DNA of 64,000 nt from the NCBI GenBank assembly GCA_027533455.1, contig JAPZUC010000012.1, forward strand, positions 1 through 64,000. Direction: 5' to 3'. This document shows positions 1 to 64,000 of the stretch, piece by piece. The notes under the pieces are model-generated. The model worked only from the letters and a program-made list of their open reading frames with translations. It made no database searches and had not been told where the DNA came from. Position 1 is the first letter of the stretch; every line of letters begins with the position of its first letter. Made by a program: the position numbers and the translations under genes. Source of the DNA: Porphyrobacter sp. (lineage in GTDB: Bacteria > Pseudomonadota > Alphaproteobacteria > Sphingomonadales > Sphingomonadaceae).

Positions 1-207
1 ATCGGTGGTGAAGCTGAGGCGGCCGGCCTTCACATTGGTCTCGACCAGCGCATCAAGGCCCGGCTCGTAGATCGGCATGATCCCGGCATGCAACCGGTCG
101 ATCTTGCCCTGATCCTTGTCGATGCACACCACGTCATGCCCGAAATCGGCAAAACACGCCCCCGACACCAGACCAACATAGCCCGATCCCACCATCGCAA
201 TCTTCAT
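1..207 (-). CDS. UDP-glucose/GDP-mannose dehydrogenase family protein, N-terminal part (truncated by window edge)
   Basis: Reverse strand from 207 reads [32 protein letters not shown]..., a classic Rossmann N-terminus of UDP-glucose 6-dehydrogenase. Confidence 0.9.
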
Positions 208-268
208 AAACCGTGATCCTCACGAGAAGTGGGCGCGGTAAGCACAGCCTGAAGCAAAGTGCCAGCGC

Positions 269-1030
269 CTATTGCAGTGCGGCGATCTTCGCGACTTCGG
301 TCAGTACCGGTTCGGCCCATTCGGGACGGCAGATCAGGAGATCGGGCATGTAGGTGTCAGCCTGATTATAGACCAGTGGACTGCCATCCATACGCGAACA
401 ATGGAGGCCATGCGCCCGCGCCACGGCGACCGGCGCGCAGCTGTCCCATTCGTACTGCCCGCCCGAGTGGAGGTAGACTTCTGCCTGCCCCAGCACCACC
501 GCCATCGCCTTAGCCCCGGCACTGCCCATCGGCACCAGTTCGCCGCCGAGGGCTGCCGCGACTGCCTCGGCCTCGCGCGCGGGGCGGGTGCGGCTGACGA
601 GGAAGCGGGGACGCTCCGCCATCGGCAGGAGGGCTCGCGGCGCGTCCGAACGCAGCACAACGCCGCCATCGAGCCCCGGCAGTGCAACCGCGCCGATGCT
701 TGCGACGCCGTCCACTGCAAGCGCGACGTGCACCGCCCAGTCGGCACGCTCTTCGCCATATTCGCGTGTGCCGTCGACCGGATCGACGATCCAGACGCGG
801 GACTTGCCGAGCCGCGCCGGATTGTCCTTCTCTTCTTCGGAGAGCAACCCGTCCTCAGGCCGCAGATGCCTGAGCGCATGGCACAGGAACTGGTTCGCTG
901 TTGCATCGCCGGCGTTGCCGAGCGCCTTGCCGTCGAACATCCCGCTCGCGCGCACCTCCATCAGGAGGCGCCCTGCATCGGCGGCAAGCCGCGCAGCAAG
1001 CTCCGCATCGGAAAGGCTGATCGCGCTCAT
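269..1030 (-). CDS. cysQ: 3'(2'),5'-bisphosphate nucleotidase, inositol monophosphatase family
   Basis: [12 protein letters not shown] and [14 protein letters not shown] motifs of the IMPase superfamily; overlaps the cysNC start. Confidence 0.88.
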
Positions 1031-2940
1031 TTGAGGGGCAAGATCTGCTGGATGATGAAGCGCGCGGCTTCGACGGGCGTCATGTCCACCGTGTTCACGC
1101 GGATCTCCGGATTTTCGGGCGCTTCATAGGGGCTGTCGATTCCGGTGAAGTTCTTCAGCTGGCCGCTCCGCGCTTTCTTGTACAGACCCTTCACATCGCG
1201 CCCCTCGGCCACTTCAAGCGGGGTATCAACGAAGATCTCGATGAATTCGCCCTCGGCAAGCATTTCGCGCACCATCTGCCTTTCGGCGCGGAACGGCGAG
1301 ATGAAGGCGGTGAGCACGATCAGGCCCGCATCGGTCATCAGCTTGGCCATCTCGCCCACGCGGCGGATGTTCTCGATCCGGTCGGCCTCGGTGAAGCCGA
1401 GATCGCGGTTGAGGCCGTGGCGCACGTTGTCGCCGTCCAGCAGGAAGGTGTGGCGGTTCATCAGGAACAGCTGCTTTTCGACCTCGTTGGCGATGGTCGA
1501 CTTGCCGCTGCCTGATAGGCCCGTAAACCACAGCACCCGCGGCTTCTGGTTCTTCATTCCGGCGTGGTCCTCACGCGAGATGCTGACCGGCTGCCAGTGG
1601 ACATTGTCCGCTCGGCGCAGGCTGAAGTCGATCATCCCCGCAGCGACCGTGGCGTTGGTGAACTTGTCGATCAGGATGAACCCGCCGAGCTCGCGATTGG
1701 CGGCATAGGGTTCGAACGCGATCGGACGGTCAGTGGCGAACTCCGCCACGCCGATGCTGTTGAGGCCAAGGGTCTTGGCCGCGAGATGTTCGAGGCTGTT
1801 GACGTCGATCTCGTACTCGGGCTGCTGCACCGTCGCGGTGACCATCTGGGTGCCGAGCTTGAGCCAGTAGCCGCGGCCGGGCTTCAGCGCCTCCTCGTCC
1901 ATCCACACCAATGTCGCGCGGAACTGGTCGGAGGCTTGGGGCGGATCGCCCGCTGCCGCGATCAGATCGCCGCGCGAGCAATCGACCTCGTCGGCGAGGG
2001 TCAGGGTGACGGACTGGCCGGCCACCGCTTCGTCGAGATCGCCGTCGAAGGTGACGATTCGTGTGACGGTACTGGTCTTGCCCGAAGGCACGATCCGTAC
2101 AGCATCGCCCGGGCGAATGGTGCCGCTGGCCATCTGGCCGGCAAAGCCGCGGAAGTCGAGATTGGGGCGATTGACCCACTGCACGGGCATACGGAATGGC
2201 TGGGCTTGCGCCGCTGCGGCATCGACTTCGACGTCTTCGAGATGCGCGATCAGCGCGGGGCCGCCATACCACGGCGTGTTGGCGGACGGTGCGACGGTGA
2301 TATTGTCTCCCTTGAAGCCTGAGATCGGGATCGCGGTGAATTGCTCGATGCCGATGCTGGCTGCAAAACTGCGGTAATCGGCGACGATGCTGTCAAACAC
2401 CGACTGGTCGTAGCCCACCAGATCCATCTTGTTCACTGCCAGCACCACGTGGCGGATGCCGAGCAGTTGGACGAGATAGGAGTGCCGCCGCGTCTGCTGC
2501 AGCATGCCCTTGCGCGCGTCGATCAGGATGACGGCCAGATCGGCGGTCGAGGCGCCGGTCACCATGTTGCGGGTATATTGTTCGTGCCCCGGCGTGTCGG
2601 CGACAATGAACTTGCGCTTTTCGGTGGTGAAGAAGCGGTAGGCGACATCGATGGTGATGCCCTGCTCGCGCTCGGCAGCGAGGCCATCGACCAGTAGCGC
2701 GAAGTCGATCTCCTCGCCTTGCGTGCCGTGCTTGATGCTGTCGCTTTCCAGCGCGGCGAGCTGGTCTTCGAAGATCATCTTGGAATCGTAAAGCAGCCGC
2801 CCGATCAGGGTCGACTTGCCATCATCCACGCTGCCGCAGGTGATAAAACGCAGCAGGCTCTTGTGCTGGTGCTGATGGAGATAGGCGTCGATATCCTCGG
2901 CGATCAGGGCATCGGTCTGGAAGCTGGAGGGGGTGTCCAT
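1027..2940 (-). CDS. cysNC: Bifunctional sulfate adenylyltransferase subunit 1 / adenylylsulfate kinase
   Basis: GTPase motifs ([34 protein letters not shown]) followed by APS kinase ([35 protein letters not shown]). Confidence 0.97.
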
Positions 2941-3842
2941 CAGAAGTACCCCTCCTGCTTCTTGTCTTCCATGCTGGCCGCCTGACCCTTGTCGATCGCT
3001 CGGCCCTGGCGTTCCGAACCGGTGGCGAGCAACATTTCCTGGATGATGTCGTTCATCGCGGTCGCTTCGCTCTCGGTTGCGCCGGTCAGCGGGTAGCAGC
3101 CCAGCGTACGGAAGCGTACAGGGCGCGTCACCGGCTGCTCGCCATCCTCCAGCCGGAAGCGTTCGTCATCCACCACTAGGATCATCCCGTCGCGCTCCAC
3201 GGTGGGGCGCGGCTTCGAAAAATATAGCGGCACGATGTCGATCTTTTCCAGCGCGATATATTGCCAGATGTCGAGCTCGGTCCAGTTCGAGATCGGGAAT
3301 ACGCGGATGCTTTCGCCCTTGGCCTTCTTGGCGTTGTAGAGGTTCCACAGTTCCGGGCGCTGGTTCTTCGGGTTCCAGCGGTGGCTTGCACTGCGAAACG
3401 AGAAGATGCGTTCTTTCGCGCGCGCCTTTTCCTCGTCACGCCGCCCGCCGCCGAAGGCTGCGTCAAACCCGTGGGCGGATAAGGCGCGCTTCAGGGGATC
3501 GGTGAGTTGGGCCTGCGAATAGAGCGCGCTGCCGGTGTCGAAGGGGTTGATCCCCTGCGCCTCGGCGTCATCGTTCTGGGCAATGATAAGCTTCAGCCCG
3601 TATTCGCGCACAGTCTTGTCGCGGTGGGCCAGAAGGTCGGCAAAATCCCACCCGCTCGCCACGTGCAGCATCGGGAAGGGCGGGGGCGCGGGGTAGAAGG
3701 CCTTGCGTGCCAGATGCAGCATCACCGAGCTGTCCTTGCCCACAGAATAGAGCATCACCGGATTCTCGGCCTCGGCCACGACCTCGCGGAAGATGTGGAT
3801 GCTTTCGGCTTCGAGCCGTTCGAGATGGGTAAGCGAGCGCAT
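2940..3842 (-). CDS. cysD: Sulfate adenylyltransferase subunit 2
   Basis: [21 protein letters not shown]...[17 protein letters not shown]; stop overlaps the cysNC start. Confidence 0.96.
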
Positions 3843-4003
3843 GTTGGTGCAGTTAGACGCTGAAATCCTGCTCACAAGCAAGTTTGCCTTTTGTATGACC
3901 AAGGGGAGGCTTGGGGAAGGGGGGTGCTCCGGGTGCTGACAATGTGGAGACTTGCCCTTGGATATGCGGCTTGCGTAAGGTTCCTCCGCAAAGGGAGAGA
4001 TTT

Positions 4004-5086
4004 ATGAGCCAGCCTAACGGGCCGCTGACGGGCCTTCGCGTTCTCGAATTCGCCGGTATCGGGCCTGGCCCGCACGTCGCGATGCTGCTGGCTGATCTTG
4101 GCGCGGAAGTGGTGCGGATCGACCGTCCGGGCGGCGGGGTCAGCAATCCGGTGGTCGAGCGCGCCCGGCACCGGCTGGCGCTCGATCTCAAGAGCGAGGA
4201 AGGCCGCGCCGCAGTGATCGCTGCCGCCGCCAGTGCCGACGTGCTGATCGAAGGCTTTCGCCCGGGCGTGATGGAGCGGCTGGGTCTGGGGCCTGATGCA
4301 CTGCTCGAAGCCAACCCGCGCCTTGTCTATGCCCGCATGACCGGCTGGGGGCAGGATGGTCCGCTGGCGCAGGCTGCCGGGCACGACATCAACTATATCG
4401 CCATCACCGGCGCGCTGGCGGCGGTCGGCAAGGCGGGCGAAACCGCGACCCCGCCGCAGAACCTCGTCGGCGATTTCGGCGGCGGGTCGATGTATTGCGC
4501 GTTCGGGATCATGGCGGCGCTCTATGAACGCGAGCGTTCGGGCAAGGGCCAGGTGGTCGATGCCGCGATCGTCGACGGGGCGACCAGCCTGATGAGCTTC
4601 TTCTTCGGCGTGCGCCACCTTCCGCACCTGTCCACGACACGCGGCAAGGGGATGCTCGGCGGAGCGGCGCATTTCTACCGCTGCTTCGCGTGTGCGGACG
4701 GCAAGGAAATTTCGCTCGGGTCGATAGAGCCGCAGTTCTATGCCGAGATGCTCAAGCGGGCCGGCGCTCCCGAGGAGTTGGCGCAGGCGCAGATGAACCC
4801 TGCCAACTGGGACGATTATGCCCACAAGCTGGCGGCTCTGTTCCTCACCAAGACGCAGGCCGAATGGTGTGATCTGCTCGAAGGCACCGATGCCTGCTTC
4901 GCGCCCGTCCTCGGCATCGAGGAAGCGCGCGAGCATCCGCACATGAAGGCGCGCGGGGCTTACGTGGAGCATGACGGCGCATGGCACACCGCCCCCGCCC
5001 CCCGCTTCAGCCGCACGCCGGGCGCTGTCCGATCCAGCGCCGATGACGGTGCAGACGTGGTCGCGCGCTGGACGGAGCAGGCCTGA
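4004..5086 (+). CDS. CaiB/BaiF family CoA transferase
   Basis: [33 protein letters not shown]...; start chosen at ATG 4004 inside the longer ORF. Confidence 0.93.
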
Positions 5087-5541
5087 TGGCGGGCAAGTTC
5101 TTCGACGAATGGCAGGTTGGCGAGCGGATCGAGCATCCGATCCGTCGCACCGTGACAGAGACCGATAATCTGCTGTTCTCGACTATGACGCACAACCCGC
5201 AACCGCTTCACATTGATGTCGAGGCCGCCAAGGCGAGCGGGTTCGGGCAGATCCTCGTCAATTCCACCTTCACCTTCAGCCTGCTGGTCGGGCTGTCGGT
5301 GGGGGAAACGACGCTGGGAACGCTGGTCGCCAATCTCGGGTTCGACAAGGTGGTGACGCCCCATCCGGTGTTCATCGGCGATACCCTGTGCGCCGCGAGC
5401 GAGGTCAAGGAACTGCGTGCGAGCAAGTCGCGCCCGGATGCCGGGATCGTCACCTTCATTCACGAACTAACGAACCAGCGCGGCGAAGTGGTGTGCCGCT
5501 GCGAGCGTTCGGCGCTGCTTCAGCGCAAGCCAGCGGCTTGA
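5086..5541 (+). CDS. MaoC family dehydratase
   Basis: [33 protein letters not shown] hot-dog hydratase motif; overlaps the CoA transferase stop. Confidence 0.92.
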
Positions 5542-5595
5542 CGAAAGCCCTCGCTCCCGCGCACATTCGGCGCGGGAGATGAGGGGAGACTATTC

Positions 5596-7554
5596 GTGCA
5601 GATGACTTGGGCACAGCGGGCGGCCAGATTGGCTGCGGCAAGCCTGTTGACGATTGCCTTGGCGGGATGCGGGGGCGAGGCATCGCTTGCTCCAGAAAAG
5701 ACCGGCAATGGTGAGAATACGATCAAGCTCGCCGAGTTTCCCGACCGGCCCTATTGGGGCGATACGCACCTGCACACCGACAATTCGATCGACGCCTTTG
5801 GCTTCGGCTTAAGGCTGGGGCCGGAAGATGCGTTGCGTTTCGCCCGCGGCGAGGCTGTGACCGCCACCACCGGCGGCAAGGCGCAGCTCGACCGCCCGCT
5901 CGACTTTCTGGTGATCGCCGATCACTCGGACGGCATGGGCGCCACCCGGCGGCTTTATGATGCCTCGCGCTGGTATGTGAAATGGGTGATCCGCGACGAG
6001 ACCGTGCTGCGCTGGTACGATCTGATGCACGAAGGCCCCGAAGGTTCGCAGCGCGCCATCGCCGAACTGATTACCGCGGCGGCAAATGGGACGCTTCCCG
6101 AAGCTTTCAGCGATCCCGAAAAGGCGCGCGAGGGCACCGAAGACCTCTGGAACACCCAGCTAGGCTTGCTCGATCGCTATAACGAGCCGGGCGTGTTCAC
6201 CGCCTTTGCCGGGTTCGAATGGACATTGATGCCCGATGGCAACAATCTCCACCGCGTGGTGATGTTCCGCGACGGCAGTGACCGCACGCGGCAGACGCTG
6301 CCGCTCGCTGGGATCGATGGCAAAGTCGAACAGCTGTGGGATTACATGGAGGCCTACGAGAAGGACACCGGCGGCAAGGTGCTGGCAATCCCGCACAACT
6401 CCAATCTGTCGAACGGGCTCATGTTCGAAATGACGCAGGCCGATGGTTCGCCGATGACGGCGGCCTACGCGAAGCGCCGGGCCGCGGCCGAGCCGGTGGT
6501 CGAAGCGACCCAGATCAAGGGTGATAGCGAAACCCACCCCTTCCTTTCGCCCAATGACGAGATGGCAGGCTTCGGCGTCAAGGGCTGGGAACTCGGCAAC
6601 CTGCCGCTTACCGCGCAGAGCTCGCCGGAAATGTATGCCGGCAATTATGTCCGATCGGCCCTGCTCCGCGGGCTTTCGCTGGAGGCGCAGCTGGGGGTCA
6701 ATCCCTATGCCTTCGGCCTGATCGGATCGACCGACAGCCACACCGCGCTTTCGACCGGCAATGAGGACAATTTCTTCGGCAAGCACACCGGTAACGAACC
6801 AGCCTACAAGGACCGGGCGATGCAGCCGCAGAACCTCGGCACGCGGCAGGGGCGGTTCGGCTGGCACTATCTGGCGGGCGGCTATGCTGCGGCCTGGGCG
6901 AGGGGCAACACCCGAGCGGAAATCTTCGATGCCTTCCGTCGGCGTGAGGTCTACGCCACCACCGGCCCGCGCATGACAGTGCGGATCTTCGGCGGGTTCG
7001 ATTTTTCCGACAAGGACTGGAGCGGCGACTGGGTGCGCGCGGGCTATACCCGCGGCGTGCCGATGGGCGGCGAGTTGACCGACCAGGGCAGCGCGCCGAC
7101 CTTCCTGATCAGCGCGCTCAAGGACCCAGACGGCGCCAATCTTGATCGCGTACAGGTGGTCAAGGGCTGGCTTGATGCGAGCGGTGCGATGCGCGAGAAG
7201 GTCTATGACGTGGTCTGGAGCGACATGGCCAAGCGTCCGCGCACTGCGAAGGGCCTGACCCCGGTCGGCGATACGGTCAACCGCAAGGACGCGACCTACA
7301 CCAACACCATCGGCGCGGGCGAACTGCGCGCCGCCTGGACCGATCCCGATTACGCCAAGGGCCAGCGCGCGTTCTATTATGTGCGCGTGCTCGAAATCCC
7401 GACCCCGCGCTGGACGCTGTTCGATGCGGTGCGCTTCGGCTTCCAACTGACGGGCGAGGCGCTCAAGGACGCGGTGGCGCAGGAACGCGCCTATACCTCG
7501 CCGATCTGGCTCAAACCTCAAGGCGGCAAGGTTCAAGGTAAGGGGACGACGTGA
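5596..7554 (+). CDS. DUF3604 domain-containing putative lipoprotein
   Basis: Lipobox-like LTIALAGCGG; PHP-like metal motif YWGDTHLHTDNSIDAFGFG; IADHSDG; GSTDSHTA. Confidence 0.9.
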   Translation: MQMTWAQRAARLAAASLLTIALAGCGGEASLAPEKTGNGENTIKLAEFPDRPYWGDTHLHTDNSIDAFGFGLRLGPEDALRFARGEAVTATTGGKAQLDRPLDFLVIADHSDGMGATRRLYDASRWYVKWVIRDETVLRWYDLMHEGPEGSQRAIAELITAAANGTLPEAFSDPEKAREGTEDLWNTQLGLLDRYNEPGVFTAFAGFEWTLMPDGNNLHRVVMFRDGSDRTRQTLPLAGIDGKVEQLWDYMEAYEKDTGGKVLAIPHNSNLSNGLMFEMTQADGSPMTAAYAKRRAAAEPVVEATQIKGDSETHPFLSPNDEMAGFGVKGWELGNLPLTAQSSPEMYAGNYVRSALLRGLSLEAQLGVNPYAFGLIGSTDSHTALSTGNEDNFFGKHTGNEPAYKDRAMQPQNLGTRQGRFGWHYLAGGYAAAWARGNTRAEIFDAFRRREVYATTGPRMTVRIFGGFDFSDKDWSGDWVRAGYTRGVPMGGELTDQGSAPTFLISALKDPDGANLDRVQVVKGWLDASGAMREKVYDVVWSDMAKRPRTAKGLTPVGDTVNRKDATYTNTIGAGELRAAWTDPDYAKGQRAFYYVRVLEIPTPRWTLFDAVRFGFQLTGEALKDAVAQERAYTSPIWLKPQGGKVQGKGTT

Positions 7555-8339
7555 CGCTTCCTGCCTGGACCCGCGAGCCGCTGGTCCACTTTCTGGCGCT
7601 TGGGGCGCTGCTCTATGTCGCGCTGACATGGGGCGGAAGCCCACCCGATCCCTCCAGCCGTGTGATCAATGTCGACAAGGCGCAGCAGGCGCAGCTCGCG
7701 CTCGGCTTCGAGCGGGTGATGGGCCGCGCCCCCACCGATGCTGAGCTGGACGAACGCATTGCCCGCTACGTGCGCGAGGAGGTGCTCTACCGCGAGGCGC
7801 TGCGGCTCGGGCTCGATCAGGATGATGCGGTGGTGCGCCAGCGCATGGTCGCCAAGATGGATATGACCGCCAGCGCCGCGGCCGAATTGGTCGAGCCCGA
7901 CGAGGCGACCTTGCGGGCCTATCTCGAGGCAAACCGCGCGCGCTATGCCGGAACGCGGGTGGTGAGCTTTGCCCAGCGCCTTTACCCGAGCGAGGCAGCG
8001 GCGCGGGCGGGGATTGTCAGCGGTGCCGATGCAGGCACGCCGACCAGCCTGCCACCGGCCATGACCGATGCGCCGATGCACGAGGTCGAGGCACGCTTCG
8101 GCAAACAATTCGCCGATGGGCTTGCGGGGCTGAAGCCCTCGGCAAGCTGGCAGGGCCCGATCCCCTCGGGCTTCGGCTGGCACATTGTCCGCCTGACCGC
8201 GCAGGCCGAGGCCGCGGCCGATTTCAATACGCTCCGCCTACGGCTGGCGAATGACTGGCGCGCCGAGCAGATCGCGCGGGCCCAGGATCGCGCTTATGCG
8301 ATCCTCAAGAGCGCCTACCGGGTCGATATCGCCCGATGA
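7551..8339 (+). CDS. Peptidylprolyl isomerase, parvulin type, membrane anchored
   Basis: GTG start; single N-terminal TM; parvulin-like C-terminus SGFGWHIVRLTAQ; 4-nt overlaps with both neighbours. Confidence 0.8.
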   Translation: MTLPAWTREPLVHFLALGALLYVALTWGGSPPDPSSRVINVDKAQQAQLALGFERVMGRAPTDAELDERIARYVREEVLYREALRLGLDQDDAVVRQRMVAKMDMTASAAAELVEPDEATLRAYLEANRARYAGTRVVSFAQRLYPSEAAARAGIVSGADAGTPTSLPPAMTDAPMHEVEARFGKQFADGLAGLKPSASWQGPIPSGFGWHIVRLTAQAEAAADFNTLRLRLANDWRAEQIARAQDRAYAILKSAYRVDIAR

Positions 8340-9337
8340 GCAGGGTTCTGTGCAAGCTGCTGGCGCTGTGTCTCGCGCTGCTCGCAGCGCCGGCCAGCGC
8401 GGATGAACTGCGCCCGGCGGTGATCGAACTGGCCGAGCGCGAAGGCGGGGCTTGGGTGCTCGAATGGAAGCTGCCCGTCGCTGTCTCGCGCGGGCAGGAT
8501 GCCGCCCCGCTTGCCCTACCGGTGTTCCCCAAGGCCTGCACCCCGGTTGGCGCGCCGGTGCAGCGTGCGGCGGCGCTGGCCTCACTCGGACGTCAGGAGC
8601 TGCGCTGTGCAGGGGATCTGGCGGGCCAGACCTTCGGGCTCAGCGAACTGGTTGGCGGGGCCGATGCGATTGCGCGCGTGATCCCGCTTGAGCGTCCGGC
8701 GCAAACCTTCCGCCTCACCCCTGCTGCGCCCACGGTCGTAATCGCGGCCGAACCGAGCATGCTTCAGGTGGTGCGCGACTATCTCGTGATCGGTGCCGAG
8801 CACATCCTGTTCGGCTGGGACCACCTGCTGTTCGTGATCGCGCTGGTGCTGCTGGTGCGCGTGGGCTGGGCGGTGGTGAAAGCGGCAACGGCCTTCACGC
8901 TCGCCCATTCGATCACGCTGGTGGCGACGAGCCTGGGCTATGCGGGCCTGCCTTCGCGCCCGGTCGAGGCGCTGATTGCGCTCTCGATCGTGTTCCTTGC
9001 GGTGGAAGTGGCGATCGTGCTCCGAACGCCGGAGCGGCACACCTTCACCCGGCGCTTTCCGTGGGTGGTGGCCTTCGCCTTCGGGCTGGTGCACGGCTTC
9101 GGCTTTGCAGGGGCCCTCGCGGAGATCGGCCTGCCGCAGGGCGACATCGTCACTGCGTTGCTGGCCTTCAACCTCGGAGTTGAGGCGGGTCAGTTGCTGA
9201 TCATCGGCGGCGTGCTCGCATTGCTGGCGGGCCTGGAGCGGGCCCTGCCCCGCCTCGAAGTGCCAGCATTGCGGATGTCGACCTATGCGATCGGCGGAAT
9301 CGCCAGCTTTTGGCTGATCGAGCGCGTGATCGGCTAG
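8336..9337 (+). CDS. HupE/UreJ family membrane protein
   Basis: GAEHILFGWDHLLFVIALVLLV, FTLAHSITLVATSLG, GLVHGFGFAGALAEIGLP motifs. Confidence 0.88.
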   Translation: MSRVLCKLLALCLALLAAPASADELRPAVIELAEREGGAWVLEWKLPVAVSRGQDAAPLALPVFPKACTPVGAPVQRAAALASLGRQELRCAGDLAGQTFGLSELVGGADAIARVIPLERPAQTFRLTPAAPTVVIAAEPSMLQVVRDYLVIGAEHILFGWDHLLFVIALVLLVRVGWAVVKAATAFTLAHSITLVATSLGYAGLPSRPVEALIALSIVFLAVEVAIVLRTPERHTFTRRFPWVVAFAFGLVHGFGFAGALAEIGLPQGDIVTALLAFNLGVEAGQLLIIGGVLALLAGLERALPRLEVPALRMSTYAIGGIASFWLIERVIG

Positions 9338-10761
9338 TCGGTCTCAACCTCGCCGCCGAGTGCCTGCCACAGCAGGATGCGCGCGCGGGCGGCCCGGCCT
9401 TGTGCCGCAGCAGCGCGTTCCCCACTGGCATCGGCGGCACGGCGCGCTTCGAGCACTTCGAGGAAGCTCGCAAGGCCTGCGCGGTAGCGGGTGTCGGCGA
9501 GCGATGCGGCGCGTTCCAGCTGATCGCGCTCATCGATCGCCAGTGCTGCCTCGGCATCGGTGGCGGCGACCAGTCCATAGGCGGCCTCGGCATCGCCTAG
9601 CGCCTGAAACACTGCCCCGCGATAGGCGGCAAAGGCAGCGCGCTTGTCAGCCGCAGAGGCATCGATCTGCGATCCGACCCGCCCGAAATCCAGCACCGGC
9701 CAGGCAATCGCGCCCGTGAGTGTGCCGACCAGCGAATCCTCGTCGAAGAAATCTTCGGGATCGAAGGCGAGCAGCCCGATCACCCCCGATAAGGTGATGC
9801 GCGGGAAGCGTGCGCGCGCGGCAGCGGCGAGATCGGCATCGCTGGCGGTAAGGTTCGCGGCGGCAGCGGCCACGTCGGGCCGGTTGGCCAGCAGTTCCGA
9901 AGGCAGCGCTGCCGGTGCAGCAGCCGGCGCCAGCGCGGGCGGAGCGCTTGCCAGCGCGGCGCGGACGCTGGCGGCATCCTGCCCGGTCAGCGTGACCAGC
10001 CGGCCGACCAGCCGCACCCGCTCGCTTTCAAGCGCGGCACTGCGGCTTTGCGACGATCGCGCAGTCGCTTCGGCGCGGATGCGGTCGAGCCCCGGTGCGA
10101 TCCCGGCATCCTCGCGCACCTTGGCGAGCGCGGCGAGCCGCTCGGCAGCGGCGACGTCGGCGGCAATCGCGGCGGCGCGCGCATCGAGCGTCCGCCAGTC
10201 GGTCACGCTTGCTGCGATCTCGGCCAGCAGCGCCAGTCGCACGCCCTGTGCCTGCGCGCTGGCGGCATCGATGCGGGCAAGGGCGGCGCGTTCCTGCGCC
10301 TTCAGCCGTCCGAAAATGTCCGGATCCCAGCTCGCGGTGATGTTGGCACCGTATGAAGTCTGCTCTTCAGGGATGAAACCCTGTTGGCCGGCCTGCCCGA
10401 ACTGGGCGGTGTTGATGCGGTTGCGGCGGACATTGCCGTCAGCGGTGATGTTGGGCAGGCGTTCCGCTCCGGCGCGGCGGGCCCCTGCGCGGGCGCTTTC
10501 GATCCGCGCGAGTGCTTCGGCGAGGCTCGGCGCGTCGCTGATCGCGGCTGTCGACAGCGTGCGATAGGCCGGATCGGCATTCGGCATAAGTTCCGCCAAC
10601 CCGGCTCCCGTCCGCGCATCGGGGGTGTAGAAGAAGGCGGCAGGCAGATCCGGCGTCGGCGTCGCGATCTCGGGCGCGGGATGCATCACGCAGCCTGCCA
10701 GTGCGAGCGGCAACAGCGCGCTCGCGGCCAGCGCGCGGATCGGGGTGGCGGAGCGCGGCAT
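9334..10761 (-). CDS. Efflux transporter outer membrane factor, NodT family lipoprotein
   Basis: LPLALAGCVMHPAPEI lipobox; ADGNVRRNRINTAQFG; ASWDPDIFGRLKAQERAALAR; LLANRPDVAAAAANL. Confidence 0.92.
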   Translation of the reverse strand: MPRSATPIRALAASALLPLALAGCVMHPAPEIATPTPDLPAAFFYTPDARTGAGLAELMPNADPAYRTLSTAAISDAPSLAEALARIESARAGARRAGAERLPNITADGNVRRNRINTAQFGQAGQQGFIPEEQTSYGANITASWDPDIFGRLKAQERAALARIDAASAQAQGVRLALLAEIAASVTDWRTLDARAAAIAADVAAAERLAALAKVREDAGIAPGLDRIRAEATARSSQSRSAALESERVRLVGRLVTLTGQDAASVRAALASAPPALAPAAAPAALPSELLANRPDVAAAAANLTASDADLAAAARARFPRITLSGVIGLLAFDPEDFFDEDSLVGTLTGAIAWPVLDFGRVGSQIDASAADKRAAFAAYRGAVFQALGDAEAAYGLVAATDAEAALAIDERDQLERAASLADTRYRAGLASFLEVLEARRAADASGERAAAAQGRAARARILLWQALGGEVETD

Positions 10762-10765
10762 CTGC

Positions 10766-11746
10766 TCAGTCCTCCCCGCTCGGCTTGCCGTTGGCGGGGA
10801 TGAAGGCATCAACCTGTTGCCCGACGCGGAAAGCGTCGCTCTTGGGCAGGGCATAGATCAGCTGCAGCACCCGCACATCGACCCGCTCGGCGGCGCTGTT
10901 GGTGAGTGAGCGCTTGGGCACCACCAGCGGCTCGGCTCGCACGAAGGTGGCCTTGACATGCCGTTCGGCCTCGCCGCGCGGCGAGACGATGGCCTCCGCA
11001 CCCAGCTTGACGCGGGGGATTTCGTTTTCGTCGATATCGATGCGGACGTGGAGCGGATTGGTCTCGCCCATCTGGATGAAGGGTTGGCTGTTACCGCCGC
11101 CCTGGGTGGCGACGAATTCGCCGGGGCGAACGTTGACCGCAAGGATCTCGCCCGCGATCGGCGCACGGACGACCAGCCGTTCGATTTCGGTGCGGGCGGC
11201 TGCGGCGGAGGCCTGCGCGGCGGCAAGACGCGCCCGGGCAAGGCCGAGGCGGCTGGTCGCGGCGGCATCCTCACCCTCGGCACGGATCACTTCGGCACGG
11301 CTGACTGCAGCAGGATCAGAGAGGCTGCGGTAAAGCGCGAGTTGCTGGCGCGCGGTCGATTGCGCGGCGCTGGCTTCGCCAATCGCGGCGCGGGCTTCGC
11401 CAATCGCGGCATTGGCCTGATCGAGCTGGGCGCTTGCGGCGCGGGAATCGACCAGGAACAGTGCATCGCCCTTGGCCACGCGGTCGCCCGGCCTCACCCG
11501 GACTTCGGTGACCAGTCCCGAAAGTGCCGAACCGATATCGATTACTTCGCTTGAAGGCTCGACTACGCCCGCCCCCGCCACGCGCGGCGAACTTGCCAAT
11601 GCGCCGGTGGCCTTGGGCGGCTGTTCGCCGGGCGCGCTGGTCGAGCGGTCGGGTAGCCCGACGACGATCAGCCAGACAGCGATGGCGACCCCGATCAATG
11701 CGACGACGGGGAGGATCTGGCGGGCGAAGCTCACATTGCGGAACAT
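10766..11746 (-). CDS. HlyD/DevB-like membrane fusion protein
   Basis: N-terminal TM, VRPGDRVAKGDALFLVDSRAASAQLDQANAAIGEARAAI coiled-coil, VRAPIAGEILAVNVRPGEFV. Confidence 0.9.
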   Translation of the reverse strand: MFRNVSFARQILPVVALIGVAIAVWLIVVGLPDRSTSAPGEQPPKATGALASSPRVAGAGVVEPSSEVIDIGSALSGLVTEVRVRPGDRVAKGDALFLVDSRAASAQLDQANAAIGEARAAIGEASAAQSTARQQLALYRSLSDPAAVSRAEVIRAEGEDAAATSRLGLARARLAAAQASAAAARTEIERLVVRAPIAGEILAVNVRPGEFVATQGGGNSQPFIQMGETNPLHVRIDIDENEIPRVKLGAEAIVSPRGEAERHVKATFVRAEPLVVPKRSLTNSAAERVDVRVLQLIYALPKSDAFRVGQQVDAFIPANGKPSGED

Positions 11747-11779
11747 GGTGTCCTCGGTGAAATCGGAGTGGAGAGGGAG

Positions 11780-12526
11780 TTAGTGACCATCGGGCATTTC
11801 CTTGCCGTCATGGGTGATCCGGCCGTCCTCGAGCACGATAATGCGGTCGGCGAGATCGAAGATGCGGTTGTCGTGGGTGACGATGATGCAGGCGCGGTCG
11901 GGTGCGACGGCGACTTCGCGCAGCAGATCCATCACACGTCGGCCCGATGAGGCATCGAGCGCTGCGGTCGGCTCGTCACAGACGACGAGGCGCGGTTCAT
12001 GCACCAGCGCGCGGGCGATGGCGACGCGCTGCTGCTGGCCACCGGAAAGCTGGCGCGGCAGCTTGTCGGCCTGATTGCCGATGTTGAGCTTGTCGAGCAG
12101 CACCTTGACGCGCTCGCGCGCTTCTTCGCGCGGCACACCCTGTGCGATAAGCGGCACAGCGGCATTGGAGGCGACATCTATCGACGGGATGAGGTTATAC
12201 TGCTGGAAGATTAAGCCGATGTTCTTGAGCCGGAACTTGACCAGTTCGGTGTCCGACAGCTTGTAGATATCTGTGCCGAACACCCGCACCTCGCCTTCGG
12301 TCGGCCACAGGATGCCGCACATGATCGAGATCAGCGTGGTCTTGCCCGATCCGCTTTCGCCCACAACGTAGGTCAACTCGCCAGGGCGGATATCGGCATC
12401 GATCCCGTGCAGCACGCGGATGGTGGTCTGCCCGGCTTCGAAATCGCGCACGATCCCGCGTGCACAAATGGCAGCCTCGCCATCGCAGGGGTCGGAGGTG
12501 GGAAGGGTCATGGCTGCCTCGCTCAC
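11780..12526 (-). CDS. ABC transporter ATP-binding protein (DevA/MacB-like)
   Basis: Walker A GESGSGKTTL, signature LSGGQQQRVAIARAL, Walker B LVVCDEPTAALD. Confidence 0.95.
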   Translation of the reverse strand: MSEAAMTLPTSDPCDGEAAICARGIVRDFEAGQTTIRVLHGIDADIRPGELTYVVGESGSGKTTLISIMCGILWPTEGEVRVFGTDIYKLSDTELVKFRLKNIGLIFQQYNLIPSIDVASNAAVPLIAQGVPREEARERVKVLLDKLNIGNQADKLPRQLSGGQQQRVAIARALVHEPRLVVCDEPTAALDASSGRRVMDLLREVAVAPDRACIIVTHDNRIFDLADRIIVLEDGRITHDGKEMPDGH

Positions 12527-13659
12527 CGGAACACCGCCGCCGGTTCGGTCTTGAGCACGGAGCGGATTGCGATGAAGCCGGTGATGCCGAGGATCACGAT
12601 CACCGCGACAAGGCTGATCAGCGGGATCTGCCAGGGGATGTAGAAGCCCTTGAAGAAGGGGTTTGACCCGAAGCCCTTGATGAAGGCGACCGTGCCGACC
12701 ACGCCCAGTGCATAGCCGATCATGCCGACGAGCCCTGCCTGCACTGCAACCATCTGCACGATCCGCGAATTGGTCACGCCGATCGCCTTCAGCGCGCCGA
12801 ACTGCTTGATGTTGTCGCGCAGGAACAGGCTAAAGGTCAGGCCAACGATCGCCACGCCGACCACGAAGCCGAGAAACACAGTTATGCCGAAATTGGTCGG
12901 GATGCCGGTGTTCTGGATGATGAAATCGACCCCGGCGCGGGCGAATTCGGTCCGGGTTTCGGCCTTCAGTCCGGTCGCGACCTCGATCCGCGCAGCGACG
13001 CTTTCCGGGGTCTGCCCCTTGCTTACACCGACCAGCACGAACGACAGGCGGTTGCGAGTTCCGGGGACGAAATTGAGCGCGCTCGAATAGCGGGTGTAGA
13101 GAACTACGGTGCTGGTGAAGCTAGGGATTGCATCCGCGACGCCCCGGATCACCGCGCGCTGGTCGTTCAGTTCCAGCCGCTCGCCCAGCGGGCTTGCGCC
13201 GTTCGAGAACAGGCGGGTCACGCCGACATCGTCGATCACCACGGTATCGGGCGCGAACAGCACATTCTTGTCGCTGACCGCCATGCGCTTTGGGAGACCG
13301 ATCAGCGTGGCATCGTCGACCCCGACGATCCCGACGCCTTCGAGATCGCCGTCCTTGGTGCGGACATTGGCCTGCGCGCGCAAGTGCGGCACGGCCCATT
13401 CCACGCCGGGCACGGACCGCACCTTGTCGAGCGCGGTGGAGGGCATCGCGTAGCTGACATCGGTGGTGCGGCTGACCGGGTCCATCACCCACACCTCGGC
13501 CTCGGGCGCGTTATAGACGCCGCTTGCTCCGCGTTCGACGAGGTTCACGAAGATCGTCATCTGCTGGGTGATCAGGAGCGTCGAAAAGGCGATGCCGAAC
13601 AACAGCCCATAGAACTTCTGGGCATCCCCGGTGAGCATCCTGATGGCGATCCAGAGCAC
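12523..13659 (-). CDS. ABC transporter permease (DevC/FtsX-like)
   Basis: N-terminal TM, large periplasmic domain, C-terminal FtsX-like helices; overlaps the ATPase gene. Confidence 0.9.
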   Translation of the reverse strand: MLWIAIRMLTGDAQKFYGLLFGIAFSTLLITQQMTIFVNLVERGASGVYNAPEAEVWVMDPVSRTTDVSYAMPSTALDKVRSVPGVEWAVPHLRAQANVRTKDGDLEGVGIVGVDDATLIGLPKRMAVSDKNVLFAPDTVVIDDVGVTRLFSNGASPLGERLELNDQRAVIRGVADAIPSFTSTVVLYTRYSSALNFVPGTRNRLSFVLVGVSKGQTPESVAARIEVATGLKAETRTEFARAGVDFIIQNTGIPTNFGITVFLGFVVGVAIVGLTFSLFLRDNIKQFGALKAIGVTNSRIVQMVAVQAGLVGMIGYALGVVGTVAFIKGFGSNPFFKGFYIPWQIPLISLVAVIVILGITGFIAIRSVLKTEPAAVFR

Positions 13660-13718
13660 GTGGGCAGGAACCTTTATCAGCGGTTGGGGTTGCGCGAGGA
13701 GGAGACTCGGCGCATTAT

Positions 13719-13752
13719 TGAACGGTAGCGTTTAACTGAACGGAGCCGTTCA
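13719..13752. promoter_or_regulatory. Tandem TetR-type palindromic operators
   Basis: TGAACGGTAGCGTTTA (13719-13734, imperfect) and TGAACGGAGCCGTTCA (13737-13752, 7-bp perfect arms, 2-nt spacer) between the divergent tetR and exporter genes. Confidence 0.65.
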
Positions 13753-13754
13753 CT

Positions 13755-14417
13755 TTGTCAATCGGGCGTTCATCCGGGCCTGAAAAAAAGTCGCCTCGCC
13801 CGAGGGTTGGCCGACCGCTTGACGCGGCCAAGCGCGCGACGATTGTGAACACGGCTGCGCATCATTTCTTCCATCATGGCTATTCCGCCACCGCCATCGA
13901 GCAGGTCGCGGCCGATGCCGGTGTCTCCAAGGTCACAATCTACAACCAGTTCGGTGACAAGCGCGCCTTGTTCGCCGCCGCAGTCGCGTGTGAATGCGAG
14001 AAAATGCGCGGGTATTTCTCGATGGATGCCATGCCGCAGGGCACCATCCGGGAGCGCCTGACCGCGATCGGCGAGGCGATCTTCGCTTTCCTGTTTCGAC
14101 CGGAAATGATGCAGTTCGAACGCCGCATCGCTGCCGAGACCGAGACTGAACCGGCAATCGGCATCGCTTTTCTCGAAGCAGGACCTTGGCGCATGAAGGC
14201 CGCTTTCGGCGAATGGCTTGCGCGGGCAAGCGAGGCGGGAGAACTTGCCATCGATGATTCCGAGCTGGCCGCCGAACAATTCGTTTCGATGTGCAAGGGC
14301 ATGGGCGATCTCGAGCGCCGCTTCGGCGCCAATGTCAGCGACGCGGAACGCGACCGGCGGATTGCAGGCGCGGTCGAGGTATTTCTTGCTGCCCACGGCA
14401 CCGCCGGAAATCGATAA
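13755..14417 (+). CDS. TetR/AcrR family transcriptional regulator
   Basis: HHFFHHGYSATAIEQVAADAGVSKVTIYNQFGDKRALF HTH; TTG start likely. Confidence 0.93.
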   Translation: MSIGRSSGPEKKSPRPRVGRPLDAAKRATIVNTAAHHFFHHGYSATAIEQVAADAGVSKVTIYNQFGDKRALFAAAVACECEKMRGYFSMDAMPQGTIRERLTAIGEAIFAFLFRPEMMQFERRIAAETETEPAIGIAFLEAGPWRMKAAFGEWLARASEAGELAIDDSELAAEQFVSMCKGMGDLERRFGANVSDAERDRRIAGAVEVFLAAHGTAGNR

Positions 14418-14524
14418 TTCGCAATCGCGTGTTCGAAAATTAGCATCACGTCGCTCCCCGCGCATTATCTTGCCATTCAGGCTTGGGATCCTACATTGTC
14501 GCAGAGGAAAGGAATCCCACCGCA

Positions 14525-16483
<1,959 letters not shown>

Positions 16484-16513
16484 TCCGCTCAGCCTGAAAG
16501 CCATCACCAAGGG

Positions 16514-16549
16514 GGGCGTCCGGAGTGATCCGGGCGCCCTTTGCTTTTT
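16514..16549 (+). terminator. Rho-independent terminator after ftsH
   Basis: GGGCGTCCGGA-GTGA-TCCGGGCGCCC stem followed by TTTGCTTTTT. Confidence 0.85.
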
Positions 16550-16557
16550 GCCAGCGT

Positions 16558-17628
16558 CTAGAACGCGCCCAGCACGCCGAGGATCAGCAAGAACAGCGTC
16601 AGCACAATCTGCATGCAGAACAGCAGGACGCAGAAGCGCCAGAACGCCGAGAACCGGCTGAGGCCGTAGGCGTGGCGCAGCTGCTTGTAGAGGTGCAGCG
16701 GCGCGGCGATGATGAACAGCAGCACGACCCAGTCGCTGCCTCCCGAAGCCGTGCTGAGGATCGACATCACGATGAACAGCAGCGACATGAAGCTGAGCGA
16801 ATAGGTGATGAAGATCGCGTGGTCATAGGCCTTGTACTGCCGTCGCCATGCGAACATCAGCCACAGGAACGGCAGCGACAGCGGGATCAGCAGCCAACTG
16901 AACTTGTAGCCGTTCGACTGTAGCTTGTAGAGCATCAGGCTGGGATTCTGCTGCCATTTCTTGATGATGCCCTTGTCGAGGAACTCGATCCCCGTGCCGG
17001 TGAAGTTGAGGCCCCTCGTGTCGATCTCGACCGCGCCGGGGGGCTGGGCTTCGAGCACCTTGGAGAGCCCGGCCAGCTCGTTGTCGATCTCGGTGCGCCG
17101 CGGATCGCCCTTGGGCAGCCCGTCCCGCTCCTTCTGAAGATCGGTGATCTCCTTCTGGAGCTCGGTCCTGACGACCGAACTGCTGCTGGTGGCCCCGTCC
17201 ATGAAGCCCTCGGTGAAGTCGGTCGGCGCCGAGATGCCGACCATCTGGAACACCGCGAACATCGCGAAAACGGTGAACAGGAACATGGACATCGGGCTGA
17301 CGAACCTGGCGCGCTCGCCTGCGATGTAGCGGCGGGTCAGGTGGCCGGGCTTGAAGGTCAGTAGCGGCAGCGTTTCCCAAAGCTTGCCGTCGAGGTGCAG
17401 CACACCGTGCAGGATGTCATGACCGATCGCGGCGAGGCTGCGGTGGATGTGTGCCTTCTGGCCGCATTCAGGACAGAAATTGCCCGAGAATACCGTCTGG
17501 CAATTGGCGCAGACGACCGGCCCGGCGGCGGAGTGGCCGTGTGCCTCTCCCGCGCCCTTCTCGACCGCGCGGCCAAGCAGGCCGCCCTCGATCACCGTTC
17601 CGATGCCGTCGCCCAAGTCACCCATCAT
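16558..17628 (-). CDS. DUF3667 domain-containing membrane protein with N-terminal zinc ribbon
   Basis: CANCQTVFSGNFCPECGQK zinc ribbon; LTRRYIAGERARFVSPMSMFLFTVF. Confidence 0.85.
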   Translation of the reverse strand: MMGDLGDGIGTVIEGGLLGRAVEKGAGEAHGHSAAGPVVCANCQTVFSGNFCPECGQKAHIHRSLAAIGHDILHGVLHLDGKLWETLPLLTFKPGHLTRRYIAGERARFVSPMSMFLFTVFAMFAVFQMVGISAPTDFTEGFMDGATSSSSVVRTELQKEITDLQKERDGLPKGDPRRTEIDNELAGLSKVLEAQPPGAVEIDTRGLNFTGTGIEFLDKGIIKKWQQNPSLMLYKLQSNGYKFSWLLIPLSLPFLWLMFAWRRQYKAYDHAIFITYSLSFMSLLFIVMSILSTASGGSDWVVLLFIIAAPLHLYKQLRHAYGLSRFSAFWRFCVLLFCMQIVLTLFLLILGVLGAF

Positions 17629-17682
17629 CCGCGCCCCCTTTGCCGGACGGTATAATCGTTTCTGCTGCGGGTGCGAAAGCGG

Positions 17683-18426
17683 CTATTTGTCCTCTGCGCG
17701 GCTCGCAAGTTTCTTCTCGATCGCGGCCCAAAGCCCCGCCATTGCCCGCGCCGCAGAGGAGCGAGGGGCGAAGGCGCCAACGGGCCGCTGCTCGACCGCG
17801 CACAGCTCCACCGCGCTGGCGAGAGGGATCGCAGGCCATGCCGGGTTCGCCTCCCGCGCCGCCTTGTGAAGGCCGCGGCGCAGATCAAGCATCGACAGCA
17901 CCGGCAGGATCGGCGGATGCCCCTTGCCGTGGCCGCGCACCTCTTCGACCACCACTTCGAAGGCGCGGGCGGAGAGGGGGGAGGGAGGCAGGGGCACGAT
18001 CACGAGGTCGGCGGCACGCATCACCTGTGCGCTCAACTCGTTGAGAACAGACGGACAATCGAAGATGATCCGTTCGTAATGCCTGCTCAGCCCCGCCGTC
18101 AGCTTCGCAATCCGCTTCTTCTTGCCGAGCTCGCCCAGCTGGCGGTCGAGCGCGCGGATGCTCTCGTCGGCGGGGAGCAGGTCGAGGCCGGGATAAGCGG
18201 TCTTGCGGATCAGTTTTTCGGGATCGCCCCCGCCCGCGAAAATACTCTGCGCGCTATGTTTTTTCCGCGCATCGACCCCCAGCAGGAAGCCCGATCCGTT
18301 GGAGGCATCGAGGTCCCACAGCAGCGTCTTGCGGCGAGAGATAGTGGCCGAGATCCAGGCGAGGTTGACCGCCAGGGTCGTCTTCCCGACCCCGCCCTTG
18401 ACGCTGTAAATCGCTATCCCGGCCAT
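17683..18426 (-). CDS. ParA family ATPase (orphan)
   Basis: YSVKGGVGKTTLAVNLAW deviant Walker A; IIFDCPSVLNELSAQVMRAADLVIVPLPPSPLS; no ParB neighbour in window. Confidence 0.92.
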   Translation of the reverse strand: MAGIAIYSVKGGVGKTTLAVNLAWISATISRRKTLLWDLDASNGSGFLLGVDARKKHSAQSIFAGGGDPEKLIRKTAYPGLDLLPADESIRALDRQLGELGKKKRIAKLTAGLSRHYERIIFDCPSVLNELSAQVMRAADLVIVPLPPSPLSARAFEVVVEEVRGHGKGHPPILPVLSMLDLRRGLHKAAREANPAWPAIPLASAVELCAVEQRPVGAFAPRSSAARAMAGLWAAIEKKLASRAEDK

Positions 18427-18507
18427 CCGCCGCGCCGCCCCTTCCGCTTGCCTTTAGAGCCAAGGGATAGACAAACGGCGCAGAACCGCAATCGCCGCGA
18501 GGCGTGC

Positions 18508-18534
18508 GTCAAGAAACGGTCAAACGCCGGTCAA
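18508..18534. repeat. Three GTCAA boxes at exactly 11-bp period upstream of the orphan parA
   Basis: GTCAA at 18508, 18519 and 18530 (cGTCAAgaaacgGTCAAacgccgGTCAAaac). Confidence 0.6.
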
Positions 18535-18546
18535 AACGGCAAAAAG

Positions 18547-18588
18547 GGGGGTCTAGAAGAGAGCTAACAGGGGGCTATAGGGGGTCTA
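18547..18588. repeat. G-rich short repeats GGGGGTCTA / GGGGGCTAT / GGGGGTCTA
   Basis: Direct reading: 18547-18555, 18570-18578, 18580-18588. Confidence 0.6.
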
Positions 18589-18661
18589 AACGCCCCTGGA
18601 ACACCCCTGAAAATCAGACAAACCATTGAAACGGAACAATTATTGTCCGGCTTGTAATGCT

Positions 18662-19006
18662 TCAGCCGTCGTAATCGCCGCCCAGGGACGAGGTGCGCGC
18701 CGGCGCCGAGGCGGTTATCCGCAGCGCTTCGGCCGACTGGCTGAGCGAGCCGATTTCGTCAGCCTCGTCCTCGTCATCGGGGAGGATCTTCTGGAGGCCG
18801 GTCACAACCGATTCCAGCAGAGCGCCGGGGCTGACGGTCTGTTCCGCGATTTCGCGCAGCGCCACGACCGGGTTCTTGTCGCGATCGCGATCAATGGTCA
18901 GCTCGCTCCCGCCCGAAATCTCGCGCGCACGCTGCGCTGCAAGGAGCACGAGGTCGAACCGGTTGGGAACCTTGTCGACGCAATCTTCAACGGTAACGCG
19001 TGCCAT
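18662..19006 (-). CDS. rpoZ: DNA-directed RNA polymerase subunit omega
   Basis: [33 protein letters not shown]. Confidence 0.96.
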
Positions 19007-19372
19007 GGGCGGGCCTTATACAAGAATCGCGAAAAGTAGGGAAGCGCGCGGGCTAGGGGGGAGGGCGCGCGAAGTCAAGAAAAACGGCCGATAGCGGCTA
19101 CGGCAATTGTAGTCTGCTGAAGGCCCACCCGCGCTCCATCCCAATCTCGGACGCCGATGCGGTCGGTTGTGATGTCGAGCGGCCCCGGCGGTGACGGTTC
19201 GAAGACAGCGGCGCGGCAAGCATGCGTCACCACTTGCTCCGCTCCGCGCCACCGATTATCACCGCGGCAACGGGGCCCAGCAACCTCCCGTCCAGGCCGA
19301 GACAGGCCCAAGCGTTGCCTCGTCATCCCCCTTTCGTGCGCCCCGCGCGGCGGGGCCATTTTCGAGGTAGGC

Positions 19373-20722
19373 ATGGCCGGACCGGACGTTTCGATTGCAC
19401 ATTCCCCCGCGGGCGAGGTTCCCGCGACCCCTTCGTTCCCTGAACTTCTCTCCGCTTTCACCCGCATCGGCTTTCTCAGCTTCGGCGGCCCCGCCGGACA
19501 AATCGCGTTGATGCACCGCGAACTGGTGGAGGAGCGACGCTGGGTGGCGGAGGAGGACTATCTCCACGCGCTCAATTTCTGTCACCTGCTCCCCGGGCCG
19601 GAGGCGCAGCAGCTTGCCACGTGGATCGGCTGGCGGCTGCAAGGCTGGCGCGGGGGGCTGGCGGCGGGGCTGCTATTCGTGATCCCGGGGGCGTACATCA
19701 TTCTGGCGCTGTCGGTGCTCTACGCCCTTGCCGCGAACCTTGGCTGGGTGGCGGCGCTGTTTCTGGGCGTGAAGGCGGCGGTGCTGGCGATTGTGGTTCA
19801 GGCCTTGCTGCGGATCGCCGGGCGGGCGCTCGATACGGCGGTAAAGAAGGGGCTGGCCGCTGCGGCGTTTGCGGGGCTGCTCCTGTTCGATCTGCCGTTC
19901 CCGCTGATCGTCCTAGGATCGGGGGTCATCGGCATGCTGATCGCGCGGACGCGGCCCGACCTGCTGGCGCTGAAGCCTGCCAAGGGCGGGGTGGCGCTTC
20001 CCGAGCGACCATGGCGCACGACGATTGTGTCGGTGCTGATATGGGGTGCGATCTGGGCCACGCCGATGGTGCTGATCGCGGCGACGCTCGGGCAGGGGCA
20101 CGTGCTGTGGCAGATCGGCGCGTTCTTCTCGCAACTGGCGATCGTGACCTTTGGTGGGGCTTATGCCGTGCTCGCCTATATGGCGCAGGAGGCGGTGCAG
20201 GGGTTCGGGTGGTTGCAGGCGGGCGAGATGGCGGACGGACTTGGCCTCGCCGAAACGACGCCGGGGCCGCTGATCCTCGTCACGCAGTTCGTTGGCTACC
20301 TCGCCGCGTTCCGCGCACCGGAGCCGTTCTCGCCGCTGGTCGCTGGCTTGCTTGGCGCCGGGCTGACGACCTGGGTGACGTTTGCGCCGTGCTTCATGTG
20401 GATCTTCGCGCTCGCGCCGTGGATTGACCGGTTGGGGCAGTCCCTGTGGCTCAAGGGCGGGCTCGCGGCGGTGACCGCGGCCGTGGTGGGCGTGATCGCC
20501 AACCTCACCGCGTGGTTCGCGCTGCACGTGCTGTTCGCGCGCGTGGGGGAAGCGGAGGTGGGGCCGCTCCAGCTTGACTGGCCCGAGATTGCGAGCTTCG
20601 ACTGGCGCGCCGGGGCGCTGGCGCTGCTCGCATTTTTGCTCGCCTTCGGGGCGAAATGGTCGGTGCTGCGATTACTGGCGGTGTGTGCAGCCGGGGGCCT
20701 TGCGCTCAGCCTCGCCCTCTAG
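19373..20722 (+). CDS. chrA: Chromate efflux transporter
   Basis: GFLSFGGPAGQIALMHRELVEERRWV; NFCHLLPGPEAQQLATWIGW; duplicated CHR domain. Confidence 0.92.
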   Translation: MAGPDVSIAHSPAGEVPATPSFPELLSAFTRIGFLSFGGPAGQIALMHRELVEERRWVAEEDYLHALNFCHLLPGPEAQQLATWIGWRLQGWRGGLAAGLLFVIPGAYIILALSVLYALAANLGWVAALFLGVKAAVLAIVVQALLRIAGRALDTAVKKGLAAAAFAGLLLFDLPFPLIVLGSGVIGMLIARTRPDLLALKPAKGGVALPERPWRTTIVSVLIWGAIWATPMVLIAATLGQGHVLWQIGAFFSQLAIVTFGGAYAVLAYMAQEAVQGFGWLQAGEMADGLGLAETTPGPLILVTQFVGYLAAFRAPEPFSPLVAGLLGAGLTTWVTFAPCFMWIFALAPWIDRLGQSLWLKGGLAAVTAAVVGVIANLTAWFALHVLFARVGEAEVGPLQLDWPEIASFDWRAGALALLAFLLAFGAKWSVLRLLAVCAAGGLALSLAL

Positions 20723-21522
20723 AGCCAGCCCGCCGCCCAGGCGATCACCACGGCGGCGGGCACCAGCATCACCTGCGCGATGAGGGTGCCTGCCAGCCGG
20801 CTCAGCGAGACCCAGATCATCGCCCGCCGGAAGGTCGCCTCGCTCACCGAGCCATCGACGACATCGTCGGTCAGGGCCGAGATCTGGGGGTCGATCAGCG
20901 CGAACAGCAGGATCGTGGCAAAGCCGTTGACGATCGCGGTCATCTGCGAGGCTGTGACGCGGAATTCAGGGACGAGGTATCCGGCATAAAGCGAGGCGAT
21001 CACGCCCACCGCCAGCAACGCCTGCGCCAGCGCGTTGGCGATCAGCACGCCCCAGCTCACTCCGCGCTCACCTTTCAACGACTTCAGCGTCTCGCCCGAA
21101 GGCACGGCGATTGAATCCCGCAAGGTCGCAAGGCCCGATGGCGTCATGCTGCGCAGGATCAGCTTCGTGGTCGAGCGGTTGGCCTGGAAGAAGGTAATCG
21201 CCGCGGCGAACACCCGCTGCCCGGTCGGCACCAGCACGATGCCGAGCGCGACCGAGGCGGCGGCAGCGAACAGCACGAGCCGCAAGTCCCAGATCAGCAT
21301 GTCGCCGTTGCCGCTCGCCAGCGCGGTCTCGATCCGCTTGGCGAGGAACGGGCCGAGGAACCCGTTCGATGTGCGGCTGACCAGCAGCAGCACATTGAAC
21401 AGCGCGAACGAGAGCGCGATACGCCCCGTCCGCACGCCCGCAATGCGCGCCGCATAGGCCAGCGCCCCGATGAGATTGATCACGCCCGTAAGCGCGCAGA
21501 TCAGCAAAAGTTCGGTATCCAT
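20719..21522 (-). CDS. amj: Lipid II flippase Amj family protein (DUF2837)
   Basis: TGVINLIGALAYAARIAGVRTGRIALSFALFNVLLLVSRTSNGFLGPFLAKRIE. Confidence 0.8.
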   Translation of the reverse strand: MDTELLLICALTGVINLIGALAYAARIAGVRTGRIALSFALFNVLLLVSRTSNGFLGPFLAKRIETALASGNGDMLIWDLRLVLFAAAASVALGIVLVPTGQRVFAAAITFFQANRSTTKLILRSMTPSGLATLRDSIAVPSGETLKSLKGERGVSWGVLIANALAQALLAVGVIASLYAGYLVPEFRVTASQMTAIVNGFATILLFALIDPQISALTDDVVDGSVSEATFRRAMIWVSLSRLAGTLIAQVMLVPAAVVIAWAAGWL

Positions 21523-21544
21523 CCCAGCGTCCCGCGTGCTGCCG

Positions 21545-22318
21545 TCAGATGATCGGCCACGCCTTCCAGATGCTGTAGGCGCTGGTCGCGATCAGCACCA
21601 GCGAGACTGCCAACAACAGCAGACGCGGCTGCACCCGGCTCGCCAAGAAAGCGCCAAAGGGCGCAGCCACCACTCCGCCGATGATCAGACCCCCGGTGAC
21701 CAGCGTGAACGCCGCCGGGCCAAGCGTCAGCAGGAAGGTGACAGAGATCGACAGGGTCAGCAGGAATTCGGCGGTGTTGACCGTGCCGATCACCTTCCTC
21801 GGATCACCGCCCTGGATTAGCAGGTTGCTGGTCACCACCGGCCCCCAGCCGCCCCCGCCAGCCGCATCGAGGAAACCCCCGACGAGCGCGAGAGGGCTGG
21901 TGTATTTGGGATCGGCAAAGCTGGGCTGCGACAGGCGGATCGCCCGCCACAGCAGGTAGAAGCCGATGCCCGTCAGATAGATCATCACGAATGGCCGTGC
22001 TGCCGAGGCATCGATGTTGGACAGGATATAGGCCCCTGTCACCCCGCCCAGCACACCAAAGGGCACCAGCCGCCGGAACAGCCCCCAGTCCACGTTGCGG
22101 TGCCAAGCATGGCTTATGCCCGAAACGCCGGTGGTGAACATTTCGACCAGATGGACACTGGCCGAAGCGCTCGCCGGAGGCACGCCCATCGCGCTCACCA
22201 GCAGGGTCTGGGTGGTGACGCCAAAGGCCATGCCCAGCGCCCCGTCGATCATCTGCGCGGTGAACCCGATCAGGATGAAAGGCAGGATGTCGACAAGAAG
22301 TGGGGCAAGGTCCGGCAT
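21545..22318 (-). CDS. Sulfite exporter TauE/SafE family protein
   Basis: FTAQMIDGALGMAFGVTTQTLLVSAMGVPPASASASVHLVEMFTTGVSGISH; repeated TauE halves. Confidence 0.9.
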   Translation of the reverse strand: MPDLAPLLVDILPFILIGFTAQMIDGALGMAFGVTTQTLLVSAMGVPPASASASVHLVEMFTTGVSGISHAWHRNVDWGLFRRLVPFGVLGGVTGAYILSNIDASAARPFVMIYLTGIGFYLLWRAIRLSQPSFADPKYTSPLALVGGFLDAAGGGGWGPVVTSNLLIQGGDPRKVIGTVNTAEFLLTLSISVTFLLTLGPAAFTLVTGGLIIGGVVAAPFGAFLASRVQPRLLLLAVSLVLIATSAYSIWKAWPII

Positions 22319-22358
22319 GAGGCATGTCCTCTCTGCGAGGGGTAAAAGGGGTAGTCGG

Positions 22359-24806
22359 TCAGAAAGTAATTGCGGCGGTCGCGCCCCATGTGCGCGGATC
22401 GCCGGGCAGCCCCGCGATCAGCCCGGTGTTGCCCGGGCCGACGAACAGCTGCTCGAAGTAATTCTCGTCAAACGCGTTCCTCACCCAGGCAAACAAGTTG
22501 AGACCGCCATCTGTACGGAAACCAAGGCGGAAATTGGACAACGCATAGCCAGGGGCAGTGGTATAGGCCGAAGGCGAGGGGTTGGACGAGAAATTCGACC
22601 GGTAGGTGCCGTCATAGCCGAGATAGACTTCGCCTTCCTTGCCGAGGAAGGTGGCTGGCACATTGCCCTCCGCCCCGAAGGAGAACGACCACTTCGACAC
22701 GCCCGGCAGGCGCTGGCCGGAGATGTCGCAATTGGCCGGGCTGATGCCGCCGGGGGTGCCGGGGGCGGACGGGGTCTGGCCGGCGGTCGCGGTGGTCCCG
22801 CCCGAAAGCTCCGGCGGGCAGGGTGCATCGACGAAGCGGACATATTTCGCATCGGTGTAGGCGGCGCTGGTGTAGGCGGTGAAGCGGTCGCTCGGGCGGA
22901 TGTTGAAATCGGCCTCGATCCCTTGCGAGCGCACCTTGCCGGCATTGGCGAGGAACCCGCGCAGCACCCCGAACTGGCCGTTGTTCACCGTCGCCTGATA
23001 GTCGCAGATATCGGTGCGGAAGGCGGCGAGGTTCAAGGTCGCCTTGCGATCCCAGAACTGGCTCTTCAGGCCGATCTCGAAGTGGTCGACCTGTTCGGGC
23101 CGGATCGTGCCCGCCGCCGCGATCGGCACGCCATTGGCGTCAGTCGGAAGGCCGTTCTGGTTGATCCCGATGGTCTTGAAGCTCTTCGCATAGGTGCCAT
23201 AGGCCAGAACATCGGGCGCCAGATCATTGCTGGCCGTCAGATCGTAGGTGAGATTCCAGTCAGTGTCGGCAGGCGCGCTGGTCTGCGGTGTGAAGACTGC
23301 CAGCTGCGCACGGCTACGCGCGTCGGTCTCGGCTCCGGTCAGTTCCACGCCAGTGCCCGTGAAGACCCGGCGCTGGTAGAAGCCCGATTTCTTGTCGTAG
23401 TTGAGCCGCACGCCCGGCTGGATCGTGAAGGCGTCCGTCACCTTCCAGCTCAGCTGACCGAACAGCGCCGCGCTGGTACTCTTGAGGAACTGGGTGTTGC
23501 GCGCGGTAAGGCCATTGAGGACGCTCGAATCGTTCGATAGCGCATTGGAGGGCGCGATCGTCCAGCGGCTGGAATTGATGCCGTGGGCTTCGGTCCCCTG
23601 CGTGTCGATCCGCTGGTTGAAGGCGAAAGCCCCCACCACGAAATCGATGCTGTCGCTCGTATAAGCGTAACGAAATTCCTGCGTGTACTGATCCTGCTGC
23701 GAGGGGTTCTGCGACAGGGCCACGATGGACAGGCCGGTGAAGTCGCGGTCATTCTCCGGCTTCCAGTCCCAATACCGCCAGGCGGTAACCGAGGTGAAGG
23801 TGCCCGGCCCCACATCCCAGGCGATCTTCAGCGCTGCGCCCGCGATAATGTTGCCCGCGTTGAGATTGGAATCGAGGTCGGTCAGCCGGTCGAAGGGATT
23901 GGTCGAGGGAGGGGCGTAGTTCTGCGCAGCAGCAAGAGCCGCGAACTGGCGGTTCAGCGGTCGCTGGGTCGCGCCGGTGCGGACGAACACCGAACCGCAG
24001 CACACCGCATCCTGCTTGTTGTAATCGCCGACCAGCTTGATCTTGAGATCGCCCGTCGGTTCCCACAGCAGCTGCGTGCGCAGGCCGATATTGTCGAGGC
24101 TCTGGATGTTCTCGCCGGTCACGACATTGCGGATCGTGCCGTTACGCGACGTGCCGGAGAAGGCGACACGCGCAGCAACCTTGTCCGACAGTGGGCCGGA
24201 CACCGCGAGGCGCGCCTGCTGGAAGTTATAATTGCCGATGCTCACCTCGGCGCGGCCTTCGAATTCGAAGGTCGGCTGGTTGGTCTGGATGTTGATCGCG
24301 CCCGCGGTGGTGTTCTTGCCGTAGAGCGTGCCCTGCGGCCCGCGCAGCACTTCGATCTGCGAGACATCGAGGAAGTCGAACGTGGCCGAGGCGACGCGCG
24401 AGTAATAGACGTCGTCCACGTAAATGCCGACGCCCTGCTCGAAACCGTCGCTGGTGAGGCCGAAGGGCACGCCGAGGCCGCGGATATTGACCGCGGTGTT
24501 GCGCGGGTTCGAGGAATAGAACTGGAGCGTGGGCGCCAGCTGCTGGAGGCGGTTGACGTTGAAGGCCCCGGTCTCGTCGAGCTGCTTGGCGTCGAGCACC
24601 GAGACCGCGAGCGGAATGTCCTGCGCGCTTTCCTGGCGGCGGCGGGCGGTGACGAAGATTTCGTTGGTGTCGGCCTGCGCCTCTTCCGCGGCGGTGGCCG
24701 CATCGTCGGTTGCGGCGGCCGCATCCTGCGCGGCGGCGGGCACGGTGAGCAGCGCGGTCAGGCTGGCGCCGAGCAGCAGCGTGCTGCGGAGGGTAATCAG
24801 ATGCAT
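22359..24806 (-). CDS. TonB-dependent receptor
   Basis: Signal peptide, TonB-box-like region, plug RLQQLAPTLQFYSSNPRNTAVNIRGLG, VEVLRGPQGTLYGKNTTAGAINIQT, C-terminal aromatic F. Confidence 0.97.
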   Translation of the reverse strand: MHLITLRSTLLLGASLTALLTVPAAAQDAAAATDDAATAAEEAQADTNEIFVTARRRQESAQDIPLAVSVLDAKQLDETGAFNVNRLQQLAPTLQFYSSNPRNTAVNIRGLGVPFGLTSDGFEQGVGIYVDDVYYSRVASATFDFLDVSQIEVLRGPQGTLYGKNTTAGAINIQTNQPTFEFEGRAEVSIGNYNFQQARLAVSGPLSDKVAARVAFSGTSRNGTIRNVVTGENIQSLDNIGLRTQLLWEPTGDLKIKLVGDYNKQDAVCCGSVFVRTGATQRPLNRQFAALAAAQNYAPPSTNPFDRLTDLDSNLNAGNIIAGAALKIAWDVGPGTFTSVTAWRYWDWKPENDRDFTGLSIVALSQNPSQQDQYTQEFRYAYTSDSIDFVVGAFAFNQRIDTQGTEAHGINSSRWTIAPSNALSNDSSVLNGLTARNTQFLKSTSAALFGQLSWKVTDAFTIQPGVRLNYDKKSGFYQRRVFTGTGVELTGAETDARSRAQLAVFTPQTSAPADTDWNLTYDLTASNDLAPDVLAYGTYAKSFKTIGINQNGLPTDANGVPIAAAGTIRPEQVDHFEIGLKSQFWDRKATLNLAAFRTDICDYQATVNNGQFGVLRGFLANAGKVRSQGIEADFNIRPSDRFTAYTSAAYTDAKYVRFVDAPCPPELSGGTTATAGQTPSAPGTPGGISPANCDISGQRLPGVSKWSFSFGAEGNVPATFLGKEGEVYLGYDGTYRSNFSSNPSPSAYTTAPGYALSNFRLGFRTDGGLNLFAWVRNAFDENYFEQLFVGPGNTGLIAGLPGDPRTWGATAAITF

Positions 24807-24893
24807 GGTGTCTCGCCTTTGCAAGCGGGTGTGCATCCGGTTGACCGGTCTGCGGGCCCTGTTGTTTCGTGATGTGAGGATTCTGGCTGCCGA

Positions 24894-25061
24894 TCAGTCG
24901 GACAGCCGCTTCCTCTCGGTAACGTCGATCTGCATGACCTTCCCGTCATGCACGGTAAGCTGGATCGCGCCGTAGCGCAGGCGGCCAAGCGCCTCGCTCA
25001 CCACAGCCAGCGCCTCGGGCACAATCGCGCTAGGGGCAGAGCCTTTCTCGTTGCGGTCCAT
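24894..25061 (-). CDS. YezD family small protein (DUF2292)
   Basis: PEALAVVSEALGRLRYGAIQLTVHDGKVMQIDVTERKRL; 55 aa. Confidence 0.82.
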   Translation of the reverse strand: MDRNEKGSAPSAIVPEALAVVSEALGRLRYGAIQLTVHDGKVMQIDVTERKRLSD

Positions 25062-25111
25062 GGTTGGGCCTTTCGTTGCGCGGGGTCTTCCCGCTGCGCA
25101 ATGAACTAAAC

Positions 25112-25128
25112 TCAAGTGATATGCTTGA
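25112..25128. promoter_or_regulatory. Inverted repeat TCAAG-N7-CTTGA upstream of yezD (candidate Rrf2 operator)
   Basis: Perfect 5-bp half-sites seen directly between the Rrf2 gene and the yezD start. Confidence 0.4.
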
Positions 25129-25205
25129 CAATAGGGCGAGCGCGACAGAATTTCTGTTGCAGGATGAAAGGTGGAGTTTGCGCGCCGGAGCGAGCCGGAG
25201 GCCGT

Positions 25206-25646
25206 TCAGGCCGTATCGTCGGCGAACGGCGGGACCGGGGCGATCGGGTCGGAAAGGCGTATCCCGTCAAGAATCTGGGCGGTCCGGTCGCGCACGTCGA
25301 GCAACAGCGCCCGGGTGCGGCACTCGCCTTCCTCAAGGCAGTTCTTGCACTTTTCGTGCGCGTAGCGGCTGGCACAGGGCACCAGCGCGAGGCTGCCGCG
25401 CATGTGCCGGATCAGGTCGCCATAGGTGATGTCGATCGGCGGGATCGCCAGCCAATATCCGCCCTCGCGTCCGCGCTGCGATTCGACGAGTCCCGAACGC
25501 GTCAGTTCGGACAGGATCACCGTCAGGAACTTCGCCGGGATGTTCTGCGCATCCGCAATCGCCGCGAGCTGCACCGGACCCTGCCCGTAGGTATCGGCAA
25601 GGTGCTGCATCGCGCGAATGGCGTAGCGGGTTTTCTGCGACAGCAT
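25206..25646 (-). CDS. Rrf2 family transcriptional regulator with C-terminal Cys cluster
   Basis: MLSQKTRYAIRAMQHLADTYGQGPVQLAAIADAQNIPAKFL...; CASRYAHEKCKNCLEEGECRTR. Confidence 0.9.
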   Translation of the reverse strand: MLSQKTRYAIRAMQHLADTYGQGPVQLAAIADAQNIPAKFLTVILSELTRSGLVESQRGREGGYWLAIPPIDITYGDLIRHMRGSLALVPCASRYAHEKCKNCLEEGECRTRALLLDVRDRTAQILDGIRLSDPIAPVPPFADDTA

Positions 25647-25793
25647 GGGATTGTCTATCTGCCGGGTAGGCATATCGGTCAAGACCAGGATCGCGCCTGT
25701 GCCTTCTTCCGGCGAGCAGTGCGCTCGCAATTTGCGCGCTGTTCGTCGCGAGGCGCTGTCATCCGGACTACGAATGGCGCTACAGTTTCAAGG

Positions 25794-27002
25794 ATGGCCA
25801 CTGCGTCTGCCGAATCGTCTGCTGCCCCGTCGCCGTCCGGCGAGGCGCCCGACTATTGCGACCTCGATCCCTTTACCACCGAGGCGGCGGGCCATCGCTT
25901 CACCTTCTATCCCCACGGAGAGGACCGCCTCAAGGCGCTGATCGCCCTCATCGAGAGCGCCCAAAAGAGCCTGATGGTCTTCTATTACCTGTTCGACAGC
26001 GACACATCGGGCACCATGGTGCGCGATGCCCTGGTCGCTGCTGCACGGCGCGGGGTTGCGGTGGAGCTTATCGTCGATGCTTTCGGCAATGACGCGGGTG
26101 CGGACTTCTTCGAGCCGCTGACCGAGGCGGGCGGCACCTTCGCGCTGTTCAGCCCCCACTGGGGCAAGCGCTATCTGGTCCGCAATCACCAGAAGTTCGT
26201 CATCGCCGACGAAACCCGCGTGATGACCGGCGGGGCGAATGTGTCGGACCACTATTTCGCCACTCCCGCCGAGAACGGCTGGTGCGATCTTTCGGTCGAG
26301 ATCGAGGGCGAGGTTGTGGCGCAGTTCGTGCGCTGGTTCGGCCTGCTCAAAAGCTGGGTCGCGAACGAGGCGGAAGGTCGCACGCGCCAGCTGCGCACCT
26401 TGCGTGATATCGTGCGCACATGGGACGGCGGGCAAGGGCCGGTGCGGTTGCTGGTGGGCGGGCCGCTGGTGCGGAGCGGGCACTGGGCGTGGGTGCTCCG
26501 GCAGGATCTTGTCTCGGCTACGCGACTCGACACGGTCTCGGCCTATTTCTCGCCGCCGCGCAGCTTCCGCCGCCTGATGACGCAAATCGGACGGCGCGGC
26601 AGCGCGCGGATGATCATGGCCGGCAAGTCCGATATCGCCGCCGCGATCGATATGGCGCGGCTGCTCTACGGCCAGCTCCTGCGCGCACGGGTGAAGCTGT
26701 TCGAATTCGGTATCTGCAAGCTTCACATGAAGCTGCTGGTGGTCGACGATATAAGCTATTTCGGCAGCGCCAATCTCGACAAGCGTTCGGTCCGCATCAA
26801 TGTGGAGTTGATGGTGCGGGTCGAGGATGCAGGGCTGGCGGCGCAGCTGCGCAAGCTGATCGACCACCTCGAAGAATCGAGCGAGGCGATCACCCCCGCC
26901 TGGTATGCCCGCAACAGCACCTTCCTGAACCGTATGCGCTGGCGTCTGGCCTATTGGATGAGCCTGGCCGATTACCGCATCAGTAAGGCAGGCACCGTTT
27001 AG
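25794..27002 (+). CDS. Phospholipase D / cardiolipin synthase family protein
   Basis: Two HKD-type motifs: NHQKFVIADETRVMTGGANVSD and LHMKLLVVDDISYFGSANLDKRS. Confidence 0.92.
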   Translation: MATASAESSAAPSPSGEAPDYCDLDPFTTEAAGHRFTFYPHGEDRLKALIALIESAQKSLMVFYYLFDSDTSGTMVRDALVAAARRGVAVELIVDAFGNDAGADFFEPLTEAGGTFALFSPHWGKRYLVRNHQKFVIADETRVMTGGANVSDHYFATPAENGWCDLSVEIEGEVVAQFVRWFGLLKSWVANEAEGRTRQLRTLRDIVRTWDGGQGPVRLLVGGPLVRSGHWAWVLRQDLVSATRLDTVSAYFSPPRSFRRLMTQIGRRGSARMIMAGKSDIAAAIDMARLLYGQLLRARVKLFEFGICKLHMKLLVVDDISYFGSANLDKRSVRINVELMVRVEDAGLAAQLRKLIDHLEESSEAITPAWYARNSTFLNRMRWRLAYWMSLADYRISKAGTV

Positions 27003-27058
27003 CAGGATCTGCTTCATCATTAACGCCCATTTTCCGGATCACCCCTAGGGTTCTGTCC

Positions 27059-28215
27059 ATGATGGGGTCGCTTGATATTCTGCGCCAGCGCTTCATGCCG
27101 GCGATCCCGGAGGACATCCGGGACCAGTTCACGATGCTGCGCGCGCGCCGTGTCGAGACGCAAACTCCGATCATGTACATCATGCTGCTCGCCACCACGC
27201 CCAATGCGGCTTGGGCGGGGGCGGCCGATCTCCACTGGGGCATCAAATACGGGGTGCCGGTGCTGCTCGCGATCCTGTGCGTGCTCGGGCTGATCGAGAA
27301 TACGATCAGCCGCCGCCGCCACCTCAGCCTCGGGCGGGCTCAATTGATTGTGAAGAAGACCGCCAGCGTATCGGGCTGGTCGGGGTAATGTGCAGCACCT
27401 GGGCGGTCATCAACTGGCTCGCCTCGCCGCCCGAAAACCACGCCGCCTTCGCCATGATCATCGCGATGGGCGCACTGGCGACGGCCTACTGCCTTTCCTC
27501 CATCCGCTTTGCCGCGATCCTCAATCTGGTCATCGGTGTGGTGCCGATTTCGGCGCTGATGCTCGCCTCGGGCAATCCGGCCGAGGTCGCCGCAGCGACT
27601 TCGCTGCTGTTGGCCACGCTGATCCTTGTCCGGATCATCCTCCAAGGCCACGCGATGCTGGTCGATCTTCTGCAATTGCAGCACCAGACCCGCGATCTTG
27701 CCCATACCGATCCGCTCACCGGGCTCGCCAACCGGCGCGCGCTCGACGAGCGTATCGAAAGCCTGCTGCGCAAAGGCGAAGTCGGCCCCGGCTTCAAGCT
27801 TGCGCTCCTCGACCTCGACGGGTTCAAGCCGGTAAACGACCGCTATGGCCATGCTTTCGGCGACAAGCTGCTGCGCAGCGTCGCGGGAAGGCTGCGCGAG
27901 ACGATCGGCGACGACGGGCTGGTGGCGTGTCACGGGGGCGACGAATTCGCCGTGCTGATCCCGCCGCACTCGCTGCTCAACGATGCCCCGCTGGCCGAAC
28001 GCCTGTTGATCGCGCTGGTGCGTCCGCACCTGATTGGGGACGTATCGGCCTTTGTCGGTGCGAGCGTGGGCGTTGCCCATTGGCCCGGGGACGGCGCCGA
28101 TGCCGACGCCCTGTTCGCCCACGCCGACCGCGCGCTGTATCAGGCCAAGGCCGAAACCCGCAGCGAACGGGGGTTCTTCCCACCCGCCGAGGCCGAGGCT
28201 GCCCTCAGCGCCTAA
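27059..28215 (+). pseudogene. GGDEF diguanylate cyclase with N-terminal membrane domain, frameshifted
   Basis: Frame 2 ORF 27059-27388 (TM region) is continued by frame 1 from about 27385 (MCSTWAVINWLASPP...LTGLANRRALDERIE...CHGGDEFAVLIPP); apparent 1-nt loss near 27370-27390. Confidence 0.8.
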
Positions 28216-28221
28216 TCGCGC

Positions 28222-28935
28222 TTAAGCCCCGCCGCTGCGCCGGCGTTCGGCGACGCGTTCATTGACGGCGCGGCAGAAGGCATCGAGATCGTCGACATCC
28301 ACGTCGAGCAGTTCGTCCCATCCGGCAAGTGTCGCCTCGATATCCTCGCGGGTGTGCATGGCAGCGTCGAACAAGGGGACAGGCTCCGGCGGGGCGGGCA
28401 CGACCACGTGCGGCCAGCGGTGGCCGGTCGCGTTGTTATAGACCCACCCGGCCGCCGCGAGCGCCAGCACATTGGCCGCAATCGGGGCTAGGTGGAGATA
28501 GGTCCACGCTTCAGGCCCCGCCGCGCCGAGCGCGCATAGCAGCGCGCAGGCTCCGCCCGGCGGGTGAAGGCAGCGCGCAAAGGTCATGGTGGCGATCGCC
28601 AGCGCGACAGCGAGCCCGGCGGCCACGACCGGCTCTGCGATCAACATTCCCAGGGTCAGGCCGAGAGTCGCGGAAACCAGATTCCCGCCCACCACAGACC
28701 ACGGCTGGGCGAGCGGGCTTGCGGGGACGACGAATACCAGCACTGCCGATGCACCGAGCGGCGCGATCAGCCACGGCAGCCCGGGGATGGAGCTTCCTAT
28801 CAGAGCAGCGGTCGCAAGCCCCGCCACTGCAACAGCAAGCCCCGCGCCGACTGAGCCGCGCAGCCAGCCCAATTTGCCGAGCACGCGCTGCGGCAGCAGC
28901 GTGGCGGCATGGCGGAAGGGTGCGCCTGAATTCAC
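28222..28935 (-). CDS. HPP family membrane protein
   Basis: LIAPLGASAVLVFVVPASPLAQPWSVVGGNLVSATLG; CLHPPGGACALL. Confidence 0.9.
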   Translation of the reverse strand: MNSGAPFRHAATLLPQRVLGKLGWLRGSVGAGLAVAVAGLATAALIGSSIPGLPWLIAPLGASAVLVFVVPASPLAQPWSVVGGNLVSATLGLTLGMLIAEPVVAAGLAVALAIATMTFARCLHPPGGACALLCALGAAGPEAWTYLHLAPIAANVLALAAAGWVYNNATGHRWPHVVVPAPPEPVPLFDAAMHTREDIEATLAGWDELLDVDVDDLDAFCRAVNERVAERRRSGGA

Positions 28936-28945
28936 GCCTCGCGTC

Positions 28946-30466
28946 CTATTCGTACCCGTAGTCCGAATAGTCCTTGAAGTTGGGCGAGGTGAACTTGGTG
29001 ATGTCGCTCTGGAAGTGGAGCGTGACGTTGCCGGTCGAGCCGTGGCGCTGTTTCGCCACGATCAGCGTCGCGCGGCCCACGAGGCCTTCGAACTTCTCCT
29101 CCCACTGGCGGTACTTCTCCTGCACGTCCGGCGCCGAGGAGGCATCGGGCGTGTCGGGCTTGACCAGCAGGTGGTAGTAATCGCCGCGGAAAATGAACCA
29201 AACCATATCCGCATCCTGCTCGATCGAGCCGGATTCGCGCAGGTCGGAGAGCATCGGACGCTTGTCCTCGCGGCTTTCTACCGCACGGCTGAGCTGCGAG
29301 AGCGCGATCACCGGGACCTGCAATTCCTTGGCTAGCGTCTTCAATCCGCGGCTGATCTCGGAGATTTCGTTTACGCGGTTGTCGTTGGCGCGCCCCGATC
29401 CCTGGAGCAGCTGAAGGTAGTCGACGATGATCAGGCCGATATCGTGCCGCCGCTTCATCCGCCGCGCGCGGGTGCGCAGGGCGCCGATGGTGAGCGCGGG
29501 CGTGTCGTCGATATAGAGTGGCAATTCCGCAAGCCGCTGGCTGGCATAGGACAGCTTCTGGAAATCCTCGCGGCTCAGCTTACCGCTGCGCAGCGCTTCG
29601 GAGGAAATCTCGGCCTGTTCGGCAAGGATACGCGTCGCCAGCTGGTCGCTGCTCATTTCGAGGCTGAAGAAGGCCACCGGCGCGCCATAGTTGAACTCGC
29701 CGCCCTCGCGCTGCCAGTTGAGGTGCTGCTCGGCGCAGTTGAAGGCGATGTTCGTCGCCAGAGAGGTCTTCCCCATCCCCGGGCGTCCGGCAAGGATGAT
29801 AAGGTCGGAATTGTGCAGGCCCGAGGTCTTCTGGTCGATGGTGGCAAGACCGGTGGTCTTTCCTGACAGGCCGCCGCCCGAATTCATCGCCGCCTCGGCA
29901 AGCTTGATCGCGTGCATCGCCGCTTCGCGGAAGGTCGCCGCCTCGCGGCCGGTGCTCGCGCCCTCGGCGACCTTGAACAGATCGGCCTCCGCCTGCGCGA
30001 TACGGTCCATCGGCGAGGTGTCTTCGGAAGTGTCGAGCGCGCCTTCGACCAACCCGCGCCCGACGCTCACCAGCTCGCGCAGCAGAGCCAGATCATAGAT
30101 CTGCTGCGCCAGCTCGCGCGGGACCAGCAGGCCGGCGCCGCTGGCGGTAAGCTGTGCAAGGTATGATGTGCCGCCCAGATCCTTCAGCGCCTCGTCCGCC
30201 TCGAAGAACGGCCGCAGGGTGACGGGCGAGGCGGTGGTGTTGCGTTCAATCAGCGTGAGCACACGCTCGTAGATGCGTCCGTGCAGCGCCTCGAAGAAAT
30301 GCTCGGGCCGGATCGGCACCTGCAATTCCTCGATCACCCGGTTGTCGATCAACACCGCGCCGAGGAACGCAGCCTCGGCTTCGAGGTTGGCGGGGAGCTT
30401 CCGCACTGGCAGCTCGCCGGCGGGGTCTTGCGATTTGATCGGGGTCACTTTTTCGGGCTCGGCCAT
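28946..30466 (-). CDS. dnaB: Replicative DNA helicase
   Basis: LPANLEAEAAFLGAVLIDNRVIEE; LAGRPGMGKTSLATNIA; LSQLSRAVESREDKRPMLSDLRESGSIEQDADMVWFIFR. Confidence 0.98.
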   Translation of the reverse strand: MAEPEKVTPIKSQDPAGELPVRKLPANLEAEAAFLGAVLIDNRVIEELQVPIRPEHFFEALHGRIYERVLTLIERNTTASPVTLRPFFEADEALKDLGGTSYLAQLTASGAGLLVPRELAQQIYDLALLRELVSVGRGLVEGALDTSEDTSPMDRIAQAEADLFKVAEGASTGREAATFREAAMHAIKLAEAAMNSGGGLSGKTTGLATIDQKTSGLHNSDLIILAGRPGMGKTSLATNIAFNCAEQHLNWQREGGEFNYGAPVAFFSLEMSSDQLATRILAEQAEISSEALRSGKLSREDFQKLSYASQRLAELPLYIDDTPALTIGALRTRARRMKRRHDIGLIIVDYLQLLQGSGRANDNRVNEISEISRGLKTLAKELQVPVIALSQLSRAVESREDKRPMLSDLRESGSIEQDADMVWFIFRGDYYHLLVKPDTPDASSAPDVQEKYRQWEEKFEGLVGRATLIVAKQRHGSTGNVTLHFQSDITKFTSPNFKDYSDYGYE

Positions 30467-30603
30467 GCAGGCCTGATGCGCGCGCTACCCCCTCTCGCGC
30501 AAGTGCGGGGCAGGCCAATATTTATTCTGCATGCTGTGGATAGTGGGGAGAGCGCGTTGAAGTGCTTGAAGTGCGTGCCCTCCATCTGCGAAGGCGTGTT
30601 CCC

Positions 30604-31137
30604 ATGGCTCAGCCGCCGTCCGATTCCCTGCCACTCTCTCCTGCGCCCGGTGCCGCGGGGGCGCAGCGCATTGCCCAGATCACGCTCGATGAAGCGACGA
30701 TTCTGTGGCGCAATGCGGATGTCGAGCAGGAGCGGCGTGTCGCGATCTATGACCTCATCGAGGAAAACGCGTTCAAGCCCGTGCGCTCTGCCGAGCGCGG
30801 CGCGGCAGGTCCGTACCACCTCCACCTCTCTGTGACTGACGGGCGGCTGGTGATGGATATCCGCGACACAGGCGAACAACTGCTGGAGACACTGCTGATC
30901 GGTATGGCCCGTTTCCGCCGCCCGATCCGCGAGTATTTCGCGATCTGCGATTCCTATTACCAGGCGATCCGCAAGGCGACCCCGACCGAGATCGAGACCA
31001 TCGACATGGCTCGCCGCGGCATCCACAACAACGCTGCCGAACTGCTGCTCGAGCGGCTCGAAGGCAAGGTCGAGACCGATTTCGCCACCGCAAGGCGGCT
31101 ATTCACGCTGATCTGCGTGCTGCACATCAAGGGCTGA
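30604..31137 (+). CDS. UPF0262 family protein
   Basis: RIAQITLDEATILWRNADVEQERRVAIYDLIEENAFKPV...MARRGIHNNAAELLLERL. Confidence 0.9.
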   Translation: MAQPPSDSLPLSPAPGAAGAQRIAQITLDEATILWRNADVEQERRVAIYDLIEENAFKPVRSAERGAAGPYHLHLSVTDGRLVMDIRDTGEQLLETLLIGMARFRRPIREYFAICDSYYQAIRKATPTEIETIDMARRGIHNNAAELLLERLEGKVETDFATARRLFTLICVLHIKG

Positions 31138-31145
31138 CGAGGGGC

Positions 31146-31868
31146 ATGGTAAAAGCGGGCAAACCGCGCTCGCGGCGGGCGCCGCGGCGCTGGCTTTGGC
31201 GGTTGGCGGGGCTTGTGGCGCTGTTCGGCCTCGCCTTTGCCGGATGGCTGTGGTGGGACATGCGCGAATGGCGGCCGGACCCGGCGCTGTATCCCGAGCA
31301 GGGCGCGATGGTGCCTGCGGGCGGCGCACAGGTGAAGTTCGAGACGCTCAAGGCAGTTGGCGCGGAGTTTGTTTATCTGCCGCTGGCAACGAGCCCGGGG
31401 CTGGATTCGCCCGGCGGCTTTGCCGATCGCTTCGTGCGTGCGCGCACGGCGGGCTTGCAGGTCGGGGTGCTGCTCATGTTCGACCCCTGCCTCGGAGCTG
31501 ACGCGCAGAGCGGGATGTTCGCCCAGATGGTGCCGCGCGATGCGCGCTTGCTGCCGCCCGCCATCGGGCTGGAGCAGCTGGCGGATACCTGCGATCCGAA
31601 GGTCAGCGATGCGGCAGTGGAAAGCGAGCTGATGACGTTGATCAACCAGATCGAATTGCACGCGGGCAAACCGGTCATCCTCAAGCTTTCGCCCGCCTTC
31701 CAGAACCGACACAAGACCGCGACCACGCTGGCGCGGGATCTGTGGCTGGCCCGCGACCGCGCGCGGCCGGACTATGCGGGCCGCCCGTGGCTGCTATGGA
31801 GCGCCAACAGTGCGCGCGTGACCGAAGCGAGCGAGGAACCGGTCGAATGGGTGGTGGTGCAGAAATGA
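31146..31868 (+). CDS. GH25-fold (lysozyme-like) membrane-anchored protein, probably catalytically degenerate
   Basis: N-terminal TM; VKFETLKAVGAEFVYLPLATSPG...LPPAIGLEQL...GKPVILKLSPAFQ pattern of GH25, but GLE where the family has DxE. Confidence 0.7.
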   Translation: MVKAGKPRSRRAPRRWLWRLAGLVALFGLAFAGWLWWDMREWRPDPALYPEQGAMVPAGGAQVKFETLKAVGAEFVYLPLATSPGLDSPGGFADRFVRARTAGLQVGVLLMFDPCLGADAQSGMFAQMVPRDARLLPPAIGLEQLADTCDPKVSDAAVESELMTLINQIELHAGKPVILKLSPAFQNRHKTATTLARDLWLARDRARPDYAGRPWLLWSANSARVTEASEEPVEWVVVQK

Positions 31869-32290
31869 GCCTTTCGCAAACGCAGGAACAGGCCCTCATC
31901 GACGCCGCTTTTGCAGCGGCACGTCAGGCCTATGCACCCTATTCGGATTACCCTGTCGGCGCGGCGCTGCTGTTCGATGACGGGGCGGTGATCACCGGCT
32001 GCAATGTCGAGAACGCCAGCTACGGCCTTGCCCTGTGCGCCGAGACTGTCGCGGTCGCCAAGGCGCTGGGCGAGGGCAGGCGCGGCGGGCTTACCGCCGT
32101 CGCGGTGGTTGGCCTCAAGGCCGATGCCGAGCCGATCACCCCCTGCGGCCGCTGCCGCCAAGTGCTAAACGAAGTCGCCGCGCTCGGAGGCACCGATCCG
32201 CTGGTGCTGTGTGTCAGCAAAGATGGCGTGCGGCGGGTGACGCTATCCGCGCTGCTGCCGCACGCCTTTGGTCCTTCGCATCTGGCCTAG
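31865..32290 (+). CDS. cdd: Cytidine deaminase
   Basis: [49 protein letters not shown]. Confidence 0.96.
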
Positions 32291-33426
32291 GCTTCACGCC
32301 CCTCCAGCCACTCCACCAGCGCCGCCAGACACTCGCGGCCGAGCAGCTTGCAGCGCTCGGGCGACCAGCCCTGCTCGGGCTCGGGGAAGTCCGCGAGGTC
32401 CTTGTAGGGCATCTCCAGCGTCATCGCGACCGCGCCGAAGCGTTCGGCGAGCTGGTTGGTGCTCATGGTCAGATTGGCGCGCCCCGCCGGGGCTTTGGGG
32501 TAGCCGAGCTTAGTCTGGAAATCGGGCGTCCGCCGGTCAAGGATACGCTGGTAGCGGTCATATCCGGCGCCCTGCGCCTCGGTCCAGGACGGGATGCCAT
32601 CGAAGCCGGCGATGAACACCGCGGGGATCGCTTCGTCGGCGTGGACGTCCATCGCGAAATCGACGCCGGTTTCATCCATGCGGTTCCGGATCGCGAGCAC
32701 TTCGGGCGAGCGTTCGGGGGTGGGCTCAGCCCATTCGCGGTTGAGATTGGTGCCAACCGCATTGGTTCTAAGGTGGCCGCGCCGCGAACCATCGGGATTG
32801 CAGTTCGGCACGATGTGGATGCGGCATTGCTTGCGAAGCGCGCGCGCCACCGGATCTGCCGGATCGACGAGGCACTCGATCGCGCCTTCCATCCACCATT
32901 CCGCCTGCGTCTCGCCCGGGTGCTGGCGAGCATAGAGCCACACCTGCGTCTCGCCTTCACCCATTTCGAGGCAATCGATCGGCTGGCCATCCAGCGTCGT
33001 GCCGAGCCGGACGTAATCGACCCCTTCGCACGATGCTGTCTCGGCGATCAGATCGTGGTGCCGCTCCATCGAGTAGGGCGCGAAATAGGCGCACCAGAAC
33101 ATGCCGCCCGCCGGCACGTAACGCACGGTCAGCGTCCCGCCGTCCTCATCCTTGTCGAAACTGCTCGTCGCGCGCGCCCAATAGTCCCGGTCTTCGGAGA
33201 CACAGGCGTCATAGTCGGGCCAGCCGCCCGGATAGGCGCTGGCGTTGAGGCCGGTGAGCTTGAGCACGATCTCCTCGCCCGCCGGTGCGCTGACGCGGAA
33301 ATGGAACCACTGGAAGAAGTCCGAGGCATTGTCGCGGCGGATCGCCAGCCGGGCGGTGTTTCCCGCAATCCCCAGCACGTCGATATTGCCGCTGTCGAAC
33401 GCGGCATCGATAAAGAGAGAGGTCAT
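32287..33426 (-). CDS. M14 family zinc carboxypeptidase
   Basis: [50 protein letters not shown]. Confidence 0.93.
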
Positions 33427-34058
33427 TTGGTTCCTTGAAGCTTCTTGACGCTGATCGTCACGGTCTCGCCATTGCCACCCGGGAAGTCCCTGAACAACCC
33501 GGCTGCCAGCGTGCGCGCGCTGGTTTCCACCTGCGAGTAAGGTGATTTGACCCCGGTCGCGATCTGGGCGCGGCCTTCCCACAGGGGCTCGCTGCCGCCA
33601 CGGGTGATGCGCACTTCCAGCGTCGTCATGGCCTCGGGGCTTTCGCGTCCGCCTCCCAGATTGATGCCGACCCCCACGCCAAGCCCCGAGCCGAAGCTGC
33701 CTGCCGAACCGCCGACCCCGACGTTCACCGGCCCGCGGCGCTCCACCGGCGCGGCGGCGATCGGCGCGCGCGACGTGCGGATCGCTGCGGTCTGATCAGC
33801 GGCAGCACCTTCTGCAACCACGGTGTAGCCGAGGCGCGAGAGTTCGGCGCTCACGGCATTGGCCATGGCGGCGCGCGCACCGAGATTTTTGACCTCGTCT
33901 GGGAAGATGACGGCGATCGTGCCTTGACCGAGCCACGTGGGTGCAGGGGCCACGAAGCGGGTCACCTCGACCGGCCCGGTATAAGGCGTTGTGGCGCAGG
34001 CAGACAGCGCAAGGGCAGCGCCAAGGACGAGCGGGGCGGAAAAGCGGGGCAACAACAT
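33423..34058 (-). CDS. DUF4136-like putative lipoprotein
   Basis: [22 protein letters not shown] lipobox; C-terminal [26 protein letters not shown]. Confidence 0.7.
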
Positions 34059-34176
34059 GGCGTGTATTCCTCTTGTGACCGGCCAACTATACGGCGCGCG
34101 GCTGAACATGGACAGACCGTGATGTGGCCGCTCGAAGTTGAGAATTTCTAAGCAGATTGTGTGATAGGGGCGCCCC

Positions 34177-35184
34177 ATGATGACTGAAAGCAAACCTTCC
34201 GTCCTTGTCACCGGTGGGGCGGGCTATATCGGCAGCCATGCGGTGCTGGCTCTGCGCGATGCAGGCTGGCCGGTGGCGGTGATCGACAACCTGACGACCG
34301 GCTTCCGCTTCGCGATCCCTGACAGCGTGTCCTTTTATGAAGGCGATATCGAGGATGCGGCGCTGCTGGCGCGCATCTTTGCCGAGCAGGAGACGGGCGC
34401 GATCATGCACTTTGCCGGGTCGATCGTGGTGCCTGAAAGCGTGACTGATCCGCTGAAATATTATCACAACAACACCGCCAAAAGCCGCGCGCTTATTGCC
34501 GCCGGGGTGGAGGCGGGGGTGCCGCATTTCATCTTCTCCTCGACTGCGGCGACCTATGGCATCCCCGATGTCGCGGCTGTTTCCGAGGATACGCCGCAGC
34601 GTCCGATCAACCCCTATGGCTGGTCGAAGCTAATGACCGAGCAAATGCTCGCCGATGTCGCCGCCGCGCACGCGATGAATTACGGCGTGCTGCGCTATTT
34701 CAATGTCGCGGGCGCTGACCCTCTGGCGAGAAGCGGGCAATCGACCGCTGGCGCCACCCATCTCATCAAGGTCGGGCTGGAGGCGGCGCTCGGCAAGCGC
34801 GAATCGGTGAGCGTATTCGGCACCGATTACGCGACGCCCGACGGCACCGGCGTGCGCGACTACATCCATGTCAGCGATCTTGCCGCGGCCCATGTGTTGA
34901 CGCTGGAGGCACTGATCGCCGAGCCGCTGCGTTCGTTGACGATGAATTGCGGCTACGGGCACGGCTTTTCGGTCACCGAGGTGCTCGACGCGGTCGACCG
35001 GGTGACGAATCGCAAGCTCGACCGCCGGATCGAAGGTCGGCGCGCGGGCGATCCCGGCTCGCTGATCTCGAACCCGGCCCGGCTCAAGCAGACGCTCGGT
35101 TGGGAGCCGCGCAACGCCGATCTCGACACGATCATCGCCCATGCGCTCGCCTGGGAGCGCAAATTGAGCGAATTGCGTGGCTGA
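34177..35184 (+). CDS. galE: UDP-glucose 4-epimerase
   Basis: VLVTGGAGYIGSHAVLAL, YGWSKLMTEQ, YNVAGAD-like, GTGVRDYIHVSDLA. Confidence 0.96.
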   Translation: MMTESKPSVLVTGGAGYIGSHAVLALRDAGWPVAVIDNLTTGFRFAIPDSVSFYEGDIEDAALLARIFAEQETGAIMHFAGSIVVPESVTDPLKYYHNNTAKSRALIAAGVEAGVPHFIFSSTAATYGIPDVAAVSEDTPQRPINPYGWSKLMTEQMLADVAAAHAMNYGVLRYFNVAGADPLARSGQSTAGATHLIKVGLEAALGKRESVSVFGTDYATPDGTGVRDYIHVSDLAAAHVLTLEALIAEPLRSLTMNCGYGHGFSVTEVLDAVDRVTNRKLDRRIEGRRAGDPGSLISNPARLKQTLGWEPRNADLDTIIAHALAWERKLSELRG

Positions 35185-35289
35185 TTGGGGCAGACTCGCA
35201 TTGACGTTCGCACGCGCCGCCGCTAACGGCAGCCCTCGAATTTCCGCGCGTCGGGCCGATCCGGCGCGCTTTATATTTGGAAAAAAGCC

Positions 35290-35415
35290 ATGAAGATCGT
35301 CAACAGCCTCAAGTCGCTGAAGGGCCGTCACCGCGACAACCGCGTGATCCGTCGTCGCGGCCGCACCTATGTGATCAACAAGACCGACCGTCGCTTCAAG
35401 GCTCGTCAGGGCTAA
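35290..35415 (+). CDS. rpmJ: 50S ribosomal protein L36
   Basis: [41 protein letters not shown] (41 aa, Cys-free form); absent from the supplied ORF list because it is short. Confidence 0.96.
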
Positions 35416-35453
35416 TTGGCGCGGCTGCCGCTTTGCGGCAGTTCAGGTATTCA

Positions 35454-35493
35454 GCGGCCCGCCTCCCTACCGGAGCGCGGGCCGCAGGCTTTT
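35454..35493 (+). terminator. Putative terminator downstream of rpmJ
   Basis: GCGGCCCGC ... GCGGGCCGC stem then AGGCTTTT. Confidence 0.55.
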
Positions 35494-35517
35494 GGGGTTC
35501 TGGCGTTTGAGGGCGTG

Positions 35518-36120
35518 ATGCAAAAGGCTGTGGTGTTCGATATCGGGCGGGTGCTGTTCCACTGGCAGCTGGGCGCACTGTTCGGCAAGCTGATCGCCGA
35601 TCGCGAAGAACTCGACTGGTTCCTTGCGAAGGTGGTGACCGAGGAATGGCATTTCGAGCATGATCGCGGCCGCGCGCTCGCCGATATGCTGCCCGAACGC
35701 ATCGCCCTCTACCCGCAATACGAAGCCCAAATCCGCGCTTATGCGGAGCGGTTCAACGAGACGATTCCCGGACCGGTCGAGGGCTCGCACGAGCTGGTAG
35801 AGCGGCTCGCGTGTGCCGGTGTACCGCTCTATTGCCTGACCAATTTCGGGGACGAGTTCTTCGCCGCCTTCCGTCCGACCCAGCCGCTCTTCGATCTGTT
35901 CGAGGACATCATCGTTTCTGGCACCGAGAAGGTCGCCAAGCCCGAAGCGCGGATCTACGAGATCGTCGAGGAGCGGAGCGGGCGTAGCGGGGCGCAGCTG
36001 TTCTTCACCGACGACAACCCCGACAACATCGCCGCCGCCAAGTCGCGCGGCTGGGACGCGCATCTGTTCGCCGATGCGGTGAGCCTCGAAGCGCAATTGG
36101 TTGCCGCCGGTCTTCTTTAA
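35518..36120 (+). CDS. HAD family hydrolase (haloacid dehalogenase/YihX-like)
   Basis: AVVFDIGRVLFHWQ; CLTNFGDEFF; GTEKVAKPEARIYEIV; LFFTDDNPDNIAAA. Confidence 0.92.
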   Translation: MQKAVVFDIGRVLFHWQLGALFGKLIADREELDWFLAKVVTEEWHFEHDRGRALADMLPERIALYPQYEAQIRAYAERFNETIPGPVEGSHELVERLACAGVPLYCLTNFGDEFFAAFRPTQPLFDLFEDIIVSGTEKVAKPEARIYEIVEERSGRSGAQLFFTDDNPDNIAAAKSRGWDAHLFADAVSLEAQLVAAGLL

Positions 36121-36144
36121 TAGGTCCAATCAACAGCGCTGACT

Positions 36145-36237
36145 CGGACCCGCAGGGTCCGCAAGGCCGACCGGCCGCCCGCAGCGACGCGCCCGCAGGG
36201 CGTGTGAGCGAGGATTTCGCACGCCGGATGGCGTGCG
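36145..36237 (+). repeat. Copy 1 of a four-hairpin intergenic structured element
   Basis: Hairpins: A cggaccc-gca-gggtccg; B ggcc-gacc-ggcc; C acgcgccc-gca-gggcgtgt; D cgcacgcc-ggat-ggcgtgcg. Linkers GCCCGCAGCGA and GAGCGAGGA are shared with copy 2. Confidence 0.85.
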
Positions 36238-36295
36238 GAAAACAAAGACTCACCGAGGACGCTCGCTGGAGGGGCGAGCGGAATGCAAAAACAAA

Positions 36296-36331
36296 CCCCC
36301 GATCACGGCGTGGGAGCGGCATGATCGGGGG
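36296..36331 (-). terminator. Intrinsic terminator for the CC_3452-like gene
   Basis: CCCCCGATCA ... TGATCGGGGG 10-bp stem; on the minus strand it is followed by TTTGTTTTTG. Confidence 0.8.
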
Positions 36332-36385
36332 CTGTGGAGATCTGTCCGGTTGTAGAGGGGGGACTCCGGACAGAGGGGGATCAGA

Positions 36386-36730
36386 TCAGCCGTTGCACTT
36401 GGCCAGCTCTTCGGCCTCGATCGGCTGACCGAGCACCTTGAAGGTGGCGACTTCGCCCGACTGGCGGTTCAGGCCGCGGCAGATGCGCAGCGGACGTGCG
36501 CTTGCCTTGTTGGCAACGCAGGTGGTGCCTTCGCAGGTCCAGGCAACGCCGCCAGCAACAAAGCGGGCTTCGCTCGCCGGTGCGGCCAGCGTGGCGCTGT
36601 AGTGCGGGGTGTTGGCGGCTTCGAGCGGGCTGCTGCTGGTGGCAACGCCGAAGCTGAGGCCGGTATAGATCAGAGCCGAAGCGAGGATTGCTAACTTGCC
36701 GGTGCTGGGGAGGGAGAAGGTGTTGGTCAT
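36386..36730 (-). CDS. CC_3452 family small secreted protein
   Basis: Signal-like N-terminus; SATLAAPASEARFVAGGVAWTCEGTTCVANKASARPLRICRGLNRQSGEVATF...ELAKCNG. Confidence 0.8.
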   Translation of the reverse strand: MTNTFSLPSTGKLAILASALIYTGLSFGVATSSSPLEAANTPHYSATLAAPASEARFVAGGVAWTCEGTTCVANKASARPLRICRGLNRQSGEVATFKVLGQPIEAEELAKCNG

Positions 36731-36866
36731 CGGGGTATCCTTTGCCTTTTTTGTTTTCGGGGCGTCGATTGCCTTGGCGCCCCATGGTCTCTTTTAACCG
36801 CATTTTGCAACGCAACATTTCGATTCGAAACCAGTTGCTATTCGCCACCTAAGGAATTAGGTTGTG

Positions 36867-36876
36867 AGTTGCAACT
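36867..36876. promoter_or_regulatory. Palindrome AGTTGCAACT, candidate HxlR operator
   Basis: Perfect 10-bp palindrome, with CAGTTGC at 36832 as an inverted partner, between the divergent CC_3452-like and hxlR-family genes. Confidence 0.45.
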
Positions 36877-36950
36877 GAAAACTGAAATTTTTTTGTGAGC
36901 TGCGCAAAATCGGTTACACAAACCCCCGGAAGGGGAAGGGACAGAAATCT

Positions 36951-37502
36951 ATGGGTGACTTGAGAGAACCGCTGCGCGAACTGATCGAATGCGGGCTGCC
37001 GCAGGCGCTCGAGGTGATGGGCGAACGCTGGTCGTTCATGATTCTGCGCGCCAGCTTCAATGGTCTCAAGCACTTCGAGGAATTCCTGAGCGAGCTCGGG
37101 ATTGCCCGCAACATCCTCTCCAATCGCCTTGCCAAGCTGGTCGAGCACGGGATTCTCAAGCGCGAACCGTGCGCCGATGACCGCCGTAAGATCGAATATC
37201 GCCTGACCGATAAGGGCTTTGACCTGCTCCCCGCGATGCTCGCTTTACGCCAGTGGGGCCAGAAATATGGCGGCGAGCGCGTGATCGAGGACCCGGTGCT
37301 GGTCGACGAGCGCGACCGTCTGCCGATCGGCCCGGTCTCGATCATTGCCCATGACGGGCGGATTCTCGGCCATCAGGACCTGTGGCTGGTGCGCCCCGAA
37401 AATCTCGGCAAGCGTGCCGATGGCAGTGTGGCGACCCGCGCGGCTGACCTTGCCAAGGGCGACGTGGTTGATCTCGCGGCGATGAAGGCGGCGCGCGGGT
37501 AA
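36951..37502 (+). CDS. HxlR family winged-helix transcriptional regulator
   Basis: CGLPQALEVMGERWSFMILRASFNGLKHFEEFLSELGIARNILSNRLAKLVEHGIL. Confidence 0.95.
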   Translation: MGDLREPLRELIECGLPQALEVMGERWSFMILRASFNGLKHFEEFLSELGIARNILSNRLAKLVEHGILKREPCADDRRKIEYRLTDKGFDLLPAMLALRQWGQKYGGERVIEDPVLVDERDRLPIGPVSIIAHDGRILGHQDLWLVRPENLGKRADGSVATRAADLAKGDVVDLAAMKAARG

Positions 37503-37577
37503 GCCGGACTCGATAATCCGTCGATAGCGCGCAAGCTGCGGGTGCCCCTGCCGCGCCGCTTCGGCTAGGGGGCGGCC

Positions 37578-39371
37578 ATGAGCGTGGCCCTGCCTCCCGA
37601 ATGTCACGAAATCCTGCATCGCACCTTCGGCTTCCCTGCATTTCGCGGGCAGCAGGAGGCGGTGATTTCCCGCGTCATGGCGGGCGCGCACACTCTTGCG
37701 CTGATGCCGACGGGCGCAGGCAAGAGCCTGTGTTACCAGATCCCGGCGCTGGCTCGCCGTGGCACGGCAGTGGTGATCTCGCCCCTGATCGCGCTGATGC
37801 ACGACCAGATTCGCTCCGCGCGCGCGGCAGGGATCAGTGCCGCTTCGATGACCTCGGCCGATAGCGACAACGCCGCCACGGCCGACGCCTTCCGTTCGGG
37901 CGCGCTTGATCTCCTCTATGTCGCGCCGGAACGCGCCTCGACCGCAGGTTTTCAGGCGATGCTGGAGCGCGCGCCGGTGTCGCTTTTCGCTATCGACGAG
38001 GCGCACTGCGTCTCTGAATGGGGCCACGACTTCCGTCCTGATTACCGGATGCTGCGTCCGGTGCTTGACCGCTTCCCGAATGTGCCCCGCCTCGCGCTCA
38101 CCGCTACAGCGGACCAGGCGACGCGGATCGATATTCTCAGGCAACTCGGAATTCCGGACGACGGCCTGATCGTCGCCGGGTTTGACCGGCTCAATATCCG
38201 CTACGCCATCACGCCCCGCGACAATGGGGTGCGCCAGATTACCGAACTGCTGCAGCGGATCGAGGGGGCGGGCATCGTCTACGCCCCGAGCCGCAAGCAG
38301 GCCGAAGATCTCGCCGCTGCGATCACGCGGGCCGGGCGCGAGGCGGGGTTTTACCACGCCGGGCTTGAGCCTGAACGCCGCGCCCGCGTGCAGGCGGACT
38401 TCGTCGCGTCCGAAAGCATGGTGATGGTCGCTACGATCGCCTTCGGCATGGGCATCGATAAGCCCGACGTCCGCTTCGTGGTCCATGCCGGGCTGCCAAA
38501 GTCGATCGAGGCCTATTATCAGGAAACCGGCCGCGCGGGGCGTGATGGCGACCCATCCGAGGCGCATCTATTCTGGGGCGTCTCCGATTTTGCCCGCGCA
38601 AGGCAATGGCTGGGCGAGGTCGAGCCCGAACGCCTGCCCGCCGAGAACGCCCGCCTCAACGCGCTCGCCGCGCTGGTCGAAGCCCCCACCTGCCGCCGCG
38701 CGATCCTGCTCCGGCACTTCGGCGAGCATCCCGCCCCGCAGTGCGGCAACTGCGACAACTGCCTTGAACCGCCGCAGGTGCTCGACGCGAGCGAGCTCGC
38801 CCGCAAGCTGCTGTCAGCCGTCTACCGCACCGGCCAGAGCTTTGGCATCGGCCATATCGAGAAGGTGCTGACCGGCCAGAGCGACGAGCGGATCGAATCG
38901 CGCGCGCACGACAAGTTGTCGGTGTTCGGAATCGTCGGTGCGGGCGAGGCTGCACTGCTGCGTCCACTTGCGCGAACGCTGGTGGCGCGCGGCATCCTGA
39001 CCGCGACCGAACATGGCGGCCTTGCCCTCGGCCACGAGGCGCGCGCCGTGTTGAAGGGCGAGGCGGGGGTCGCCATTGCCGAGCCGCCCGTGCGCAAAAG
39101 TCGCCAGCGCCGCGGCGGCGGAGCGGGCGGAGCTCCAAATCCCGTCGGCAACCCTCTGTTTGAAGCCCTGCGCGCCAAGCGCAAGGCGCTGGCCAGCGAA
39201 CATGGCCTGCCCGCCTATGTCATCTTCCACGATTCAGTGCTGCGCGACATGGCGCTCCAGTGTCCCGAAACGCTGGCGGAACTCGGCACGATCCCGGGTG
39301 TCGGGGCCAAGAAGCTGGAGACCTGGGGTGGGGATTTCGTCGCCGTCGTGCGGGACCACCTAAGCGGTTAG
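37578..39371 (+). CDS. recQ: ATP-dependent DNA helicase RecQ
   Basis: FRGQQEAVISRVMAGAHTLALMPTGAGKSLCYQIPAL; DEAHCVSEWGHDFRPDY; zinc CRRAILLRHFGE..CGNCDNC; HRDC C-terminus. Confidence 0.97.
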   Translation: MSVALPPECHEILHRTFGFPAFRGQQEAVISRVMAGAHTLALMPTGAGKSLCYQIPALARRGTAVVISPLIALMHDQIRSARAAGISAASMTSADSDNAATADAFRSGALDLLYVAPERASTAGFQAMLERAPVSLFAIDEAHCVSEWGHDFRPDYRMLRPVLDRFPNVPRLALTATADQATRIDILRQLGIPDDGLIVAGFDRLNIRYAITPRDNGVRQITELLQRIEGAGIVYAPSRKQAEDLAAAITRAGREAGFYHAGLEPERRARVQADFVASESMVMVATIAFGMGIDKPDVRFVVHAGLPKSIEAYYQETGRAGRDGDPSEAHLFWGVSDFARARQWLGEVEPERLPAENARLNALAALVEAPTCRRAILLRHFGEHPAPQCGNCDNCLEPPQVLDASELARKLLSAVYRTGQSFGIGHIEKVLTGQSDERIESRAHDKLSVFGIVGAGEAALLRPLARTLVARGILTATEHGGLALGHEARAVLKGEAGVAIAEPPVRKSRQRRGGGAGGAPNPVGNPLFEALRAKRKALASEHGLPAYVIFHDSVLRDMALQCPETLAELGTIPGVGAKKLETWGGDFVAVVRDHLSG

Positions 39372-40174
39372 CGCCGCTCCCGCCGGCTGATGGTGTAATC
39401 AATCCTGATCCGGACCCAGCTGCCGAACTGTTCGCGGCCGCCGATTCGCGCCGGGCGGACACGGAATTGCCAGGCGGCGGCCATCACCGCTCGGCCGATC
39501 TGCGAGCCTTGCGGACCTTCTGAGAGCAGCTGGCAGTCCTCGACATAATATCCCGTCACCGTCTTGCAGGCGATCAGTGCATAGCCGGGGCCATTGGCGG
39601 TCGAGAGGTAGCCGCCAAGCTCCTGATCGGTCGGCTCGCGGTACCAGCGGGCAGCGAAGAGCGGCTCGCCATTGGCCATCGTGCCGACCTGCTCGCTGTC
39701 GCCTGCCGTGCGTGGGTTGCCGGTATCGACCGGGCCATAGCCTTGATTGGGATTGATCCGCGCGCCGATCTTGGGTCGTGCGTTCGGCTGCGGGGAGGCG
39801 CTGGGCTGCGGCTCGGGCGGAGCGGGCGCGGGCGGTGGCTGCGGTGCGGGCTGGGGGTTCAGCACCAGCGGGGAAGGACGGATCGGCGACTGCGGAACCG
39901 GCTGATCAGTCTGCGGCGTATCGGCTGCACTGGCCTCGGCTACCTGTTCGGGCTCGGGCTCAGTCTCGGGCGCGGAGGAGACGTCCTGTGCCTTGAAGGT
40001 CGTGACAGCCTCCTTGCCATCCTCGGTTCCGACCAGATTCGCGCCGAGCGTGAGCAGCAGCAGCAAGATAAGCCCTTCGATCGCCAGCGCGATGGCGAGG
40101 CTCGCCAGCTTGCGCCGCCGTGAGGCATCGCGCCACATCGGCACCACACCGCGCGGGGTCTCGCTGGCCGGCAA
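39368..40174 (-). CDS. TonB-like protein (TM, Pro-rich linker, C-terminal TonB-like domain)
   Basis: SLAIALAIEGLILLLLLTLG TM, long P/Q/A-rich region, GYYVEDCQLLSEGPQGSQIGRAVMAAAWQFRVRPARIGG. Confidence 0.65.
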   Translation of the reverse strand: MPASETPRGVVPMWRDASRRRKLASLAIALAIEGLILLLLLTLGANLVGTEDGKEAVTTFKAQDVSSAPETEPEPEQVAEASAADTPQTDQPVPQSPIRPSPLVLNPQPAPQPPPAPAPPEPQPSASPQPNARPKIGARINPNQGYGPVDTGNPRTAGDSEQVGTMANGEPLFAARWYREPTDQELGGYLSTANGPGYALIACKTVTGYYVEDCQLLSEGPQGSQIGRAVMAAAWQFRVRPARIGGREQFGSWVRIRIDYTISRRERR

Positions 40175-40249
40175 TGCTGAAGGATCGTCCGAAATCGCCG
40201 CTGCGCCTTTGATCGGGCCGGGGAGGGGATCCGGCTTCGGGCGCGCGTC

Positions 40250-41738
40250 TTAGCCCGTCATCAGCCGATAGGATAGCGCCTCGGCAATGTGGACGCGGCC
40301 GACCGTCTCGGACCCGGCGAGGTCGGCGATGGTACGCGAGACGCGCAGCATTCTTGTGTAGCCGCGCGCCGAGAGACGCAGCTTTTCAGCCGCCTGCAAC
40401 AGCAGCTTGCGGCCCGCTTCGTCGAGGGATGCGTATTGTTCGAGCCGTTCGCCTTCCAGTTCGGCATTCGAGCGCACGCCGCGGGCCACCTGCTGCGCCC
40501 GGGCGGCGGCGACGCGCCTTGCGGCTTCGGCGCTCCCTTCGGCTGGCGGGGGGAGGGTCATGTCCATAGCGCTCACCGCGCCGACGTGAACATGGAGGTC
40601 GATCCGGTCAAGCAGCGGGCCGGAGAGGCGTGCCTGATAGTCGCCGATGCAGCGCGGATACTTGTTGCAGTTGCGCGTCGGATCGCCGGCATAGCCGCAG
40701 CGGCACGGGTTCATCGCGGCGACCAGCTGCACCCGCGCCGGGAAGGTCACATGGGCATTGGCGCGGGCGACATCGACCTGACCTGTCTCCAGCGGCTGGC
40801 GCAGCGAATCGAGCACCGGGCGCTGGAATTCGGGTAGCTCGTCGAGGAACAGCACGCCCAGATGCGCAAGGCTGACCTCGCCCGGGCGCACTTTTAGCCC
40901 ACTGCCGGTCAGTGCCGCCATGCTGGCCGAATGGTGCGGCGCGCGGAACGGGCGGGCACGGCTGATCCGCCCGGCCTCAAGCGATCCGGCGACCGATTGC
41001 ACCATCGACACCTCCAGCGCTTCGACCGGTGTCAGGGGGGCAGAATGCCGGGCAGGCAGCTTGCCAGCAGGCTCTTGCCCGATCCCGGCGGGCCGACCAT
41101 CAGCAGGTTGTGCCCGCCCGCCGCCGCGATTTCGAGCGCGCGCTTGGCGGTTTCCTACCCCTTCACCTGCTTGAGATCATTGCCGCCCGCGCGCTCGGCA
41201 ACCTCTCCGCGCGGCGGTTCGGGGAGCACGAGGCTGCCCTTGAGGTGGGCCAGAAGGCTCGTCAGATCGCGCGGGGGCGAGCACCGACGCCGCTGGCCCA
41301 GCGTGCTTCCGGCCCCTGATCCAGCGGGCAGATGAGGCCGCTGCCGACTTCGCTCGCATGGAGCGCGGCGATCAGCACACCGGGGCTGGCGACCACGCGG
41401 CCATCCAGCGCCAGCTCCCCCACGGCGATCCAGTCGCCCAGCTGTTCGGCATCGGTCACGCCCATTGCCGCCAGCAGGGCGAGCGCGATCGGCAGGTCGT
41501 AATGCGATCCGTCTTTCGGCAGGTCGGCGGGCGAAAGGTTAACGGTGATCCGTTTGGGAGGGAGTGCAAGGCCCATTGCCGCGAGCGCCGCCTGCACCCG
41601 CTCGCGGCTCTCGCTCACCGCCTTCTCAGCCAGGCCCACCACATTGAAGCGCGGCAGGCCGGGGCCGACATGGCACTGCACCTCTACCGCGCGGGCCTCC
41701 AGCCCGAGGTAGGCAACCGTCCTGACCAGCGCGACCAT
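40250..41738 (-). pseudogene. comM: YifB/ComM family Mg-chelatase-like ATPase, disrupted by at least three lesions
   Basis: N-terminal part 41262-41738 (MVALVRTVAYLGLEARAVEV...) and C-terminal part 40250-41011; between them [73 protein letters not shown](frameshift)LTPVEALEV. Confidence 0.93.
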
Positions 41739-41910
41739 TGGCGACCCCCTTTGCTCACCCCTTGGCGCTGGATTATGCAGGTATTCTAGGGGCTTGTTGA
41801 GCGATTAGGGTTCAACACGTCGGCCTGCCGCCCTCCGCACGAATGCGAAGGCATTTCTAAAGCATAAATCTTCGCGAATTCGGAAGGCGCTGCGGGCGAG
41901 AATTGCGGCC

Positions 41911-42960
41911 ATGAACCGCGCTCTCGCTCTGTTTCTTGCCGTAATCGCGCTGCTGCTGCCCGGCACGCCGGCGCTCGCGCAGGCCGCTTCAGGCTCGCGG
42001 GTGGTCTCGACCGTCAGCTGGGTCGAGGAATGGGACCCGGCCAGCCAGCAATGGGTGCGCGTCGAGGAGTTGCCAGCCAGCATCGCGGCCAGCCCCCAAG
42101 CCGCCAGCATCACGACGTCGGTCAGCCGTTCCGGGCAGACCGTCATCACCGAAACCATCATCGAACCCCAGCCGGTGCGCTTTATCGGGACCGTGGCGCG
42201 GATGAAGGCGCAGTCTGCCGGAATCGCCGCCTTCGGCCCGTTCCGCGTGATCGACCCGCGCCGCGCAGCCTTGGTCGGAGCGACCGACGCGGCCTCTCCG
42301 CAAGCTTTCGCAGCTATGATCGCGAGTTTCCCGGGGCTCGAGGTCATCGAGTTCGTCGACGCTCCCGGAACCACCCATGACCTGGCCAACCTGCGGCTCG
42401 GTCGCGCAATCCGCGCAGCCGGCCTTGCCACCCACGTTCCGGCGGGCGGATCGGCGCGCTCGGGTGCGGTTGAACTGTTCCTCGCGGGTACCCGCCGCAC
42501 GGCCGATCTGGGCGCGCTATTCGCGGTGCATTCGTGGCGCGACCAGCGCGGGCGTGAACCAGCCGACTTTGCACCCGATGCGCCGGAAAACCGCCTCTAT
42601 CTCGACTACTACGCCGAAATGGGGATGGACGAGGATCAGGCCCGCGCGTTCTATGCCATGACCAATTCGGTGCCACACGAGGGTGCGCGGTGGCTGGAGG
42701 GTGCGGAAATGGCACGCTGGATCGAACCGGCCTCACGCGTGATCGACACGGATGCCCGGGTTGCGCTGCGGCTGGCGCTGGCGCGGTCGGGCGCCGCGCT
42801 GGCAGCCGCCCTGCGAACGCCGTGGAACCTGCCGCGTCTCACCCTTCCTGCCCACGCCTTTGCGTTCGCTCCTGCGCCGCGTCTGGCATATGCCGCGCCT
42901 CGCGCCGGTGCGGGCCTGCTTGACGGCGGCATGCTTGACTCGCGGACGGCTTTCCCATAA
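41911..42960 (+). CDS. Secreted ClpP/crotonase-fold-like protein (COG3904-like)
   Basis: Signal peptide; LRLGRAIRAAGLATHVPAGGSARSGAVELFLAGTRRTADLGALFAVHSW resembles the S-x-x-A-x-x-x-F-L-G...H pattern. Confidence 0.6.
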   Translation: MNRALALFLAVIALLLPGTPALAQAASGSRVVSTVSWVEEWDPASQQWVRVEELPASIAASPQAASITTSVSRSGQTVITETIIEPQPVRFIGTVARMKAQSAGIAAFGPFRVIDPRRAALVGATDAASPQAFAAMIASFPGLEVIEFVDAPGTTHDLANLRLGRAIRAAGLATHVPAGGSARSGAVELFLAGTRRTADLGALFAVHSWRDQRGREPADFAPDAPENRLYLDYYAEMGMDEDQARAFYAMTNSVPHEGARWLEGAEMARWIEPASRVIDTDARVALRLALARSGAALAAALRTPWNLPRLTLPAHAFAFAPAPRLAYAAPRAGAGLLDGGMLDSRTAFP

Positions 42961-43049
42961 CGGCCCCGGTCTGTTTTGCGGCTCGCTTTATGGCGGCCCC
43001 GGCCCCCGTCTCCCATTGAGCGTGTGCCGGTCAGTTTTTCGAGGATGAT

Positions 43050-43184
43050 ATGAAGCGTACCTTCCAGCCCAGCAATCTCGTGCGCGCCCGTCGTCACGGT
43101 TTCTTCGCGCGCAAGGCCACCCCGGGCGGCCAGAAGGTGCTTCGCGCCCGCCGCGCCCGCGGCCGCAAGAAGCTCTGCGCGTAA
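43050..43184 (+). CDS. rpmH: 50S ribosomal protein L34
   Basis: [44 protein letters not shown] (44 aa), followed by rnpA. Confidence 0.97.
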
Positions 43185-43191
43185 TCTTTTG

Positions 43192-43292
43192 CGCACCCGC
43201 CTGCGCGGGTGCGATGTCCTCGCTCACGGGGTCTGAAGGCCCCGTCGCTGCGGGCGGGCAGTCGCCCTTGCGGGCTCCCCTCGGGAGCCCGC
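43192..43292 (-). repeat. Copy 2 of the four-hairpin structured element, minus orientation, between rpmH and rnpA
   Basis: On minus: A GCGGGCTCCC-GAG-GGGAGCCCGC; AA; B GGGC-GACT-GCCC; GCCCGCAGCGA; C ACGGGGCC-TTCA-GACCCCGT; GAGCGAGGA; CAT; D CGCACCCGC-GCAG-GCGGGTGCG. Confidence 0.85.
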
Positions 43293-43299
43293 TTGTCGT

Positions 43300-43686
43300 A
43301 TGGTGACCCCAGTGATTTCCGTCCTTACCAAGCGCGCCGATTTCCTCGCGGCTAACAGCGGCATCCGCAATGCGCATGCCGGATTTGTGTTGCTGACCCG
43401 CCCGAATGGCGGGCAGGGCATCCGCTTCGGGATCACCGTCACCAAGAAGATCGGCAATGCCGTGGTGCGCAACCGCATGAAACGGCGCTTCCGCGAGCTG
43501 CTGCGCGCCGCGCTGCCGACGCAGGGCCTTCCCGATCACGATCATGTGCTGATTGGCCGGGCGGGCGGCGTGGAGCGCGATTTCCATCTGATGGCTGAAG
43601 AACTCGCCAAGGCGCTGGATCGTGCGCGTGAAGGGCGGGGTGATCCGGCAGGCGGGCGCCGTCCGCGCAAGGGACCGCGCCGATGA
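43300..43686 (+). CDS. rnpA: Ribonuclease P protein component
   Basis: LTKRADFLAANSG; GFVLLTRP; FGITVTKKIGNAVVRNRMKRRFREL. Confidence 0.95.
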   Translation: MVTPVISVLTKRADFLAANSGIRNAHAGFVLLTRPNGGQGIRFGITVTKKIGNAVVRNRMKRRFRELLRAALPTQGLPDHDHVLIGRAGGVERDFHLMAEELAKALDRAREGRGDPAGGRRPRKGPRR

Positions 43687-43892
43687 AGCAGCTTCTTATT
43701 CTTATCGCTCGTGGCTGGCAGCTGGGCCCGTCGCGCATTTTGCCGACCTCGTGCCGCTACTCTCCCTCCTGCAGCCAGTACGCAATCGAGGCGATCGGCA
43801 AGTATGGCGCGCTTAAGGGTGGATGGATGGCGTTCAAGCGGCTAATGCGCTGCCACCCGTGGGGCGGGCACGGTCACGATCCCGTTCCCTGA
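43683..43892 (+). CDS. yidD: Membrane protein insertion efficiency factor YidD
   Basis: LIARGWQLGPSRILPTSCRYSPSCSQYAIEAIGKYGALKG. Confidence 0.96.
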   Translation: MKQLLILIARGWQLGPSRILPTSCRYSPSCSQYAIEAIGKYGALKGGWMAFKRLMRCHPWGGHGHDPVP

Positions 43893-43975
43893 CGGCCAAA
43901 ATCCTGAAGGGGCTGGAAACGCAACCGCCTTAACCCCATAATACACCCACTGTCGCATTCACGCGGGGCTTACAC

Positions 43976-45739
43976 TTGGACAATCGCAATCTTCTGCTCG
44001 CCGTCGTGCTTTCGGCCCTGCTGATTCTGGGCTGGGAAGCGGGCCTTCAGTATTTTTATCCCGAGGCCGCGATGACCGCGCAGGCCCCCGCTGCGAGCAA
44101 GCAGGCGGCGACCAAGCCGGGCGCTGCTGCGGCACCTGCTGCGGCGGGCGCGGGTAACCTGGGCAATGATGCTGCGACCCGCAAGGTCGATCTGAAGACG
44201 GCGCTGGCGGGCGGCAACCGCGTGGCGATCGACACCCCGCGTATCAGCGGCTCGATCAACCTCGTCGGCGCACGGATCGACGATATCGAGCTGAAGGATT
44301 ACCGCGAGACGGTGAAGAAGGATTCGGGCCCCGTCCGTCTCTTCGCGCCTGAAGGCACGACCGGCCAGTACTTCGCCGAGTTCGGCTTCGTTAGCGGTGG
44401 TCAGCGCCAGCCTTCGAACCTGGTGTGGCAGGCGGACGCCATCAAGCTCACCCCGACCACGCCGGTCACCCTGACCCGCACCGACGCGAACGGCGTGACC
44501 TACGCGATCCGCTTTGCGGTCGACGCCAATTACATGATCACGGCCACCCAGACCGTCACCAACGGCGGCGCTGGGGCGGCGGTCGTCCAGCCCTTCGCCC
44601 TGATCAAGCGCACCAGCACCAATGCGACGATCGACCAGTATGTCTCCCACTCCGGCCCGGTCGGCGTGTTCGGTGACATGCTGTGGGACCCCCATTCCTA
44701 TGACGAGCTGGCCGAACTTGGCGGCGAGAGCCCAGCGGGCTCGCCCGACTGGCTTGGCTTCACCGATCAGTACTGGCTCTCCGCGCTGGTGCCCGGTGAC
44801 GGCAAGGGCAACGTCAAGGTCGACGATGCCGGCTTCCGTTCGCTAGGTGGAAAGTTGTTCCGCACCGATCTTCTCTACGGCGCGGTGACCGTGCCCGCTG
44901 GCGGCAGCGTCACGCAGGACACGCGCCTCTATGCCGGTGCCAAGGACAGCCAGATCCTTGATACCTACGAGGACGGCGGGATCAGCAATTTCGGCCTCGC
45001 AATCAGCTGGGGCTGGTTCTGGTTCTTCGAAAAGCCGATCCTTTGGCTGCTGCGCACCCTCAATGGCCTTGCCGGCAATTTCGGCGTGGCGATCATCCTG
45101 CTCACCGTAGTGATCCGTGGGCTGATGTTCCCGATCGCGCAAAAGGGCTTTGCCTCGATGGCCGCAATGAAGGCCGTACAGCCGAAGATGAAGGAGATCC
45201 AGGAGCGCTTCAAGGATGACAAGCAGCGCCAGCAGCAGGAGATTATGAACCTCTACAAGGAGGAGAAGGTCAATCCGCTGTCGGGCTGTCTACCGATGGT
45301 GATCCAGATCCCGGTGTTCTTCGCGCTTTACAAGGTGCTGGTGCTGGCGATCGAGATGCGGCACGAGCCGTTCATGCTGTGGATCAAGGACCTTTCGGCT
45401 CCCGATCCGGCCCATATTCTCAATCTGTTCGGCCTGCTCGACTTCACCGTGCCTGCCGGCTTCCTAGCCATCGGCCCGCTCGCGGTGCTGCTGGGCATCA
45501 CCATGTGGCTGACCTTCCGCCTCAACCCCTCGGCGATGGACCCCGTGCAGCAGCAGATGTTCGCGATCATGCCGTGGATCCTGATGTTCGTGATGGCGCC
45601 GTTTGCGGCGGGCTTGCTGCTTTACTGGGTGACCTCGAACCTGCTTACTGTGGCGCAGCAGAGCTATCTCTACTCGAAGCACCCGCAGCTCAAGGCGGCC
45701 AATGCGGCGGCGGAGAAGCAGAAGGCGGCGAAAGGGTAG
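43976..45739 (+). CDS. yidC: Membrane protein insertase YidC
   Basis: DNRNLLLAVVLSALLILGWEAG; MFPIAQKGFASMAAMKAVQPKMKEIQERFKDDKQRQQQEIMNLYKEEKVNPLSGCLPMVIQIPVFFALYKVL; TTG start. Confidence 0.98.
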   Translation: MDNRNLLLAVVLSALLILGWEAGLQYFYPEAAMTAQAPAASKQAATKPGAAAAPAAAGAGNLGNDAATRKVDLKTALAGGNRVAIDTPRISGSINLVGARIDDIELKDYRETVKKDSGPVRLFAPEGTTGQYFAEFGFVSGGQRQPSNLVWQADAIKLTPTTPVTLTRTDANGVTYAIRFAVDANYMITATQTVTNGGAGAAVVQPFALIKRTSTNATIDQYVSHSGPVGVFGDMLWDPHSYDELAELGGESPAGSPDWLGFTDQYWLSALVPGDGKGNVKVDDAGFRSLGGKLFRTDLLYGAVTVPAGGSVTQDTRLYAGAKDSQILDTYEDGGISNFGLAISWGWFWFFEKPILWLLRTLNGLAGNFGVAIILLTVVIRGLMFPIAQKGFASMAAMKAVQPKMKEIQERFKDDKQRQQQEIMNLYKEEKVNPLSGCLPMVIQIPVFFALYKVLVLAIEMRHEPFMLWIKDLSAPDPAHILNLFGLLDFTVPAGFLAIGPLAVLLGITMWLTFRLNPSAMDPVQQQMFAIMPWILMFVMAPFAAGLLLYWVTSNLLTVAQQSYLYSKHPQLKAANAAAEKQKAAKG

Positions 45740-45745
45740 CTGCGC

Positions 45746-46426
45746 GTGACCAACCCTGACGATTTCGCGGCCCGCGAGGAAGCGGCATCACGGCTCTTTT
45801 CCGGGCCGGTCGAGTTCCTGCGTTCCGCGCCGCAGCTCCAGTTCCTGCCCGATCCGGTGGTTCCGGAGATCGCGTTTTGCGGGCGCTCGAACGTGGGCAA
45901 GTCCTCGCTGCTCAATGCGCTGACGGGGCGCAAGGCGATTGCCCGCGCCTCGGTAACGCCGGGTCGCACGCAGGAGCTCAATTTCTTCGACGTCGGCCGC
46001 CCCGAAGAGGAAGGCGCGCTGCCCCTGTTCCGGCTGGTGGACATGCCCGGTTACGGCTTTGCCAAGGCGCCGGTGAAGGTGGTCGAGAAGTGGAAGGCGC
46101 TGGTCAATTCCTACCTGCGCGGCCGCCAGGTGCTGGTGCGCACGCTGGTGCTGGTCGATAGCCGTCACGGGGTGAAAGACGTCGACCGCGTGATGATGAA
46201 GATGCTCGACGAGGCGGCGGTCGGCTACCGTGTGGTGCTGACCAAGACCGACAAGATCAAGGCCAGCGAACTGGACAAGGTCGCCGAAGCGACAGCTGCG
46301 GAGATCCGCAAGCACGTGGCCGCCTATCCCGAACTGCACCTCACCAGCAGCGAGAAGGGCATGGGCATCGCAGCCCTGCGCGCGGCGGTCGTCTCGGACG
46401 CGCTGGGTGAGGGTTGGACGGGGTAA
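45746..46426 (+). CDS. engB: Ribosome biogenesis GTP-binding protein YihA/EngB
   Basis: IAFCGRSNVGKSSLLNALTGRKAIARASVTPGRTQELNFF; VLTKTDKI; GTG start. Confidence 0.96.
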   Translation: MTNPDDFAAREEAASRLFSGPVEFLRSAPQLQFLPDPVVPEIAFCGRSNVGKSSLLNALTGRKAIARASVTPGRTQELNFFDVGRPEEEGALPLFRLVDMPGYGFAKAPVKVVEKWKALVNSYLRGRQVLVRTLVLVDSRHGVKDVDRVMMKMLDEAAVGYRVVLTKTDKIKASELDKVAEATAAEIRKHVAAYPELHLTSSEKGMGIAALRAAVVSDALGEGWTG

Positions 46427-46451
46427 ACCTCGCCCCGGCGGCCTCTTGCCC

Positions 46452-48017
46452 TCAGCTTCCGAACCTGCCGATCAGCAACGTGTCGAGACCAGGCTGCCCG
46501 AAATGCGCAGATTGGCTGTAGTTGTATTTGCACAGCGCCCCACGCGGTGCGCAGATTGCGGTCATGATCGCCTTGATACGCTCGTCGTTGTTGCCGCCAA
46601 AGCTTGATGCAAGGCTGCTCAATATGCCTGCGCTGCCATCGGTCCCGACCCAGCTGACCATGCTCACGTTCAGCCCGCTCACCAGAATCTTGCACCGCGG
46701 CCCGGAGGCATTGGCCTAGGCGCAATGCTGGAGGGCATAACGTTCCGCTTCTTCTAGGCTGGGCATGCCCCGGCTGATCCAGGCCTTGCCACCGTGCGAG
46801 ACAGATCCGCCGGGCGCGGCGGCCGCGCCGAAGGTTCTGCTATGCCAGTCGAGCCGCGCGACCTGAGGGTAGGGCAGCCCGGCCATGCGTAATGCAATGA
46901 TGTCGCACCGAACGATCTGCCCGCTGCTTGTGTCGCACGCCCGATGCGCGTCAGCGATCGCGCTCGCCTTGTCCGGGCCCCTGCCCAGAAACAGCTCGCC
47001 CCGGTCGTTTGCGGCGGTGGCTGCAAAGCCGTTCACATTGGCGCCGAGGGATCGGCATCCGGTGCCGAAAACCCGCGTGCACAAGGCCAAGGCGCCCTGC
47101 TCCGCGCTGGCGGCGATTGCATGTCCGCTACTCACGAATGGCGGGCCGGTAAGGCGCGGATGGACGGCGAAGCCATCATAGCGGCCCCCGCGCAGCCGCG
47201 TTTCGCGCTTGTCCCGATCGGGCCCGCATCGCGGCACCGGAGTCCCCGATGCGCCATCGCTGCCGATGATCTTCATCTTGGCATCAGTCGGGCCCGAGGG
47301 ACAGGGGGCGATGCCGTGCAGGTCCTTTTCGAGCGGCTGGCGGTGGAGGCCGTTGCGAACCAGAGCGAGAAGCGAATCGTAGCACTTTCCGGCCGGAGTC
47401 GAAGCATCGCATGGCTGCAACGGACCGCTCTCCATCATGAAAGAGCGGCGCTGCTCCACCAACTCCTTGAGCTGCGTCGCGGATTGTACAGTCAGACCAT
47501 AGGGGGCATCCATCGACAGGCGGAGATAGGCCTTGTCGAGGATCACCACCTTGTCGGGCGAACATTCACTTCGCTCGCGAGGAAGAACTTCGCGCTGGCA
47601 TTGTTCGAGCACTTCGGTCCGTGCGGCATCCGGGTTGGAATGGTTAATCGCCAAGGCGTACCCGGAAATATAACCGGTATTGTCGCTGTTTTTCCAGACC
47701 GGAAATTTCATGAATGCGCCGTAGCGCGGTTGCCAACCCTTTGGCGGTGGCGGCTCCCTGTACATCGGAGGCCGGGGCTGGGCGTCCGGAGTGGCCGGTC
47801 CGTCGTTTACACAAAGGGGAATGTCAGCGATGCCGTTGCCCTGTGGGATCGCTCCGACCATCCGTTCCCCGGGTGCTCCGCTACAGGGGGCCTGCGCCTG
47901 CGCCGGAGCGCTGAGTCCGAAAAGGCTTCCTGCAAATGCCAGAACGAGCAGGATCGCCCGGCTCGGCGAAGTGCGTCTGGCTGAGAAGTGGCTTCGATCG
48001 CGTTGATTGGCTGTCAT
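46452..48017 (-). pseudogene. DUF4189-like secreted protein interrupted by an in-frame TAG
   Basis: ORF 46716-48017 ends ...YALQHCA-TAG and the same frame continues ANASGPRCKILVSGLNVSMVSWVGTDGSAGI...GRFGS to a stop at 46452. Confidence 0.7.
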
Positions 48018-48209
48018 CTTTCGCCTTTCCGTCGTGGATGCATGTCGAGCCGAAGCCTAACATCTCCCCGCGGATGGCAGACCAATCGGGATGTACCGGT
48101 CCACCGGCTCGATATGGCGCTTCCTGCCTGGCGCAGGCCGTCAATCCGGACGCGCCAGGCGAGGGGTGGATGGGCTTGACCTGCGCCCGCCGCTTCCACC
48201 CCGCCACAG

Positions 48210-48962
48210 TCACATTGCCGGCTTGGCGATCATCCACACGGCCATTGCGATCATCATCAGGTTCTCGGTGAGCGAGACGAAGCCGAGCGGCACGTTGCTG
48301 TCGCCGCCGACACAGGCGCATTTGAGCTCGCGCTGGTTGATGTAGACCGCCTTGAACACGCTCGCCGCGCCGATGGTGCCGATAAATAGCGCGACCGGCA
48401 CCGACAGCCAGTGCAGCGCGCCTGCCACCATCAACACACCCGCAAGCCCCTCAGCGAAGGGATAGATCCGCCCGTATGGCACCCAGCGCATGGCCAGCAG
48501 GTCGTAGTTTAGGAACATGGTTGCAAACTTCTCGACATTCTGGAGCTTCAGCAGCGCCAGCGCACACATCGAAAAGGCGACGAACCACTCCGCCGCACGG
48601 ATGGTGAGCGCGGTGCCGTCCACGGCATAGCCTGCAGCGATCGCCATCAGTGCAGTCATCGCGAAGAGCGCGATCACGGGGCGATAGGTGGTGGCAGAAG
48701 CGTCGGCGACCTTGAGGCCGAAGTAGCGCCGTAGATCGTCGTAGCCGCCGATTCGCACGCCATCGATGAAGGTCTGAGGCGTGGTGGCCACGCCGTGTTC
48801 GGCCTTGAAGCGATCAACCTCCTCCCGCGTGACGAGATGATGATCCTCGACCACGTAGCCGAGCGAGCGCAGCAGGTGGCGGGCCTTGAGGCCGTAGGGG
48901 CAAGTGTGGGTAGGCATCACCATACGGTGGAGGACGGCGGTGCGGGGTATGTCATTCATCAC
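48210..48962 (-). CDS. Glutaredoxin-like domain fused to MauE/DoxX-like membrane domain
   Basis: MVMPTHTCPYGLKARHLLRSLGYVVEDHHL; TTPQTFIDGVRIGGYDDLRR; 4-TM region with ELKCACVGG. Confidence 0.82.
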   Translation of the reverse strand: MMNDIPRTAVLHRMVMPTHTCPYGLKARHLLRSLGYVVEDHHLVTREEVDRFKAEHGVATTPQTFIDGVRIGGYDDLRRYFGLKVADASATTYRPVIALFAMTALMAIAAGYAVDGTALTIRAAEWFVAFSMCALALLKLQNVEKFATMFLNYDLLAMRWVPYGRIYPFAEGLAGVLMVAGALHWLSVPVALFIGTIGAASVFKAVYINQRELKCACVGGDSNVPLGFVSLTENLMMIAMAVWMIAKPAM

Positions 48963-48995
48963 GATTGTTCCCTTGAAAGTTATCGAATGACCCGT

Positions 48996-49026
48996 ATATA
49001 AGTCCTGTACTGTAGTACGGTTTCAA
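48996..49026 (-). promoter_or_regulatory. MerR-family promoter/operator
   Basis: Minus strand TTGAAA-(CCGTACTACAGTACAGGAC, 19 nt)-TTATAT, with the dyad CCGTACTACAGTACAGG inside the long spacer. Confidence 0.8.
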
Positions 49027-49035
49027 GAGGCAAAA

Positions 49036-49458
49036 ATGAAAATCGGCGATTTGGCAAAGGCAGGCGGTGTTTCGGTCGAGACGATCCGCTTCTACCAGCG
49101 GCGCGGACTGCTGCCCGAGCCGCCGCGCGGGGCCGGGGCGCGGCGCTATTCACAGGCTGATCTGGAGCGGCTGCGCTCGATTCGCGCGGCGCAGACGGCG
49201 GGTTTCACGCTCGAGGAGATCGCCACGCTGCTCGGCCTCGACCATGACGACCGCACCGCGGCACGCTCGCTCGCCGAGGCGCGGATCGCAGCGATCGACG
49301 AGAAGATCGCGACGCTCAAGACCATGCGCACGGCGCTCAAGGACCTCGTGAAGGACTGCGCCCACGGCGGCGAGGGGCCGTGCCCGATCCTCGGTGCCTT
49401 CAGCATCCCGCCCAAAACCAGCCCTGTTAGCAACCACACCCGCGCCCGGCGCGTATAG
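49036..49458 (+). CDS. MerR family metal-responsive regulator (CueR-like Cys spacing)
   Basis: MKIGDLAKAGGVSVETIRFYQRRGLLPEP; C-terminal DCAHGGEGPCPI (Cys-X7-Cys). Confidence 0.93.
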   Translation: MKIGDLAKAGGVSVETIRFYQRRGLLPEPPRGAGARRYSQADLERLRSIRAAQTAGFTLEEIATLLGLDHDDRTAARSLAEARIAAIDEKIATLKTMRTALKDLVKDCAHGGEGPCPILGAFSIPPKTSPVSNHTRARRV

Positions 49459-49464
49459 GACAGC

Positions 49465-51180
49465 ATGACCATTTCCCGACTTTCCCGCCGCAGCTTTGTC
49501 CGCGCCGCTGGCGCCGCAGCAGGCCTTTCTGCCTTGCCCGCCTGGGCGCAGGGCCATTCGCTTCACGCCATGAAGGGTGGCGCGCCGATCCGTGTCGGCT
49601 TCGATCAGGTGTCGGGCGCGGTGATCGACCTTGCCGTCGGTCACGGCCCGCGCGTGGTCCAGGGACGCAAGGGCCACGGGATTGCGGTCAACGGCTCGGT
49701 GCCGGGGCCGCTCATCAGGTTGAAGGAGGGCCAGAACGTCCGCCTCAACGTCACCAACCAGCTGGACGAGGACACGTCGATCCACTGGCACGGGCTGCTG
49801 CTTCCGTTCCACATGGACGGGGTGCCGGGCATCAGCTTTCCGGGCATCTATCCGGGGCAGACGTTCAGCTACGAATTCCCGATCCGGCAATCGGGCACCT
49901 ACTGGTATCACAGCCACTCGGGCCTTCAGGAGCAACAGGGGCATTACGGCCCGCTGATCATCGACCCGGCGGGCGCCGAGCCGGTCGAATATGACCGCGA
50001 GTTCATCCTGCTGCTGAGCGAGTTCACCCCGCACCATCCCCATTTCATCATGGACCGGCTGCGCAAGGGCGAGGGCTATTTCAACTACCAACAGACCAGC
50101 TGGGCCGATGAATATCCTCTCACCGCCGCCGATCGCCGGATGTGGGCGGAGATGCGGATGCCCGCCACCGATATCGCCGACGTGACGGGATCGACCTACA
50201 CCTACCTCGCCAACGGGCGCGGGCCGAAGGAGGGGCTGGAATACATCTTCGCTCCCGGTGAGCGGGTACGGCTGCGCATCATCAACGGCGCGGCGCAGAC
50301 CTTTTTCAACCTGCGGATCCCGGGTCTCGCCATGACGGTGATCGCGGCTGACGGGCAGAAGGTGAAGCCAGTCGAGGTCGACGAGTTCCAGATCGGCACT
50401 GCGGAAACCTACGACGTGATCGTCGAGCCGACCGCCGAGGCCTATACCATCATCGCCGAGAGCATGGACCGTTCCGGCATGGCGCTTGCCACACTGGCGA
50501 GCCGCCCGGGTGCCCGTGCGCCGATCCCGCCGCCGCGCAAACCCCCGCTGCTCGACATGGGCGACATGGGGATGAACCATGGCGACCACGAAAGTGGCGG
50601 ACACAGCATGGAGGGCATGAAGATGCGCGACACCCTGCTGTTGCCTCCCGATGTGAAGGTCGGCCCCGGGATCGACATGGTCTCGATGGCCCCGGTCGAC
50701 AAGCTGGGCGATCCCGGCCTCGGCCTGCGCGATGTGGAGCACCTCGTGCTCAATTACCGGATGCTCTCGGCGCTGGAGCCCAACCGCGATACCCGCGAGC
50801 CATCACGTCTGCTGGAGCTGCACCTCACTGGCAACATGGAGCGCTACATGTGGTCCTTCGACGGCGAGATGTATTCGGCCGTCAGCGACAAGCCGATCCG
50901 GTTCGCCTGGAACGAGCGGGTGCGTGTGAAGCTCATCAACAACACCATGATGGCGCATCCGATCCACCTGCACGGGATGTTCTTCGAGCTGGTAAATGGC
51001 GAGGAGCCCGCCCACCAGCCGCGCAAGAACATCGTGATCGTGCAGCCCGGCGCGAGCGCGCAGTTCGACCTCACCGCCAACGAGCCGGGCGACTGGGCGT
51101 TTCACTGCCACCTGCTCTACCACATGCACGGCGGGATGATGCAGACCGTGACGGTGATGGGGCCGGAGGGCGGGGCATGA
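49465..51180 (+). CDS. copA: Copper resistance multicopper oxidase CopA family
   Basis: Tat motif RRSFVRA; HWHGLLLPFHMDGVPG; WYHSHSGLQEQQGHYGPLI; HPIHLHGMFFEL; WAFHCHLLYHMHGGMMQTV; Met/His-rich insert. Confidence 0.97.
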   Translation: MTISRLSRRSFVRAAGAAAGLSALPAWAQGHSLHAMKGGAPIRVGFDQVSGAVIDLAVGHGPRVVQGRKGHGIAVNGSVPGPLIRLKEGQNVRLNVTNQLDEDTSIHWHGLLLPFHMDGVPGISFPGIYPGQTFSYEFPIRQSGTYWYHSHSGLQEQQGHYGPLIIDPAGAEPVEYDREFILLLSEFTPHHPHFIMDRLRKGEGYFNYQQTSWADEYPLTAADRRMWAEMRMPATDIADVTGSTYTYLANGRGPKEGLEYIFAPGERVRLRIINGAAQTFFNLRIPGLAMTVIAADGQKVKPVEVDEFQIGTAETYDVIVEPTAEAYTIIAESMDRSGMALATLASRPGARAPIPPPRKPPLLDMGDMGMNHGDHESGGHSMEGMKMRDTLLLPPDVKVGPGIDMVSMAPVDKLGDPGLGLRDVEHLVLNYRMLSALEPNRDTREPSRLLELHLTGNMERYMWSFDGEMYSAVSDKPIRFAWNERVRVKLINNTMMAHPIHLHGMFFELVNGEEPAHQPRKNIVIVQPGASAQFDLTANEPGDWAFHCHLLYHMHGGMMQTVTVMGPEGGA

Positions 51181-52136
51181 AGATCGTGCTTCCGCTCCTC
51201 GCCCTGCTGTCGGCTGCGCCGCTCGCCGCGCAGCACCAGCATCACGAGCCTGCGCCTGCGCCTGCTCCCGCTCCCGCTCCCGCTCCCGCACAGGACCCCC
51301 ACGCGGGGCATCACATGCCACCGCCCGCCGATCCCCACGCCGGGCATGACATGGGCGAGATGGACAAGGCGCCCGTCTCCCCCGGCCCGACCATGGAAAC
51401 CCCGACCCCGCCCGATGCCGGCAGCGGCCCGCCGCGCGCGGCCGATGCGATCTGGGGCGCCGAGGTAATGGCGGCCTCGCGCGAGGATCTGCGCCGCACC
51501 CATGGTGATTTCCCGGTATTCTGGTTCCAAGGAGACCGCTTCGAGACGCAGGTGCGCGACGGGGCGGACGGATACCTATGGGACATTCAGGGCTATTACG
51601 GCACGCCGACCGAGCGCCTGTGGTTCAAATCAGAAGGCGAGGGCGAATTCGGAAGCAAGCCCGAAGACGCCGAGGTGCAGGCGCTCTATGCCCGCGCCTT
51701 CATGCCCTTCTGGGATGTGCAGGCCGGCATCCGCCACGACATCGCCGGACCGGACACCACCCATGCCGTGATCGGCGTGCAGGGCCTTGCGCCCTATATG
51801 TTCGAGGTCGACGCCGCGCTGTTCCTGTCGCACCGCGGCGACCTTACCGCCCGCATTGAGGCCGAGGTCGACCAACGCATCACCCAGCGCCTCATCCTCC
51901 AGCCCCGCGTCGAGGTGAACCTTTCAGCACAGGACGTGCCTGAGCTCGGCATCGGCTCTGGCCTCGACCAGATCGAGGTCGGCGCGCGGCTGCGCTACGA
52001 GATCAGGCGCGAATTCGCGCCCTATATCGGCATCGAGCAATCATGGCGCATCGGCAAAGGCGCGGACTTTGCGCGATTGCGGGGCGAAGGCACTTCGGCC
52101 ACCAGCCTCGTCGCCGGTATCCGTTTCTGGTTCTGA
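51177..52136 (+). CDS. copB: Copper resistance outer membrane protein CopB
   Basis: His/Met-rich N-terminus; WGAEVMAASREDLRRTHGDFPVFWFQGDRFE...; beta-barrel ending in F; overlaps the copA stop. Confidence 0.95.
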   Translation: MKIVLPLLALLSAAPLAAQHQHHEPAPAPAPAPAPAPAQDPHAGHHMPPPADPHAGHDMGEMDKAPVSPGPTMETPTPPDAGSGPPRAADAIWGAEVMAASREDLRRTHGDFPVFWFQGDRFETQVRDGADGYLWDIQGYYGTPTERLWFKSEGEGEFGSKPEDAEVQALYARAFMPFWDVQAGIRHDIAGPDTTHAVIGVQGLAPYMFEVDAALFLSHRGDLTARIEAEVDQRITQRLILQPRVEVNLSAQDVPELGIGSGLDQIEVGARLRYEIRREFAPYIGIEQSWRIGKGADFARLRGEGTSATSLVAGIRFWF

Positions 52137-52160
52137 CAACACGAAGGACGTACCCCCGAT

Positions 52161-52541
52161 ATGCGTATCCCCGCTCTCCTCGCCGCGCTGGCCCTGACCG
52201 CCCTCGCGCCTGCGCCGCTGACGGCACACGTCAAGCTTGCGGCCTCAACCCCTGCTGCGGGCACGGCGGCCAAGGCGCCGACCAAGGTCACGCTCACCTT
52301 CAGCGAGAAGGTCGTCCCGGCAACCGCCGCCGCGTCGATCATCATGACCTGGATGCCGGGAATGCCGAACCACGGCGAAATGCCGATCCGCAACTTCACC
52401 GCCAGCTGGTCTGCCGATGGCAAGACCATGACGCTGACTCTGAAGAAGCCGCTGCCCAAGGGCACCTATGACGTGCGCTGGCAGGCTGCCTCGGGCGATG
52501 GCCACACGGTGCGCGGAACGGTGACGTTTGACGTTGGCTGA
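52161..52541 (+). CDS. copC: Copper resistance protein CopC/PcoC family
   Basis: AHVKLAASTPAAGTAAKAPTKVTLTFSEKVVPA...GTYDVRWQAASGDGHTVRGTVTFDV. Confidence 0.95.
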   Translation: MRIPALLAALALTALAPAPLTAHVKLAASTPAAGTAAKAPTKVTLTFSEKVVPATAAASIIMTWMPGMPNHGEMPIRNFTASWSADGKTMTLTLKKPLPKGTYDVRWQAASGDGHTVRGTVTFDVG

Positions 52542-52552
52542 AGAGCTCCAGC

Positions 52553-52972
52553 TTAGGTGGCGAACAGGTTCGCCGGATCAGCAAAGGCCTTGAACTCCAG
52601 CGCATTGCCGCTGGGATCGCGCAGGAACATCGTCGCCTGTTCGCCAGGCTGACCCTTGAAGCGGATGGTCGGCTCGATCACGAAGTCGCAGCCGCCCGCC
52701 CGCAAGCGCGCAGCCAGCGCTTCCCACGCGTCCATCGACAGCACCAAGCCGAAATGCGGGACGGGGACGCCGTGCCCGTCAACATGGTTGCTGGCGCGGT
52801 CGCCCGCCTGCCCGGGAGCGAGGTGGGCAACGATCTGGTGGCCGTGAAAGTCGAAATCGACCCACTCGTCGCTTGACCGCCCCTCTGCGCAGCCCATCGC
52901 CTCGCCATAGAACCGGCGCGCGGCGGCGAGATCATCGACGGGAAAGGCGAGGTGGAAGGGGGGCAGTGACAT
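52553..52972 (-). CDS. VOC (glyoxalase-like) family protein
   Basis: [38 protein letters not shown]. Confidence 0.92.
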
Positions 52973-53080
52973 GCGGCGGGCTCCTTATGGGTGCGGGATA
53001 GCCCGTTCAGCCTCGACAGTGCCAGAGTGAATATCTACTGCGCCCCCTTAACCCGTCTCGCAGGTGGAGCGCAGACCGAC

Positions 53081-53743
53081 ATGAAACTCATCATTGGCAA
53101 CAAGAACTATTCGAGCTGGAGCTTGCGCGGCTGGCTCGCGGTCAAGCAGTCGGGACTTCATTTCGACGAGCTCACTGTACCGATCATGGGCGAGGAGTGG
53201 GACCGCCTGAAGCAGGACATGGGCGAAGTGCAGCCGTCCAGCGGCAAGGTGCCGATCCTTTGGGATGGCGATGCCGTGGTGTGGGACAGTCTCGCGATCA
53301 TGGAATATTGCGCTGACAAGGTCGGGCGCGAACGCTTCTGGCCCAAGGATGAAGTCGCGCGCGGCATGGCCCGCGCGATGGTCGCCGAAATGCACTCAGG
53401 CTACCAGTCGCTCAGGCGAGAACTGCCGATGAATATCCGCCGCCGCGTGGAACTGCCGGGCCTCTCCGAAGCGACCCGCCACGATGTCGTGCGCATTCTC
53501 ACCCTGTGGGCCGAAGCCCGGGCGCGCCACGGCAGTGCGGGGCCATATCTGTTCGGCACCTTCGGCGCGGCCGATATCTTCTACGCGCCCATCGTGACGC
53601 GGTTAGTGACCTACGGCATCGGCGTGCCCGGCTTCGCACAGGCCTATATGGATGCGATCTGCGAGCATGACTGGATGCGCGAATGGATCGGCGCGGCCGA
53701 GGAAGAGGAATGGGTGATCGAGCAATACGAGGTGATGGCATGA
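53081..53743 (+). CDS. Glutathione S-transferase family protein
   Basis: MKLIIGNKNYSSWSLRGWLAVKQSGLHFDELTVP; SGKVPILWDGDAVVWDSLAIMEYCAD. Confidence 0.94.
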   Translation: MKLIIGNKNYSSWSLRGWLAVKQSGLHFDELTVPIMGEEWDRLKQDMGEVQPSSGKVPILWDGDAVVWDSLAIMEYCADKVGRERFWPKDEVARGMARAMVAEMHSGYQSLRRELPMNIRRRVELPGLSEATRHDVVRILTLWAEARARHGSAGPYLFGTFGAADIFYAPIVTRLVTYGIGVPGFAQAYMDAICEHDWMREWIGAAEEEEWVIEQYEVMA

Positions 53744-54626
53744 GGCTGCTGCTCGCCGCCGTGCTTTCGCTGCTTGCGCTGCTGCCAGCGCCTGCCAGCG
53801 CGTGGGGCGACTACGCCCACCGCCAGACCGCGCGGGTCTTGGCGCGAACGTCTCGCCCGACGTGCGCGCCAAGACCCGCGCGCTGCTCGCCCGCGAGAAG
53901 GATCTCGGCACGCCGAAGTGCCCGCTCAGGACACTGGAGGACGCGTCGGTCTGGGCCGATTGCGTGCGCGGTGAGAGCTGGCGCTGGGGCTATACAGCCG
54001 CCTGGCATTATCGCACCGCGCCGATTTGCGAAGCCTTTAACCCGCGTGGCAATTGTGCCGGGGGCAATTGCGTGACCGCGCAGATCCAGCGCGCCCACCG
54101 TGTCCTCGCCGATGAAAGCCTGCCGGCCCCCGTGCGGCTCGAGGCGCTCGCTTTCATGGTCCACTTTGCGGGTGACGTGCACATGCCGCTTCATTCGGGC
54201 GACAACGAGGATCGCGGCGGCAATGACCGCGAGGCCGATTACGGCATCATCCCCAGCCTCAATCTGCACTGGATCTGGGACGGCCCACTGGCCGAACGCG
54301 CAATCAGCGATCCGGCCGATCCGGTGGTGCGGCCCTACGCGTCCGCCGAGCGCGCCGAGCTGGCGGGCGGCACCCCCGACGAGTGGGGCCGCGAAAGCTG
54401 GGAGATTGCCCGCAGCTTCGTCTACCCGACCGCCTTCGACACCGAGAACCTGTGCGACGGGACGCTGCCCAAGAAGGCCGCCTTGACGCAGGAGGACATC
54501 GTGCGCGGTGTGCCGATCGCCAAGCGGCGGGTGCAACAGGCGGGCTTGCGGATCGCGAGCCTCCTCGAAAGCGCCTTTGCGCCGGGCCCGCTAGTGGTGC
54601 CCGACGAACGCCGGCGCCGCGATTAA
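53740..54626 (+). pseudogene. S1/P1 nuclease, frameshifted after the signal peptide
   Basis: Frame 1 MRLLLAAVLSLLALLPAPASAWGDYAHRQTARV... then frame 0 ANVSPDVRAKTRALLAREKDLGTPKCPLRTLEDASVWADCVR...MVHFAGDVHMPLHSGDNEDRGGND; apparent 1-nt loss near 53833-53850. Confidence 0.82.
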
Positions 54627-55234
54627 GCGAAGGCCTTGGAGAGAAACCACGCGGCAACGCCCAGCATAGCAACCGCCAGCACCCGCCGCACCATGCGGGC
54701 GCGGGCCTCGGCCATCAGCCCGGCGCGGGCCCGCTCTGCGCCCAGTACCAGCGTGAGGTGGATGGCGGTCGCGATGATCACACTGGTCGCGCCGAAGGCA
54801 AAGCCTTGAGCGACTGTCGGACGTCCGTCCGCCACGAATTGCGGCATCACCGCGATCAGGAACAGCGCCGCCTTGGGGTTGAACAGGTTGAGCGCGAACC
54901 CGGCCAGCGCGTGCTTGCCGCTGCCACCGACTGCGCCCGGTGTCCGGGCGATCTCCCCCGACCCCCTCCATGCATCCCACGCCAGCCATGTCATCATCGC
55001 TGCGGCCGCCACCGAGACCGCGCGCCCCAACGGGCCTTCGGTTTCAAGGATCATGCTCGCGGCCAGCACGCTCAAGACGGCATTGGCGGAGAGCCCCGCC
55101 GTGACCCCTGCGACTGCACCCAGCCCCGCGCGGCGACCTTCGGACAGGGTCAACGCCACCAGCCACGCCATGTTAGGGCCGGGCGTCAGTTCGACGATCA
55201 GCACCGCGAGGGCAAAGCCGACAAGGTCGATCAT
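54623..55234 (-). CDS. LysE family translocator
   Basis: MIDLVGFALAVLIVELTPGPNMAWLVALTLSEGRRAGLGAVAG. Confidence 0.93.
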   Translation of the reverse strand: MIDLVGFALAVLIVELTPGPNMAWLVALTLSEGRRAGLGAVAGVTAGLSANAVLSVLAASMILETEGPLGRAVSVAAAAMMTWLAWDAWRGSGEIARTPGAVGGSGKHALAGFALNLFNPKAALFLIAVMPQFVADGRPTVAQGFAFGATSVIIATAIHLTLVLGAERARAGLMAEARARMVRRVLAVAMLGVAAWFLSKAFA

Positions 55235-55328
55235 GCCTGTCCTGCTCCGCTTCGCGCGGTGCGTGTGCGGGGGATGGCGGCACAATCGCGCTTTCTCATT
55301 CGCGGCAACTCCTGCTAGGCCCGCAACC

Positions 55329-56477
55329 ATGCTCGACGTCGCAGACCTTGCCAAGCGCCTCATCGCCGCGCCCTCCGTGACGCCCGCGACCGGCGCGGTT
55401 TTCGCTGAACTCGAGGCGATGCTGGTGCCTTTGGGCTTCGCCGTCCACCGTTTCACCCGTGGCGAGGGGCCGGAAGGCTCCGACGAGGCGCCGGTCGAGA
55501 ATCTGTTCGCCATCCGGCGCGGCCCTGAAGGGGCGAGGCACTTCGCCTTTGCCGGGCATCTCGACGTGGTGCCGCCCGGCGATGGCTGGGAAAGCGATCC
55601 CTTCGACCCGCAAGTGCGCGGCGAATTGCTCCACGGGCGCGGCGCGGTCGACATGAAGGGTGCGATCGCTGCTATGGTGGCCGCCGTTGCCGAAGTGCCG
55701 TCCGAGGCGGGGACAATCAGTTTCATCATCACCGGTGACGAGGAGGGCCCGGCGCTCCACGGCACCCGCGCGCTGATCGATTACATGGAAGCAGAGGGCA
55801 TCCAGCCTGATCTGTGCCTGGTGGGCGAACCGACTTCGGTGAACCGCCTGGGTGACATGGTGAAGATCGGGCGGCGCGGATCGGTTAATATCTTCATCGA
55901 TGTCGATGGCACGCAGGGCCACGTTGCCTACCCGCATCTTGCCGACAATCCGCTGCCCAAGCTGGTCGCGATCCTGTCGGAACTGGACGCGCTCACGCTC
56001 GATACCGGCACGAAGTGGTTCCAGCCGAGCAACCTCGAAATCACCGATATCAACGTCGGCAACCGCGCGCACAATGTCATCCCAGCGGCTGGCAATGCGC
56101 GCATCTCGATCCGTTTCAACGACCTCCACACCGGCAAGAGCCTGTCAGACCGGGTGTGCGCCATCGCCCAAAAGCACGGCGGCAAGGCGCGACCCGTGAT
56201 TTCGGGCGAGCCTTTCCTGACCGAGCCGGGGGCTTTTTCGAAGCTGGTCAGCGCCGCGGTGGAGGCCGAGACAGGCATCGCCACCGAACTCAGCACCACG
56301 GGCGGCACATCCGACGCGCGCTTCTTGTGCGCTGTATGCCCCGTCATCGAATTCGGCCTGTGCAATGCGACGATGCACAAACGCGACGAGGCCGTTTCCG
56401 TCCCCGATCTTGCCGTGCTGGCGCGCATCTATGCCCGCATCGCCGCGCAAGCACTGGCGCTGGCCGAAACCGAATAA
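55329..56477 (+). CDS. dapE: Succinyl-diaminopimelate desuccinylase
   Basis: FAGHLDVVPPGDGWESDPF; LHGRGAVDMKGAIAAMV; ITGDEEGPALHGT; STTGGTSDARFL. Confidence 0.97.
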   Translation: MLDVADLAKRLIAAPSVTPATGAVFAELEAMLVPLGFAVHRFTRGEGPEGSDEAPVENLFAIRRGPEGARHFAFAGHLDVVPPGDGWESDPFDPQVRGELLHGRGAVDMKGAIAAMVAAVAEVPSEAGTISFIITGDEEGPALHGTRALIDYMEAEGIQPDLCLVGEPTSVNRLGDMVKIGRRGSVNIFIDVDGTQGHVAYPHLADNPLPKLVAILSELDALTLDTGTKWFQPSNLEITDINVGNRAHNVIPAAGNARISIRFNDLHTGKSLSDRVCAIAQKHGGKARPVISGEPFLTEPGAFSKLVSAAVEAETGIATELSTTGGTSDARFLCAVCPVIEFGLCNATMHKRDEAVSVPDLAVLARIYARIAAQALALAETE

Positions 56478-56505
56478 CTACCGCACCGCGCGGACGGGAG
56501 CATTC

Positions 56506-57837
56506 ATGGATCGCAAGCTTACCCTCTACATCCTGATCGGCATGGTGCTGGGCGTGGTCGTCGGCCAGGTGCTCAACCAGAGCGTCCCGGCCGACGTGAT
56601 CAAGGCCGACATCGCGCCGTGGTTCAAGCTTCTGTCCGACATCTTCCTCAACCTCATCAAGATGCTGGTCGCCCCGCTGGTGCTTTCGACCATCGTCGTC
56701 GGCATCGCGCATATGGGCGACAGCGCCGCGCTGGGCCGCATCGGCGTGCGCGCGCTGGCGTGGTTCATCACGGCCAGCCTCGTTTCGATCGGGCTTGGGC
56801 TGATTCTGGTCAACTTCTTCCAGCCGGGGATCGGTGCGCCGATCCCCGATGCGTCTGCCGCCGCCGCGGCGGTGGGCGAGGTCAAGGAGCTGAAGGCGAC
56901 CGAGTTCATCCTTTCGATCTTCCCCAAGAACGCGGTCGAGGCGCTGGCGACCAATAATATCCTGCAAATTCTGGTGTTCTCGATCTTTGCCGGTGTCGCC
57001 CTGTCGGCCATCGGGGAGCGCGGCAAGGCGCTGGTCACCGGCGCGGATGCGCTGGCCGAGATGATGCTGCAGGTCACCGGCTACGTGATGCGCTATGCGC
57101 CCATCGCGGTGTTCGGCGCGCTCGCCAACGTGGTCGCGGCGAGCGGGCTGGCGATCCTCGGCACCTATCTCACGCTGCTGACCGAGTTCTATCTTTCACT
57201 CGTGCTCTTGTGGATCATCCTGCTGAGCGCGGGGGCGGTGTTCCTCGGCAAGCGCATCTGGGTGCTGATCCGCTATATCCGCCAACCGCTGATGATCGCC
57301 TTCTCGACGGCCTCGTCGGAGGCCGCGCTGCCCAAGCTGTTTGAGCAGCTCGACCGCTTCGGCGTGCCGCGCCGCATCTCGGGCTTCATGCTGCCGCTGG
57401 GCTACTCGTTCAATCTCGACGGCTCGATGATGTACATGAGCTTCGCGACTTTGTTCATCGCACAGGCCTATGGCATCGAGCTGAGCATCGGCACGCAGAT
57501 TATGATCCTCTTGACGCTGATGATCTCGTCCAAGGGCATCGCCGCCGTGCCGCGCGCTTCGCTGGTGGTGATTACTGGGACGCTGGCGATGTTCGGTCTG
57601 CCGGTCGAAGGCGTCGCGATCATCCTTGCGATCGACCAGTTCCTCGACATGGGCCGCACCGCCACCAACGTGGTCGGCAACGCTGTGGCAACCGCGGTCA
57701 TCACCAAGTGGGAAGGGATGTTGGAGGTCGAGGAGCCCGAGATCGTCGATCATCCCCACGCCCCCGCTCACACCGCCGCCGACGGCCGCGCGGGACTGGA
57801 GCTGGATCCGAGCAATTTCGAGGACGGTAAGGGCTAG
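56506..57837 (+). CDS. Dicarboxylate/amino acid:cation symporter (DAACS family)
   Basis: SDIFLNLIKMLVAPLVLSTIVVGIAHMGD; FSTASSEAALPKLFEQ; SMMYMSFATLFIAQAYG; DMGRTATNVVGNAVATAVI. Confidence 0.96.
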   Translation: MDRKLTLYILIGMVLGVVVGQVLNQSVPADVIKADIAPWFKLLSDIFLNLIKMLVAPLVLSTIVVGIAHMGDSAALGRIGVRALAWFITASLVSIGLGLILVNFFQPGIGAPIPDASAAAAAVGEVKELKATEFILSIFPKNAVEALATNNILQILVFSIFAGVALSAIGERGKALVTGADALAEMMLQVTGYVMRYAPIAVFGALANVVAASGLAILGTYLTLLTEFYLSLVLLWIILLSAGAVFLGKRIWVLIRYIRQPLMIAFSTASSEAALPKLFEQLDRFGVPRRISGFMLPLGYSFNLDGSMMYMSFATLFIAQAYGIELSIGTQIMILLTLMISSKGIAAVPRASLVVITGTLAMFGLPVEGVAIILAIDQFLDMGRTATNVVGNAVATAVITKWEGMLEVEEPEIVDHPHAPAHTAADGRAGLELDPSNFEDGKG

Positions 57838-57847
57838 CGGCTCCGGC

Positions 57848-58252
57848 TCATTTTTTTACATACTCCACTGGCACGAATGCACCCAGCGAGCATCCTGCGC
57901 CGCGCTGGGGGACGCCGCCGATGTTCTGCAGAACGTAGACGATCTGCGGCGTGCAGAGCTGGTCGATTGAGCTTTCGTAGATGATCGCACGGTTCCAGCC
58001 GAGCCCGGGGCAGCTCCCTTTCAGCGTGTTGCGGTAGGTCTTGCCGCCCTGCATTTCGAAGTCGATCACCGTATCGCTCCGTACAAGCGATGCGCGCACC
58101 TGACTGCGGTTGATGCAGCTTATACCCTCGCCTAGCACTTTGGCTTCCGGCGTGCGGGCCGCATCGGCCTGTGCGCGGGCGGCGGGATCGGCTGGCGCGC
58201 ACGCGGCAAGGATCAAAGGCAGGGGGGCTAGAGCGAGGGCGCGCAAGTTCAT
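57848..58252 (-). CDS. DUF6491-like putative lipoprotein
   Basis: LPLILAACAPADP lipobox; GISCINRSQVRASLVRSDTVIDFEMQGGKTYRNTLKGSCPGLG...LCTPQIVYVLQ. Confidence 0.75.
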   Translation of the reverse strand: MNLRALALAPLPLILAACAPADPAARAQADAARTPEAKVLGEGISCINRSQVRASLVRSDTVIDFEMQGGKTYRNTLKGSCPGLGWNRAIIYESSIDQLCTPQIVYVLQNIGGVPQRGAGCSLGAFVPVEYVKK

Positions 58253-58308
58253 GACGATTCTCTCCACCTGAGGCTGCATCATCATCGCCCCCGCGCTTGA
58301 ACGGCGGC

Positions 58309-58986
58309 TTAATCTAGATTGGGATCGGCTGCTTCTACCCGGCCTTTGGGCAGGTCCAGAACCTTCTTGCGGTAGCTGCACAGGTCGACGACCTTGCAGC
58401 GCCAGCATTCGGGCATCCGCGCCTTGCAGACGTAGCGGCCGTGCAGGATCATCCAGTGGTGCGAATCCCGCCGAAAGGGCTGGGGCACGCGCTTTTCAAG
58501 CTTGGCCTCGACCTGATCCGGCGTCTTGCCCTTGGCCATGCCGGTGCGGTTGCCGAGTCGGAAGATGTGGGTGTCGACCGCGAAGGTCTCCTGCCCGAAC
58601 CAGCAATTCAGGACGACATTTGCGGTCTTGCGCCCCACGCCTGGGAGCTTCACCAGTTCATCGCGGCTGTCTGGCACCTGCCCGCCATGCTCGTCGACGA
58701 GAATTTGCGAAAGCGCGATCACGTTTTTGGCCTTGGAATTGAAGAGGCCGATGGTCTTGATGTGCGCCTTCAGACCGGCCTCGCCCAATTCGAGCATCGC
58801 TTGCGGCGTCTCGACCTTGGCGAAGAGTGCACGGGTCGCCTTGTTCACGCCGACGTCGGTCGCCTGCGCGGAGAGCGCCACCGCGACTAGCAGCTGGTAG
58901 GCATTGCCATATTCCAGCTCGGTCTCGGGCGAGGGGTTGTCCTCGGCCAGGCGGCGGAAAAATTCGAAGATCTGGGCGCGGGTCAT
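58309..58986 (-). CDS. nth: Endonuclease III
   Basis: LLVAVALSAQATDVGVNKATRALF; LPGVGRKTANVVLNCWFGQETFAVDTHIFRLGNR; 4Fe-4S C-x6-C-x2-C-x5-C. Confidence 0.97.
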   Translation of the reverse strand: MTRAQIFEFFRRLAEDNPSPETELEYGNAYQLLVAVALSAQATDVGVNKATRALFAKVETPQAMLELGEAGLKAHIKTIGLFNSKAKNVIALSQILVDEHGGQVPDSRDELVKLPGVGRKTANVVLNCWFGQETFAVDTHIFRLGNRTGMAKGKTPDQVEAKLEKRVPQPFRRDSHHWMILHGRYVCKARMPECWRCKVVDLCSYRKKVLDLPKGRVEAADPNLD

Positions 58987-59366
58987 GGCTCGCCTTGAAA
59001 GGGCAATTCGCTGCGCCAGTAAAGTGCTGTAGCGGGCGGGACATGTGCCACGAGCCACAAGGCAAGCCACAGCAGTCCGCCGCCTCCCGTATGCTCGAAA
59101 TAGCGGACGCCTTCGTTTCGCGTTGCCGCGATCAGCGCAATGTCGAGCAGCACCAGCAGGCCGAGCGCAAACCTTGCCAGCTTGTCTTTGCCGGGCTCGC
59201 GCCACCGACCGGCGGCATGGAAGCCCGCCACGATCAGCGGCGTGCCGGGGATGCTGATCCAGATGGCCGAAATCCAGCCGTGACCCGCGCCGGCGTTGAT
59301 AAAGGCGAGGAGCAGGCAGAACAGAGCGTAAAATACGCCCAGCACGGTGCAGCCGACTGCAATCAC
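58983..59366 (-). CDS. Small integral membrane protein of unknown function
   Basis: Four hydrophobic segments; overlaps the nth start. Confidence 0.6.
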   Translation of the reverse strand: MIAVGCTVLGVFYALFCLLLAFINAGAGHGWISAIWISIPGTPLIVAGFHAAGRWREPGKDKLARFALGLLVLLDIALIAATRNEGVRYFEHTGGGGLLWLALWLVAHVPPATALYWRSELPFQGEP

Positions 59367-59382
59367 TGCCCGGGCGCCGCGA

Positions 59383-60567
59383 TCATGGGCCGACGTCCGG
59401 CGCTGCCGCAGGTTGCGCCGCCTTCCATTCCATCGCCATTAGCGCGCGCTTTTCGACCGAGGGGTGAGTGTAGAACAGCACTTCCTCCAGCGCTGAAGGA
59501 CGCGGGTAGCGGTACTCGGCGGTTTTCACCAAGGCCGTGGCGAGTGCATCCGGTTCGCCCACGGTCTCGAGCGAATAGCGGTCGGACTCGGTCTCGCCCA
59601 TGCGGGTAAGGGTGTTGGTGAGCGGGGTGACGAGCAGTCCCAGTACTGATCCGACCACCGCGAAGACCGGCAGGCCGCGCGGCTCGTCCAGCCGGGCATC
59701 GCTGCCCAGCATCCGCGCGGTCGGTGCGAACAGGCGGTTGAGGAGGAAGAAGAACACCATCGCCAGCAGCGGGAAGATCACCACGTAGCGCCAGACATGG
59801 CCGAGCTTGTAATGTCCCGCCTCGTGGCCCGTGACCGTGCGTACTTCTGCTATCGAGGCCTGTTTAAGCGCGACGTCGGAAATCGCGATCCGCGCCGAGG
59901 GGCCGATGCCCGAGACGTTCGCGGTGAAGCGGTCGGACTGGCGCGAGCCATCATACATGAAGATGCGGTCGTGCGGGATGCCCACATCGTCGGCGATCTG
60001 CTCGAGCGAAGTGCGCACCTCGCCCGGCGGCACGGGCTTGTATTCGTTGAACATCGGCTCGATCAGCGTCGGCCCGGCGAGCAGCATGACAAAGATCGCG
60101 AACGCCGAAAGCCCCCCGCTCCACAGCCACCAGCGCGCACCAGTGCGGCGGATCAGCGCATAGACGCCGGTCAGGAACAGCCCACCTACCACCAGCGTTA
60201 TCGTCTCGCCGATGGCCATCTGGCCGAGGAAATCGCCCAGCGGCTGCTGCGAGAGGTCATAGGCGCGTTGGCGGTACCAGTCGGTGTAGATCGCCCATGG
60301 TAGCGAAATGATGGCCGCGATGGCGAAGAACGCCGCGCTAACGATCCATGTCGACGCAAAGGTGCCGCGATTTGCCAGCCTGGCCGCGATCCGGTCGAGC
60401 AGACGCAGGCGGACCATGATGAAAGCGACCAGCAGCGAAACCCCGACGCCGCCGAGCAGCACCCAGTGGTTGCCGGTGGTATAGGCCTGCGCTTTCGCGA
60501 GCGCCTCCGGCCCGAGCGTATCGACCAGCCGCGCTGCTTCCTGCGCGGGTGTCAAGGTATTTGCCAT
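59383..60567 (-). CDS. M48 family metallopeptidase (Ste24-like CAAX protease)
   Basis: RTVTGHEAGHYKLGHVWRYVV zinc motif; AYTTGNHWVLLGGVG; ETESDRYSLE. Confidence 0.93.
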   Translation of the reverse strand: MANTLTPAQEAARLVDTLGPEALAKAQAYTTGNHWVLLGGVGVSLLVAFIMVRLRLLDRIAARLANRGTFASTWIVSAAFFAIAAIISLPWAIYTDWYRQRAYDLSQQPLGDFLGQMAIGETITLVVGGLFLTGVYALIRRTGARWWLWSGGLSAFAIFVMLLAGPTLIEPMFNEYKPVPPGEVRTSLEQIADDVGIPHDRIFMYDGSRQSDRFTANVSGIGPSARIAISDVALKQASIAEVRTVTGHEAGHYKLGHVWRYVVIFPLLAMVFFFLLNRLFAPTARMLGSDARLDEPRGLPVFAVVGSVLGLLVTPLTNTLTRMGETESDRYSLETVGEPDALATALVKTAEYRYPRPSALEEVLFYTHPSVEKRALMAMEWKAAQPAAAPDVGP

Positions 60568-60625
60568 GATTGTGATCCCCACTGTGTTGCCTATGCAATA
60601 CACCCTGCCGGGAATGCGTCAAGTC

Positions 60626-61360
60626 TCACAGCCCCAGCACGTCGTTCATGGTGTAGCGGCCTGGCTCCTTGCCGGTGAGCCATTCCGCTGCCTTCACCGC
60701 GCCGCGGGCGAAGATCATCCGGTTTTCTGCGGAGTGCGACAGAACGATGCGCTCCTCGCTTCCGGCAAAGATGACCGAATGTTCGCCCGCCACGGTGCCG
60801 CCGCGCAGGGTGGCAAAGCCGATCGCGCCTTGCGCGCGCGCGCCTGTCGTGCCGTGACGGCCGCTTTCCATATTGTCGCTCAGAGCGATCCCGCGCCCCT
60901 TCGCCGCGGCCTCGCCCAGCAGCTTGGCGGTGCCCGAGGGGGCGTCCACCTTCATGCGGTGGTGCATCTCCAGCACCTCGATATCCCAATCAGGCCCCAG
61001 CTTCGCAGCCGCCTCCTGAACCAGATGCGCGAGCAGCGTGACGCCCAGCGAAAAGTTGCCCGACTGCAGCACCGGCACGGCCCGCGCAGCCTCGGCAAGC
61101 ATCACGAAATGTGCCTCTTCCAGTCCGGTGGTGCCGACCACGATCGGCTTGCCCGCGACCTTCGCCGCGCCAAGGTTCGCCGCCAGTGCGTCGGGCGCGG
61201 AGAAATCGACCAGCACGTCGCACCGCGCGGTGAAGGGCCCGATGCTGCCGCCCGCGTCCACACCTGCAAACAGCGCGTGTCCCGCATCGACGATCGCTGC
61301 CTCCAGCGCCTGCCCCATGCGGCCCTTGTGCCCGATTACCCCGAACTGCAGCTGTGTCAT
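60626..61360 (-). CDS. dapB: 4-hydroxy-tetrahydrodipicolinate reductase
   Basis: QFGVIGHKGRMGQALEAAI; VVGTTGLEE; EVLEMHHRMKVDAPSGTAKLLGE. Confidence 0.96.
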   Translation of the reverse strand: MTQLQFGVIGHKGRMGQALEAAIVDAGHALFAGVDAGGSIGPFTARCDVLVDFSAPDALAANLGAAKVAGKPIVVGTTGLEEAHFVMLAEAARAVPVLQSGNFSLGVTLLAHLVQEAAAKLGPDWDIEVLEMHHRMKVDAPSGTAKLLGEAAAKGRGIALSDNMESGRHGTTGARAQGAIGFATLRGGTVAGEHSVIFAGSEERIVLSHSAENRMIFARGAVKAAEWLTGKEPGRYTMNDVLGL

Positions 61361-61393
61361 TGCGCGCCTCTGTGCCCCATGCTTCAAGGCCTC

Positions 61394-62095
61394 ATGGCAG
61401 AGATTGAACGCATCGTCATCCTCACCGGCGCAGGCATTTCGGCCGAAAGCGGGATCGACACCTTCCGCTCGGCAGGCGGCCTTTGGGAACAGCACCGGGT
61501 GGAGGACGTGGCGACGCCTGAAGGCTTCGCGAGGAACCCCAACCTGGTTCTGAATTTCTACGACATGCGCCGCACCGCGCTGGCCAATGTCGCGCCCAAC
61601 CCTGCCCATATGGCGCTGGCGCGGCTGGAGCGGGAGTTTAGCGGCGATTTGCTGCTGGTCACCCAGAACGTCGACGATCTGCACGAACGCGGCGGCTCGG
61701 CGAGAGTGCTGCACATGCACGGCGAACTCAAGAGCGCGCTATGTTCGTCCTGCGAAATGCGCACGCCGTGGCAGGATACGATGATCGAGCGCCCCCCGTG
61801 TCCGGTCTGCCGCGCCCCCACTTTGCGTCCCGATGTCGTGTGGTTCGGCGAGATGCCTTACGAGATGGGCCGCATCTATCAGGCGCTCGAGACCTGCGAT
61901 CTGTTCGTCAGCATCGGCACCTCGGGCGCGGTCTATCCTGCCGCCGGCTTCGTGCAGGAGGCGCGTGCGAACGGCGCACGCACGCTCGAACTCAACCTCG
62001 AACCCAGCGAAGGCTCCCGCCTGTTCCACGAAACCCGCCTTGGCCCGGCCAGCATTGTGGTGCCGCAGTGGGTGGACGAGGTGCTGGGTGCCTGA
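61394..62095 (+). CDS. cobB: NAD-dependent protein deacylase (sirtuin)
   Basis: IVILTGAGISAESGIDTFRSAGGLWEQHRVEDVATPEGF; TQNVDDLHERGGS; CSSC...CPVC zinc. Confidence 0.95.
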   Translation: MAEIERIVILTGAGISAESGIDTFRSAGGLWEQHRVEDVATPEGFARNPNLVLNFYDMRRTALANVAPNPAHMALARLEREFSGDLLLVTQNVDDLHERGGSARVLHMHGELKSALCSSCEMRTPWQDTMIERPPCPVCRAPTLRPDVVWFGEMPYEMGRIYQALETCDLFVSIGTSGAVYPAAGFVQEARANGARTLELNLEPSEGSRLFHETRLGPASIVVPQWVDEVLGA

Positions 62096-62147
62096 CGCTC
62101 TTGGCGCGATCCCTGCCTCGCGCGAGCCGTGGCGGTTCGAGATTTGA

Positions 62148-62462
62148 TCAGTTGCGCGGCGGCATGGGCGTCGGCGGACTGCTACCGCGCTCCTTGCTCC
62201 AGCTCCGGCCCGAATCGGTGGGGGCGACGGGGATACCATTCGCGCTCCGGTCGGTCGGGGCGGGGCCAGAGTCGGGGGCATGATCGGAAACCGTCGGGTC
62301 GATATTCCCGGGCGTGCCTTCCGCCGGAACGACGGCATCCTTGTGGCGCTGCCGCTGTGCGACCGCTGGATCCTCGTGATGGTCTTGCGCCTGCCTTGCG
62401 CGAGTGAAGGAGATGATGCCAATCACCAGCCCAGCGCCGAGCGTGAACAGCGCGAGGAACAT
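62148..62462 (-). CDS. Small hypothetical protein with N-terminal TM and Pro/Ser-rich tail
   Basis: MFLALFTLGAGLVIGIISFTRARQAQDHHEDPAVAQRQRHKD... Confidence 0.45.
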   Translation of the reverse strand: MFLALFTLGAGLVIGIISFTRARQAQDHHEDPAVAQRQRHKDAVVPAEGTPGNIDPTVSDHAPDSGPAPTDRSANGIPVAPTDSGRSWSKERGSSPPTPMPPRN

Positions 62463-62593
62463 GATCGCGTCGAACTGGATATTTATGGTTGCCTCCTTGC
62501 CGAGAGGAGCGTTACCTATGGGTAGCGGACGATGTTCCGGCCGATGCAGGTTTTCGTGCCGTGCCGTGCTGTGGCGCAGACGGGGCGGGTCGA

Positions 62594-63370
62594 TCAGGCG
62601 TGGTCAGTTCCGCAGGCCTTGCAACCGGGGTCGCGCGGGATGCGGATAGTGCGCATCCCCGGCTCGAGCCCGTCGAGGATATGGAGGCGACCCCAGCCGG
62701 GCGCTCCCAAGGTGCTGACCCCGGCAAGCAGTGCCTTGATCGCCTGCATCGCCGCAAAGCTGCCGACCCAGCCAGCCATCGCGCCGAGCATCCCGTCATC
62801 AGCGCAGGTGTCGCAATTCTCCGCATCGAAGGCATCGCCGACGAAACAGCGGTAGCAGGCCTCGCCCGGCAAGTGCCCCGCCCAGGCCCCGACCTGCCCC
62901 TGGAAGCGGCCCACAGCGGCCGAAAGCAGCGGGATGCCCGCCGCAACGCAGGCGTCGGAGACGGCGAGCCGCGTGGCGAAGTTGTCCGTCCCGTCGAGCA
63001 CCAGATCGGCGCCGGCAATCAGGCTTGCAGCGTTCTCGGGCGTGATCCGCGCGTCCGAGACGTCGACCTGCAGGGCGTCGTCGAAATTGGCGAGCCACCG
63101 GCGAGCCGAGACTGCCTTGCCGTAGCCCACATCGCGGGTGGTGAAGATTGTCTGGCGCTGGAGATTGGAGACGTCGACCACATCGTCATCGACCAACGCG
63201 AGCCTGCCGATCCCGCTCGCGGCGAGATATTGCAAGGCGGGCGAGCCGATTCCGCCAAGGCCGATCAGTGCGACCCGCGATTCGGCGAGGCGCACCTGCC
63301 CCGCACCGCCGACTTCCGGCAGCACGATGTGACGCGCGAACCGATCGAGCCTTGCCGAAGAAATGCTCAC
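62594..63370 (-). CDS. HesA/MoeB/ThiF family adenylyltransferase
   Basis: RHIVLPEVGGAGQVRLAESRVALIGLGGIGSPALQYLAASGIGRLALVDDDVVDVSNLQRQTIF; GTG start at 63370. Confidence 0.94.
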   Translation of the reverse strand: MSISSARLDRFARHIVLPEVGGAGQVRLAESRVALIGLGGIGSPALQYLAASGIGRLALVDDDVVDVSNLQRQTIFTTRDVGYGKAVSARRWLANFDDALQVDVSDARITPENAASLIAGADLVLDGTDNFATRLAVSDACVAAGIPLLSAAVGRFQGQVGAWAGHLPGEACYRCFVGDAFDAENCDTCADDGMLGAMAGWVGSFAAMQAIKALLAGVSTLGAPGWGRLHILDGLEPGMRTIRIPRDPGCKACGTDHA

Positions 63371-63789
63371 GGCTTGTCCTCTGGAGCGGGACGCCGTTCC
63401 TGTCGGAAAGCGCCGATTCCATGCCACCACAGAAAGGCGATCACCGCCCCCTTGGTCGGCTGGAGCATAGCGAGCAGCATCACGATGGATACCGGCAGGA
63501 GGATGGCGAGCGTGAGCCATGCCGACATCCCGCCTGCGATCATCGCGATCACCACCGGTGCGAGCAGGTGGCCGACCAGAAAGATGCCGATATAGGCCGG
63601 AAAATCGTCAGCCTGTTGCAGCGACCAATCCTGCTTGCAGTGGCCGCAGCGGTCGACCGGCTTCAGCCATTTGCGGAACAGTGGCGCTTCCCCGCAGCGC
63701 GGGCAACGGCACTTCGCGCCGCGCAGCAGGGCGGGGATCCATCCGGTCGGCAAGGCGACAAGGTCGGGACAAAGGCGCTGGGAAGGCAT
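63367..63789 (-). CDS. DUF983 domain-containing protein
   Basis: LLRGAKCRCPRCGEAPLFRKWLKPVDRCGHCKQDWSLQQADDFPAYIGIFLVGH. Confidence 0.92.
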   Translation of the reverse strand: MPSQRLCPDLVALPTGWIPALLRGAKCRCPRCGEAPLFRKWLKPVDRCGHCKQDWSLQQADDFPAYIGIFLVGHLLAPVVIAMIAGGMSAWLTLAILLPVSIVMLLAMLQPTKGAVIAFLWWHGIGAFRQERRPAPEDKP

Positions 63790-63796
63790 GGACAGG

Positions 63797-63849
63797 CTGT
63801 TTACAACCTGTGCACCGCCTGTCGACAGGACTGTGGACCAGCCTGTCGA
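63797..63849. repeat. Five phased CTGTNNA boxes between dnaA and the DUF983 gene
   Basis: CTGTTTA, CTGTGCA, CTGTCGA, CTGTGGA, CTGTCGA starting at 63797, 63808, 63819, 63831, 63843 (steps 11, 11, 12, 12). Confidence 0.7.
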
Positions 63850-63887
63850 AAGTGCGGTGCAAAGCTGGTGGAATTGCTGTGCGGGGA

Positions 63888-64000
63888 TCAGCTCTCGAGC
63901 TGGCGCAGGAGGCTCCTCACATCGCCATCCATGTCGGCGTCGCGCTGGCGCAAATCCTCGATCAGACGGACCGCGTGGATCACGGTCGAATGGTCACGCC
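63888..64000 (-). CDS. dnaA: Chromosomal replication initiator DnaA, C-terminal end (truncated by window edge)
   Basis: Minus strand RDHSTVIHAVRLIEDLRQRDADMDGDVRSLLRQLES*, matching the DnaA domain IV signature DH(S/T)TV. Confidence 0.88.
   Translation of the reverse strand, partial: RDHSTVIHAVRLIEDLRQRDADMDGDVRSLLRQLES

Follow-up and report, generated by a model that had tools for sequence, protein, structure and literature searches.

A mobile and modular four-hairpin repeat with fixed linkers and covarying stems lies behind genes of Erythrobacter-type bacteria

Intergenic palindromic repeats of about 100 nt occur in alphaproteobacteria, as exemplified by RIME and other palindromic intergenic mosaic elements of the Rhizobiales and by Bru-RS of Brucella. 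In Escherichia coli, a share of the REPs lies within ~15–20 nt of a stop codon (discussed in PMC12306157). The BOX elements of Streptococcus pneumoniae are composites of ordered modules that are mobile and capable of folding, are enriched between convergent genes and have been proposed to be mobilised in trans (PMC3049150). Here we describe a repeat family represented by two copies in a 64,000-nt stretch of DNA from Porphyrobacter sp. (assembly GCA_027533455.1, contig JAPZUC010000012.1, positions 1–64,000; hereafter the window), and compare it with these systems.

The initial annotation of the window had reported two intergenic copies of a four-hairpin element, at 36145–36237 on the plus strand and 43192–43292 on the minus strand, and both were present as described, with a folding z-score of about −4 each. 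The unit, ~95–110 nt in length, consists of hairpin A, the trinucleotide CAA, hairpin B, the linker GCCCGCAGCG, hairpin C, the linker GAGCGAGGA, hairpin D and an A/C-rich tail; both linkers are invariant or nearly so across the family alignment. The flank profile placed the limits of the conserved sequence at 2–3 nt before hairpin A and ~7–8 nt past hairpin D, within the tail, so that only A/T at −2/−1 and the A/C-rich 3′ tail are conserved in the flanks. The unit has no evident terminal inverted repeats and contains no gene of its own.

In copy 1 (plus strand), hairpin A (36145–36161) has the 7-bp stem CGGACCC/GGGTCCG with a GCA loop and is followed by CAA; hairpin B (36165–36176) reads GGCC GACC GGCC; the linker GCCCGCAGCG (36177–36186) leads to hairpin C (36187–36205; 8 bp, loop GCA), and the linker GAGCGAGGA (36206–36214) precedes hairpin D (36218–36237; 8 bp, loop GGAT), whose A/C-rich tail GAAAACAAA is kept to about +7. 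The four hairpins were identified from the sequence and the minimum-free-energy fold, with covariation in support of A, B and C, and the linkers from the family alignment. In copy 2 (minus strand), hairpin A (43271–43291) has 9 bp, or 10 bp if 43270/43292 are included, and the loop GAG; hairpin B (43256–43267) reads GGGC GACT GCCC and covaries among orthologues; then come GCCCGCAGCG (43246–43255), hairpin C (43226–43245), GAGCGAGGA (43217–43225) and hairpin D (43192–43213; 9 bp, 4-nt loop). The 29-nt block said to match at 26 positions between the copies does so, including the compensatory pair in hairpin B (GGCC/GGCC to GGGC/GCCC). The 8-bp C stems attributed to both copies hold for copy 1; on the strand used in that description, copy 2 has one A-C mismatch, and its full 8 bp form only on the opposite, mRNA strand, with one U-G wobble.

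Copy 1 folds with −57.9 kcal/mol (z −4.0) and copy 2 with z −4.5 on the operon mRNA strand and −4.0 on the other; none of 200 shuffled sequences folded as well as the window copies. We then counted changes in 97 distinct sequences from named records, a model-guided set that includes orthologous copies and is not fully independent: 95.4% of the cells were paired in the four-hairpin structure (73.1% after shuffling), two-sided changes numbered 468 (130 after shuffling), and 24 of the 27 pairs had changed on both sides somewhere. The covariation score was 0.462 as compared with 0.120 for shuffled alignments, a value reached by none of 500 shuffles, and it fell to 0.056 or less when the partner was slid. 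In hairpin B, for instance, pairs 44-56 and 45-55 of the family alignment flip between GC and CG. Because this alignment had been fitted to the model, we also counted changes in 16 rpmH-rnpA orthologues aligned simply with MAFFT (stems A–C), in which 97.9% of the cells were paired and 10 of 21 pairs showed two-sided changes, against 5.5 after shuffling. MAFFT misplaced the unequal-length stems A and D, and the counts are therefore given for model-guided alignments or for stems A–C only. Thus, the stems covary strongly, whether paralogues are compared or the orthologues of a single locus, and it is the folded form that is conserved, with the linkers kept and the stem sequence free provided that pairing holds. 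We also asked which strand acts. On the A-to-D strand, G-U pairs outnumber A-C mismatches at most positions, one frequent C-A pair in stem C running the opposite way, and the mean folding advantage of this strand is only 1.4 kcal/mol. The G-U excess is driven by two pairs and opposed by the C-A pair, and we discarded it as a decisive criterion; with an asymmetry so mixed and an energy difference so small, either strand may be the acting one.

In the Porphyrobacter sp. genome (2.9 Mb), a covariance model built from six of its own copies detected 31 copies at E ≤ 1e-3. Independently of the model, a search with the 29-nt linker-B pattern, in which variable positions were set to N and up to 3 mismatches were tolerated, gave 16 matches, whereas the reversed control gave none. 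In a first sample of 18 same-genus genomes, every one carried the family, with 2–39 copies each, and a wider sample of the order yielded matches in 44 of 248 genomes, all 44 within the same taxonomic family. In a scan with one genome per species, the carriers named among the matches listed were Erythrobacter, Porphyrobacter, Qipengyuania, Parerythrobacter and Altererythrobacter, together with Erythrobacteraceae and alphaproteobacterial metagenome bins. As far as sampled, the family is confined to Erythrobacter-type bacteria. Copies in the genome and in relatives, together with the strong covariation, bear out the proposal of a dispersed, structure-constrained element with conserved linkers and covarying stems; the genome-wide copies exclude a chance GC-rich resemblance between the two window copies, which the initial annotation had kept as its fallback. 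Comparison of the window with Rfam, also proposed there, matched no family above the gathering score, the best sub-threshold scores being 20 bits where 41 are required and 19 where 35 are required. We found no report of such repeats in Erythrobacter or Sphingomonadales in the open literature, subscription papers lying outside the scope of the search, and the family seems to be undescribed there.

The copies are also clustered along the genome, with 9 neighbour pairs at ≤7.5 kb where 2.3 are expected (p = 0.0008; 0.006 without tandems). The clusters lie at C13:252958-264747, C7:65046-68744, C17:231876-235919 and C8:36145-43291, the last being the two window copies, and suggest local spread. The genes between two of the clustered groups are ordinary.

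Genes were called with a home-made, simple codon-based gene finder. By these calls, 153 of the 162 copies examined were intergenic; the family has many, mostly extragenic copies per genome, as interspersed palindromic repeats do. We classified the 142 intergenic copies with both neighbours known as lying between convergent (55), tandem (80) or divergent (7) genes; of the spacers ≥100 nt long at the loci sampled, 18% are convergent, 56% tandem and 27% divergent. The repeat avoids promoters. It occurs in both orientations relative to the neighbouring genes, and its two ends differ in their distance to stop codons: the D end lies at a median of 7.5 nt from the facing stop codon (≤15 nt in 76 of 106 cases) and the median distance for the A end is 34 nt. 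Between convergent genes, D lies nearer to its stop codon than A does in 44 of 55 copies (p = 9e-6).

Both window copies are located behind genes. Copy 2 fills the spacer between rpmH (ribosomal protein L34, PF00468; 43050–43184, plus strand) and rnpA (RNase P protein, PF00825; 43300–43686, plus strand), the latter conserved in relatives, in antisense orientation to the operon and with its D side beginning ~4 nt past the rpmH stop codon. All 29 relatives that could be scored keep a hairpin element in this spacer; the C/D half is of type I in 17 of them and of an alternative kind in 11, and 1 is unclassified. Stem C varies in place, reading GGCC-TGAA-GGCC, GACC-TGAA-GGTC, GATC-TGAA-GATC or GATA-TGAA-TATC. 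In several species the spacer also holds a second, related repeat (an A hairpin, a GCGCGAC.GCGCGC hairpin and GGCCGGTAGGCCGAAGCCAAGGCGGACGGATGTCCGCCGCCCGGCGTTT) in tandem behind the first (L237, L238, L239, L246, L249, L252 and L259); the same tandem second repeat is found at C10:1282 and C12:140795 of the Porphyrobacter sp. genome.

Copy 1 sits between the stop codon of a HAD-family hydrolase gene (PF00702; 35518–36120, plus strand), 24 nt before its hairpin A, and a terminator-like hairpin (36296–36331, minus strand) of the convergent gene at 36386–36730. This hairpin is also present in relatives in which the copy-1 site is empty. The convergent gene (minus strand), which adjoins the HAD gene in 30 of 30 relatives, encodes a small conserved protein that has a hydrophobic, signal-like stretch at its N-terminus and matches no Pfam family. 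Directly behind copy 1, at 36251–36280 (plus strand), lies a partial extra module, CACCGAGGA followed by a type-II-like hairpin D (36260–36280), which is the remnant of a second, related type II element; the presence of this partial module makes the copy-1 site a composite. In one frame, the element (36160–36240, plus strand) also reads open, as RKADRPPAATRPQGV, and may therefore be mis-annotated as a protein tail in related genomes.

The copy-1 site proved to be fluid. No element is present there in 9 of 30 relatives; the occupied sites elsewhere hold canonical, type II, inverted, composite and truncated or remnant elements. Full type II elements, which have a different C region (CAGGCGC...GCGCCGAGGA), occupy the site in other species. 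Two further pairs of orthologous sites, one occupied and the other empty, were found between convergent genes (L069 versus L148) and between tandem genes (L120 versus L187), and at both the element begins directly behind the stop codon. The empty site of L069/L148, the only clean one, showed no target-site duplication, the flanks having diverged. One copy (L193, ~2221–2300) lacks hairpin C, with the linkers joined directly (GCCCGCAGCGAAGCGAGGA), and adjoins a full tandem copy. The family therefore displays presence and absence at orthologous sites as well as foldable units of modular composition, evident from folding, covariation, module exchange, the copy without hairpin C and the composites, as interspersed palindromic repeats do. 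Thus, the repeat family is mobile and modular.

We searched for an enzyme that might mobilise it. A search for Y1 transposases/RAYT (PF01797), positive controls included, gave no match in the Porphyrobacter sp. genome, and PF01797 was absent from 76 of 81 same-genus genomes, the other 5 having matches. One of the same genus, G002, carries several Y1 transposases yet only 5 copies of the repeat, so that the transposase and the repeat do not go together. The A-rich tail prompted us to consider a SINE-like retroelement, which was dismissed for this genome on finding no match to reverse transcriptase (PF00078), a family with matches in 13 of 41 same-genus genomes; a Tn3-type transposase, also considered as the mover, is absent from this genome. 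No recurrent transposase was found beside the 31 copies among the 25 most frequent of 119 Pfam families (71 neighbouring proteins). Given that none of these three enzyme types turned up in this genome, the repeat would have been moved in trans by another enzyme, or would represent an old expansion that is now recombining; the differing occupancy among relatives favours continuing movement.

We therefore propose, with a probability of about 0.62, that the family is a RAYT-independent palindromic mosaic repeat of the BIME/BOX type that is mobilised in trans and is tolerated, or has been co-opted, as a hairpin cluster at mRNA 3′ ends. The mover would be a host or IS enzyme other than RAYT, presumably acting in trans, and the repeat would spread between gene 3′ ends, preferably in such a way that the D end comes right after a stop codon, while exchanging modules with related repeat types. 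Once in place, it would most likely provide the neighbouring gene with a cluster of 3′-UTR hairpins, whichever way it is oriented, since a palindrome can fold on either strand. Such a cluster could shield the mRNA 3′ end or set its position and, within operons like rpmH-rnpA, could uncouple the upstream message from the downstream one. We consider this role the most likely in view of the location, the polarity and the retention at rpmH-rnpA despite module exchange. The initial annotation had named an mRNA 3′-end processing or stability element among its candidates; the location fits, and the role itself is what we infer. The 3′ location could instead reflect plain tolerance, with insertions elsewhere having been purged.

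One alternative is a purely selfish repeat with no function for the host, which transposes at random; insertions into genes and promoters would be purged, leaving the survivors behind stop codons, and the stems would covary because the folded single strand is the substrate of transposition. The patchy, fluid occupancy at the HAD locus, the range of 2–39 copies among congeners, the avoidance of divergent spacers and the tandem and clustered copies all agree with this explanation, and the weak bias towards the A-to-D strand seen in the main gene contexts is in keeping with an origin in the element itself and not in the local mRNA. However, the hairpins kept at rpmH-rnpA in every scorable relative, with pairing maintained despite exchange, would be unexpected if they were neutral, and the polarity of the D end towards stop codons would require an extra targeting rule. 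We regard a purely selfish repeat as unlikely, though it is the strongest competitor. A bolder idea, which we consider rather improbable, is that an element without evident terminal repeats, RAYT or reverse transcriptase represents a novel mode of transposition linked to the 3′ ends of transcripts: another enzyme would insert it directionally, D end first, at stop codons, and its stems would be rewritten wholesale, by conversion between copies or hairpin-templated change, the linkers staying fixed.

The family might also be one of trans-acting small RNAs or riboregulators, expressed from their own promoter on the A-to-D strand, a reading to which we give very little credence; a small RNA family had been among the candidates of the initial annotation. 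Fixed linkers between free stems do resemble a protein- or RNA-binding scaffold, and the weak strand bias would suit it; however, the copies are distributed like insertions in both orientations to genes, exchange modules, share no promoter candidate (upstream conservation ends at 2–3 nt) and belong to no Rfam family; with strand asymmetry weak as well, a stand-alone small RNA family finds no support. Least probable of all, and refuted for this genome to the extent that PF01797 is informative, is a REP/RAYT system of REP-type hairpins moved by a Y1 tyrosine transposase: of the REP/RAYT-like mobile element once suggested, the mobility stands, as the empty and differently filled sites show, and so does a palindromic, extragenic, repetitive and mosaic character behind stop codons, but PF01797 is lacking here and in most congeners, four hairpins in a fixed block, and not one hairpin of 20–40 nt, make up the unit, and the foot of the hairpins bears no GTAG/GGAG-type tetranucleotide, the linkers being CAA, GCCCGCAGCG and GAGCGAGGA.

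The RAYT-independent palindromic mosaic repeat that we favour adds an apparently undescribed family for a widespread marine and freshwater group. Its build of fixed linkers and free stems, together with the stop-codon polarity, offers a clean comparative system for asking what moves repeats without RAYT, and also whether hairpin clusters at 3′ ends have been recruited for the tuning of operons like rpmH-rnpA, in which one product is required in far larger amounts than the other.

The family is a member of the wide group of interspersed palindromic mosaic repeats of bacteria (BIME, BOX, RIME type) and works as they do. Like the BIMEs and REPs of enterobacteria and pseudomonads, it is extragenic, palindromic, mosaic and present in many copies behind genes; unlike them, it is built of four different hairpins that always follow in the same order, its linkers being conserved and its stems free, and has neither the REP tetranucleotide nor an accompanying PF01797 protein. 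It shares with BOX its modularity and its enrichment between convergent genes, but BOX has terminal inverted repeats resembling those of an IS, none of which are evident here, and the sequence, modules and host differ. From RIME and Bru-RS it is set apart, by description rather than by sequence, through its occurrence in Sphingomonadales and its four-hairpin layout.
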